DNA from: Thermofilum sp. NZ13
GTDB taxonomy: Archaea > Thermoproteota > Thermoprotei > Thermofilales > Thermofilaceae
NCBI GenBank assembly: GCA_002855745.1
Contig: NDWX01000015.1
Span: 1-42,052 of the forward strand
DNA length: 42,052 nucleotides
Direction of reading: 5' to 3'
In this document: piece by piece, positions 1 to 42,052 of the stretch
Numbering within the stretch: position 1 is the stretch's first letter
Layout: each line of letters starts with the position of its first letter
Program-made: the position numbers and the translations under genes
Notes under the pieces: model-generated
What the model was told of the DNA's origin: nothing
Databases searched by the model: none
What the model saw: only the letters and a program-made list of their open reading frames with translations

Positions 1-256
1 GGCCTCAGGACGGCCCTGATGAGCGTCCCGTCTGGCGCGCGCAGGAAGGCGAACTCCTCGCGGCCCAGCCACTCGGTGGCGTAGATCATGAAGCCCTTCC
101 CCCTCCTGACTTGCACGTGCTCATGCTCAGGCCTGAGCACGTGCAAGTCAGGAGGGGGAAGGGCTTCATGATCTACGCCACCGAGTGGCTGGGCCGCGAG
201 GAGTTCGCCTTCCTGCGCGCGCCAGACGGGACGCTCATCAGGGCCGTCCTGAGGCC
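1..256. repeat. Perfect 123-bp inverted repeat (fold-back) at the window edge
   Basis: Bases 1-123 are the exact reverse complement of 134-256, separated by a 10-base loop at 124-133. I checked the arms base by base and found no mismatch. The right arm codes for the C-terminal part of an ABC-transporter ATPase, while the left arm is the same coding sequence running backwards, so the ATPase cannot continue upstream. A perfect long arm, a tiny loop and a position at the very end are typical of a chimeric or fold-back assembly end. A genuine cruciform-forming duplication is possible but less likely. Confidence 0.95.
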
Positions 257-350
257 GGAGGAGAGGCTCACCGTCGGGGAAGAGGTCGAAGTGTACTTCG
301 ACTTCAAGAAGGTCCAGTTCTACAGGCGAAGCGGGGAGCTAATAGTATAG
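124..350 (+). CDS. ABC transporter ATP-binding protein, C-terminal TOBE fragment (5' truncated by fold-back)
   Basis: This is the C-terminal end of a MalK/UgpC-type sugar ABC transporter ATPase. Only the TOBE-domain end is present: it starts with an LRPEHVQV strand, as is usual for the regulatory oligonucleotide-binding fold after the nucleotide-binding domain, and ends at TAG 348-350. Walker A, signature and Walker B motifs are missing because the sequence folds back on itself at about 124-133. The last 12 bases overlap the convergent CruF-like gene. The MalEFG operon near 37-41 kb lacks an ATPase, and this family (MalK/MsmK) is the one that often serves unlinked importers. Pairing the two is inference only. 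Confidence 0.75.
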
Positions 351-1073
351 TTTTTCTGCTTCCGCCTTCCTTCCCTTCCTGCTTATGAGGTACAAAGCCG
401 ACGACGCTGTAGCCAGCAGTGCGAAGCTGGCGAGAGCGGGGAGGACGGCTCCTCCAGATGCCTCCTTGAGTATCGGGAGGCAGGCCGCGAGAACGGTGAA
501 CGAGACGGCGGGCCTAGACGCAGGCTCCCTTTTCACCAGTCTCTGGTAGACGAGAATGGCGGTGGCTGACACCGTCGCCCAGCCCAGGTAGTTCGTGAAG
601 GGCACGCCAAACCAGCAGGGGCACTGCGCGCTCCACATCCAAAGTCCCTTCTCCACCATAACCGGATCAACTCCGAGATCGAGGAGAACCATATAAAGAG
701 TCGCCGCCAGCGCCCTCTTCCACCTCCCCGCGAGGGGGAGCGCGGAGAGGTACGACGCGTACAGGTAGGTGCCCCAGGCGATCACCACGGGCACGGGGAC
801 GCCGAATACCCGAGGCGCTCTCCACGTGTAGGTGTAAGCCCCGAAGGGCAGGCCCGTGCTGAGCCCTACGACCTCAAAAGCGAGCCCCGTCGAGGAGCCG
901 ATTAGAAAGAGTAAAGGCGCTCCCCGCCAAAAGGTCCATGAGACGCCAAGCGATGCCGAGAGGAGGGCGAGCATCATGTACTCGCTGAGAGGCCTGTCCA
1001 AGAAGACCTGGAGCACAAAACCCAGCGCTAGAAGTATAGAAGCATAGATCCCCCGTGCAGTCATTCCCGTCAT
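339..1073 (-). CDS. CruF-like carotenoid hydratase family membrane protein (DUF422)
   Basis: This 244-residue integral membrane protein has about seven hydrophobic segments. It resembles the DUF422/CruF family, whose characterised members hydrate the ends of C40-C50 carotenoids such as bisanhydrobacterioruberin. Supporting features are the G-x-YTYTW segment near residue 80, the conserved D-P-V-M-V-x-K-G-L-W-x-W stretch near residues 135-148, and the following GVPFTNYLGW motif. ATG at 1073 was used; a second ATG lies nine bases downstream. It is divergent from gap and overlaps the ABC-ATPase stop region by 12 bases. No phytoene synthase or desaturase lies in the window, so a carotenoid substrate is unproven. 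An isoprenoid or lipid substrate is possible. Confidence 0.7.
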   Translation of the reverse strand: MTGMTARGIYASILLALGFVLQVFLDRPLSEYMMLALLSASLGVSWTFWRGAPLLFLIGSSTGLAFEVVGLSTGLPFGAYTYTWRAPRVFGVPVPVVIAWGTYLYASYLSALPLAGRWKRALAATLYMVLLDLGVDPVMVEKGLWMWSAQCPCWFGVPFTNYLGWATVSATAILVYQRLVKREPASRPAVSFTVLAACLPILKEASGGAVLPALASFALLATASSALYLISRKGRKAEAEKLYY

Positions 1074-1130
1074 TTACTCTTTAATCAGCAGGGGTTAAAG
1101 CCATTTTGTCATTATTGATTAATAATAATA

Positions 1131-1140
1131 CTTTAAATTA
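1131..1140 (+). promoter_or_regulatory. TATA-like box for gap, leaderless promoter
   Basis: The AT-rich CTTTAAATTA lies about 25 bp before the GTG start of the GAPDH gene, inside a strongly AT-rich gap (1105-1145) in an otherwise GC-rich region. The distance puts transcription initiation at or next to the start codon, so the mRNA is probably leaderless. This supports choosing GTG 1161. Confidence 0.6.
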
Positions 1141-1160
1141 ATAACTTCTGCTTTTAAGAC

Positions 1161-2174
1161 GTGATCAAGGTCTCGGTGAACGGCTACGGTACGATAGGCA
1201 AGAGGGTAGCCTGGGCTGTCAGCAGGATGCCAGACATGGAGCTCGTAGGCGTCTCGAAGACGAAGCCCGACTGGGAAGCCGCTCTAGCCGTCAAGAACGG
1301 GCTCAGGCTGTTTATCCCAGACGGCTACGCCGAGCGGTTTGAGGAAGCTGGGATCAAGCCATCCGGCTCCATCGAGGAGATGATCGCTGAAAGCGACGTG
1401 GTCGTCGACGCGACGCCCAGCGGAGTCGGGGCGAGGTACAAACCGGTATACGAAGCGGCGGGGAGGAGGGCGGTGTTTCAGGGAGGCGAGAAGCCGGATG
1501 TCGCCGAGGCGAGCTTCTTCCCGCTGGTGAACTACTCGAAGGCTCTCGGGAAGAGGTACCTGAGGGTGCTTTCGTGCAACACGACAGGCCGAGCGAGGGT
1601 GATTTATGCTCTGTCAAGGGTGGGCGAGCTCAGGCGGGTTTACGGCGTGATAGTTAGGCGGGGGGCCGACCTCAAAGAAATATCGAGGGGCCCGATCGAG
1701 GGGTTGCTCCTCAAGAGCCTGCCGCCCCCCTCCCACCACTGGCGCGACATAGCCGAGATTTTCCCCAACGTCGAGGTCTTAACCTACGCGGTCGTCGCGC
1801 CGACCACCCTCTCGCACCTCCACGTGGTTTTCGCCGAGTTCCGCGACTCGGTTTCCGCGTCGAAGCTCGTCGACTCGCTACGTGAGGTTCCCAGAGTCCT
1901 CGTGCTGGACGACAGCGTCAGGTCAACCGCGGAGCTGAGAGAGCTGGCCAGGTACGCTGGTAGGCTCTTCGGGGACATATACGAGGTTGCCGTATGGGAG
2001 AATAGCGTTGCAGTGAAGGGGGCGATAGCTTCCCTAGCCTATGCGGTTCACCAGGAGGCGGTCGTGATCCCTGAGAACGTGGACGCTGTGCGGGCATCCG
2101 CGTCTACCGCGAGGGAGGCAGCGGACTCCATACTCCTCACGGACAGGATACTGGGCGTGAAGAACTGGCTTTAA
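1161..2174 (+). CDS. gap: Archaeal glyceraldehyde-3-phosphate dehydrogenase (class II)
   Basis: This is the phosphorylating NAD(P)-dependent GAPDH of archaeal glycolysis/gluconeogenesis, converting glyceraldehyde-3-phosphate and phosphate to 1,3-bisphosphoglycerate. The N-terminal Rossmann motif VNGYGTIGKR is at residues 6-15. The catalytic cysteine lies in SCNTTG (C139), the archaeal form of the motif. The 337-residue length is usual for the family. The start is GTG, supported by a TATA-like box about 25 bp upstream and by homology beginning right at the Rossmann strand. In many hyperthermophilic archaea this enzyme works mainly in the gluconeogenic direction, which would fit PEP carboxylase and RuBisCO elsewhere in the window. 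Family assignment is firm; direction of flux is inference. Confidence 0.95.
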   Translation: MIKVSVNGYGTIGKRVAWAVSRMPDMELVGVSKTKPDWEAALAVKNGLRLFIPDGYAERFEEAGIKPSGSIEEMIAESDVVVDATPSGVGARYKPVYEAAGRRAVFQGGEKPDVAEASFFPLVNYSKALGKRYLRVLSCNTTGRARVIYALSRVGELRRVYGVIVRRGADLKEISRGPIEGLLLKSLPPPSHHWRDIAEIFPNVEVLTYAVVAPTTLSHLHVVFAEFRDSVSASKLVDSLREVPRVLVLDDSVRSTAELRELARYAGRLFGDIYEVAVWENSVAVKGAIASLAYAVHQEAVVIPENVDAVRASASTAREAADSILLTDRILGVKNWL

Positions 2175-4572
2175 ATCGGGTCGAGGGGCTGTTTTTATGT
2201 GCGCTTAGGTTACGCTCTGCTACTAGCGGCTCTAGCCATAGTAGTCGTTACGGCGAGCGCGCGTGCTGAAGGAGGTTGCGTGGAGCTCGTCTACTCGGTT
2301 CAGGACAGTGTGGGGCCCGGCTACTACTCCTACTACCCCCTCACCTTCGACTCAACCGGGAACGTTAATCTAACCCTGTACCCGGAGCTGTACTCGAGTG
2401 TGCCTATAAGCCTCGTGATCTACGACCTCACCTCCTCCAGGGAGCTGGCCTCATCCCCCTCTCTGCCCAGGATCCTCATCCCCCTCTCGGCGTCAGTGCG
2501 GACTCCTAGGAGGGTCGGGCTGGCCGTATACAACCCCTCAGCCTCGGCCGCTCGGGTTAGTGGAAGCTTGAAGGCCTTGCTGTGTGGCGAGCCAGCGCTG
2601 GCGTGGGCGCTAAGCCGCGCAACCAACACGGTGGCGACGAGCGTGGGGAGGGCTACCCCGACGGGAATCGTGGACCTGGGCATCGCGTACCTCAATGGGT
2701 CCTACACCTCCTACTCGTACAACTTCACCCGCGCGAGGGCCGAGGTGTGGTTCACCCCGGAGCTGAAGGCGACTAGCTACGACCACTTCCCCCTGAGGGG
2801 GAGCTTCAGCGTCCAACTGAACCTGAACCTTAAGGTCTTGACCAGGGGGGGAGGGCAGCAGATCTACTGGGTTCAGGAGGTTCTCATAGTCACGGGGAGC
2901 GGCGCTTACGTCAACGTGAATATCTGGAACACCACAAAGGTCTCGAAAGTCCAGTACTGCTTCCTCTCCCCCCTTAACCCCGCGAGCATCACCGGGAGGG
3001 GCCGCGTCCACTACTACACTGGGAGCCAGGGAGGGTGCGCGGGCGACGTGTATATCTATGCATCGCAGGTGACACCCCTGGGGGCCTCTGCAGCGCTCGA
3101 GGTAGCGCTCAGCGCCTCGCCCCAGGGGGTTACGGTGAGCTTCCACAGTGACTCTGGTGTTGTGGACTCCGTGAGAATCTCGCCGTTAGATGGCGTTAGC
3201 TGGGCCGGCTTCGTCGTGGAGCCGGTCCTGTGGGAGTGGTCTCCCCTTGACGCCGAGCTCGTCTTAGCCGGCAGGTCGAGCGACTACCCAACCGCCGTGC
3301 TGGAGAGCGGAGCGGTGACGCTGAAGCTCAGCTACTTCCGGGAAAACCGCTGGTCCCTCCCGCAGGCCGCGTGGTCAGCCGGAGGAAACACCTTCGAGAA
3401 AGCAGTAGCGAGCGTATCGCAGGTCGTTGATGGCGCCGCCCGAGTGACCCCCGGCGAGCCTGTCGTGAGGCAGCTGTGGGCTTTCCTCGTCCTTGTCCGA
3501 ACCCCCTTAGGCACCTACTACTCCACGAGCCTAGACATCTCCCAGTTCATCGTCCCCGTCGTGGACCTCGGTAACGGCACGAGGCTCGTCAACCCAGCAG
3601 TCTACGTAGACGGCCAGCTGTTCAACGGCTCGAGGGTCTGGCCGGGTGCAGCTGTCGACATCGCGTACACCAGGCAGTATAGGGTTTTTGTCGTACTCCC
3701 CACCGGTGCCCGCGAGGACTGGGTGGACGAGGGCACACCCGTCGAGTCACTGGTGCCCCGGGAAATAAGCTTCGACAACGGCACCAGGTACGTGCTCGAG
3801 CGCGTCCTCCTCTCAGGCGAGGAGGTCGACCCGAGTAGCAGGGTCGCGAGCGCTGGAAGGCTTGAGGGGGTCTACAGGAAGCAGTTCCTCGTCACGATAG
3901 CATCTGTGAACACTACGACCCTCTGGCTCGAAGCCGGCTCAAAGCTCTCACCGCTCATCCCAGCAGCTATCGAGTTTGGCAACGGCACGAGGCTCGCGTC
4001 ACCCATCGTCCTCTACCGAAACACGAGCTTTAGCCTCGCGGAAGCCGTAGCTACGGGACCGGGCGTCTACAGGGTGGTTTACCGGAAGCAGTACCTTGTG
4101 AGAGTTACTGCGCTGAACACCACCTACGAGGACTGGGTGGACGAGGGCGCAACCTTCGAGGTCAAAGCCCCGAGCTTCGAATCCAGAGGTGTGGCCGTGC
4201 TACCGGTTGCGTACGAGTACAGCGGTAAGCGCCAATCCTCCCCCAGCGTCGTCGTCCGAGCACCCCTCAGCGTGAGAGTGGTGTACAACGCGACCGCGCG
4301 GGTAGCGCTAACCAACTTTAACCTGCCAGCACTCTACGCTGAAGTAACGCTCAAGTGCGGATCCACGTCACGTAGAGCAACGCTCTTTCTAGCCTGGGAT
4401 GTCTCACTCACCCTAGGAGACGTAAACACGGCTAACTGCTCGGTCGAGTACACGAGCACCCCCTCTTGGCCCCTCCTCCCCGCTTTAATCGTCACCATCA
4501 CGCTCATCGCCGCGAGGGTCACGGCAAGGAAGAGGGCAAGCAGGCCTCAAGCCTCGGCTGTAATCGCAGCGT

Positions 4573-5213
<641 letters not shown>

Positions 5214-5252
5214 CTAGTAAGCAAATTACTAGTATTTAAACATCTCTAGTAA
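5214..5252 (-). promoter_or_regulatory. Putative vapBC promoter/operator with three CTAGTAA elements
   Basis: CTAGTAA occurs at 5214-5220 and 5246-5252 on the plus strand, and inverted (TTACTAG) at 5226-5232. The first two form an inverted pair around a 5-bp spacer, directly at the vapB start. The third lies on the other side of the minus-strand TATA-like box (about 5233-5240), 32 bp or three helical turns from the first. This placement fits repression by the AbrB-fold antitoxin. The motif is seen directly; binding is inferred. Confidence 0.6.
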
Positions 5253-5398
5253 GTACTCGAACCACGAGCATCAGCGGGCGTGTCCCTAGAGGAGAGGAGC
5301 CATTCATACTTCTGTAAACTTTTACAATAATCTCTCTTCATATCTAAAAATTTATGCGTACTTACCGCTTATGCTAAGGTAATTATTGCAGAAAAGTA

Positions 5399-6808
5399 TT
5401 GGAAAAGATGAAAAATCGATTGGAGCATCACAGCGAGATGGCTATTCCGAGGCTGATGTGCACCCAGCACCCGGACTCCACTGTAAGGATCCCGGTATCT
5501 GAGGAGGTGCAGGAGGCTATCTTAGGCTACGGGCTGTACGGTTGCGACGAGGTCATGGTGGACTTCGAGGGCAAGCTGACCCCGTACTCCCAACCGCGTG
5601 ACATAGTCCTCAAGGCTCTCGAGGAGGGTATTCCGGTCGGGGAGGAGTTCTTCGTGACGGTCAGGGTGCCGAACCCGAAGCTAGAGGGCGTGGACAGGCT
5701 TCTCCTGGCGCTAGAGTCGGCTGTGCTGGCGAACTACTACTCTGTCAACCACACGGGCGTAGAGGCTGTAAGATGGGTAGTCGTGCCGATGGTCGACTCC
5801 TCTGACGTCCTCCTCGTAGCGCACAGAGCCCTCCACGAGAAAGCCCGGCTAGTGCGGGAGCTCACGGGCGTCCACACGGAGCCGCCCGAGGTGGTTCCGC
5901 TCCTCGAGGGGGTCAGCGAGCACCTTAACGCGGAGTCGATACTGGCCTCCTACTTCGAGTCTCTCGAGAGAAGCGGCATCGACCCCAAACCCCTCAGGGT
6001 CTTCGTGGGTAAGAGCGACGCGGCGCTCCGCTCAGGCCACCTCGCCTCTCTTCTCTCTACACTCCACGCCCTGAGCTCGATCCACGACCTTGCCCATCGC
6101 CTCGGAGTGGATGTGAGCGTGGTTCTCGGCATGGGCTCTCCCCCCTTCCGAGGCGGGCTGAACAACCCTTCTCTAGCTGAGGTGGAGGCGCGCTTCTACC
6201 GAGGCTTCGACACGGCCACCCTCCAGTCAGCCGTCAGGTATGATGTGCCGCGCGAGGTTGCGCGGCACGTCTCCAAGGTTCTTCGGGACAACGCGGGGAA
6301 GCCCGCCACGAGATTCCGGGCGAGCCGCGAGCTGCTGGAGGCGCTGTCTCAAGCGTACAGAAGCAGGGTGACGCAGCTCCTGCCCGCGCTGAACGAGATC
6401 GCCGACAAGGTCCCGCAGACGCGCGAGAGGCTCGACCGGAGGCTCTACGGGCGCTTCATAGCTGAAGACGCACCAGGCCCGGCTCCACGTGCGATAGCAT
6501 TTACAGCCGCTTGCTACAGCGTGGGTTTCCCGCCCACCCTCCTCGATGCGCGCGGCATCATGGAAAAGCTGGAGGAGCTCTCCTCCCCCCTCCTGGAGCA
6601 TATAAAAGCGGAGCTAGAGCTCGACTACCAATTCTTCGTACCCGAGGTCGCGGGCCGTTTCCTCGGTCGTAGCCCCGTCAGGGAAGCCCTTGACCTGAAG
6701 GAGAAGATAGGAGTTGAGGCAGCTCCAAGAGAGAACTACCTCAGCGCCATCAACGCGGGCGATTTCGACGTGGTGCGCCTGGCAAGGATCCGGGGATTCC
6801 TCGGCTAG
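5399..6808 (+). CDS. ppcA: Archaeal-type phosphoenolpyruvate carboxylase
   Basis: The enzyme carboxylates PEP with bicarbonate to oxaloacetate, feeding biosynthesis. It belongs to the short archaeal-type PEPC family (about 470-520 residues), unrelated in length to the roughly 900-residue bacterial enzyme. Diagnostic stretches are IPRLMCTQHPDST near the N-terminus, DEVMVDFEGKLTP, KSDAALRSG, GMGSPPFRGG and the C-terminal PRENYLSAINAGDFDVVRLARIRGFLG. The start is uncertain: TTG 5399 is the longest, ATG 5408 is next, and ATG 5438 puts the protein start right at the conserved IPRLMC block where most relatives begin. A TATA-like TAAAAATTTA at 5344-5353 would give a short leader. Confidence 0.95.
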   Translation: MEKMKNRLEHHSEMAIPRLMCTQHPDSTVRIPVSEEVQEAILGYGLYGCDEVMVDFEGKLTPYSQPRDIVLKALEEGIPVGEEFFVTVRVPNPKLEGVDRLLLALESAVLANYYSVNHTGVEAVRWVVVPMVDSSDVLLVAHRALHEKARLVRELTGVHTEPPEVVPLLEGVSEHLNAESILASYFESLERSGIDPKPLRVFVGKSDAALRSGHLASLLSTLHALSSIHDLAHRLGVDVSVVLGMGSPPFRGGLNNPSLAEVEARFYRGFDTATLQSAVRYDVPREVARHVSKVLRDNAGKPATRFRASRELLEALSQAYRSRVTQLLPALNEIADKVPQTRERLDRRLYGRFIAEDAPGPAPRAIAFTAACYSVGFPPTLLDARGIMEKLEELSSPLLEHIKAELELDYQFFVPEVAGRFLGRSPVREALDLKEKIGVEAAPRENYLSAINAGDFDVVRLARIRGFLG

Positions 6809-7216
6809 CCGCCGGGCGTCCCGTGAAACGGTACTTCCGAGGTGATAGTGAAGAGAGGTCATAAAGGAGTCGGAGATCTGGGATATGCTCTGGAAGACCG
6901 CGCCTGGCTCATCTGCCCCCTCACTGGTCGGAGGGCCCCCTAGCGGGGTCATGGGTCGCCCGTAATGGGCGGGCCGCCCTGGCTGGGCGGCTTTCAGCCC
7001 GCGTCGCCGCGGGCACATCCCCTCCTCGCGCCGCGCGCGGCACCCTCCACTCCCCCTGAGGGGATGGGAGGGAACTGGGTTGCTCACTACCTCAAGGTGA
7101 AGAGGGATTTATCTCCTTTTCGCTTTGAGGGCTGGAAGTGGAAACTAGGGCGGAGCTGCACCAGCTATAGAAATATCTAGAGCTTCTGAGGTAACCCTCC
7201 TGAGTGGAAGACCCGT
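6809..7216. other. 408-bp intergenic region with a run of seven GC-rich hairpins (candidate structured RNA)
   Basis: No convincing protein lies here. Within 6917-7072 there are consecutive hairpins: 6917-6935, 6936-6948, 6958-6970, CCGCCC/GGGCGG at 6974-6990, CCCGCG/CGCGGG at 6998-7013, the 12-bp palindrome 7030-7041, and a two-part stem at 7043-7072 with a TCCCC/GGGGA inner helix. The block is much richer in G+C than its flanks. A weak minus-strand TATA (ATAAAT, around 7108-7113) lies about 25 bp before the block, so a minus-strand RNA of about 200 nt is conceivable. I looked for RNase P, SRP and tRNA hallmarks and could not confirm any. The segment 7160-7200 is AT-richer and likely holds the promoter of the next gene. 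Confidence 0.4.
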
Positions 7217-8050
7217 ATGGTCAGCGCGAAGGCCGCGCTGGAGCGTGCCCTCAGGACAAGCAGGAAGCTGGTCGTCCCAGGCGACAGGGTGTTCGTAGCC
7301 GTCAGCGGCGGGAAGGACAGCGCGGTGGCGCTGTACGTTCTCTGGGAGCTCCAGAAGACCAAGCACTTCGAGCTGAGGGCTTTCCACATAGACCTCGGTC
7401 TAACCCCCACGCTCGGGGTCGTCGAGGATCTGGCTGGGATGCTCGGCGTCCAGCTCCACACCGTCAGCCTCAGGGACTACGGGATAGACATACCCTCCGC
7501 GAGCAGGGCCCTGAGAAGGCCACCGTGCTCGGTCTGCGGGGCGGTGAAGAGGTATCTCATGAACAAGGTCCCCAGAGAGCTCGGGGCGACTAAGGTTGCG
7601 ACAGGCCACAACGCTGACAACATCCTGGCTTTTTTCCTGAAGGACCTTGCGCAGGGAAGGGCTGACTGGGCCGCTAAGCTCAAGCCAATCGTCCCCTCCA
7701 CGCACCCGAAGCTTCTCCCGAAGATCCGGCCGCTCTTCGAGGTCACAGGCGAGGAGGCGCTGGCGATAGCGGAGTCGCAGGGCCTGCCCTTCACGAGGGA
7801 GAGGTGCCCCCTTGCGCCGCTAAAGGGAGACTGGCTCCAACCCTTCTTGCAGGACTTCGCACTCAGGGTTGAAGAAAAGCACCCCGGCTTCAGGCTACAA
7901 CTGGTCCGCGGGATAGCCCAGCTACCCGTAACAGGCCAGAACCCAGAGCTCAGAGAGTGCAGGCTGTGCGGTGAGCCGAGTAGCAGGGACGTATGCGACT
8001 TCTGCCGAATACGCCTTAGGCTACAGCGCACGACGCTGGCCGTAGAGTAG
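7217..8050 (+). CDS. PP-loop ATPase, TtuA/TtcA-type tRNA 2-thiolation enzyme
   Basis: A 277-residue enzyme of the adenine-nucleotide alpha-hydrolase family that adenylates a tRNA base (U54 or U34, or C32 depending on the subgroup) before sulfur insertion. The PP-loop SGGKDS is at residues 30-35. The catalytic and cluster cysteines are C104 and C107 in PPCSVCG and C197 in ERCPLAP. A C-terminal zinc ribbon has CRLC and CDFC pairs. The N-terminal zinc ribbon usual for TtuA/Ncs6 is absent: the protein starts almost directly before the PP-loop. The 3' end overlaps the convergent MFS gene by 30 bases. Subgroup is uncertain; thermostabilising s2T54 formation is a reasonable inference in a hyperthermophile. 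Confidence 0.85.
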   Translation: MVSAKAALERALRTSRKLVVPGDRVFVAVSGGKDSAVALYVLWELQKTKHFELRAFHIDLGLTPTLGVVEDLAGMLGVQLHTVSLRDYGIDIPSASRALRRPPCSVCGAVKRYLMNKVPRELGATKVATGHNADNILAFFLKDLAQGRADWAAKLKPIVPSTHPKLLPKIRPLFEVTGEEALAIAESQGLPFTRERCPLAPLKGDWLQPFLQDFALRVEEKHPGFRLQLVRGIAQLPVTGQNPELRECRLCGEPSSRDVCDFCRIRLRLQRTTLAVE

Positions 8051-9151
8051 CAAAGCGGCGCTCATGGTCCACAGAGCTTCCAGCAGGAACACCGAGGGTC
8101 CGTGCGCCGCATAGGCAATGGCGCCTAGAGGGGCGGCGATTGACGCCCCTAAAGCTCCCAGGGTGTCTAAGGATGCATAAGCCACCTCCCTTTCCTTATC
8201 GGTGCTGTAAGAATAGGCAACAAAAGCGTTGAAAGCCGTGTAAATTGCAGTCCCGCAGAAGACCATCGCGACATATACTGCGCAAAAGTAACTCGGCGCC
8301 ACGAATGCAAGGAGCGAGAGGAGCGTGAGGGACAGCATGAGTGAGCTGAGAAGTCTCGGGCTCCCGGCTAGCCTGTCGGAGAGCAGGCCTGAAAGCAGGG
8401 GGGCTGGAAGGGACACAAGTCGGGATACGCTGACAGCAAGCCCCCACATCCACGGCTCGCATCCGTAGCTTACCGCAATGATTGGGTAAAGGTAACCCAG
8501 CCCCTCAGCGCACTCTAGTAGCATGAAAGAGAGGGCTGGACCTCGGAGTCCTCTCATTATGGTTTTAAAATCTGAGTGTAGTGTGCTAGCAGTACTTATT
8601 TCTCTGGCCGAGTCCCTGAGCCCTAGCATAGCTACGATGAGAGATGCTCCAGCGAGCGGGAAGGCCATGGTCAAGAGAAACTTGAAGCCGACGAAAGTGC
8701 CGAAGTAGAGAAGCGCGAGCGAGGAAGCTGCGGGCCCAACCACGGAGATTACGCCTGTAACAACATCGAGGATTCCGAAGAAACTCCCCTTCCTCCCGCT
8801 AGAGCTTGCGACAGCTGATTTCAGTGCAGGGGCTCTCATTCTGCTTGTAGACCACACCACCATCGCAACCAGGATCAGGGGTGGCATGCCCGTAGAGAAG
8901 AGAGCCAGACCGATCAGCTCAAAAAGGATAGACACAGATACAGTGTAGCGCAACCCGAGCTTCCTATTGGCGAGTAAACCCACTAATGGTGAAATCGCCG
9001 CGAGCAGGGTCAAGGCACTCTCAAGCACTCCAAGCTGTAGCACGTCGCCTCCCGCAAGGTAGTAAAACTGCTCAGCGAAGGGGAGGACGAGGCTTCTCCA
9101 CGTGCTCAGAAGCACAGCAAGGATGAAAATAGCGGTTAAGATACCCTTCAC
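8021..9151 (-). CDS. Major facilitator superfamily permease
   Basis: A 376-residue polytopic membrane protein with about 11-12 hydrophobic segments in two halves separated by a polar loop near residues 180-200, the layout of MFS transporters. There is an NRKLGLRYT basic loop between helices 2 and 3, in the place of MFS motif A, and SDRLAGSPR in the second half. The start is GTG 9151; GGGTG overlaps the start itself, so no separate Shine-Dalgarno site is clear. No substrate can be assigned from sequence, and neighbours give no hint because it is convergent to the thiolase and next to a gene-poor stretch. Drug, sugar or metabolite efflux are all possible. Confidence 0.8.
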   Translation of the reverse strand: MKGILTAIFILAVLLSTWRSLVLPFAEQFYYLAGGDVLQLGVLESALTLLAAISPLVGLLANRKLGLRYTVSVSILFELIGLALFSTGMPPLILVAMVVWSTSRMRAPALKSAVASSSGRKGSFFGILDVVTGVISVVGPAASSLALLYFGTFVGFKFLLTMAFPLAGASLIVAMLGLRDSAREISTASTLHSDFKTIMRGLRGPALSFMLLECAEGLGYLYPIIAVSYGCEPWMWGLAVSVSRLVSLPAPLLSGLLSDRLAGSPRLLSSLMLSLTLLSLLAFVAPSYFCAVYVAMVFCGTAIYTAFNAFVAYSYSTDKEREVAYASLDTLGALGASIAAPLGAIAYAAHGPSVFLLEALWTMSAALLLYGQRRAL

Positions 9152-9671
9152 CCCCGCTACACGCAGTAAATAACAGCAAAAAATTATTACCTAATAACGT
9201 TGTTTGAGATAATCACACTAAGGCGAACTTTTACGCTCACTATCCTAAAAAGAGTAAATTAAAGGAATTCAAGGTAGAGTAGTTGAAGGAAGAAAATTCT
9301 AGAGGTATTAGCGCACAGGAACTTTTACTGGCGTGGGCTGGACCCCACGAAGACAAGAGCCTCAAGCGAGGTGTCCTCAGGAGACCCATTAGGTTGCGGA
9401 GAGGAGATGCTCAGGGCTGGCTTCCCTATTCTCGTAGGTTCGATAGGCATTATATCATGCGCCTTTACCCGCGACGCGATATTGTGCTCACTTCTCGCAC
9501 CGGTGGAAAGAGCAGGCACCTGTCATCGGTAGGGACGCTCCCGGTATCCCCTAGGGAGAGAGTGGTCTATGCAGTAAAGCGTGTGGTGGAGCTTCTCTTG
9601 CACGCGGGGTAGAGGAGCTGCAGCGGGGTAACTCTTAAGCAGTCCTCAGGCGGAGTTCTGATCGCGGCTTC
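9152..9671. other. 520-bp gene-poor stretch with a weak 109-residue ORF and a possible FdhD-like remnant
   Basis: A 109-residue TTG-started reading frame (9283-9612, plus) has an Arg-rich composition unlike its neighbours and no recognisable domain, so I do not call it a gene. In another plus frame, 9287-9532 lacks stops and encodes a stretch with SGDPLGCGEEML then RAGFPILVGS (about 9380-9450). That spacing recalls the SGR-x-SxEM ... RAGIPxLVS segment of formate dehydrogenase accessory protein FdhD. It has no start codon and ends early, so if real it is a decayed fragment. The region 9152-9260 is AT-rich and likely holds the MFS promoter. Confidence 0.3.
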
Positions 9672-10270
9672 ATGCCCGAAAACCCCGGCAACCGCCCCTA
9701 CTACGCCATGCTCGAGGTGGAGAACAGGGACTGTGTCGTTCTAAGCTACCTCAAGTCGAAAGGCATTGACAATGCGAGGATAATCGACGTCTCGAAGACG
9801 AAGAAGGGCGTTGAGCACGCCGTCTGCTTCAGCGGGAAAGGCGGAGAGGAAGAGTGCAGGATACTTGTGAGCAAAGGCTGCCCCGTTTGTAGGACTCTCT
9901 ACGCGCATGCACACATAGTGACAGGCTTCTCGCAGGGGGATAAGACGACCTTCACCGTGCTGGTGAAGGGCAAGAAGACCTTCTCTAAGGTAGTTGAATC
10001 TCTCCGCTCTAGCGGCTACAGCGTGTCCGCGAGGAGGATCTTTAGGAGCCGCTCAGCAAGGCTTTCGGCACGAGAAACGCGAGGTACGTAGCCAGCGCCC
10101 TAGAGAGGCTCCGCTCAGCCGGCGACAGCTACACCGAGCTCACTTTCGTGACGATTCCCTCCCCCCTCGCGACGGAGGACTACATCGAGAAGCTTGTGCC
10201 AGGCTTCTTCTCGGAGATACCCTTCAGAAAAAGCCAGGAACTCTACGAGAAGTACTTCGGGGTCAAGTAG
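9672..10270 (+). pseudogene. Conserved-looking hypothetical protein broken by a single frameshift near 10040-10046
   Basis: The first frame (ATG 9672 to TAG 10091) codes for a well-behaved protein with a CPVC pair near residue 75 and an alpha/beta region up to SARRIF, then turns into Arg/Ser-rich nonsense. From 10046 a different frame carries a typical archaeal protein end, from EPLSKAFGTRN through FVTIPSPLATEDY to EKYFGVK, stopping at TAG 10268-10270, but it has no start codon of its own. Adding one G in AGG-AGC at about 10044-10046 joins the two into about 199 residues. The break may be a sequencing error, a true mutation or programmed shifting. No function is recognised; the N-terminal half loosely resembles sensor halves of archaeal HTH regulators. 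The end overlaps the convergent gene by 8 bases. Confidence 0.7.
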
Positions 10271-10880
10271 CCTTTCCTTCAACTTGAGTTGCCTTCACCG
10301 CCTGGGCGCTGGACTCGATGTAGAGTACCAGCCAGGCTACAGGCGCGAACAGGGGCACGAGCGCTGACAGGATTGCGAAGGCCCCAGCCAGGGTGAAGGT
10401 GGAGGAGTTCAGGTAGGTCCCGAGCTTGAGCGAGAGAACTCCTAGGCCAACGTAGCCGACGGCTAGGGTGAGAAAGGCGAGGCCAACGACAACCCACCTT
10501 CCCAGCCACGTGAAAGCCACCAACGCGATTCCCGCGGTCATAAGGGCTACGCCTATAGATAGCCCCGCCACTGCTAGAGGGGAAAGGCTCTTCAAGTCCT
10601 CCTTCCAAGCGCCTAGGGAGCTGAAGCTCCTCGAAAGCTTATCAAGGATCGCGTAGAGCGCAACGCCACCCGCTACAGCAGCTACGACCGCCACTAGAAA
10701 CGGCCCCCAGGGCTGAGCGGTGAAGGCTGGACGGTGCCTGAGCACTCCTAGGTAGGAAAACCTGAGGATGGGTACTAGTAGCGCAGCGGCGACCAGCAGG
10801 ATGTAGGCTAAGAGCATCAGCAACGAGGCTGACGAAAGCGCGCGCAGACCCTCAGCCAAGCTTTTTTCTTCTTGTGCCAC
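10263..10880 (-). CDS. DUF973-like crenarchaeal membrane protein
   Basis: A 205-residue membrane protein with about five hydrophobic segments. The N-terminal amphipathic AEGLRALSSASLLM stretch and overall layout resemble the DUF973 family found in Sulfolobales and Thermoproteales, whose function is unknown. I chose GTG 10880 (MAQEEKS) rather than the longer frame reaching 10949. A minus-strand TATA-like CTTATAAG (about 10903-10910) lies about 25 bp before 10880, and the longer N-terminus (PPEPRRGLQVHDPYKP) looks non-coding. A 17-bp near-perfect palindrome lies just upstream of the TATA box (10914-10930). Confidence 0.6.
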   Translation of the reverse strand: MAQEEKSLAEGLRALSSASLLMLLAYILLVAAALLVPILRFSYLGVLRHRPAFTAQPWGPFLVAVVAAVAGGVALYAILDKLSRSFSSLGAWKEDLKSLSPLAVAGLSIGVALMTAGIALVAFTWLGRWVVVGLAFLTLAVGYVGLGVLSLKLGTYLNSSTFTLAGAFAILSALVPLFAPVAWLVLYIESSAQAVKATQVEGKAT

Positions 10881-10913
10881 ACGCGTATCACTAACTCGCG
10901 GCTTATAAGGATC

Positions 10914-10930
10914 GTGGACTTGAAGTCCAC
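10914..10930. promoter_or_regulatory. 8-bp inverted repeat next to the TATA box of the DUF973-like gene
   Basis: GTGGACTT and its complement AAGTCCAC flank a single central G. The element sits immediately upstream (in minus-strand sense) of the TATA-like box at about 10903-10910, in the place where the B recognition element and activator sites lie. It could be an operator. It also looks like a tRNA anticodon arm, but no other part of a tRNA is present. Confidence 0.4.
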
Positions 10931-11004
10931 GTCTAGGCTCGGGAGGCACTCCAGCCCCTGGGAGGTCTTCACGATGACAGCAGAGAAGCGCGCCGCAAAG
11001 CTCT

Positions 11005-11769
11005 TCAGTCGAGGTATGTCACAGCCCTTATATCCCTGTGGACGAAAGCCTTAACGCCGTAGACCCGGCTTATGTTCTCCTCTGTGATGACTTCCTCGGG
11101 CCTACCGGCGGCGTAAACCACCCCCTTCTTCAGCATCACGACCTTCTCGGAGTACCTGTAGGCGTGGGTGAGGTCGTGGAGGGCCATGATCACGCACAGC
11201 CCGCTTTTCGCTAGAGAGCGGAGTATCCTCAGCACCTCTAGCTGGTACTTGGGGTCGAGGTTAGCGGTAGGCTCGTCGAGGAGGAGGACTTTCGGTCTGG
11301 CGGCTAGCGCCCTGGCTATGAGGACGCGCTGGAGCTCGCCCCCGCTGAGCGTGGTTATCGGCCTGTCGCGCAGGCTGCTTGCCCCCGTCAACTTAAGCGC
11401 CTCCTCCACGGCCTCGTGGTCCTCGCGCTTCGGCAGGCCGTCGACGTGGGGGCGCCGGCCTGTCAGGACGAAGTCGTACACAGTTATCGGCGCGAAGTTC
11501 TCGAGCCTCTGAGGGACGTAGCCGACGACCTTAGCGATCTCCCTCTGCCCGATCCTCCTCACATCTCTCCCGTCCAGGTAAACTGCTCCGGTGAATCTTC
11601 TGAGTATGCCGTCGAGGGTCTTCAGGAGGGTTGTTTTCCCCGAGCCGTTCGGGCCCACCAGCGAGGCAACCTCACCGGAGTCCACGCTGAGGGTCACGTT
11701 CCTGAGAGCCTCAACGCTACCGTACCTCACCGTCACCCCTACGACTCTAATGCTAACCATGCTTACCAC
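11005..11769 (-). CDS. ABC transporter ATP-binding protein, BtuD/FecE type
   Basis: The 254-residue ATPase of a metal-chelate or cobalamin-type importer. Walker A is GPNGSGKTT near residue 39, the Q-loop lies in GYVPQRL, the signature is LSGGELQR, Walker B is VLLLDEPT and the switch His is in MALHDLTH, all intact. It is the last gene of a minus-strand operon and overlaps the permease gene upstream by 17 bases, indicating translational coupling. ATG 11769 gives MVSMVSIRV; the second Met is also possible. With the permease and binding protein it forms a complete BtuFCD/FecBCD-type system. Substrate is discussed under the binding protein. Confidence 0.9.
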   Translation of the reverse strand: MVSMVSIRVVGVTVRYGSVEALRNVTLSVDSGEVASLVGPNGSGKTTLLKTLDGILRRFTGAVYLDGRDVRRIGQREIAKVVGYVPQRLENFAPITVYDFVLTGRRPHVDGLPKREDHEAVEEALKLTGASSLRDRPITTLSGGELQRVLIARALAARPKVLLLDEPTANLDPKYQLEVLRILRSLAKSGLCVIMALHDLTHAYRYSEKVVMLKKGVVYAAGRPEEVITEENISRVYGVKAFVHRDIRAVTYLD

Positions 11770-12769
11770 GCACCACCAGGTAGACGAGCAGAGGGGCTCC
11801 TATAATCGTCGTCATTATCCCCACGGGTATCACGACCGGGGAAAGAGCGGTTCGGCCGACAAGGTCGGATAGCAGGAGGAGGGTCGCGCCCAGCGTGGCG
11901 GCCAGGGGGAGGCTCCTCCTGTTGCTCCAGCCGGCAATCTGCCGCGCCATAACCCCGCCCGCTAGCCCAACGAAGCCTATCACTCCTGCGAACGACACGG
12001 AGACGGCTGTAGCCAGCGCGGCGGCTAAGAGCAGAACCACTCGCGTAGCGGAGGGGTTTACGCCGCTCGACCTAGCGACGTCGTCGCCGATCATGAGCAG
12101 GTCCAGGTCCATAGAGAAGTACCAGTACACAGCCAGGCTGAGCGCCGCAGTGATGCCTAGGATGTGGATCTCCTGCCAGCTCGGCCTACCCACGTCTCCG
12201 AAGGTCCAGAAGAGGAGGGCGGCCACCAGGATCTCGTTGAAGTAGAGGTACTGGAGCAACGAGAGTACAGCCTGTGTTATGAAGCTCATGGTCACCGAGA
12301 CAAGCACCACAGCGTACGCTGTGAGCCCTCCCGCGGCCGAGAGAGCCAGGATCAGCAGAGTCTGCGCGAGAGCCGCTATGAACGCGAAGCCAGATACCAC
12401 GAAGGGGTTCGTGACGGTAATGCTCCACCTAGTCACGGAGCCACCGTACAGGGCCATGAGCGCCACCGCGGCTCCGATCGACGCCGCCTGCTGCACACCC
12501 AGAGTGAACGGCGACGCCAGGACGTTCCTGAGAGAGGACTGCAGCACCATCGTGCTAGAGCCCAGGATAGCCCCTACCGCGACCGCCGCGAGGGCTCTCC
12601 TAAGCCTCATGTCTAAAACCGCCCGAACCTCAGGGGGGACACCGGCGCCCGTGATGCAAGCTATAATGTCACGAAGCGATAAGCTGTACGCGCCGAAGCT
12701 CACCTCTGCTAGGAAAACCCCCAGGAGGGCCAGTAGGAAAAACGCTGCCAGAAGTGGCTCCTTCCTCAC
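11753..12769 (-). CDS. FecCD/BtuC-family ABC transporter permease
   Basis: A 338-residue permease with about ten hydrophobic segments, typical of the FecCD family that imports ferric siderophores, haem or cobalamin. Family marks are the MRLRRALAAVAVGAILGSS segment near residues 53-70, the GVQQAA turn, and the cytoplasmic coupling helix region near VGFVGLAGGVMARQI, which contacts the ATPase. It follows the binding-protein gene after a 15-base gap and overlaps the ATPase gene by 17 bases. It would work as a homodimer with the two ATPase subunits. Confidence 0.9.
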   Translation of the reverse strand: MRKEPLLAAFFLLALLGVFLAEVSFGAYSLSLRDIIACITGAGVPPEVRAVLDMRLRRALAAVAVGAILGSSTMVLQSSLRNVLASPFTLGVQQAASIGAAVALMALYGGSVTRWSITVTNPFVVSGFAFIAALAQTLLILALSAAGGLTAYAVVLVSVTMSFITQAVLSLLQYLYFNEILVAALLFWTFGDVGRPSWQEIHILGITAALSLAVYWYFSMDLDLLMIGDDVARSSGVNPSATRVVLLLAAALATAVSVSFAGVIGFVGLAGGVMARQIAGWSNRRSLPLAATLGATLLLLSDLVGRTALSPVVIPVGIMTTIIGAPLLVYLVVRGKHG

Positions 12770-12784
12770 GCCTCGAAACCCCTC

Positions 12785-13933
12785 TCAGGGGCACTTGAAC
12801 AGGTTGCTAAGGTTCGCGAAGCCGGGGTACCCCCCGTCAACGAAGGCCTTGTAGATGGGCTTTCCGAGGAAAGCTCTGAATATCTCGTCAGCCTTGGAGG
12901 CAGGGTCTATGTCTTTGAACCTATCGGGGTAGAGTACGCTACCCATGTAGTAGGCGTTTGCGAGCGCCGTGGCCACGTTAGTCCAGTAGTAGTTGAAGGG
13001 CAGGACGCCGTACACTCTGCCTTCCCGGAAGGCCTTGAGGGCGCAGTACTTCTCGGGGGACTTCTGGAAGTCCTGAAGCACGGACTGGAGGTTTCCCTCA
13101 TCGATGAACACGTACTCGGGCTGCGCTTTGAGGAGGTACTCGAAGTCCAGCGACATGAAGCCCTTGCCTTTCCCCGCCTCATCGGCCACGCTCGGAGTGT
13201 TCAAGAGCAGCAGAGGCGGGTAAGGCGACTGCGTGGACGTGAAGGGCTGGGCGCCCTTGAAGGAGACCGCTCCGACGTAGACGCTTGGCCTCGCCGCGAG
13301 CCCCGCTGTTCTCCTGTTCAAATCCTGAACGATCCCATCTATGTACTCGGAGAGTTGTCTGGCTCTCTCCTCCCTGCCTAGAACCCTGCCGAGGAGGCTC
13401 AGCGCGCGCTTCAAGCCAGGGACGTCCACGTTACCCACTGTCCCGTAGTTGACGACCACAACTGGTACTCCGACTTCGCTCTGGAGCCTGTCTGGGTCGT
13501 AAGCACCGATCAAAGCGTAAGACATCACCACAAGGTCGGGCTGAACCTTGAGTATGAGCTCGGGTGCGGGCGGCTTGTCGGGACCACCGGGCCCAATCAC
13601 GGGCTTCGGGGAGAAGTACTCGCTGCCAAGGGCCATCGCATAGTCCCTCCCAAGAGGGCTCCACTGCTTCTCCGCCTGCTCAACACCCACGACGAGGTCG
13701 CTGGCGTTCAAGTACACCAGAAGCCTCAGCATGCCGGGCCCCACGGCCACGACCCGCTGTGGCCTCCTTTCAATGGTCACCGTCCTGTTGGCGGAGTCCA
13801 CGACTGTCAGTGGGTACGTGGCCCCAGGCGGAGTAGGTGGCTGTGTTTCGCGCCTCCCGCCTAGCATGAGCAGAGCCGCTGCCGCGACGGCGACCGCTAC
13901 GACGAGGACGGCCAGAACGACCCTCAACCTCAT
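12785..13933 (-). CDS. Periplasmic-type metal-chelate/cobalamin substrate-binding protein
   Basis: A 382-residue extracellular binding protein of the BtuF/FecB type (PF01497-like). A hydrophobic N-terminal segment (about 1-25) acts as signal anchor and is followed by a short Pro/Thr linker. The first lobe begins with VVDSANRTVTIERRPQRVVA, the family's usual opening, and a long helix follows joining two Rossmann-like lobes. The gene starts in an ATGA overlap (13930-13933) with the FmdE-domain gene upstream, so the binding protein is coupled to an intracellular zinc-ribbon protein. The ligand is unknown. Iron chelates and tetrapyrroles are usual for this family, and the FmdE neighbour hints at a metal link. 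Confidence 0.85.
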   Translation of the reverse strand: MRLRVVLAVLVVAVAVAAAALLMLGGRRETQPPTPPGATYPLTVVDSANRTVTIERRPQRVVAVGPGMLRLLVYLNASDLVVGVEQAEKQWSPLGRDYAMALGSEYFSPKPVIGPGGPDKPPAPELILKVQPDLVVMSYALIGAYDPDRLQSEVGVPVVVVNYGTVGNVDVPGLKRALSLLGRVLGREERARQLSEYIDGIVQDLNRRTAGLAARPSVYVGAVSFKGAQPFTSTQSPYPPLLLLNTPSVADEAGKGKGFMSLDFEYLLKAQPEYVFIDEGNLQSVLQDFQKSPEKYCALKAFREGRVYGVLPFNYYWTNVATALANAYYMGSVLYPDRFKDIDPASKADEIFRAFLGKPIYKAFVDGGYPGFANLSNLFKCP

Positions 13934-14658
13934 CCCACCATCACCTCAACAGGGTACTGAAGCCCAACAACTATCCCGCGCCCGATCACCCCGTTAACAC
14001 TCGCACGAGCGCAGGCCGGGCAGAGGTAGCCTTCCGGCGTTGCAACGGCTCTGGGCTTCGCCACGAGCTCGCCGCACCTCGCGCACTTGACGCTCTCGAA
14101 GATTGGGGCACGCTCAATCGGGCTCACCTTAACCCTGCTCACCTTGAAGTAGTCCGCCGGAAGCTCCAGCAGCTTAAGGGCAACTTGCTCCCACAGGGCG
14201 TGAAGGCGCTCAGCCTCCTCCCTGGACGCAGACCTCTCAACGACGACCTTCCTCCAAAGCTCGCTGCCCTCCCTCCAGGCCCCGCCCGCTGCGCGCGGGA
14301 GAAACTCGCCGCTGATCCTCTCCCAGTCCACGTAAACCCTCACCCCCTCGCCCGTGCTCCTCCTGTAAAGGGTGAGCGCGTTCTTCCCAGTGTCGAGGTA
14401 AATTAGGCTGTTGTTCCCAAGCGTGCAGCCGGTTGCCACTTGAACCCCGTCAGCCATGCAGTTGTTAGCCTCCACTACTGCGACCAGCTCCTCGTGTATC
14501 GTCTCGTAAACCCCCGCCTTGGAAACCCCGAGCTCGCTCTTAGCAATCTCGGAGGCGAGAAGGCCGAGCACGAGGAATGGGCACACGTGCCCGTGAAACT
14601 CTCGCGCTCTCTCGAGGAGATTCGTGTCGATAGTAATACTTTTCGGTGATTCTGTCAT
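13930..14658 (-). CDS. FmdE-domain protein with C-terminal zinc ribbon
   Basis: A 242-residue cytoplasmic protein. The FmdE domain (about 1-190) shows FHGHVCPFLVLGL, ANNCMADGVQVATGCTLGN and DTGKNALTLY, the signature of subunit E of formylmethanofuran dehydrogenase clusters. It is common in non-methanogens, where its role is unsettled. A C-terminal treble-clef/zinc ribbon has CARC and CPAC pairs (about 201-222). The H-x-C and C-x-Dx2-Q residues may bind metal. A TATA-like TATTTATGG on the minus strand (14681-14689) lies 25 bp before the ATG, so this is the leaderless first gene of the uptake operon. Its position suggests a metallochaperone or cofactor-sensing role for the imported ligand, which is inference. 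Confidence 0.85.
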   Translation of the reverse strand: MTESPKSITIDTNLLERAREFHGHVCPFLVLGLLASEIAKSELGVSKAGVYETIHEELVAVVEANNCMADGVQVATGCTLGNNSLIYLDTGKNALTLYRRSTGEGVRVYVDWERISGEFLPRAAGGAWREGSELWRKVVVERSASREEAERLHALWEQVALKLLELPADYFKVSRVKVSPIERAPIFESVKCARCGELVAKPRAVATPEGYLCPACARASVNGVIGRGIVVGLQYPVEVMVG

Positions 14659-14825
14659 ACAAAGTCTTAGTTATTAACAACCATAAATACTTTCCTCACG
14701 TACGTTGCCAGCCAAGGCTACTCGGGTCGCTCGCCCAGAACTCGAGGCTGCACTCTTGTAAATATAGCATAAATATATTCTTAAATTTACCAAACGGTTA
14801 AAAGAGGGCTATCGAACATCTACCT

Positions 14826-15611
14826 GTGCTTACCCCAACGCAGGTACTTCTCTCCGTCTTCTCGGGCTTCTTTGTCGGCTTCAGTCTAGGGCTTATCGGC
14901 GGAGGGGGATCTATACTTGCCGTCCCCCTGCTTCTCTACTTCGTCGGCCTAAGCGGCTACCCCGACGCCGTGCACGTGGCCGTCGGGTCAACAGCCTTAG
15001 CGGTTGGTTTGAACGCCTTCATAAACTCCGCCTACCACCTTAGAAGGAGGAACGTGGACCTTAAAACGGGTACCATCTTCGCGACAGCGGGCGTCGCGGG
15101 CTCTCTCCTTGGTGCACAGGTCGGGAGAACAACTCCGGGGGACTACCTCTTAGGCCTCTTCGCGATCTCCATGATCGCCATCGGCCTCTACATGCTCTTA
15201 CCTCGCGGCGGAACCCGTGATACGGTTGCCCCATACCCGAGGAGGAGGCTTGTACTGGTCGTGCTCGCAGGCTTCGCTGTGGGCTTTCTGAGCGGCTTTC
15301 TAGGCATAGGTGGGGGCTTTCTCATCGTTCCAGCGCTTGTCTACATAGGGGGCATAGACGTACGGCTGGCAGTCGGCACCTCCCTCATTTGCGTCGGCAC
15401 CTTCGGGCTCGTCACCGGCGTAGAGTACCTCCTGGCGGGGAAAGTGCTGCTCTCGGTCGTTTTAACGTACCTCTCGGGCGGCCTCGCCGGAGGCTACCTG
15501 GGCGCCAGGCTCGCAGTCGGCATCGATAGGAGACTGCTCCGCTCGATCTACGGGGTAGCCATAGTCCTGGCGGGTACCTACATCCTCCTGAAATCCCTGA
15601 GCGTAATATAA
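14826..15611 (+). CDS. TauE/SafE-family membrane transporter (sulfite/organosulfonate exporter type)
   Basis: A 261-residue protein with eight or so hydrophobic segments arranged as an inverted duplication typical of TauE/SafE (DUF81). The first half has GLIGGGGSILAVPLLL and the second GFLGIGGGFLIVPALV at matching places, each followed by A-V-G-T/S-x-x-A. Family members move sulfite, sulfoacetate or related anions; the exact substrate here is unknown. The start is GTG 14826. AT-rich elements at 14771-14805 supply promoter candidates. The next gene downstream has its own TATA and is probably separately transcribed. Confidence 0.9.
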   Translation: MLTPTQVLLSVFSGFFVGFSLGLIGGGGSILAVPLLLYFVGLSGYPDAVHVAVGSTALAVGLNAFINSAYHLRRRNVDLKTGTIFATAGVAGSLLGAQVGRTTPGDYLLGLFAISMIAIGLYMLLPRGGTRDTVAPYPRRRLVLVVLAGFAVGFLSGFLGIGGGFLIVPALVYIGGIDVRLAVGTSLICVGTFGLVTGVEYLLAGKVLLSVVLTYLSGGLAGGYLGARLAVGIDRRLLRSIYGVAIVLAGTYILLKSLSVI

Positions 15612-15670
15612 GGCTCCCTTGATGAAAAATTTATATAATTCTGTGCGATGTCTCAAAACGGTGAAAGGTA

Positions 15671-15967
15671 TTGGGATGGAGGTACGGAGGCTGGCGCGCC
15701 CGCGGGCCTTGGCCGGGAAACGGCCCTTGGGCCGACCTCCCACCTTGGGAGAGGCCAGGCTGGGTCTACGGCCCGGGATACTGCTGGCGCGCATACGGAG
15801 TACCGGGCTGGTACTACTGGGGCACAAACCCGACGTTCGATGAGCGATCCGCGGAAGAGTACAAGCGCCTCCTAGAGGAGGAGCTGAAGAGATTGGATGA
15901 TTACAAGAAATCCCTTGAGGAGGAGCTTGCACGCGTCGAAGCCAGGCTAAGGGAGTTGAAAAAGTAG
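15671..15967 (+). CDS. Small Trp/Gly-rich, coiled-coil protein (DUF5320-like)
   Basis: A 98-residue protein in two parts. Residues 1-52 are very rich in Trp, Gly, Pro and Tyr (nine W in the first 35 residues) and include RPGWVYGPGYCW. Residues 58-98 form a charged coiled coil with heptads (EEYKRLLEEELKRL and onward). This layout recalls DUF5320 proteins, often found near iron-molybdenum cofactor-type small proteins; function is unknown. The start is TTG 15671. A TATA-like AAATTTATATAAT (about 15628-15640) lies about 30-40 bp upstream. A clear hairpin terminator follows directly. Confidence 0.65.
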   Translation: MGWRYGGWRARGPWPGNGPWADLPPWERPGWVYGPGYCWRAYGVPGWYYWGTNPTFDERSAEEYKRLLEEELKRLDDYKKSLEEELARVEARLRELKK

Positions 15968-15986
15968 CGGTTTAAGCCGCTTTTTC
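15966..15986 (+). terminator. Hairpin terminator with T-run after the DUF5320-like gene
   Basis: AGCGG at 15966-15970 pairs with CCGCT at 15977-15981, extended by a T-G wobble and a T-A pair over a two-base loop, and is followed by TTTTTCT. The stem overlaps the stop codon. Archaea mostly need only the T-run; the stem makes this look like an intrinsic terminator. Confidence 0.6.
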
Positions 15987-16126
15987 TATACTCAGGGTGC
16001 TAGCAACACCTGCGCTTCGTAGCAGCGCACTACCATTTCACCCTTGTGTGGCTTTTCTCTCCTCCACCCCAGCACGGGTCAGTACTGGGAGAATAAATAT
16101 AAGTCGAAGTAGAGACTCATCTCTCC

Positions 16127-16834
16127 ATGGCAAGGCTGCCTGAATCCTTTCTCGAGTGGAATTACTACGCCCGGCGTAACCTGCTCCTGCAGCTCGTCGA
16201 GGGGCAGCGCTTAAGCCCTGAGAAGTTTTTCCTCGAGTTCACACGCCACAACCCAGCTCTCGTGACGGCCACATGCGCTAGCGGCGAGGTAAAGGTGAAT
16301 GCAAAGATAGTTGGATGCGGCTACGTCCCGAGGGAGGAGTACGCAGATGAAGTCACACGTAAACTCGAGGAGCACGTGAAGCTCTCTGACGAGAAGTATC
16401 TCCAAGCCTCTGGCGATAAAGAGACACTGAGGAGGCTCTACGAAGAGCACAGCCTCCGAGGCGCCCGGCTACTGTTGCAGCTCGTTTACCACCCGCGGGG
16501 CGTGGCCGAGAAGTGCATGGACTTCGAGAAGCTCGCAACCGTGGAGCTCGCCAAGAGGGTGAGGGACAGGCCCCACCAGACCTGGAGCATCGTGCAGAGC
16601 AGCAGAGCCGCGAGCCTACTCTTCTTCCAGCCACCCAGCGTAAGCTTCGAGGTCAAAGGCAAGCTAACCGTGCACCTGGACGACGCCGTGCACAAGCTGG
16701 TAACGCTCATACACGACGCGTACCACTACACGCCGCCCGAGCACAGGAGCGACCGGCCCGTCTACGTTCTCCACGTGGAGCAGGTTTACGACAAGAGCCC
16801 AACGCCTTCAGGCTTTGGAAGAAGGCTCGTCTAG
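16127..16834 (+). CDS. Hypothetical soluble protein, function not recognised
   Basis: A 235-residue soluble, mixed alpha/beta protein with no motif I recognise. It has no signal peptide or membrane segment. A helical middle (about 75-130) is followed by a segment with RDRPHQTWSIVQSS and a beta-rich end. Four cysteines (near residues 46, 60, 129 and others) are spread out rather than paired as a zinc site. ATG 16127 is supported by the TATA-like AATAAATATAAG at about 16091-16102, some 28 bp upstream, which predicts a leaderless transcript. It stands alone: a terminator lies upstream and a convergent transporter downstream. Confidence 0.75.
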   Translation: MARLPESFLEWNYYARRNLLLQLVEGQRLSPEKFFLEFTRHNPALVTATCASGEVKVNAKIVGCGYVPREEYADEVTRKLEEHVKLSDEKYLQASGDKETLRRLYEEHSLRGARLLLQLVYHPRGVAEKCMDFEKLATVELAKRVRDRPHQTWSIVQSSRAASLLFFQPPSVSFEVKGKLTVHLDDAVHKLVTLIHDAYHYTPPEHRSDRPVYVLHVEQVYDKSPTPSGFGRRLV

Positions 16835-16861
16835 CCGCGCTTCCCCGCGCTCGGACTGAAA

Positions 16862-16898
16862 TCCTAGTGTTTTCCTCTCGACAAAGAGCCCACTAGGA
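16862..16898. terminator. Inverted repeat between convergent genes, probable terminator/stem-loop
   Basis: TCCTAGTG (16862-16869) is perfectly complementary to CACTAGGA (16891-16898), and CTCT/AGAG forms a smaller inner stem. It sits in the 148-bp gap between the end of the hypothetical gene and the end of the BASS transporter, so it could end transcription from the left, where T-residues follow the left arm. No protein is seen in this gap. Confidence 0.45.
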
Positions 16899-16982
16899 CT
16901 ATCATGAGAGCCGGGTACTTACTTGATTCGTTTCTAAAGAGCGGAGAAAAAGTATTCTTAACAAGGGGACACGCTTGAGACG

Positions 16983-18011
16983 TCACTTCTCCGTCTTAAA
17001 CCACTTCCTCAGACGCGGGAGTACTCGGAGGTACGAGATTGAAACCGGTGCCTGGATTGCTGGAACCAGGGCTGGGACGAGCGCGGCCTTGGGGCCGAGA
17101 GCCATGACAGCGATCATAGCGGCGACGCTCTGGTTCTTGGTCGCTGAGATGTACGCTATAGCAGTGTTGGCCTCATAGCTAACCCCCAGGGCTTTATCTA
17201 TGACTGTGATAAGGGCGAGCAGAAAGCCAAGCATAACTGTCTGGAGTAGTAGTACCTCAACGGCCAGTACCGGTGTCTTCAGGATGAGACCCGACTCGTT
17301 AGCAACTAGGAGGGCTACCAGCACGAGCATCGACAGCATCGTCGCGAGCTGCGTGTAGGGCTTCAGGTCCTGCGAGATCCAGCTGTACGCGGACCTCTTG
17401 TCGCCTCCCGCTCTTGCCTTGTAGTACACTAGGATCCACCGCGTCGCCTGCCCTGCGACGAACGGCACCACGAGGGTGTACAGCACGGACATCATTATCT
17501 GGTCTAGCGGCAGGTTCAGTGAAGTCGCCGAGGCGTAGGCGCTGAGGTAGCCCGGGATAGCCACGAGGCTGCCGAGCAGGCTGATGACAGCCAGGACTGT
17601 AGCGAGCTCTATGTCGCCCTCCGCGAGGAAGACGTAGCTGATCGACGCGCTGCTGGCCGGCACAATGTTTGAGGCGACGTAGCCGAGCGCCACCTGCGGG
17701 TCGGAGAGCAGGTACGCGAAGAGGATCGCTATGAGGGGTGCAACCACGAAGACGAATACGAGGGATATGAGCATCTCCTTACCCTTTTTAGCTGCTTTCC
17801 CCAGCTCCTCGCCCTTCAGCTGGATCATGGACGGGTATATCGTGAGTATGGCGAAAGCCATGATCAGGTTCTTGATGAGGGTGGTGTTCTTCGAGATCCA
17901 GGCTTGGAAAGCGACTCCAATCAGGAAACCCGCAAGCAGGGACAGTAGCGTGTATTCTAGGAAGTGCTTGTTCACGTGGGCCGACACTTTCTTCAGGCTC
18001 ATGTTGACCAT
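16983..18011 (-). CDS. BASS-family (bile acid:sodium symporter/Acr3-like) membrane transporter
   Basis: About 342 residues with ten hydrophobic segments. The pattern of BASS/SBF proteins is seen, including ASNIVPASSASISYVFLAEGD in the first half and YISATKNQSVAAMI in the second, which carry the helix-breaking crossings of the ion-binding core. Acr3-type arsenite efflux or organic-anion uptake are both possible; the Acr3 catalytic cysteine pattern is not obvious. The longest frame starts at TTG 18029, but I chose ATG 18011. A minus-strand TATA (TTTTTATT, about 18036-18043) lies about 28 bp before it, and an operator palindrome lies in between. It is divergently paired with a TetR regulator. 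Confidence 0.8.
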   Translation of the reverse strand: MVNMSLKKVSAHVNKHFLEYTLLSLLAGFLIGVAFQAWISKNTTLIKNLIMAFAILTIYPSMIQLKGEELGKAAKKGKEMLISLVFVFVVAPLIAILFAYLLSDPQVALGYVASNIVPASSASISYVFLAEGDIELATVLAVISLLGSLVAIPGYLSAYASATSLNLPLDQIMMSVLYTLVVPFVAGQATRWILVYYKARAGGDKRSAYSWISQDLKPYTQLATMLSMLVLVALLVANESGLILKTPVLAVEVLLLQTVMLGFLLALITVIDKALGVSYEANTAIAYISATKNQSVAAMIAVMALGPKAALVPALVPAIQAPVSISYLRVLPRLRKWFKTEK

Positions 18012-18013
18012 CG

Positions 18014-18057
18014 GTTCAATGTTGAACAAGCGTTCAATAAAAACCTTTCTGTTGAAC
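18014..18057. promoter_or_regulatory. TetR operator region: two GTTCAA/TTGAAC inverted repeats between divergent genes
   Basis: GTTCAA at 18014-18019 and TTGAAC at 18022-18027 form a tight palindrome centred at 18020.5, just before the transporter start. GTTCAA at 18032-18037 and TTGAAC at 18052-18057 form a wider one centred at 18044.5, covering the transporter's TATA box. All four half-sites are exact. The 24-bp spacing of the centres and the position fit cooperative repression by the adjacent TetR protein. Confidence 0.7.
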
Positions 18058-18094
18058 AGCTGGACAACGCGTATATACGTGGGCCGGCGTTTCT

Positions 18095-18643
18095 ATGCCG
18101 GGAGTTTCAGTGAGCCTCGAAACGTATCAGAGGATCATGGAGGCCGCACGTGAGGTCTTCGCCCGGTACGGGTTCGAGGCGCCGCTCCAACTCGTGGCTA
18201 AAAAAGCGGGCGTGGCGAAGTCTCTCGTCGTATGGTACTTCGGCTCCAAGTGGGACCTCGTAAGGAAGGTGGCCCTTGAGAGCCTCCCGGCGGACGTGGC
18301 CCAAGCCTGCACCTCCAGGGGGCTAAGGGGAGAAGAGCTCGTGAGCTGCCTTATAGACGGCTTCATGCGCAAGTACAGCGACGAGGTCACCAGGAGGCTA
18401 TACATCGAAGCCATGGCGCTCTCGAATAGGGACGAAGAGGTTGGGAGGGAAATCTCTAGGTTCTGCGAGTCCGTTGTCGGGGAGCTAGCCTCCGCGATTT
18501 ACGGCTCAGACACGCCCGAGAACAGGGTCAGGGTGAGGATCATCTTCGGGGCCCTCATGTGCTACGCGCTAAACAAGCCCCGCTTCGCAACCCCGGAGCT
18601 ATACGCCGACGTGCTGAAGAGGGTCGCCAAGTGCCCTATCTGA
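18095..18643 (+). CDS. TetR-family transcriptional regulator
   Basis: A 182-residue repressor-type protein. The N-terminal helix-turn-helix is clear: IMEAAREVFARYGFEAPLQL, then AKKAGVAKSLVVWYFGSKWDLV (residues about 13-55). The C-terminal helical ligand-binding domain carries three cysteines (about 69, 84 and 126). ATG 18095 follows the TATA-like TATATA at 18072-18077, so the message is likely leaderless. It is transcribed away from the BASS transporter across a 44-bp operator-like region, so it most likely controls that transporter and itself, responding to the transported compound. Confidence 0.9.
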   Translation: MPGVSVSLETYQRIMEAAREVFARYGFEAPLQLVAKKAGVAKSLVVWYFGSKWDLVRKVALESLPADVAQACTSRGLRGEELVSCLIDGFMRKYSDEVTRRLYIEAMALSNRDEEVGREISRFCESVVGELASAIYGSDTPENRVRVRIIFGALMCYALNKPRFATPELYADVLKRVAKCPI

Positions 18644-18732
18644 GCTAAACCCGCATACGCGATAGCGCATAGTATACGTTTGAGTTGAAGACTTCCCCAA
18701 GCTTTATATTTACTGCAATGGAAATCATGACT

Positions 18733-19027
18733 TAGGGTTGGCGTCATGTACCGAGGTGTTCTAGTTGAGGAGGGAGATGCTACTCAAGTGTTCAATAATC
18801 CACTGCACCCATATACGCAGATGCTCGTCTCCTCTGTCCCTAGGATAGACAAAAAGTGGGAAAGAGTCTCAGTCTTCATCCCGGAGAGGAGTGAGGAGGA
18901 GGTCTACGCGTTAAAGGGTTGCAAGTTCGCCCTCAGGTGTCCCTTCGCAACCGAGAGGTGCAAAACCGAGCAGCCCAAGCTGATAGAGGTTGACGGTAGG
19001 AGAGTTGCCTGCTGGAGGCTTGAGTAG
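18733..19027 (+). pseudogene. Truncated C-terminal tail (oligo_HPY) of an Opp/Dpp-type ABC transporter ATPase
   Basis: The reading frame from about 18733 encodes RVGVMYRGVLVEEG, then NNPLHPYTQMLVSSVP, GCKFALRCPFATERC and RRVACW. This is the end of DppD/DppF-type ATPases, where the HPYT motif and the cysteine-rich tail lie after the nucleotide-binding domain. Everything before (Walker A, signature, Walker B) is missing: upstream of 18733 the homology stops and in-frame stops appear. A 93-residue ORF from ATG 18746 remains open. A TATA-like GCTTTATATTT (18700-18710) now drives the remnant. It runs straight into the GH5 gene, whose start follows its stop by one base. Confidence 0.85.
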
Positions 19028-19028
19028 A

Positions 19029-20378
19029 ATGAATGCGAAAAAAGCTATCGTGCTGTTTGCGATCGCGCTGGCCGTTACAACTGCTGGCTATTTTCTCGTC
19101 TTTCATGTCGGCCGCAAGGGGACCCCTCGGGAAAGCACTAAGCCAATTAATTACCAGAACGCGACCACAACCCCTGGAGCGGGAGGAGAGAATAAAGAAG
19201 CCGGGCCGCCAGGACCATCACCCGGCTCCTCAAATGCCACCGGGAGCGCTATTCCCTCTGCTGTGACTACTTCAGCCGCCTCGGTCAGCGTAAACTACGT
19301 GGTTCGGGATGGCGAGATATACGAGGTGAACGTGACCACTGGCGTGGCCAGGAGGCTGCGGTTATTCGGGGTCAACTGGTTCGGCTTCGAGACTAGGAGC
19401 TATGTGGTTCACGGGTTGTGGGCGCGAAACTGGGAGGACATGCTCAGGCAGATAAAGAGCCTCGGCTTCAACGCCGTACGCCTCCCGTTCTGCACCTACG
19501 CTGTCGAAAACCGCACTTTCCCGACGGGCATAAACTACAACCTGAACCCGGACCTCAGAGGGCTCACGTCCGTCGAGATCATGGAGAAGATCGTGGCCAA
19601 GGCGAACGAGCTCGGAATCTACGTTCTCCTAGACTACCACAGGCTAGGCTGCGACAACATCGAGCCCCTCTGGTACTCTGACCAGGTCACCGAGGAGAAA
19701 TTCATCGAAACGTGGCTGAGCGTCGCGAGGAGGTTCTCCAAGTACCCCAACGTCATCGGGGCAGACATCAGGAACGAGCCCTGGGGGGCAACCTGGTGCA
19801 CCGGTGACCCGGCGACGGACTGGCGCCTCGCGGTTGAGAAGGTGGGGTCGAAGATCCTCGAGGTAGCACCCCACTGGCTCATATTCGTCGAGGGAACATA
19901 CAAGTCGAAGCCCGAGATCGACTCGAAGGCCCTGTACCCCTACTCGCTTTTCTGGGGCGAGAACCTGCGAGCCCTCAGGGAGTGCCCCGTCCGGCTACCC
20001 CTCGAGAAGGTCGTGTACACGGCCCACGTCTACGGCCCCGACGTCGCCAAGCAGCCGTACTTCGACGACCCAACCTTCCCGGAGAACATGCCTGCCATTT
20101 GGATGCAGAACTTCGGCTACGTTAAGCTGAACCTCAGCCTCCCCCTTGTAATAGGGGAGTTCGGCGGAAGGTACGGGCACGGGGGAGACCCACGGGACAA
20201 GGCGTGGCAGGACAAGTTCGTGGACTGGCTCATTCAGAACAGGATATGCGACTTCTTCTACTGGAGCTGGAACCCCAACAGCGGCGACACCGGTGGGCTG
20301 CTCCAGGACGACTGGTCGAGCATTTGGGCCGACAAGTACCAAAACCTGCAGAGGCTGATGCAAGCCTGTAAACCTTAG
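19029..20378 (+). CDS. Secreted GH5-family glycoside hydrolase (endoglucanase/mannanase type)
   Basis: A 449-residue exported enzyme. Residues 1-27 form a signal anchor, about 30-85 a Pro/Ser/Thr/Gly-rich linker, and about 100-449 a GH5 barrel. RLPFCTYAVE marks the early conserved Arg, YVLLDYHRLG the conserved His strand, RNEPWG has the acid/base Glu (E250), and VIGEFGG has the nucleophile (E377). The start is ATG 19029, preceded by GGAGGCT as Shine-Dalgarno, one base after the upstream stop; the longer frame from 18990 would lack a signal peptide. Substrate is probably beta-1,4-glucan (cellulose, CMC) or mannan. A lone Opp ATPase tail upstream suggests a former cello-oligosaccharide uptake operon. 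Confidence 0.88.
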   Translation: MNAKKAIVLFAIALAVTTAGYFLVFHVGRKGTPRESTKPINYQNATTTPGAGGENKEAGPPGPSPGSSNATGSAIPSAVTTSAASVSVNYVVRDGEIYEVNVTTGVARRLRLFGVNWFGFETRSYVVHGLWARNWEDMLRQIKSLGFNAVRLPFCTYAVENRTFPTGINYNLNPDLRGLTSVEIMEKIVAKANELGIYVLLDYHRLGCDNIEPLWYSDQVTEEKFIETWLSVARRFSKYPNVIGADIRNEPWGATWCTGDPATDWRLAVEKVGSKILEVAPHWLIFVEGTYKSKPEIDSKALYPYSLFWGENLRALRECPVRLPLEKVVYTAHVYGPDVAKQPYFDDPTFPENMPAIWMQNFGYVKLNLSLPLVIGEFGGRYGHGGDPRDKAWQDKFVDWLIQNRICDFFYWSWNPNSGDTGGLLQDDWSSIWADKYQNLQRLMQACKP

Positions 20379-20426
20379 CTGGTAACTCCCTCAAGCTTTA
20401 TTACCCCTTCATTCTCTTCTCTATGC

Positions 20427-21767
20427 GTGGAGCTCATCTGGGACAGAGGCACTATACTCGTCGACGAGAAGCCGCCCCCGGAGGCCCTGAAGTTCTTCAG
20501 GCTCGACCCGAGGGTGGGGAAGTACAGGGCCCTCGCGATCCACCACTCCGCCGTCAGGAGGGTGCTTGAGGAGAGGGGGATCGTTTTCGAGGACCGCGTG
20601 CTGCGGCCCGCCTGCAGGGAAGTCGAGGCGAAGGTGAAGCCCGAGCTGAGGCACTACCAGCTTCAGGCCCTTGAGGCGTGGCTCCGCGCTAAGCGGGGCG
20701 TCGTGGTCATGCCCACCGGCGCGGGGAAAACCTTCGTCGCGATCGCCGCTATAGCTGAGGTTTCAGAGCCAGCCATGGTGGTGGTCCCCACGGTGGAGCT
20801 GGTGGGGCAGTGGCGGAGGAGGCTCAGCAGGTACTTCCCGGGGGCTGTGGGCGTCTGGTACGGCCAGGAGAAGGAGGAGAACTGCGTCCTCGTAACCACC
20901 TACGACTCGGCCTACATCTCCGTCGAGCAGCTGGGGCCGAAGTACCCGCTATTTGTGTTCGACGAGGTCCACCACCTCCCATCGGAGTCCTACAGGCAGA
21001 TAGCGGAGCTCTCGCCCGCTCCATACAGGCTCGGGCTCACGGCGACCCCGGAGCGAGCCGACAACCTCCACCTCCTCCTGGACGAGCTGGTGGGCCCGGT
21101 GGTGTACGAGATGAGCGTCTCCGAGGCCTCTGGCAGGTACCTGGCTGAGTTCGAGGTCGAGCTCGTGAAGGTGAGGCTCAGCGAGGAGGAGGAAGCCGAG
21201 TACCGGCGGCTCGAGAAAGTGTACCTCGACTACGTGAGGAGGAGGGGGCTCAGGTTCAGGAGCCCCGCGGAGTTCCGGAAGCTAGTGGTGCTGAGCGGGC
21301 GCGACCCCGGGGCGAGGAGGGCTCTGGAGGCGTGGGTGAAGATGAGGAGCATTCTCTTCAACTCGGAGAGCAAGGTCCAGGTGGTGGGGGAGATCCTCTC
21401 CAGGCACCGTGACGGCAGGATCCTCATCTTCACCGAGTACACCTCGCTGGCTAGGGCTGTCTCCGAGAGGTACTTGATCCCCCTGATAACCCATGAGACT
21501 AGCGGCGACGAGAGGAGGAGGGTGCTCGAGGGCTTCAGGTCGGGGGTGTTCAAGGCTATCGTGACAGGCAAGGTCCTCGACGAGGGGATCGACGTGCCGG
21601 ACGTGAACGTCGTGGTGATACTCGGGGGCACCTCCTCGAGGAGGCAGTTCATCCAGAGGGTTGGCCGGGCCCTCAGGCTTAAGCCAGAGAAAGCCAAGAT
21701 CTACGAGGTCGTGACCGCTAGCACGCGGGAGGTCGCCGCATCGAGGAGGAGGCGGAGGGGGCTGTAG
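20427..21767 (+). CDS. XPB/Rad25-family DNA helicase
   Basis: A 446-residue SF2 helicase, the archaeal short form of eukaryotic XPB. The N-terminal DNA-damage-recognition-like domain (about 1-70) precedes Q-motif RHYQLQALEAW, Walker A PTGAGKT (96-102), DEVHH (179-183), LTATPER (motif III) and the C-terminal motif VI QFIQRVGRALR. The start is GTG 20427; an ATG at 20423 is in another frame. The stop overlaps the GTG of the next gene by one base, so translation is coupled to its partner nuclease Bax1. The pair is thought to act in nucleotide-excision-like repair by opening and cutting damaged DNA. Confidence 0.95.
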   Translation: MELIWDRGTILVDEKPPPEALKFFRLDPRVGKYRALAIHHSAVRRVLEERGIVFEDRVLRPACREVEAKVKPELRHYQLQALEAWLRAKRGVVVMPTGAGKTFVAIAAIAEVSEPAMVVVPTVELVGQWRRRLSRYFPGAVGVWYGQEKEENCVLVTTYDSAYISVEQLGPKYPLFVFDEVHHLPSESYRQIAELSPAPYRLGLTATPERADNLHLLLDELVGPVVYEMSVSEASGRYLAEFEVELVKVRLSEEEEAEYRRLEKVYLDYVRRRGLRFRSPAEFRKLVVLSGRDPGARRALEAWVKMRSILFNSESKVQVVGEILSRHRDGRILIFTEYTSLARAVSERYLIPLITHETSGDERRRVLEGFRSGVFKAIVTGKVLDEGIDVPDVNVVVILGGTSSRRQFIQRVGRALRLKPEKAKIYEVVTASTREVAASRRRRRGL

Positions 21768-22906
21768 TGCTGCCCGCAGAGCTGCTCAGGGTTTCCAGGA
21801 GAGGAGGCTTCGTCAGGCCAGCTTACCTCAACGACCCGGTGCCGGCGGAGTACGTTATCGACCTGTACAAGCCCGGGCTGAGGCTCAGGGAGGCCAGGGA
21901 GAGGCTCGCGGAGGCCCCCTTCGACCCCAAGCTGGCCAGGGGGCTCGCCCACATCCTGGAGCGGACGCTGGAGCTTGAGGAGGTGGACAGAGACCTCGTG
22001 GTGAGGCTGAGGCTCGAGGTATACAGGGAGGCGTCTAGGCAGTTCCCGGTTGTGGACCCGGTAGACAGGGCTATGGTGTTCGAGCGCGTCGCCGCGCGGT
22101 TCGTCCTCACCCCCGAGGAGACTGAGAGGCTGTTCACAAAGGCCTTCGAGGACGAGCTCGAGATCGCGGAGTTGCCGAGCCTTACGGCCGAGGAGCTCGT
22201 GGCGATGTACAACACTTCCCTGATTCAGACCCTGCTGTTCAAGTGCACAGAGCTGAGGGTCTACTTCAAGTCGAGCGGAGCCTCCGTGAAGCCGGCGCTG
22301 AGAGCCCTGAAGTCGCTTGGCCTGATGTACGTGGCGGAGGAGGCGGGGGATGGCGGCATCAAGCTGACTATCGACGGCCCGGTATCCGTACTGAAGCAGA
22401 CCGAGAGGTACGGGACCAGGCTCGCGAAGTTCGTGCCCTATGTCTTCGGCTTCGACGACTGGGCCGTCGAGGCCACGGTCCGGCTTCACGGCAAAGCGTA
22501 TACCTTCAAGGAGCAGCGCAGCTCGGCGCCCAGGCTCGTCCCGGCGAAGCCCCAGGAGGAGCTCTTCGACAGCCAGGTGGAGCGGGAGTTCTACAGGCAG
22601 CTCTCCCAGCTGTGCGAGGTGGAGCGGGAGCCCGAGCCCCTCGTCGTCGACGGCAGGATATACGTGCCGGACTTCAGGGTCGGGGAGCTCTACATCGAGA
22701 TCGCGGGCTTCTGGACGCCCGACTACCTGAAGAGGAAGTTCGAGAAGCTCTCGCAGCTAAAGTCCCCGATCCTCGTCCTCGTGGACGAGAAGCTAGCCGT
22801 GTCCGCGTGGAAGAGCCTGCCGCACTACGTCGTCGCCTACAGGGAGAGGCCCAGGATAAGCGACGTCTACAGGTACGTGCGCGCACACTGCCGGAAGAGA
22901 GGCTAG
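21767..22906 (+). CDS. bax1: Bax1, XPB-associated nuclease (DUF790 family)
   Basis: A 379-residue partner of XPB. It begins with the characteristic MLPAELLRVSRRGGFVRPAYL. The C-terminal half carries a PD-(D/E)xK-like nuclease region: E in FDSQVEREFYRQL, D in YVPDFRVG, and E-x-A in YIEIAGFW. The start is GTG overlapping the last base of the XPB stop (TAGTG). The known role is structure-specific cleavage near the bubble opened by XPB. The final TAG overlaps the end of the convergent ATPase gene by 4 bases. Confidence 0.93.
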   Translation: MLPAELLRVSRRGGFVRPAYLNDPVPAEYVIDLYKPGLRLREARERLAEAPFDPKLARGLAHILERTLELEEVDRDLVVRLRLEVYREASRQFPVVDPVDRAMVFERVAARFVLTPEETERLFTKAFEDELEIAELPSLTAEELVAMYNTSLIQTLLFKCTELRVYFKSSGASVKPALRALKSLGLMYVAEEAGDGGIKLTIDGPVSVLKQTERYGTRLAKFVPYVFGFDDWAVEATVRLHGKAYTFKEQRSSAPRLVPAKPQEELFDSQVEREFYRQLSQLCEVEREPEPLVVDGRIYVPDFRVGELYIEIAGFWTPDYLKRKFEKLSQLKSPILVLVDEKLAVSAWKSLPHYVVAYRERPRISDVYRYVRAHCRKRG

Positions 22907-24264
22907 CAGAGGTCTCGTAGCTCGAAGACCAGGTACCCCTCTCTCTGGAGCTCCTCCCTACCCTCCACCCTCAGCGCCGCTATGCCGTACCACTTCTCGG
23001 CTCCAGGTAGCCGCCTCGCCTTCAGCTTGAGCTGAGCTAAGACCTCCTCCGCCTCGCGCAGACCGAGCTCCTTGCACTTCGCTTCTATGACCATTACTTT
23101 TTCACCCTCTCTGTCCCTAGCGACAGCGTCGATCTCCCCCTCGGGGCCCGACCAGCTACCTATCTTCCACGGCTTGAACGGCAGGCTTAGCGTGTGGAGG
23201 CTCTCCCTCACAACGTCCTGAAAGACCAAGCCCAGGTAGGATCTGAAGTCCCTCTCAACCTTCTCCAGGACTTCATCCACCATTCCCAGCTCAAGTAGGC
23301 TTCTGTTGGGGTGAACGTAGCGGAACCAAAACCTGTAAAAGTTGTCTCTAACCCTGTACACCGGCCTCCCTCCGAGGACAGGCTCCTCACGCTCAACTAT
23401 ATCCAAGTCCTCGATCAGCACTCTTAGGTAGTAGTTGACCGAGGTCCTAGCCGTCTTAAGGCTCCCCGCGAGCTCACTGAAAGAGGACTTCCCCGACGCT
23501 AGGAGCCTCAAGACCTCGAAGTAGACCAGGCTACCTCTGAGCTCTGTCCTGAGGAGGAACTCAGGCTCGTAGTAGAGAGGAGACCGATTGTCCAAGATAA
23601 GCCTCCTGGCCTCAGCGCTCCAGCTCGGGCTCTCAACGAGCGAGAGGTAGTACGGCGTCCCGCCGAAGACAGCGTACAGCATCAGCGCCTCCTCAGGCGT
23701 CGCCCCAGCCCTCGCGCGGAGAAACCTACACGACGTGCAGAAGTCAAACGGCTTGAGCTTCAAGAAGCTCGTCGCTCGGCCGTAGAGCGGCTGCCCGCTC
23801 CTGAAGAAGCGCTCGATCATGCCGACCGCTGACCCGCTTACCACGAGCATTAGCTTCGTGCCAGCCGCCTCCTCGTCTATGACTCTCTGGAGATCGGTCA
23901 GAGCCGACCTGTCAACATCCACGAGCCTCTGAAACTCGTCCACCGCTAGGATGATTCTCCGGTCCCTCGCCGCCCTGAACACCCCCGAGAAGATATCCCT
24001 CCAGCTCGGGTTCCTCGGCACACGAACCCCTAGCCTTTCCCTGATTTCCCACGCGACGCTCTCCCTCAGCTCCGGGGACGGCATCTCGGAAACGTAGAGG
24101 TATAGTGAGTTGGGCTTGTTACTCAGGAACCGCCTGAGGAGGAAAGTTTTCCCCACGCGCCTCCTACCGAAGAGAACGACGAAGGAGAAGCCGCTTCTGC
24201 GGTACTCCTCCTTGAGCGCTCTCAGCTCCAACTCCCGGTCGAAGAATACAGTTTCGTTAATCAT
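22903..24264 (-). CDS. Archaeal AAA-type ATPase with C-terminal PD-(D/E)xK-like domain
   Basis: A STAND-like archaeal ATPase (about 453 residues) of the type with a C-terminal DUF234/nuclease-like part. Walker A is FGRRRVGKT, Walker B IILAVDEFQ, and sensor LMLVVSGSAVGMIE follows. A winged-helix segment (about 260-320, SFSELAGSLKTARTSVNYYL) comes next. The end has E-I-D in EGEIDAVARD and EAK in MVIEAKCKE, matching PD-(D/E)xK geometry. The longest frame begins at 24306; I chose ATG 24264 (MINETVFFDRE), because the AT-rich TTAATTAA at about 24287-24295 is positioned as TATA box and homology starts at the FFDRE segment. Function unknown; such genes are often multicopy or mobile-associated. Confidence 0.82.
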   Translation of the reverse strand: MINETVFFDRELELRALKEEYRRSGFSFVVLFGRRRVGKTFLLRRFLSNKPNSLYLYVSEMPSPELRESVAWEIRERLGVRVPRNPSWRDIFSGVFRAARDRRIILAVDEFQRLVDVDRSALTDLQRVIDEEAAGTKLMLVVSGSAVGMIERFFRSGQPLYGRATSFLKLKPFDFCTSCRFLRARAGATPEEALMLYAVFGGTPYYLSLVESPSWSAEARRLILDNRSPLYYEPEFLLRTELRGSLVYFEVLRLLASGKSSFSELAGSLKTARTSVNYYLRVLIEDLDIVEREEPVLGGRPVYRVRDNFYRFWFRYVHPNRSLLELGMVDEVLEKVERDFRSYLGLVFQDVVRESLHTLSLPFKPWKIGSWSGPEGEIDAVARDREGEKVMVIEAKCKELGLREAEEVLAQLKLKARRLPGAEKWYGIAALRVEGREELQREGYLVFELRDLC

Positions 24265-24345
24265 TAACCAATTAATCATCAATGCATTAATTAAATCTTT
24301 CCCCACTCAATGAGTATATTATTGCGTTCATCGTAATCTACTCGG

Positions 24346-25293
24346 ATGTCTCGAGTGGGTAGCGCTATCGCGAGGATGTACACGTTTGAGTTGCTGTTCG
24401 AGGGGGACGCGGAGCTGCCAAAGTGGAAGGGCAACATCTTGCGGGGCGCGCTCGCCGCGCGCCTGGCGGAGTTCTGCCTGAAGGGGGAGCCCAAGTGCTC
24501 CGGCTGCGAGCTGCTCCATGACTGCCCCTATGGCTACCTTATCCGAACCCCAAGCAAGGGAGTTGTCCTCAGAAAGCTTGAGGCCGTCTCAAAGCCCCTG
24601 GTTCTCAAACCACCCCTCGACTACAGCTCCGGGGTACGCGCAGGCTCAGCCTTAAAGTTCAGCGTGGTGCTCTTCGGAGATGCCGTGAGGTTCGAGAAGC
24701 ACCTCCTGCTGGCGGTGTCCCAAATGGCTAAAAATGGGCTTGGGAGGCGCGGGATGAGAAGCCCCCTCAGGCTCATCAGAGCCTGGGTTGAGAACCCCCT
24801 CACGCACTCTAAAAGCCTCATCTACGAGAACGGAAGCCTCTACTCCTCGGACACCTGGATACGGGAGCAGGACGTAATCCTGCCTAGCGCGAGGGTCTAC
24901 TCGGTCACGTTCCTCACGCCCACGAGGATACTCAGGAACGGCACGCTGGTTACCCGTCCCACCTTACGGGACCTAATCGCCGCAGCGATGAGGAGGTACA
25001 CCACCATAGCGGCGCAGTACATGCTCAAGAAGCCCGAGGAGGCTCTGGGCCACAGGTACTCCCCCTCCGAGATCCTGGAGAGGTCGGAGCGCGCAAGAAC
25101 CTTGGCGCTTGAAGTCCGCCGTGTAAGTCTGGTCTACAAGGGCGAGAAGGAGGAGTACATCTCCGGCCGGGCGATCTACGCGGCCGACCTGACGCGCGCT
25201 CAGAGGAAGATCCTCGGCTTCGCGCAGCTCTCGCATGTAGGCAAGGGGGCGTCCTACGGTCACGGCTGGATAAAGGTCGAAGCCGTCGCTTAA
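24346..25293 (+). CDS. cas6: Cas6-family CRISPR RNA endoribonuclease (orphan)
   Basis: A 315-residue RAMP protein matching the PF10040-type Cas6, which cuts pre-crRNA in the repeat. An early RGALAARLAEFC and the cysteine group CSGC/HDCPYGY (about 50-64) precede two ferredoxin-like halves. The glycine-rich loop near the end, SHVGKGASYGHGWIKVE, is the RAMP signature. A TATA-like TATATTAT at 24315-24322 lies about 27 bp before ATG 24346, so the transcript is probably leaderless. No CRISPR array and no other cas gene is seen in the window, so it would act in trans on distant arrays or do something else. Confidence 0.82.
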   Translation: MSRVGSAIARMYTFELLFEGDAELPKWKGNILRGALAARLAEFCLKGEPKCSGCELLHDCPYGYLIRTPSKGVVLRKLEAVSKPLVLKPPLDYSSGVRAGSALKFSVVLFGDAVRFEKHLLLAVSQMAKNGLGRRGMRSPLRLIRAWVENPLTHSKSLIYENGSLYSSDTWIREQDVILPSARVYSVTFLTPTRILRNGTLVTRPTLRDLIAAAMRRYTTIAAQYMLKKPEEALGHRYSPSEILERSERARTLALEVRRVSLVYKGEKEEYISGRAIYAADLTRAQRKILGFAQLSHVGKGASYGHGWIKVEAVA

Positions 25294-25363
25294 CCCCCGC
25301 ACGCATCACCCCTGCGGCCCACATGCGGCAACGCGAGCGGCTCGGACCATTTTCCCGAGTAAC

Positions 25364-26485
25364 TCAGATGGTTTTTATGAACCGCGTTAGGAGCTCGTAC
25401 GCGTGAAACCTTGAGATGTTCCTTGAGCCAGGCGGCGCAGGCCTCTTCATGTAGAACGCGTTGACCTCGTATACGGTGCCCCTAAGGTCCTTCTTCCTTA
25501 GAAGCCACCCTATACGCGCCAGGTCGACCATGAGGCCCGCGAGCGCGGGGCTGTCATTGATCCTCATGTTAACTATGAGCTCGTCCACAGCCCCGTTGAA
25601 GCTCTTCCACCAGATGTGCATTGCAACAAACTTCTTGTCGCCCAACGGCTCAAGGTACCCCGTGGGCTTTATGTAGTGCGGGGCGTCGTAGCCTAGGATG
25701 TCCCGTACGACGCTGCTCTTTGTCTCCTCCTTTGCGCGGTTTCTTCTCTCCTCCGTCAGGGACAGGAAGTCCGTGTTGCCGCCGATGTTGAACTGCGCTA
25801 TGCTGTAGACTCTCCTGTTGCGCTCTCTGAGGTGCTCCAGCAGGTCAGCTGTAAGCGGCGTGGCACCCGTGGCGCCGTCATCCCCTAAGACGATGCAGCC
25901 GGTCTGCTCCGCGAGCCTAAGGATAGCAGGGGAGTTGGCGACGGGCGTGGGGTTCAAGTTAACGTAAGCTAGGGGGCCAATTCTGCGTGAAGCCTTAAGC
26001 GCGAGGTAGGCGTAAACTTGCCCCGGTGCGGCATCCCCCCTGGCCACAGCCCCCTCGAACTCCTCTATGTCCCCAAAAGCAGGCGCGCTCTGAGTCGTGG
26101 TCACGTCCAGGATTACATCCGGCTTAAGCTCCTGGATAAGCTCCTCGATTCTGCTCAGCGAGAGGCTCCAGTCCTCATCCTCCACCGGGAAAAGGTCCCT
26201 CACCCACCTTCCGCCTAGCCCCCTGTGGACGTAAACGTCGCGCAGAACGCCTGGGGGGCTCCTCAGCCCGTAAAACTCCTCAGCAACGCTGGCGAGGTCC
26301 CTCCCGACCTTCCTTTTATCCACATCGACTGCGCCAACAATCTCCACTTCATCGATGCGGACGCCGAAGTCCTGATCAGCGAGCGGCACACCGTAAGGCT
26401 CAGCCTCCCCGCCCTTCAACCTCTCAAGCCCCACAGCGAAGTTAGCCGCTACCTGACCGAAGCCTATTACCAGTGTTCTAATCAT
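25364..26485 (-). CDS. ino1: Myo-inositol-1-phosphate synthase
   Basis: A 373-residue NAD-dependent enzyme turning glucose-6-phosphate into L-myo-inositol-1-phosphate, the first step to archaeal inositol phospholipids and to the thermoprotectant di-myo-inositol phosphate. The N-terminal Rossmann motif is VIGFGQVAANF. GDDGATGATPLTADLL and QFNIGGNTDFLSL are the conserved catalytic-domain blocks, and VNMRINDSPA lies near the end. Shorter than the eukaryotic enzyme, as usual in archaea. A TATA-like box on the minus strand (CTTAAATATC, about 26508-26517) lies 25 bp before ATG 26485. The promoter overlaps that of the divergent padR gene. Confidence 0.95.
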   Translation of the reverse strand: MIRTLVIGFGQVAANFAVGLERLKGGEAEPYGVPLADQDFGVRIDEVEIVGAVDVDKRKVGRDLASVAEEFYGLRSPPGVLRDVYVHRGLGGRWVRDLFPVEDEDWSLSLSRIEELIQELKPDVILDVTTTQSAPAFGDIEEFEGAVARGDAAPGQVYAYLALKASRRIGPLAYVNLNPTPVANSPAILRLAEQTGCIVLGDDGATGATPLTADLLEHLRERNRRVYSIAQFNIGGNTDFLSLTEERRNRAKEETKSSVVRDILGYDAPHYIKPTGYLEPLGDKKFVAMHIWWKSFNGAVDELIVNMRINDSPALAGLMVDLARIGWLLRKKDLRGTVYEVNAFYMKRPAPPGSRNISRFHAYELLTRFIKTI

Positions 26486-26507
26486 CGTTAGAGTCTAATG
26501 AATATTA

Positions 26508-26528
26508 GATATTTAAGGTTTATTAAAC
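26508..26528. promoter_or_regulatory. Back-to-back TATA boxes of divergent ino1 and padR
   Basis: On the minus strand CTTAAATATC (about 26508-26517) serves ino1 (start 26485); on the plus strand TTTATTAAAC (about 26519-26528) serves the PadR-like gene (start GTG 26548). The two boxes touch, both at about 20-25 bp from their start codons. PadR binding here could control both genes. Confidence 0.5.
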
Positions 26529-26547
26529 TCTGAAGCGAAGGAATGCT

Positions 26548-26898
26548 GTGGAGACGAGGGCGTTAACGCGTCTCAAGCGGAAAACGCGGGTCGAGATCCT
26601 CTGGCTGTACATATCCTCGATACTGTCTGAGGGGAACTCCTACGCCTACGACATCTCCCGGAAGATAAACGAGAGGTACGGGTTCAACCCAGGCAGGGTT
26701 CTGCCATACGTTGTACTCGGCAAGATGGAGTCAGAGGGCCTGGTGCGCTCATACTACGCTGAGAGGAGGAAGTACTACGCGCTAACGGACAAGGGTAGGC
26801 AGACTTACTGCTTGGCGTTGGAGATGCTCAGAGAACTGCTCCAGAAGCTACCTGAAACCCCATGCCGCGAGAGCGCCTCGGACCCCAAACCCGCGTAG
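26548..26898 (+). CDS. PadR-family winged-helix regulator
   Basis: A 116-residue winged helix-turn-helix protein. YISSILSEGNSYAYDISRKINERYGF and PYVVLGKMESEGLVRSYY followed by RKYYALTDKGRQTY are the PadR pattern: a helix-turn-helix, a recognition helix and a beta-wing ending in Y-x-L-T-x-x-G. Starts with GTG at 26548. It is divergent from ino1 with touching promoters, so a role in ino1 control is possible, though PadR proteins often control membrane transporters and the next gene codes for a membrane protein. Confidence 0.85.
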   Translation: METRALTRLKRKTRVEILWLYISSILSEGNSYAYDISRKINERYGFNPGRVLPYVVLGKMESEGLVRSYYAERRKYYALTDKGRQTYCLALEMLRELLQKLPETPCRESASDPKPA

Positions 26899-26903
26899 CG
26901 GCT

Positions 26904-26972
26904 CGGTGGACCTCTCAGCTGAGAGGCACGCGCCCACCGTGGCTGATCGACAGCCCCTCGCGTCGCGAAGGG
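26904..26972 (+). terminator. Two stem-loops after the padR gene
   Basis: CGGTGG and CCCACCG form an outer stem around the perfect 16-bp palindrome CCTCTCAGCTGAGAGG (26911-26926). A second hairpin follows, AGCCC...AGGGCT around CGCG, ending in a TTGATTT stretch. They lie in the 138-bp gap between padR and a membrane-protein gene. A transcription end or a small structured RNA are both possible. No ORF of interest lies here. Confidence 0.4.
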
Positions 26973-27036
26973 CTCTTGATTTACGAGTAGCACACCCATT
27001 TATTACGGCCCAAAAGCCCCTAGAGTCTGAGAAACA

Positions 27037-27666
27037 ATGACCCGTGAAATGGTGGAGCTCGGGGCTCTCGCGGAGAAGCTGAGGGGCTACCTTGAGCTGG
27101 TTTTCGCTGCGAACCTCTTCTTCTCGATCGGCTTGATGCTCGGCGGGTACTGGTTGGTAACCTTTTCGCTGTTCGTGATTTTCGGGATAGGAGCATCGTT
27201 GCACGCCTGGCTTGCCGCTTTGGCGGCGAACTTCGCGCTAGCCGCCTTAGCCGCGTGGCTGCTCTCCAAGGTCTCCCCCGGCGCCGTCAGGCGGGCCTGG
27301 GCTCTGGGGGGCCTCAGGAGCCTTCTTGCTCTTGCTCCGTTTGTAGTACTCTACGCCCTGCCGTACCCGACGCCGTATGTTTACGCGGTTCTCTGGGTTC
27401 CGGCCCTAGGGCTTTACCACCTGATCTTGTACGCCTTCGCACGAGGGGCAAGGCACTCGAAGCTCTTCCTGCTCTCGGCATTGCTCATCCTGCTGGGATC
27501 ACCCGCCCCCCTGTGCATCGCACTCCAGCAAGCCCAAGGCAATTACGACTCCCTAGCGTTCTTCTTCACTCCTATACTCGGGCTGGGCATCGTCCTCCTC
27601 TCGTACTTCGTCTCCGCGCTCTATGGTCTGTGGCTGGCGAAGGGGTGCCTGGAGTCTGGCGAGTAG
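27037..27666 (+). CDS. Hypothetical polytopic membrane protein
   Basis: A 209-residue membrane protein with five or six hydrophobic segments, the first near residue 25 and the last near 190, joined by short loops; no family recognised. ATG 27037 is preceded by AT-rich TTTATTAC (26999-27006), about 30 bp upstream, in agreement with a promoter. The 3' end overlaps the next gene, a winged-helix regulator, by 44 bases, so the two are almost surely co-expressed. Pairs of a small membrane protein and a one-domain wHTH protein are common in archaea and suggest membrane-linked signal sensing, but this is inference. Confidence 0.7.
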   Translation: MTREMVELGALAEKLRGYLELVFAANLFFSIGLMLGGYWLVTFSLFVIFGIGASLHAWLAALAANFALAALAAWLLSKVSPGAVRRAWALGGLRSLLALAPFVVLYALPYPTPYVYAVLWVPALGLYHLILYAFARGARHSKLFLLSALLILLGSPAPLCIALQQAQGNYDSLAFFFTPILGLGIVLLSYFVSALYGLWLAKGCLESGE

Positions 27667-27961
27667 CGGTCTCCCCGAGCTCGACGAGGAGCTGATGAAC
27701 GCTAAGAGGTTTGCCATAGTCACTTTACTGTACTCACTGGGCCCGCTCACCGTCTCGGAGATCGCTAAGATAGCTGGTCTGAGCATAGGAGACGCCGACA
27801 CCCACCTTCGGAGGCTGAGGGAGAAGGGCTACGTGAGGGTGTACAAGGCTTTCACGGACTGGGGTCCAAGGACGGTCGTCGAGCTCACGGATGAGGGGGC
27901 GAGGAGGTACAGGGAGCTCCTCGCTAAGCTCAGGTCCCTAGCGGAGCGTCTCGAAAAGTAG
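27623..27961 (+). CDS. Winged-helix DNA-binding protein (MarR/ArsR-like single domain)
   Basis: A 112-residue protein with one winged helix. LDEELMNAKRFAIVTLLYSLGPLTVSEIAKIAGLSIGDADTHLRRL gives the helix-turn-helix, and GYVRVYKAFTDWGPRTVVELTDEGARRYREL gives the wing, close to the PF13601-type archaeal regulators. ATG 27623 lies inside the previous gene. A shorter start at ATG 27695 would remove the first helix (PELDEEL), which relatives keep, so the long form is preferred, although its first dozen residues look unspecific. Target genes unknown; autoregulation of the membrane-protein operon is plausible. Confidence 0.82.
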   Translation: MVCGWRRGAWSLASSGLPELDEELMNAKRFAIVTLLYSLGPLTVSEIAKIAGLSIGDADTHLRRLREKGYVRVYKAFTDWGPRTVVELTDEGARRYRELLAKLRSLAERLEK

Positions 27962-28013
27962 TTTCTCGTAGTGTTAAGAAACGGTTATTTTAGCCCGCCC
28001 TCTTTAGGGGCTT

Positions 28014-29390
28014 GTGTCGAGGGTTAAGATCGCGGTCATAGGCGCTGGGAGCATCGCTTGGAGCTTTAAGGTTATTCACGACCTGCTTCACACGCCTACG
28101 CTATTCGGGAGCGAGGTCGTGCTCATGGACATCGACCAGGGAAGGCTGAGGCTCGTGGAGAGCTTTGCGAAGAGGTACGCCTCGGAGCTAGGCGCGGACA
28201 TCAAGTTCACCGCCACCTCCGACAGGCGCGAGGCGATCAGGGACGCCGACTTCGTCGTCAACACCGCGATGTTCGGCGGCCACGGCTACTACGAGAAGAT
28301 GAGGGAGGTGTCTGAGAGGCACGGCTACTACAGGGGCGTCAACAGCACCGAGTGGAACATGGTCAGCGACTACCACACAATCTGGGGCTACTACCAGTTC
28401 AAGCTCGCGCTGGAGGTGGCGAGGGACGTAGAGGAGCTAGCGCCCGAAGCATGGCTGCTTCAGCTGGCGAACCCGGTGTTCGAGCTCACCACGCTGATCT
28501 CCAGGGAGACTAGGGTTAAGGTCATAGGTCTGTGCCACGGCCACCTAGGCTACAAGGAGATCGCCCGCGCCCTCGGCTACGACCCCGAGAAAGTCGAGTT
28601 CGAGGCGATAGGCTTCAACCACGTGATATGGCTGACCAAGCTAACGTACCAGGGCAGGGACCTCTACCCCCTGATCGACGAGTGGGTGGAGCGCAGAGCC
28701 AGCGACTACTGGGAGAGGTGGAGGCTCACCCAGAGAGACCCATTCGACATACAGCTGAGCCCCGCCGCGGTCGACATGTACAAGCGCTACGGCCTCTTCC
28801 CCGTCGGCGACACCGTCAGGGGCGGGACCTGGATGTACCACTGGGACCTCAGGACGAAGCAGCGCTGGTACGGGCCAACAGGAGGGCCCGACAGCGAGGT
28901 AGGCTGGATGCTGTACCTGGCGAGGCACGAGTGGTACACGGGCCTGCTGGAGAGGCTCGCGTCGGACCCGAGGCTCCCGGTGTCCAGCTTCTTCCCGCCG
29001 GCAAGGACGGATGAGTCGCTGATACCCATCATAAACTCCATAGCGAACGACCAGCCAGCGGTGTACCAGGTGAACATACCCAACATGGGCTCCATCGACG
29101 GGCTCCCCGAAAACGTGGCCGTGGAGGTCCCGGCGGAGGTCTCCGGGAAAGGCGTCAGGAGGACTCCAGGCTTAAAGCTCCCCGGGAAGATACTCAAAGC
29201 TGTTCTCTGGCCCCGCATGATGCGGATGGAGATGGCTCTGACCGCCTTCCTGGAGGGGGGCAGGCAGATCCTCATAGACTGGCTCATGCTAGACCCCAGA
29301 ACAAAGTCCGAGAAGCAGGCCGAAGAGGCCTGGGAGGCGGTCCTCTCGCTCCCCGAGAACCAGGAGATGGCCCGACACTACAGGGGTTAA
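28014..29390 (+). CDS. GH4-family glycosidase, CHGH type (alpha-glucuronidase/galacturonidase-like)
   Basis: A 458-residue NAD- and Mn-dependent glycosidase acting by oxidation-elimination. The Rossmann start is VKIAVIGAGSIAWSF, followed by DFVVNTAMFGG, NSTEWN, ANPVFELT and the metal-binding CHGH (about 174-177), then GFNHVIWL. In GH4 the residues after CH correlate with specificity: CHSV with alpha-galactosidase, CHEV with alpha-glucosidase, and CHG with alpha-glucuronidase-type members. That suggests a uronic-acid substrate here; it is family knowledge, untested. The start is GTG 28014 with a TATA (GGTTATTTT, about 27983-27991) 25 bp upstream. No signal peptide, so intracellular. The stop TAA shares bases with the stop of the convergent HtrA gene. 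Confidence 0.88.
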   Translation: MSRVKIAVIGAGSIAWSFKVIHDLLHTPTLFGSEVVLMDIDQGRLRLVESFAKRYASELGADIKFTATSDRREAIRDADFVVNTAMFGGHGYYEKMREVSERHGYYRGVNSTEWNMVSDYHTIWGYYQFKLALEVARDVEELAPEAWLLQLANPVFELTTLISRETRVKVIGLCHGHLGYKEIARALGYDPEKVEFEAIGFNHVIWLTKLTYQGRDLYPLIDEWVERRASDYWERWRLTQRDPFDIQLSPAAVDMYKRYGLFPVGDTVRGGTWMYHWDLRTKQRWYGPTGGPDSEVGWMLYLARHEWYTGLLERLASDPRLPVSSFFPPARTDESLIPIINSIANDQPAVYQVNIPNMGSIDGLPENVAVEVPAEVSGKGVRRTPGLKLPGKILKAVLWPRMMRMEMALTAFLEGGRQILIDWLMLDPRTKSEKQAEEAWEAVLSLPENQEMARHYRG

Positions 29391-30319
29391 GGAGCCTCCT
29401 CAATCCGAACAACGTACTTCCTAACGACGCCCCTCCTGTAAACCTCAAGCTCAATGCTTTCTCCCACGCCTCGCTCCCTCAGGGTGGCGATGAGGTCGGA
29501 GACGCCTTTCAGCCGCCTCCCGTCGGCGGATAGTAGAATGTCCCCGGGCCTGATGCCCGCGCGGTGCGCAGGCCCCCCGGCGGCTATCCTCACAACGAGG
29601 ACCCCGCCTGGCTCCCTCAAGCCCAGCTGGAGCGCGACCATAGGAGTCACGTCCAAGCCGTAGACGCCTATCCAAGGCCTAACTATCCTGCCGAAGCGGC
29701 GAACCTGCTTCAGAGCCCAACGGACCTCGTTCACTGGGATGGCGAAGCCTATCCCCTGGGCGAAGGGTATCATGGCCGTCGTTATCCCGATGACCTCGGC
29801 GTCCAAGTTCACCAGAGGCCCCCCGCTGTTACCCGGGTTCACGGCCGCGTCGGTCTGAATCATGTTCTCGTAAACCTTCCCCTCGACTCGGAGAGTCCTG
29901 CCCACGCCGCTCACGATGCCGAACGTGAGCGACGGCCCGCCTAGTAGCTGGCCGAACGGGTTACCGATAGCGAGTACGAACTGGCCGATCTGAACCCTGT
30001 CGCTGTCCCCTAGCCTAGCCGGCTGCAGATCAGCCCCATCCACCCTGAGGAACGCGATGTCCCACTGTGGGTCCTCCGAAACGACCTCAGCCGGGTAGCT
30101 TTCGCCGTCGGGCGTCGTGACGGTAATCCTCTCGAAGCCCTCAACGACGTGCGAGTTAGTGGCTATGATGCCCCTGTCAACAGCAACTCCGGAGCCGAAG
30201 CCCGTTATGGGCGCTTGTGTGAAGAGGAAGTCGATGACCCTTAGGGTAGAGACGCCTACAACGCTCGGCAAAACCCTGTTGTAAACCTCGATAACCTTCC
30301 TCTGTAGCTCCTCTGCCAT
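29387..30319 (-). CDS. HtrA/DegP-like serine protease with PDZ domain, no signal peptide
   Basis: A 310-residue trypsin-like protease. The catalytic triad is H57 (ATNSHVV), D87 (WDIAFLRVD) and S165 (NPGNSGGPLV). A single PDZ domain (about 215-305: GVLVVRIAAGGPAHRAGIRPGDILLSADG) can bind exposed C-termini. Unlike bacterial DegP/DegS there is no signal peptide or anchor, so the enzyme is likely cytosolic, with a role in protein quality control. A minus-strand TATA (GTAAATA, 30341-30347) lies 25 bp before ATG 30319, giving a leaderless transcript. Convergent with the GH4 gene; the stop codons overlap in TTAA. Confidence 0.93.
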   Translation of the reverse strand: MAEELQRKVIEVYNRVLPSVVGVSTLRVIDFLFTQAPITGFGSGVAVDRGIIATNSHVVEGFERITVTTPDGESYPAEVVSEDPQWDIAFLRVDGADLQPARLGDSDRVQIGQFVLAIGNPFGQLLGGPSLTFGIVSGVGRTLRVEGKVYENMIQTDAAVNPGNSGGPLVNLDAEVIGITTAMIPFAQGIGFAIPVNEVRWALKQVRRFGRIVRPWIGVYGLDVTPMVALQLGLREPGGVLVVRIAAGGPAHRAGIRPGDILLSADGRRLKGVSDLIATLRERGVGESIELEVYRRGVVRKYVVRIEEAP

Positions 30320-30479
30320 ATGGCCGACGCCGCACAGTGGTATTTACGCGTATCGCCGGAAAATCGGCGGTAGAGGGCTATGGGTATCGATTTTAATCCC
30401 AACAGTATTAAATGAACAGATTACAGAAATGCTTATTAATTAACAGCGTGACAAATTTATACGTAAAAGGTGAAAGCAG

Positions 30480-31682
30480 TTGAATAAAGGCAGACTGTTT
30501 GGAGCGTTAATCCTGGCAGTGCTGGTGTTCTCGCTAGCGATAACACAGGTGGCTAAAGCCGAGAACCCCATCATCCAGGTGTCCGACCCCACGGGGGACG
30601 ACAAGGGCCCAGGCTTCTACGGCTACCCCACCGCTGACGTCTTCAAGCCGGGGGTTTTCGACATCGTGAAGTTCGAAGTCTACACAACAGACACCTCGGT
30701 AACCTTCAAGGTATACTTCAAGGATCTCGGCGGGAACCCGTGGGGCGGTAAAAACGGCTTCTGCCTCCAGCAGGTCCACATCTACATCCACACGGATGCA
30801 ACGCCGAACGTGCCCGCCAGGCTAAGCGCGGTATGACTGAACCTGAACTTCGACCCGACCTGGGCGTGGCACTACGCCCTCCTCATTGGCCCCTGCTGGG
30901 AAACACCCCCTCAGCCCCTGCCCACTGGGCAGTGCGCGGTCCTCTACAGGCCCTTCGACGAAGTCGTCCAGGGCGATAAGCTCAAGGTGAGCGTAGACGG
31001 CAACGCCATTGTAGCCACGGTTGACAGGGGTCTCTTCGAATACGGTGACGTCGGCAACATCAAGAACTGGAGGATCGTGGTGGCCGTAGCGAGCCACGAC
31101 GGCTTCGGCCCGCTGAAGATCAGAGGAGTTGGCCTCAGCAAGGGCGACTGGAACATCTGGGCCACTGCAACGGCAACTGATGCCCAGAAGACCCTGATAG
31201 CTAACGCCATCAAATTCGGCATCGAGCCCCGGGTGCTCGACATCGCAGTGTACGCGCCGGAGTACCCGAACGGTATTACAGCTGACCAGCAGTACGCGTG
31301 GCTCAGCAGCGTGGACATCGACGCAAAGATGCCGGCCACCATCCCGCCCATAACTTCCCAGGTGGTCGCGCAGCTCAAAGCCCAGCTTTCCTCCGTGACG
31401 CAGGAGAGGGACAGCCTCAAGTCGCAGGTCAGCAGCCTCCAGAGCCAAGTGTCGAGCCTGCAAAGCCAGCTTAGCAGCCTTCAGAGCCAGGTGAAGTCCC
31501 TTCAGGACCAGAACTCGCAGCTGTTAAGCGAGCTGGAGTCCCTCAGGGCTTCCACCATTAATACTGGAGTCGCGGCGGCTCTAGCGGTGGTGCTTCTGCT
31601 TGTCGGCATCGGCGCGGGCTACTTCCTTGGCAAGAGGAAACCCAAGGAGGCAACCGGGGGGACTCAAGTCAAAACTTCTTAA
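30480..31682 (+). pseudogene. DOMON/glucodextranase-C-like surface protein interrupted by an in-frame TGA
   Basis: One continuous reading frame of 401 codons, except for TGA at 30834-30836. It holds a signal peptide (1-27), a glucodextranase C-terminal (DOMON-like) carbohydrate-binding module (about 30-250, opening with VSDPTGDDKGPGFYGYP), a coiled coil of repeated SLQSQ heptads (about 300-355) and a C-terminal membrane anchor. The module is also present in the GH57 enzyme next door. Aligning the two places the TGA at a glycine (TFGLNVN versus SAV-stop-LNLNF), so a GGA to TGA change is the simplest cause. TTG 30480 follows an AGGTGA Shine-Dalgarno. Without readthrough, a free 118-residue fragment results. 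It may help bind starch at the surface. Confidence 0.8.
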
Positions 31683-31709
31683 AAGTATTTTTTCTTACAG
31701 GTGGTTTTG

Positions 31710-34700
31710 ATGAAGAATAGCAAAGTTGTGACTCTCGCCCTGACCCTAATCCTCCTCGCCGAGGTGCTGATGTACCCTGCTTTAGGCCAGCAGCCCTCAG
31801 GCACCCTCTACGTTGTGCTGATCTGGCACTACCACCAGCCCTGGTACTACGACGTGAATGGGACGTCTTTCCTGCTACCCTGGGCTAGAATGCACACGGT
31901 CGGGAACTACTACAAGATGGCTTACATCCTGTCGAAGCACCCCGACGTGAAGGCAACGTTCACCTTCTCGGGCTCGCTAGTGCAGCAGATCCTCGACTAC
32001 AACAGCGGCGTCAAAGACTACAGGCTCATCATATCCGAGAAGATCGCCGAGGGCCAGCCCCTGACCACAGAGGAGAAGTTCTCGATGCTCTCCATGCCGG
32101 GAGGCTTCTTCGACGTGAACTGGGACCGGGTCGTGAACGTGGTCCCGAGGTTCGCGGAGCTGAGGGATAGGGCTCAGAGGGCGCTGAGCGCGTACATAGC
32201 GCTCCCGGAGGAGGAGTACAAGAGGAGGGTGGCTGGCGAGTTCTCTGACCAAGACTACCTGGACCTCTCTGACCAAGACTACCTGGACCTCGCCGTGCTC
32301 TTTAACCTGTTCTGGATCGACCCCATGGTTTTGCGGGAGCAGTACCCCGACGTCTACCAGCTCAGGGTCCAGGCGCTTAACGGCGCCAGGGGCTTCACTA
32401 GGCAGCAGCTTCAAGCCGTGCTGAGCGTCCACAGGGACTTGCTGCGGAAGGTCCTACCGATGTACGCCTCCCTGGCCGAGAAGGGGCAGGCAGAGCTGAT
32501 ACCCGTGCCCTACAGCCACCCGCTGGCACCCATCCTCGCGGACCTAGGCCTGCTTGACGATGTTAAAGTCCACGTTTCCCTGAGCACGCAGCTCTTCCAG
32601 AGGGTGTTCAACTACAGGCCTGTTGGGATATGGCCCGCTGAGCAGGCTGTGAACGGCTACGTTCTCGCGGCCTTTGCAAGCGAGGGCTACACCTGGACCG
32701 TTACGGATGACACGATTTTAGTGAAGGCGGGTCTCAACCCATCTGACCCCTCGGTGGGTATGAAAGCCTGGTTCGCGACGCTCAACGGCACCAAGCTCTA
32801 CGTGTTCTTCAGAAACAGCGAGCTGAGCAACCTGATAGGCTTCCAGTACAGCAGAGGGGACTCGAAGCAGGCGGCTCAAGACCTCATAAACCGCCTGCTG
32901 TCACTCGCAAAGAGCAGTGATGGGACAAACGTCGTCGTCATAGCCCTCGACGGGGAGAACCCGTGGGAAAGCTACCCAGAGTTCGGCGACACTTTCCTCG
33001 ACAGTCTCTACTCGCTGCTGAGCGAGTACCAGTCTAAGGGTCTACTCACCACGATAACCCCGCGCGAGTACCTCGCGAAGTTCGCGGGCACCGCCCGTGA
33101 GTTGCCCACCAAGAGCTACAAGTACCTTGACCTAGCGGGCAGGGACATCTCGGACACCCCGTTAAGCCTCACCGAAGACGCCTACACGCAGCTGCCCAGA
33201 AGGGACGTTACCGCCCAGATACCTGAGGGCTCCTGGTCTGGGGGCGAGCTAGCGGTCTGGATAGGTCAAAGGCAGGAGAACGCTGCCTGGATGATGCTCG
33301 TCAAGACGAGGCAAGACGTGCTGAAAGCACTGGGAGTCAACAACCTCCGGGAAGCTCTGACCGTCAACCGGAAAGCGGCCGAAGACCTCCTGAGGGCGGA
33401 GGCCAGCGACTGGACATTCTGGTACGGCGGCGACATGGGAGGAGGCTTCCCAGCGAACCCGCTCTACAAGGGTTACCTCAGAAGAGCCTACGAGGACGCG
33501 GGGCTGAAGCCGCCGGACTACCTGCTGACCCAGTTCAACCCCGACGCTACACCAGTCGGCACGCTCAACAGGGATTATCCCAAACCCCCTGCAACCCCAC
33601 CGGAGCTCGACGGGAAGCTAAGCGCCGGGGAGTGGGCGGGCGCTCTCAACATGTCCCTAGGTGACAGGCTGTTCAGGAGCGTCCTCGTCCTCCCGACGGG
33701 CCAGGGCATGTACATCGCCGCCATCCCGGTCTCCAAGAGCTCTCTTGACGACGCGAAGACCGCCGTAGCCTTATACACCACCTGCAGCGCGAGGAGCGCG
33801 AGCCCATTCCACCCGGGCTTCAACTCGTTCCCACGGTACTCGAAGCTCGACATGGGCATGGGGCTATTCTACGAGGTGCTGGTGTACCCAGCGAACCTCA
33901 GCGTGGCTGTCAGCGCCGCTGACGGCCGCGGAGGGTGGACACCGCTATTCTACCTCAAGGCGTCAGTCGGGGACGCGGTGGAGGCGTTCGTGCCCTGGAG
34001 CGCGCTGGGTCTTAGCCAGGGAGAGCTATTCTACATTACAGCCGCCTCCTACTCAGGCTCAACAGTCGTGGAATCCGCCACTCGCGTCGGCTCTGTTTAC
34101 CAGATGATTGTGCCTCGCGCGGCTGCCACAGCTGCGGGGAAAGTCCTGTTCGAGATGAGCGACCCTGAGGGCGACGATGACGGGGCTGGAGGCTACAAAT
34201 ACCCCAAGGCTGACGTCTTCATACCAGGAGTATTCGACTTAACAAAGTTCAGGGTGGTGGACTCGGGAAGCAGCCTCACGTTCGAAGTGTACTTCAAGGA
34301 GCTTGGCGGGAACCCGTGGAGCGGCCCCAACGGCTTCTGCCTGCAGTACCCACAAATATACATACACACAACACTCAGCGTACCGGGGAGGACAGACACC
34401 TTCGGCTTAAACGTCAACATCACTGAAGACTCGGCGTGGCACATCGCGCTACTTCTGGCCCCGGGTTGGGGCTCCGACCCTGCCCCGAACGGCGAGAAGG
34501 CAGCGATCTACCTCTCAGACGGCACCGTCGCAGTACAGGACGGCAAGTTCAAAGTCTACGCCGATCCCGCGAGAAACGCTATAATAGCTGAGGTCTCGAA
34601 GGACATTCTCCCCGACGCCGGCAACGCGGATAAGTGGAAGTACGTTGTTGCTGTGACGAGCTACGACGGCTACGGCACGATGAAGATTAGGCCTTTTGGC

Positions 34701-35075
34701 CTAGACCCCGACGTCTGGGTCGTGGGCGCTGGCTCCAAGCACGCTAAAGCCGTACTCTTCAACGTCGTACCCCGCGTGATGGACCTGCTTGCACCCACCG
34801 CTCAAGACCAGTACGCGCAGCTCTCAAGCTACGTTGCGGAGAAGAACGGCACCCTGGCAAAGGTCCACGGCGTCTCACAGGCGACTGTGACGCAGCCCAC
34901 TCAGCAGTGCATATGCCCTGAGCCGCAGCAGCCGCAGTGCCCTGCCTGCCCGCAGTGCCCGCCGGCCACTCAAGTGGGGGTGAAGCCTGAGGAGCTTACA
35001 AGGTCACTGGTAGTGGGCCTGATAGCTGGAGTGCTTATCGGGCTAGCAGTCGCGATGCTCCTTCGAAGAAAGTGA
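31710..35075 (+). CDS. Membrane-anchored GH57 amylopullulanase-like enzyme with DOMON/glucodextranase-C module
   Basis: A protein of about 1121 residues; positions are counted from the longer GTG start at 31701. The signal peptide is about 4-30. The GH57 domain (about 35-480) has motif 1 WHYHQP (42-47), motif 3 GIWPAE with nucleophile E314, motif 4 TVTDDTI with acid/base Asp (336-337) and motif 5 DGENPWE (417-423). A linker region follows, then a carbohydrate-binding DOMON/glucodextranase-C module from about 813 (SDPEGDDDGAGGYKYP), a short Cys/Pro/Gln tail (about 1066-1085) and a transmembrane anchor. It should cut alpha-1,4 and alpha-1,6 bonds in starch or pullulan at the cell surface. ATG 31710 follows AGGTGG. 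A perfect 8-residue tandem duplication lies at 182-197. Confidence 0.92.
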   Translation: MKNSKVVTLALTLILLAEVLMYPALGQQPSGTLYVVLIWHYHQPWYYDVNGTSFLLPWARMHTVGNYYKMAYILSKHPDVKATFTFSGSLVQQILDYNSGVKDYRLIISEKIAEGQPLTTEEKFSMLSMPGGFFDVNWDRVVNVVPRFAELRDRAQRALSAYIALPEEEYKRRVAGEFSDQDYLDLSDQDYLDLAVLFNLFWIDPMVLREQYPDVYQLRVQALNGARGFTRQQLQAVLSVHRDLLRKVLPMYASLAEKGQAELIPVPYSHPLAPILADLGLLDDVKVHVSLSTQLFQRVFNYRPVGIWPAEQAVNGYVLAAFASEGYTWTVTDDTILVKAGLNPSDPSVGMKAWFATLNGTKLYVFFRNSELSNLIGFQYSRGDSKQAAQDLINRLLSLAKSSDGTNVVVIALDGENPWESYPEFGDTFLDSLYSLLSEYQSKGLLTTITPREYLAKFAGTARELPTKSYKYLDLAGRDISDTPLSLTEDAYTQLPRRDVTAQIPEGSWSGGELAVWIGQRQENAAWMMLVKTRQDVLKALGVNNLREALTVNRKAAEDLLRAEASDWTFWYGGDMGGGFPANPLYKGYLRRAYEDAGLKPPDYLLTQFNPDATPVGTLNRDYPKPPATPPELDGKLSAGEWAGALNMSLGDRLFRSVLVLPTGQGMYIAAIPVSKSSLDDAKTAVALYTTCSARSASPFHPGFNSFPRYSKLDMGMGLFYEVLVYPANLSVAVSAADGRGGWTPLFYLKASVGDAVEAFVPWSALGLSQGELFYITAASYSGSTVVESATRVGSVYQMIVPRAAATAAGKVLFEMSDPEGDDDGAGGYKYPKADVFIPGVFDLTKFRVVDSGSSLTFEVYFKELGGNPWSGPNGFCLQYPQIYIHTTLSVPGRTDTFGLNVNITEDSAWHIALLLAPGWGSDPAPNGEKAAIYLSDGTVAVQDGKFKVYADPARNAIIAEVSKDILPDAGNADKWKYVVAVTSYDGYGTMKIRPFGLDPDVWVVGAGSKHAKAVLFNVVPRVMDLLAPTAQDQYAQLSSYVAEKNGTLAKVHGVSQATVTQPTQQCICPEPQQPQCPACPQCPPATQVGVKPEELTRSLVVGLIAGVLIGLAVAMLLRRK
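32244..32291 (+). repeat. Exact 24-bp tandem duplication inside the GH57 gene
   Basis: The unit starting TCTGACCAAGACTACCTGG occurs twice without a mismatch, adding SDQDYLDL in frame in a helical part of the GH57 domain. Identity continues two bases to the left. It looks like a recent slippage or an assembly error. Confidence 0.9.
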
Positions 35076-35083
35076 AAGTGTTT

Positions 35084-37135
35084 TTAAGGCTTCTTTACCT
35101 TGTGGAGTATCCTCCAGGAATAGGGTTTAAGTACTTTCTCTCCTGCGCTATCGCTCGCCAGAACAGTCGCGTAGCCGTCGATGGGCGCGCTGATTTCCTT
35201 CTCGCCCGCGTTGAACACGACCATAACCTCCTCGCCTCTCCACTCCCTCATGATGGCCACAGCGCCCTCATTCGTAACTCGCGCGTCGAAGAAACCTAGC
35301 CTGAGGGGCGCCAGCGATCTCCTCAGGAATGCAAGGCGCCTGATGAGGCACTGCAGGTCCCTGTCCCACTTCTCCTCATCCCACAGCATGGGGAGCCTGT
35401 TGTCGGGGTCGCCGCCCCCGCGCATTCCAACCTCGTCCCCGTAGTATATGGAGGGGGAGCCGGGTAGCGCGAAGAGGACCACGTAGAGTAGTTTGAGGCA
35501 CCCGCTCCCGCACCGCTCGGCTAGTGTCGCGATGCGGGGCGTGTCGTGGCTGCCAAGCAGGTTGTACATGGAGCTCGCCGCGAAGACGGGGATGCGAGCG
35601 TAGAGCTCCTTGAGCCTTCTAACGAAGCTTACTGCGTCGGTGTTTCTGTACACGATGAAGTCTAGCAGAGCCTCCCTCAAGTCGTAGTTCATCGCCGAGT
35701 CAGCGGTGACGCCGTAGGGGTAGTAGACAACCCCCTTGCTCACCTCGAGTATCACCGGAGCATCCCTTTTCAGCCCCTTCACAGTCGAGTAGAGCTGCTT
35801 CAGGGCGGCGTCGGGCAGCGCGTGCCCAACGTCTATCCTCAAGCCGCTAGCCCCCTGGGTGAGCCAGAACGACGCCACCTGGCAGAGCCTCTCAACCACC
35901 CGCTGGTTCGAGTAGTTGAGCTTTGGCATCCCCCAGTTGCAGATGAAGGTCTCGTAGAAGGGCCTCCTACCGCGGAGCTCAGCGGGGAACTCCCTGCAAC
36001 CACCTGCGGTGAACGTTCTCAAAAGCTCCGCCTCCCGCTCGTCAAAACTGCTGAAGAACCTGAACCAGTCTTTGTACTCGCCGCCCTCGGACAGGGCTCT
36101 GAGGAATTCTGAGCTACACGGGGAAACGTGGTGGGCTACAATGTCCACTACGATCCTGATATTCCTTCTTTCGGCCTCCTTGACGAGCCTGCTCCAGCCC
36201 TCCCAGCCACCCAGATCCTCGTCAACCTCGGTGTGGTCGATGACGTCGTACCTGTGGTAGCTCACCGACCTGTATATGGGAGTCAGGTAGACCGCCTCGA
36301 CTCCCAGCGATGCTATGTAGTCGAGGCTCTCGGTCACGTCGCGCAGAGACCCACCTAGACGGGCACGGGGCCTGGTGTTGCCCGCGATGCTCATTTTGCT
36401 TCGGGTGAAGCTGTCCGGGAAGATCAGGTAGTAAGTGCTACCGACGTACCAGTACGGCTCATCGAGCCCCACGATCTCCCCGGGCTCGATGTAGCTCTCG
36501 TCTCCCAGGCCATTCTGACCGTAGTAGAGACGCTCGCCACCGGCCTCTAGGAGGAACCTGTAGCCCTCCACGTTGCCGCTGACTACTCCTTGGAAGTAGT
36601 CGACGAGCTCGGTGCTCACGTACCTCTGCATCTCGACCCTCTTTCCGTCATTTGTTTCGACGTAAACCCGATCTAGGAGACGCGTCGGAGCCTTAAAGCG
36701 TAGGATGGTGAAGCCCAGGTACCTGCTAACGAAGGAAGGGTCCCTTTCGTCGTGGACGAGAAGCTCGGACACCAGCCTACCCTCTCTGGCGGCCGTCGCG
36801 TAGTCCGCGACCCCGACCTCAGCTAGGGAAAACTCCTCCTCAACGCCGCTGTCAGGCCAAAGCCTCACCATCACCCTAAAAGGGTTCTCCACGTCAAGAG
36901 CGGTGAACCCGCACGTAGAGCTGAACCTGTAGGGGTACGAGCCCTCCCAAAGCGAGACAACAACCCTTCCCCTCTCGCCCTCGCGACTCAGCTCGACCCT
37001 TCCGGGGAAGTAGGATGTGAAGGGCGCTACGAGGTACAGGTACTCCACCCCCTCGGGCCACTTCAGCGAGAACTCAACCAGGTATCTTCCGAAGCGAGCC
37101 CCAGATATCCTCTCCCTCCCAAGTACCCTGTACAT
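35084..37135 (-). CDS. Intracellular GH13 alpha-glucan hydrolase (neopullulanase/cyclomaltodextrinase-like)
   Basis: A 683-residue GH13 enzyme without signal peptide. Residues 1-230 form N-terminal beta-domains. The TIM barrel (about 235-600) has region I DIVAHH (331-336), region II GLRIDVGH with nucleophile D435, region III VILEVSK with acid/base E464 and region IV LLGSHD with D531; a beta-sandwich ends the chain. H replaces N in region I (usually DxVxNH). GSPSIYYGDEVG is the typical late motif. It would trim maltodextrins or cyclodextrins brought in by the neighbouring importer. ATG 37135 is preceded by AAAGGAG, so this mRNA has a leader. It is divergent from the MalEFG operon and convergent to GH57. 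Confidence 0.9.
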   Translation of the reverse strand: MYRVLGRERISGARFGRYLVEFSLKWPEGVEYLYLVAPFTSYFPGRVELSREGERGRVVVSLWEGSYPYRFSSTCGFTALDVENPFRVMVRLWPDSGVEEEFSLAEVGVADYATAAREGRLVSELLVHDERDPSFVSRYLGFTILRFKAPTRLLDRVYVETNDGKRVEMQRYVSTELVDYFQGVVSGNVEGYRFLLEAGGERLYYGQNGLGDESYIEPGEIVGLDEPYWYVGSTYYLIFPDSFTRSKMSIAGNTRPRARLGGSLRDVTESLDYIASLGVEAVYLTPIYRSVSYHRYDVIDHTEVDEDLGGWEGWSRLVKEAERRNIRIVVDIVAHHVSPCSSEFLRALSEGGEYKDWFRFFSSFDEREAELLRTFTAGGCREFPAELRGRRPFYETFICNWGMPKLNYSNQRVVERLCQVASFWLTQGASGLRIDVGHALPDAALKQLYSTVKGLKRDAPVILEVSKGVVYYPYGVTADSAMNYDLREALLDFIVYRNTDAVSFVRRLKELYARIPVFAASSMYNLLGSHDTPRIATLAERCGSGCLKLLYVVLFALPGSPSIYYGDEVGMRGGGDPDNRLPMLWDEEKWDRDLQCLIRRLAFLRRSLAPLRLGFFDARVTNEGAVAIMREWRGEEVMVVFNAGEKEISAPIDGYATVLASDSAGEKVLKPYSWRILHKVKKP

Positions 37136-37164
37136 AAGCGACTCCTTTCCCGCTAGCAGAGCAT

Positions 37165-37190
37165 GCCTTAATAAGGTTGGTAATTAAGGC
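37165..37190. promoter_or_regulatory. Inverted repeat GCCTTAAT-N10-ATTAAGGC between amylase and sugar-importer genes
   Basis: The 8-bp arms (37165-37172 and 37183-37190) are perfect. CCTTA and TAAGG recur within the left arm and spacer, so three CCTTAA-like elements occur in 26 bp. The element covers the minus-strand TATA-like CTTATTAAGG of the GH13 gene. A plus-strand TATA (GATTTAAAC, about 37238-37246) serves the importer. It is a candidate operator for a sugar-responsive regulator such as a TrmB-type protein, none of which is encoded in the window. Confidence 0.55.
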
Positions 37191-37269
37191 AGAGAATAAA
37201 ACCTAGTTCCCTAATTGAATTAAAAAACATTATGGAGAAAGATTTAAACTCTAGCCGGAGAAGTAGGTC

Positions 37270-38769
37270 ATGCAAGAGGTGGGAGTTTTGAGTAAAACCG
37301 CAAGCCGAAATATCATAATCGCGGTGGTTCTCATCGTAGTGGCGCTAGGGATAGTGTACTTCTACTACCAGTCCACAATCGCCCCTCCCCCTAGCCAACC
37401 CACTCAGCCGACTCAACCGACGCAACCGTCCACCCCAGCTCAGCCGCCCCAGACGCCTCCCTCGAACGCCACTCAGCCCAGCCAGCCCCCAGCCCCTGCG
37501 TTGAAGACGATTACCATAGGTACCAGCACTATACGCGTGCCCAGCGACTTCTACGACTTCGTGCAGAAGGCTAAGACAGGGCAGATCCAGGTAACTATCA
37601 ACTTCTGGACTGGGATGAGCCAGTGGGAGGTGGACGTGATGAAGAACGTTATCGCGAAGTTCCAGCAGGAGTACCCCGGCATCACCGTCAAGTACACGAA
37701 CGTCCAGAACCTCAAGGAGCAGGTGAAAGCCGGCGTACTTACTGGCGACGTTGAGAACACGGCTCACGTTTTCACCTGGGCGCACGACTGGACGGGCGAC
37801 CTCGCCGACAGCGGCGCTATAGTGGCGCTGGATCAGTACCTGCCCCCCGAGACGCTCACAGACCTGAAGGCCCAGTACATGGCCTCTGCCTACACGAGCG
37901 GCATGTACAAGCTGCACCTCTACGGGCTACCCTGGGCGGCTGAGGCTATAGCGCTCGTGTGCAACAAGGACCTCGTGCCCTCGGCGCCGCAGACTTGGAG
38001 TGACTTCGAGAAGATAATGCAGCAGTGGTACAACCCCTCCAAGAACACGTACGGCATAGCGTACCAGATCGACCCCTACCACGTCTACCCGTTTGTCACT
38101 GCCTTCGGCGGCTTCTATTACGACGAGGACAGGAACGCGGTTGGCGTTAACAGCCAGGGAACGGTCGACGGGATAACCTTCTACATCCAGCACGTAATGA
38201 AGTACATGTACACCTCGGACGTTGGCATGGAGGCCCAGCTCAAGATACTTACCGACGGCAGGACCCCCTGCATGGTGACGGGCCCCTGGAACATACCCAC
38301 GATTAAGCAGAACATAAAGAACGTGGTCGTCTACCCGATACCGCCCATCGACGGGAAGACGCCAAAGCCCTTCTCTGGGGTGAAGCAGATGTGGGTGACT
38401 AAGGTCGTCGAGGGCGACAAGAACAGGCTCTACGCCTCAATACTGTTCACGATGTGGTTCACGCTGAACGATGATGCCCTGAAGACGCTCGCGGACGCGG
38501 GCTACATACCCGTCAAGCTCTCAATCCTCCAGTACCTGCAGGCTAACGCCGACAAGTACCCGACGATACTCGGCTTCGCCCAAGCCGTGTCAAACAGCGT
38601 TCCGATGCCCAAGTCGGCGAACATGAACTACGTCTGGGGACCTGTCGCGGATGTTTTGAACGCGATTGTGACCAAGTACAACGAGCAGGGAGAGCAGGCG
38701 GCGCTCAGCGCGGTTAAGCAGCTGCTCGATGACGCCCAGTCGAAGATCGTTGCCAAGATAGGAGGCTAA
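37270..38769 (+). CDS. Sugar ABC transporter substrate-binding protein (MalE-like)
   Basis: A 499-residue extracellular binding protein of the MalE family. A membrane anchor (about 13-35) is followed by a flexible linker of PTQ repeats (about 40-75), as typical for archaeal sugar-binding proteins held on the membrane. The two-lobe fold follows: TINFWTGMSQWEVDVMKNVIAKFQQEYPG, GLPWAAEAIALVCNKDLVP and GPWNIPTIKQNIKN are family stretches. Being next to GH57 and GH13 genes it likely binds maltodextrins. The start may be ATG 37270 or TTG 37288, which is preceded by GAGGTGGGAG. First gene of the importer operon. Confidence 0.9.
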   Translation: MQEVGVLSKTASRNIIIAVVLIVVALGIVYFYYQSTIAPPPSQPTQPTQPTQPSTPAQPPQTPPSNATQPSQPPAPALKTITIGTSTIRVPSDFYDFVQKAKTGQIQVTINFWTGMSQWEVDVMKNVIAKFQQEYPGITVKYTNVQNLKEQVKAGVLTGDVENTAHVFTWAHDWTGDLADSGAIVALDQYLPPETLTDLKAQYMASAYTSGMYKLHLYGLPWAAEAIALVCNKDLVPSAPQTWSDFEKIMQQWYNPSKNTYGIAYQIDPYHVYPFVTAFGGFYYDEDRNAVGVNSQGTVDGITFYIQHVMKYMYTSDVGMEAQLKILTDGRTPCMVTGPWNIPTIKQNIKNVVVYPIPPIDGKTPKPFSGVKQMWVTKVVEGDKNRLYASILFTMWFTLNDDALKTLADAGYIPVKLSILQYLQANADKYPTILGFAQAVSNSVPMPKSANMNYVWGPVADVLNAIVTKYNEQGEQAALSAVKQLLDDAQSKIVAKIGG

Positions 38770-38804
38770 ACCTCTGGTAATTTGGTAAACGGGTGCTTTT
38801 TCTC

Positions 38805-40280
38805 ATGCCCAAGAAGAGCGGGTCGGAGCTCTACCCGGCTCGAGTAGCCTTCCTGCTTATTTTCCTCAGCCTGGCCATGTACCTCTTCTTCTCACTCTGG
38901 CCGATCGCGTACTCCGTGTACATAGCTTTCACCGACGCCAACAACGTGAACATCGCCTCAGAGCCCAGGATTAAGGAGCTTCAGGCTCAGAGGGCAGTGA
39001 TAGCCAGCTACCTTTCTGCGAATAAGGAGAATGTTCTGAGTCAGGTGCGCAGGGCCGACGACTACCTGAGCGACGCCATCGCCTCGCTGCTCGAGCTGAA
39101 AACCCTTATCGCGTCGTCCACGCCCCAGAACTTCTCGATCAGCAGGCTCACCTTCATCAGGAGCAGGGTCGATGAAGACCTGACTTACGCCTCAAGCATC
39201 GTCAACAGCAACACCACTTTCCTCTACTACTACCGGGGCCTGGGCGACACCCTGTACAGGGCCGTCTCGATCGTTGACAGCGGCATATGGGGGGACGTGG
39301 ACAGGATCGTCGGCTTCAAGCTTGCCTTGAGCGAGAACGACCTGAGCCAGCTGCGCGAAGCTGTTCTCCCAAAGGTAGATCAGGCGTTAGGCCTGCTGCA
39401 GCAGAGCAGGGACCGCCTCAGGGAGGTCGAGGGAAACTACGACCTGTTAGTGGGCTCCGCGACTGCTGGCATTGACCAGGAGATAGACAGGATTTCGATG
39501 CACTTCGTGGGCCTGCAGAACTTCCAGACCCTCTTCACGGACTCGCGCTTCCCCTACTCCATTTTCAAGACCCTGCTATTCGTGCTGACCAGCGTTCCCC
39601 TAAAGGTAGCCGTGGGAGTCTCCCTGGCCTTCCTTTTCTCAAGCCCCATGATCTACGGCCGGAAGGCGATGCGAGCCGCCCTGCTCGTACCCTGGGCCCT
39701 CCCAGTCCTGCTCTCCGTAACCACCTGGAGGATGATGTTCGCCCCAGGCATAGGGCCCGTGGCAAACTACCTCGCGTCGATCGGCGTGGACTTCAGCATA
39801 TACAACAGGGAGTGGGACGCCTTCCTTGTGTACAACATAGTTGAGATGTGGCTCGCCTACCCGTTCATAATGACCGTCACTATGGCGGCTATCTCCTCCA
39901 TTCCCAAGGAGCTAATAGAGTCTGCAATGGTCGACGGCGCCTCGTTCTGGCAGCGCTTCAGGGAAATAATGCTCCCCCTGACCTCCCGCCCAGTGCTGTT
40001 CGCGAGCATCCTGACGGCAGGCGCCTCGCTTCAGGCATTCATGGTTCCTCTGCTCATCAACAACGGGGGGCCGACGAAGGAGATCCAGTTCCTCTGGTTC
40101 TCCAGGACAACCGGAGGAGTCAACGAGATGATGGTGCTCTTCGGCTACAACAGGGCCTACCTGGACCAGCAGTATGGGCTCTCCACCGCCGCGTACCTGG
40201 TCGTCGTGCTGATACTGCTGCTATACGCCCTAGCGTGGTACTACCTGATATACAAGCGGACCTCACCGGGTGGTGCGTGA
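38805..40280 (+). CDS. Sugar ABC transporter permease (MalF-like) with a large extracellular helical insert
   Basis: About 491 residues. After TM1 (about 20-43) there is an extracellular region of about 200 residues predicted to be mostly coiled or helical, before TM2, as in MalF-type permeases; it may contact the binding protein. The C-terminal half has the MalF-type permease helices and the EAA loop, IPKELIESAMVDGASFWQRFREIMLPL. ATG 38805 is preferred over the in-frame GTG 38793 because GGGTG nine bases upstream may act as Shine-Dalgarno. The stop TGA overlaps the start of the next permease (TGATG). Confidence 0.88.
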   Translation: MPKKSGSELYPARVAFLLIFLSLAMYLFFSLWPIAYSVYIAFTDANNVNIASEPRIKELQAQRAVIASYLSANKENVLSQVRRADDYLSDAIASLLELKTLIASSTPQNFSISRLTFIRSRVDEDLTYASSIVNSNTTFLYYYRGLGDTLYRAVSIVDSGIWGDVDRIVGFKLALSENDLSQLREAVLPKVDQALGLLQQSRDRLREVEGNYDLLVGSATAGIDQEIDRISMHFVGLQNFQTLFTDSRFPYSIFKTLLFVLTSVPLKVAVGVSLAFLFSSPMIYGRKAMRAALLVPWALPVLLSVTTWRMMFAPGIGPVANYLASIGVDFSIYNREWDAFLVYNIVEMWLAYPFIMTVTMAAISSIPKELIESAMVDGASFWQRFREIMLPLTSRPVLFASILTAGASLQAFMVPLLINNGGPTKEIQFLWFSRTTGGVNEMMVLFGYNRAYLDQQYGLSTAAYLVVVLILLLYALAWYYLIYKRTSPGGA

Positions 40281-41131
40281 TGGCGAGGTACTGGCTGAGG
40301 CTCGTAGGCGCGGTAGCGCTGACGACGCTCTCCTTCCTAATAGTTTTCATTCTGCTGTACCCCGTCCTCTTCGCGGTGCTGACCAGCCTCGTTCGAGGAC
40401 AGAGCCTCGTGACCGACCCAGCCCAGATACTCGCAACTGGCATCTCGCTCGAGCACTACCTGAAGGCCGTCAGCGACCCCCGTTTCATCAACGCGACAGT
40501 CCTGAGCCTGCTCGTCGCGGTCACGAACATCGTCTTCGCCCTAGTGGTGATCACCCCAGCCGCCTACGCTTTCTCGCGCTTCAAGTTCCCCGGCAGGGGC
40601 GCGCTCCTTGTAGCCTACCTTGTCCTGAACCAGGTGGGCGGGGGCTTCGGGGTAGCGGCGGTCATAGCCCTCTACGTGATGCTCCTCAAGCTGAACCAGA
40701 TCGGCGTCCCCGTCATCGGAAACCCAGTCGTGCTGGCAGCCATCTACACCGCGGGCGCGGTCCCCTTCCAGACGTGGATGGTGAAAAACTACCTCGACGC
40801 CCTGCCGCGCGAGATCGACGAGTCCGCGTTCATTGACGGCGCCAGCTGGAGGCAGATAATCTTCGACGTGGTCCTCCCGGCCTCCAAGCCCACGATGATC
40901 GTGATAGCTCTCTTCGCCTTCATGGGCGCCTGGGGGGAGTTCATCATAGCGAACTTCCTGAGGATCGAAACGCTGGCCGCCTACGTCTACGAGACCGCCA
41001 CGAGCCAGACAATATTCTGGAGCGACTTCGCCGCCCGGACGATAATTTTTGCCATCCCGATAATAGCCATATACGTCTTCACGCAGAAATACATCGGCGA
41101 AGCGATGAGATACGGGGCGGGAAAACTCTAG
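40280..41131 (+). CDS. Sugar ABC transporter permease (MalG-like)
   Basis: A 283-residue permease with six hydrophobic segments. The EAA loop is LPREIDESAFIDGASWRQIIFDVVLPASKP near residues 173-202, the site that docks the ATPase. ATG 40280 overlaps the MalF stop (TGATG); the same frame stays open far upstream (to 39848) but that part lies inside the MalF gene and is not used. With MalE and MalF it makes an importer lacking only the ATPase, which must be encoded elsewhere. The fragment at the start of the window is of the right class. Confidence 0.92.
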   Translation: MARYWLRLVGAVALTTLSFLIVFILLYPVLFAVLTSLVRGQSLVTDPAQILATGISLEHYLKAVSDPRFINATVLSLLVAVTNIVFALVVITPAAYAFSRFKFPGRGALLVAYLVLNQVGGGFGVAAVIALYVMLLKLNQIGVPVIGNPVVLAAIYTAGAVPFQTWMVKNYLDALPREIDESAFIDGASWRQIIFDVVLPASKPTMIVIALFAFMGAWGEFIIANFLRIETLAAYVYETATSQTIFWSDFAARTIIFAIPIIAIYVFTQKYIGEAMRYGAGKL

Positions 41132-41132
41132 G

Positions 41133-41142
41133 TTTTTATAAC
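41133..41142 (+). promoter_or_regulatory. TATA-like box for the RuBisCO gene
   Basis: TTTTTATAAC directly after the MalG stop lies about 30 bp before ATG 41171, so the RuBisCO gene probably has its own promoter rather than being part of the sugar-importer operon. Confidence 0.5.
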
Positions 41143-41170
41143 ACTTCTCCTCTTCTCGATATCGAGCCTC

Positions 41171-42052
41171 ATGCCTGAGGAGTTTGAGCCCTATCCGGCT
41201 TTTGTCAAGCGCGGCTACACCCCGGACCCGGATGAGGAGGTGGTTGTCACCTTCAGGGTTACGCCCGCGGAGGGCTTCACAGTCGAGGACGCGGCCGGCG
41301 CGGTCGCGGCCGAGAGCAGCGTCGGGACCTGGACCACTCTCTACCAGTGGTACGACCAGCGCAGGGTTGACAGGCTGATGGGCAAGGCCTACGAGTTCCG
41401 CGACCTCGGCGACGGCTCTTACCTCGTCCGCGTCGCCTACCCCGCGGAGCTCTTCGAGGAGGGCAACATGCCCGCCTTCATGGCATCAGTAGCGGGCAAT
41501 GTGTTCGGCATGAAGAGGGTCAAGGGGCTTAGGGTCGAGGATATCTACCTCCCCCCGAGGTTCCTGAGGGCTTTTAAAGGCCCCTCGAAGGGCATACAGG
41601 GTGTTCGCGAGGTTCTCGGCATCAGGGGGAGGCCGATCGTAGGCACCGTTCCGAAGCCCAAGGTCGGCTACACGCCCGAGGAGGTGGAGAGGCTTGCCTA
41701 CGAGCTCCTCGTGGGGGGCATGGACTACGTGAAGGACGACGAGAACCTAGCCAGCCCGAGCTACTGCAGGTTCGAGGAGAGGGCTAGAGCCGTGATGAGG
41801 GCGATCGACAGGGCGGAGCGGGAGACGGGTGAGAGGAAGGCCTGGTTCGCGAACATCACCGCCGACGTCAGGGAGATGGAGCGCCGGCTCAAGCTCGTCG
41901 CGGACTACGGGAACCCCTACGTGATGGTCGACGTCGTGGTGGCCGGCTGGGCCTCCCTCGGCTACGTGAGGGACCTGGTGGAGGAGCACGGCCTCGCGAT
42001 CCACGCCCACCGCGCTATGCACGCCGCCTTCACGAGGAACCCCTACCACGGC
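41171..42052 (+). CDS. rbcL: Form III (archaeal) ribulose-1,5-bisphosphate carboxylase large subunit, 3' end beyond window
   Basis: The first 294 codons of an archaeal RuBisCO; the 3' end runs off the window. Catalytic blocks seen are GTVPKPKVG (substrate-binding Lys), GGMDYVKDDEN (carbamylated Lys and Mg-binding Asp/Glu), and HAHRAMHAAFTRNPYHG (active-site His and Arg). The N-terminal YVKRGYTPDPDEEVV-like opening and absence of plant/cyanobacterial insertions fit form III. In archaea this enzyme works in the AMP (nucleoside) salvage route, giving 3-phosphoglycerate. Whether the partner genes (AMP phosphorylase, R15P isomerase) are present cannot be seen here. Confidence 0.95.
   Translation, partial: MPEEFEPYPAFVKRGYTPDPDEEVVVTFRVTPAEGFTVEDAAGAVAAESSVGTWTTLYQWYDQRRVDRLMGKAYEFRDLGDGSYLVRVAYPAELFEEGNMPAFMASVAGNVFGMKRVKGLRVEDIYLPPRFLRAFKGPSKGIQGVREVLGIRGRPIVGTVPKPKVGYTPEEVERLAYELLVGGMDYVKDDENLASPSYCRFEERARAVMRAIDRAERETGERKAWFANITADVREMERRLKLVADYGNPYVMVDVVVAGWASLGYVRDLVEEHGLAIHAHRAMHAAFTRNPYHG

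What the first reader, a model, noticed from the sequence alone, without database searches (positions are those of the whole stretch)
30480..31682. In-frame TGA in a surface carbohydrate-binding protein, located by its paralog
The frame stays open on both sides for 401 codons. The DOMON module of the GH57 enzyme next door aligns across the stop and has a glycine there. Codon GGA to TGA is one step. The promoter side, coiled coil and anchor all look intact, so the change is recent, is an error, or is read through.
Basis: seen in the sequence. Interest (0 to 1): 0.6.

Follow-up and report, generated by a model that had tools for sequence, protein, structure and literature searches.

The report
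Recent nonsense mutation in surface-protein gene
A gene for a membrane-anchored, starch-system surface protein of a heat-loving archaeon carries a single premature stop codon that its relatives lack; everything points to a very recent one-base change (or a base error in the assembly) rather than to a new way of reading the code, so it is ordinary.

Summary
The frame 30480-31682 (+) is open for 400 codons except for one TGA at 30834-30836. Three same-genus genomes have the gene as one uninterrupted ORF (73-82% identity), with Gly, Gly and Ala at the site; the neighbouring GH57 enzyme's module has Gly. This rules out two genes. The part after the stop is under strong purifying selection (dN/dS about 0.04; one window-specific amino-acid change in 171 residues), so an inactivating stop must be younger than about 2% of the branch since the nearest relative. 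No selenocysteine tRNA above cut-off, no SepSecS, no recognised UCA-anticodon tRNA and no unusual RNA structure were found; TGA ends 40 of 128 long ORFs. Among about 720 ORFs compared with the nearest relative, this genome has one more such stop (FeoB, TGA at a conserved Cys codon) and the relative has one of its own (TAG, acetyl-CoA synthetase). Lone nonsense changes are therefore normal here and not confined to TGA. Best reading: a very recent, possibly still polymorphic, nonsense mutation. A consensus base error is the main rival and needs reads to exclude. Functional readthrough is possible but unsupported.

The parts
30480..31682 (+). interrupted gene: signal peptide, Glucodextran_C (DOMON-like) module, coiled coil, C-terminal transmembrane anchor
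30834..30836 (+). in-frame TGA, codon 119; Gly in two orthologs and the GH57 paralog, Ala in the nearest ortholog
30454..30474 (+). TATA-like box (TTTATA) and Shine-Dalgarno-like GGTGA ahead of the TTG start
   Evidence: read from the sequence; inference
31701..35075 (+). GH57 glycosidase (amylopullulanase-like) with its own C-terminal Glucodextran_C module and anchor; intact
29387..30319 (-). divergent HtrA-type serine protease, intact; same place in the nearest relative
35084..37135 (-). GH13 alpha-amylase / cyclomaltodextrinase-like enzyme, intact
37270..41131 (+). MalE/MalF/MalG-like maltodextrin ABC transporter genes, intact

Best explanation
The gene normally encodes one secreted, membrane-anchored carbohydrate-binding protein that works beside the GH57 enzyme and the maltodextrin transporter. 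In this genome a single-base change (most simply GGA to TGA) has very recently created a nonsense codon, possibly still polymorphic. Translation should end after 118 residues, within the beta-rich module, giving a fragment with no coiled coil or anchor, so the gene is a freshly broken pseudogene. The GH57 enzyme's own module and anchor could partly cover the loss. Shown: the stop, intact orthologs, and selection on both sides of the stop. Inferred: that the base is real, the loss of function, and the compensation.
For: One internal stop and no other lesion. Orthologs in G005, G004 and G001 are uninterrupted (G001 partial at a contig end) with Ala/Gly at the site; gene order around it is conserved in G005. 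After the stop dN = 0.055 and dS = 1.44 against G005, with 1 window-specific change in 171 residues; neutrality for more than about 2% of the branch would leave more. In 1.13 Mb of this genome against 1.22 Mb of G005 (about 720 ORFs, 219,000 codons) there are 2 clean internal stops here and 1 (TAG) in G005. TGA ends 40 of 128 long ORFs. [quoted passage not shown]
Against: No reads were available, so a base error is not excluded. Both internal stops found in this genome are TGA, expected with probability about 0.03 if stops arise at random from its codon usage (TGA share 0.183). The selection on the distal part is equally expected if it is still translated.
Confidence: 0.55

Rival explanations
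1. Consensus base error: the cell's gene is intact and the assembly carries a wrong base at 30834-30836 (low coverage, DNA damage or strain mixture).
For: The genome is in 33 contigs. Selection after the stop looks undisturbed. A second lone stop occurs in FeoB. The simplest change for this stop, and the FeoB stop measured against the G005 codon, are both G:C to T:A, a known damage signature (damage link from general knowledge).
Against: Two nonsense changes would imply roughly 50 substitution errors in the 660 kb of codons compared (nonsense share 3.7%), a rather high error rate. The single-contig genome G005 shows a similar rate of lone stops (1 against 2).
Confidence: 0.33
2. Functional readthrough: UGA is decoded by a near-cognate tRNA often enough to make useful full-length protein, perhaps lowering expression.
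For: Strong purifying selection after the stop. Both internal stops here are UGA, the leakiest stop by general knowledge. Conserved in-frame stops are proposed as readthrough in bacteria (PMC7918605) and interrupted archaeal genes can be expressed (PMC8211752).
Against: No relative shares the stop. tRNA-Sec hits are below cut-off and fall on tRNA-Val and tRNA-Leu genes; no SepSecS; no UCA-anticodon tRNA recognised. RNA around the stop is not unusually structured (z -0.5 to -1.1). The contexts of the two TGAs differ.
Confidence: 0.1
3. Two genes: a short secreted half-domain and a separately started anchor protein.
For: A GTG start exists at 30987.
Against: All relatives with the gene have one ORF. 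The Pfam domain runs across the stop. No convincing ribosome-binding site precedes 30987, and the ATG overlapping the stop opens only a 48-codon frame in another phase. The second part would lack a signal peptide.
Confidence: 0.02

Closest known systems
Glucodextran_C (PF09985), the DOMON-like C-terminal module of glucodextranase (PDB 1ug9, 1ulv)
   Same: Read-through sequence matches PF09985 at 9e-58 over residues 31-289, nearly the full model; weak match to 1ug9 over residues 33-128.
   Different: Here the module stands alone between a signal peptide and a coiled coil plus anchor, without a catalytic domain, and is split by a stop.
Intact orthologs in G005, G004 and G001, and stand-alone homologs of about 390-430 aa in eight genomes of one genus of the same class
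   Same: Same architecture: signal peptide, module, linker or coiled coil, transmembrane helix, basic tail.
   Different: None carries an internal stop.
In-frame stops in otherwise intact prokaryotic genes (PMC7918605; archaeal review PMC8211752)
   Same: Single stop in a gene under purifying selection, with no further decay.
   Different: The published set was restricted to stops shared by two or more species; this one is in a single genome.

Membership tests
Glucodextran_C (DOMON-like) protein | Match to PF09985 over the model length above its curated cut-off | tested here: met
   195.9 bits against cut-off 22, model 1-227 of 228, with the TGA read through
Glucodextran_C (DOMON-like) protein | Binds carbohydrate | not testable with these tools
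   Inferred from family and neighbourhood only
Recent pseudogene | Relatives carry an uninterrupted gene | tested here: met
Recent pseudogene | Function lost and the base truly present in the cell | not testable with these tools
   No reads, no expression data
Selenoprotein / UGA recoding | tRNA-Sec and the archaeal Sec synthesis enzyme in the genome | tested here: not met
   No tRNA-Sec above cut-off, no SepSecS; genome about 99% complete
Selenoprotein / UGA recoding | Stop, or Cys, conserved at the site in orthologs | tested here: not met
   Gly, Gly, Ala in orthologs
Programmed readthrough | RNA structure or conserved context downstream of the stop | tested here: not met
   z-scores -0.5 to -1.1; stop not conserved

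The most novel reading that the evidence does not exclude
This archaeon tolerates or uses UGA readthrough at standard genes: this surface protein and FeoB, where the TGA replaces a conserved Cys codon, are both still made full length by a near-cognate tRNA, without selenocysteine machinery.
Probability: 0.06. Interest if true: 0.6.

Novelty: already known. Interest (0 to 1): 0.15.

Why it matters
As found, it matters little: sporadic, very young nonsense changes (or base errors) in single genomes are common. It is a clean example that one genome's stop should not be called recoding before orthologs, decoding machinery and the background rate of lone stops are checked. The FeoB stop gives a second site for a cheap readthrough test.

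Tried and rejected
Codon-usage scan for interrupted genes: too weak in this genome; replaced by ortholog comparison. Selenocysteine, suppressor tRNA and RNA-structure searches: negative. Restart at the ATG overlapping the stop: out of phase, 48 codons. Viral contigs: no relative; genome contigs gave only partial or coiled-coil matches; plasmid matches were distant modules, mostly in haloarchaea. Structure prediction from a 3-sequence alignment was poor (mean pLDDT 52), so no fold search was run. Many raw stop hits lie in shadow frames or upstream of starts and were discarded by flank and identity filters plus reading by eye.

Full report
Observation. The frame 30480-31682 (+) starts at TTG, runs 400 codons to TAA and holds one internal stop, TGA at 30834-30836, codon 119. 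Read through, it has a signal peptide-like N-terminus, a PF09985 Glucodextran_C module (E 9e-58, residues 31-289, across the stop), a coiled coil, a transmembrane helix and a basic tail. The GH57 enzyme 18 bases downstream carries the same module (47% identity over 250 columns, Gly at the site).

Relatives. In the same genus, G005 (82%), G004 (73%) and G001 (78%, cut by a contig end) have the gene as one ORF. The codon at the site is GCC (Ala) in G005, GGA (Gly) in G004 and GGC (Gly) in G001. HtrA upstream and the GH57 gene downstream are conserved in G005. Two other same-genus genomes gave only coiled-coil matches. Eight genomes of another genus in the class have stand-alone homologs of about 390-430 aa, all uninterrupted, with an anchor. 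Two separate genes are therefore rejected.

Age of the stop. Against G005, the domain after the stop has dN 0.055, dS 1.44 and dN/dS 0.04, lower than before the stop (0.10) and than the intact GH57 gene (0.09). Only one amino-acid change in 171 residues is specific to the window's lineage. With about 389 nonsynonymous sites and a branch dS of 0.5-0.7, more than about 2% of the branch spent without constraint would leave more changes. So the stop is very young, is an error, or does not prevent use of the distal part. dS is near saturation, so this bound is approximate.

Decoding machinery. tRNA-Sec hits are below cut-off and coincide with tRNA-Val and tRNA-Leu genes. SepSecS is absent while two archaeal control genomes ring. 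Among 43 tRNA matches, the only TTCA outside the T-loop lies in what reads as the intron of a tRNA-Ser(TGA); many tRNAs here have introns, and a tRNA missed by the model or split inside the anticodon cannot be excluded. TGA is the terminal stop of 40 of 128 long ORFs in the sample. RNA folding around the stop is unremarkable.

Background rate. The whole genome was not available as a file, so stretches were taken: 1.13 Mb of this genome and 1.22 Mb of G005. Across about 720 ORFs and 219,000 aligned codons, clean internal stops in real coding frames were: here, this TGA and a TGA in FeoB at the conserved Cys of GFGCNVPA (C13:135694; the Pfam Gate domain spans it); in G005, a TAG replacing GAG in acetyl-CoA synthetase. 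The open orthologs of FeoB carry no stop in the relatives matched, and a second FeoB-like gene without a stop lies on C1. Lone stops thus occur in both genomes and are not all TGA. Two of two TGA here has probability about 0.03 from codon usage, a weak hint that I do not rely on.

Mechanism. Expected consequence: termination after 118 residues, part-way through the beta-rich module, and loss of the coiled coil and anchor. The predicted strands and helix are low confidence. TTAAAAGTA at 31679-31687 could be a separate promoter for the GH57 gene; this is inference from sequence only. Function of the intact protein (holding alpha-glucan near the enzyme and the maltodextrin transporter) is inferred from family and neighbourhood.

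Literature. In-frame stops within prokaryotic genes are widespread and mostly short-lived (PMC7918605). In archaea the review PMC8211752 describes stop-codon recoding for selenocysteine and pyrrolysine and reports many interrupted genes, some expressed, and one later traced to a possible sequencing error. This case fits that known pattern.

Noticed in passing
L086:5695 (+), i.e. G000:C13:135694: FeoB is interrupted by an in-frame TGA at the conserved Cys of GFGCNVPA in the gate domain; matched relatives have no stop in the gene and G005 has TGC there. A second FeoB-like gene without a stop lies at C1:24418-26376.
   Followed up: partly
L159:1398 (-), i.e. G005:C1:621398: The relative's acetyl-CoA synthetase has an in-frame TAG where this genome has GAG (90% identity).
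   Followed up: partly
G000:C13 about 169525 (-), in L218: Possible frameshift: an 823-aa ORF of G005 with no Pfam match aligns to two frames here (75% and 69% identity).
   Followed up: no
L065 (G000:C21:5936-6028), L054 and L063-L064 (C9:29727-30286) and others: Many tRNA genes have introns at unusual places, which misleads ARAGORN (four-base anticodons such as ctca).
   Followed up: partly
window 41171-42052 (+): Type III RuBisCO large subunit directly after the maltodextrin transporter genes; the same order holds in G005.
   Followed up: no
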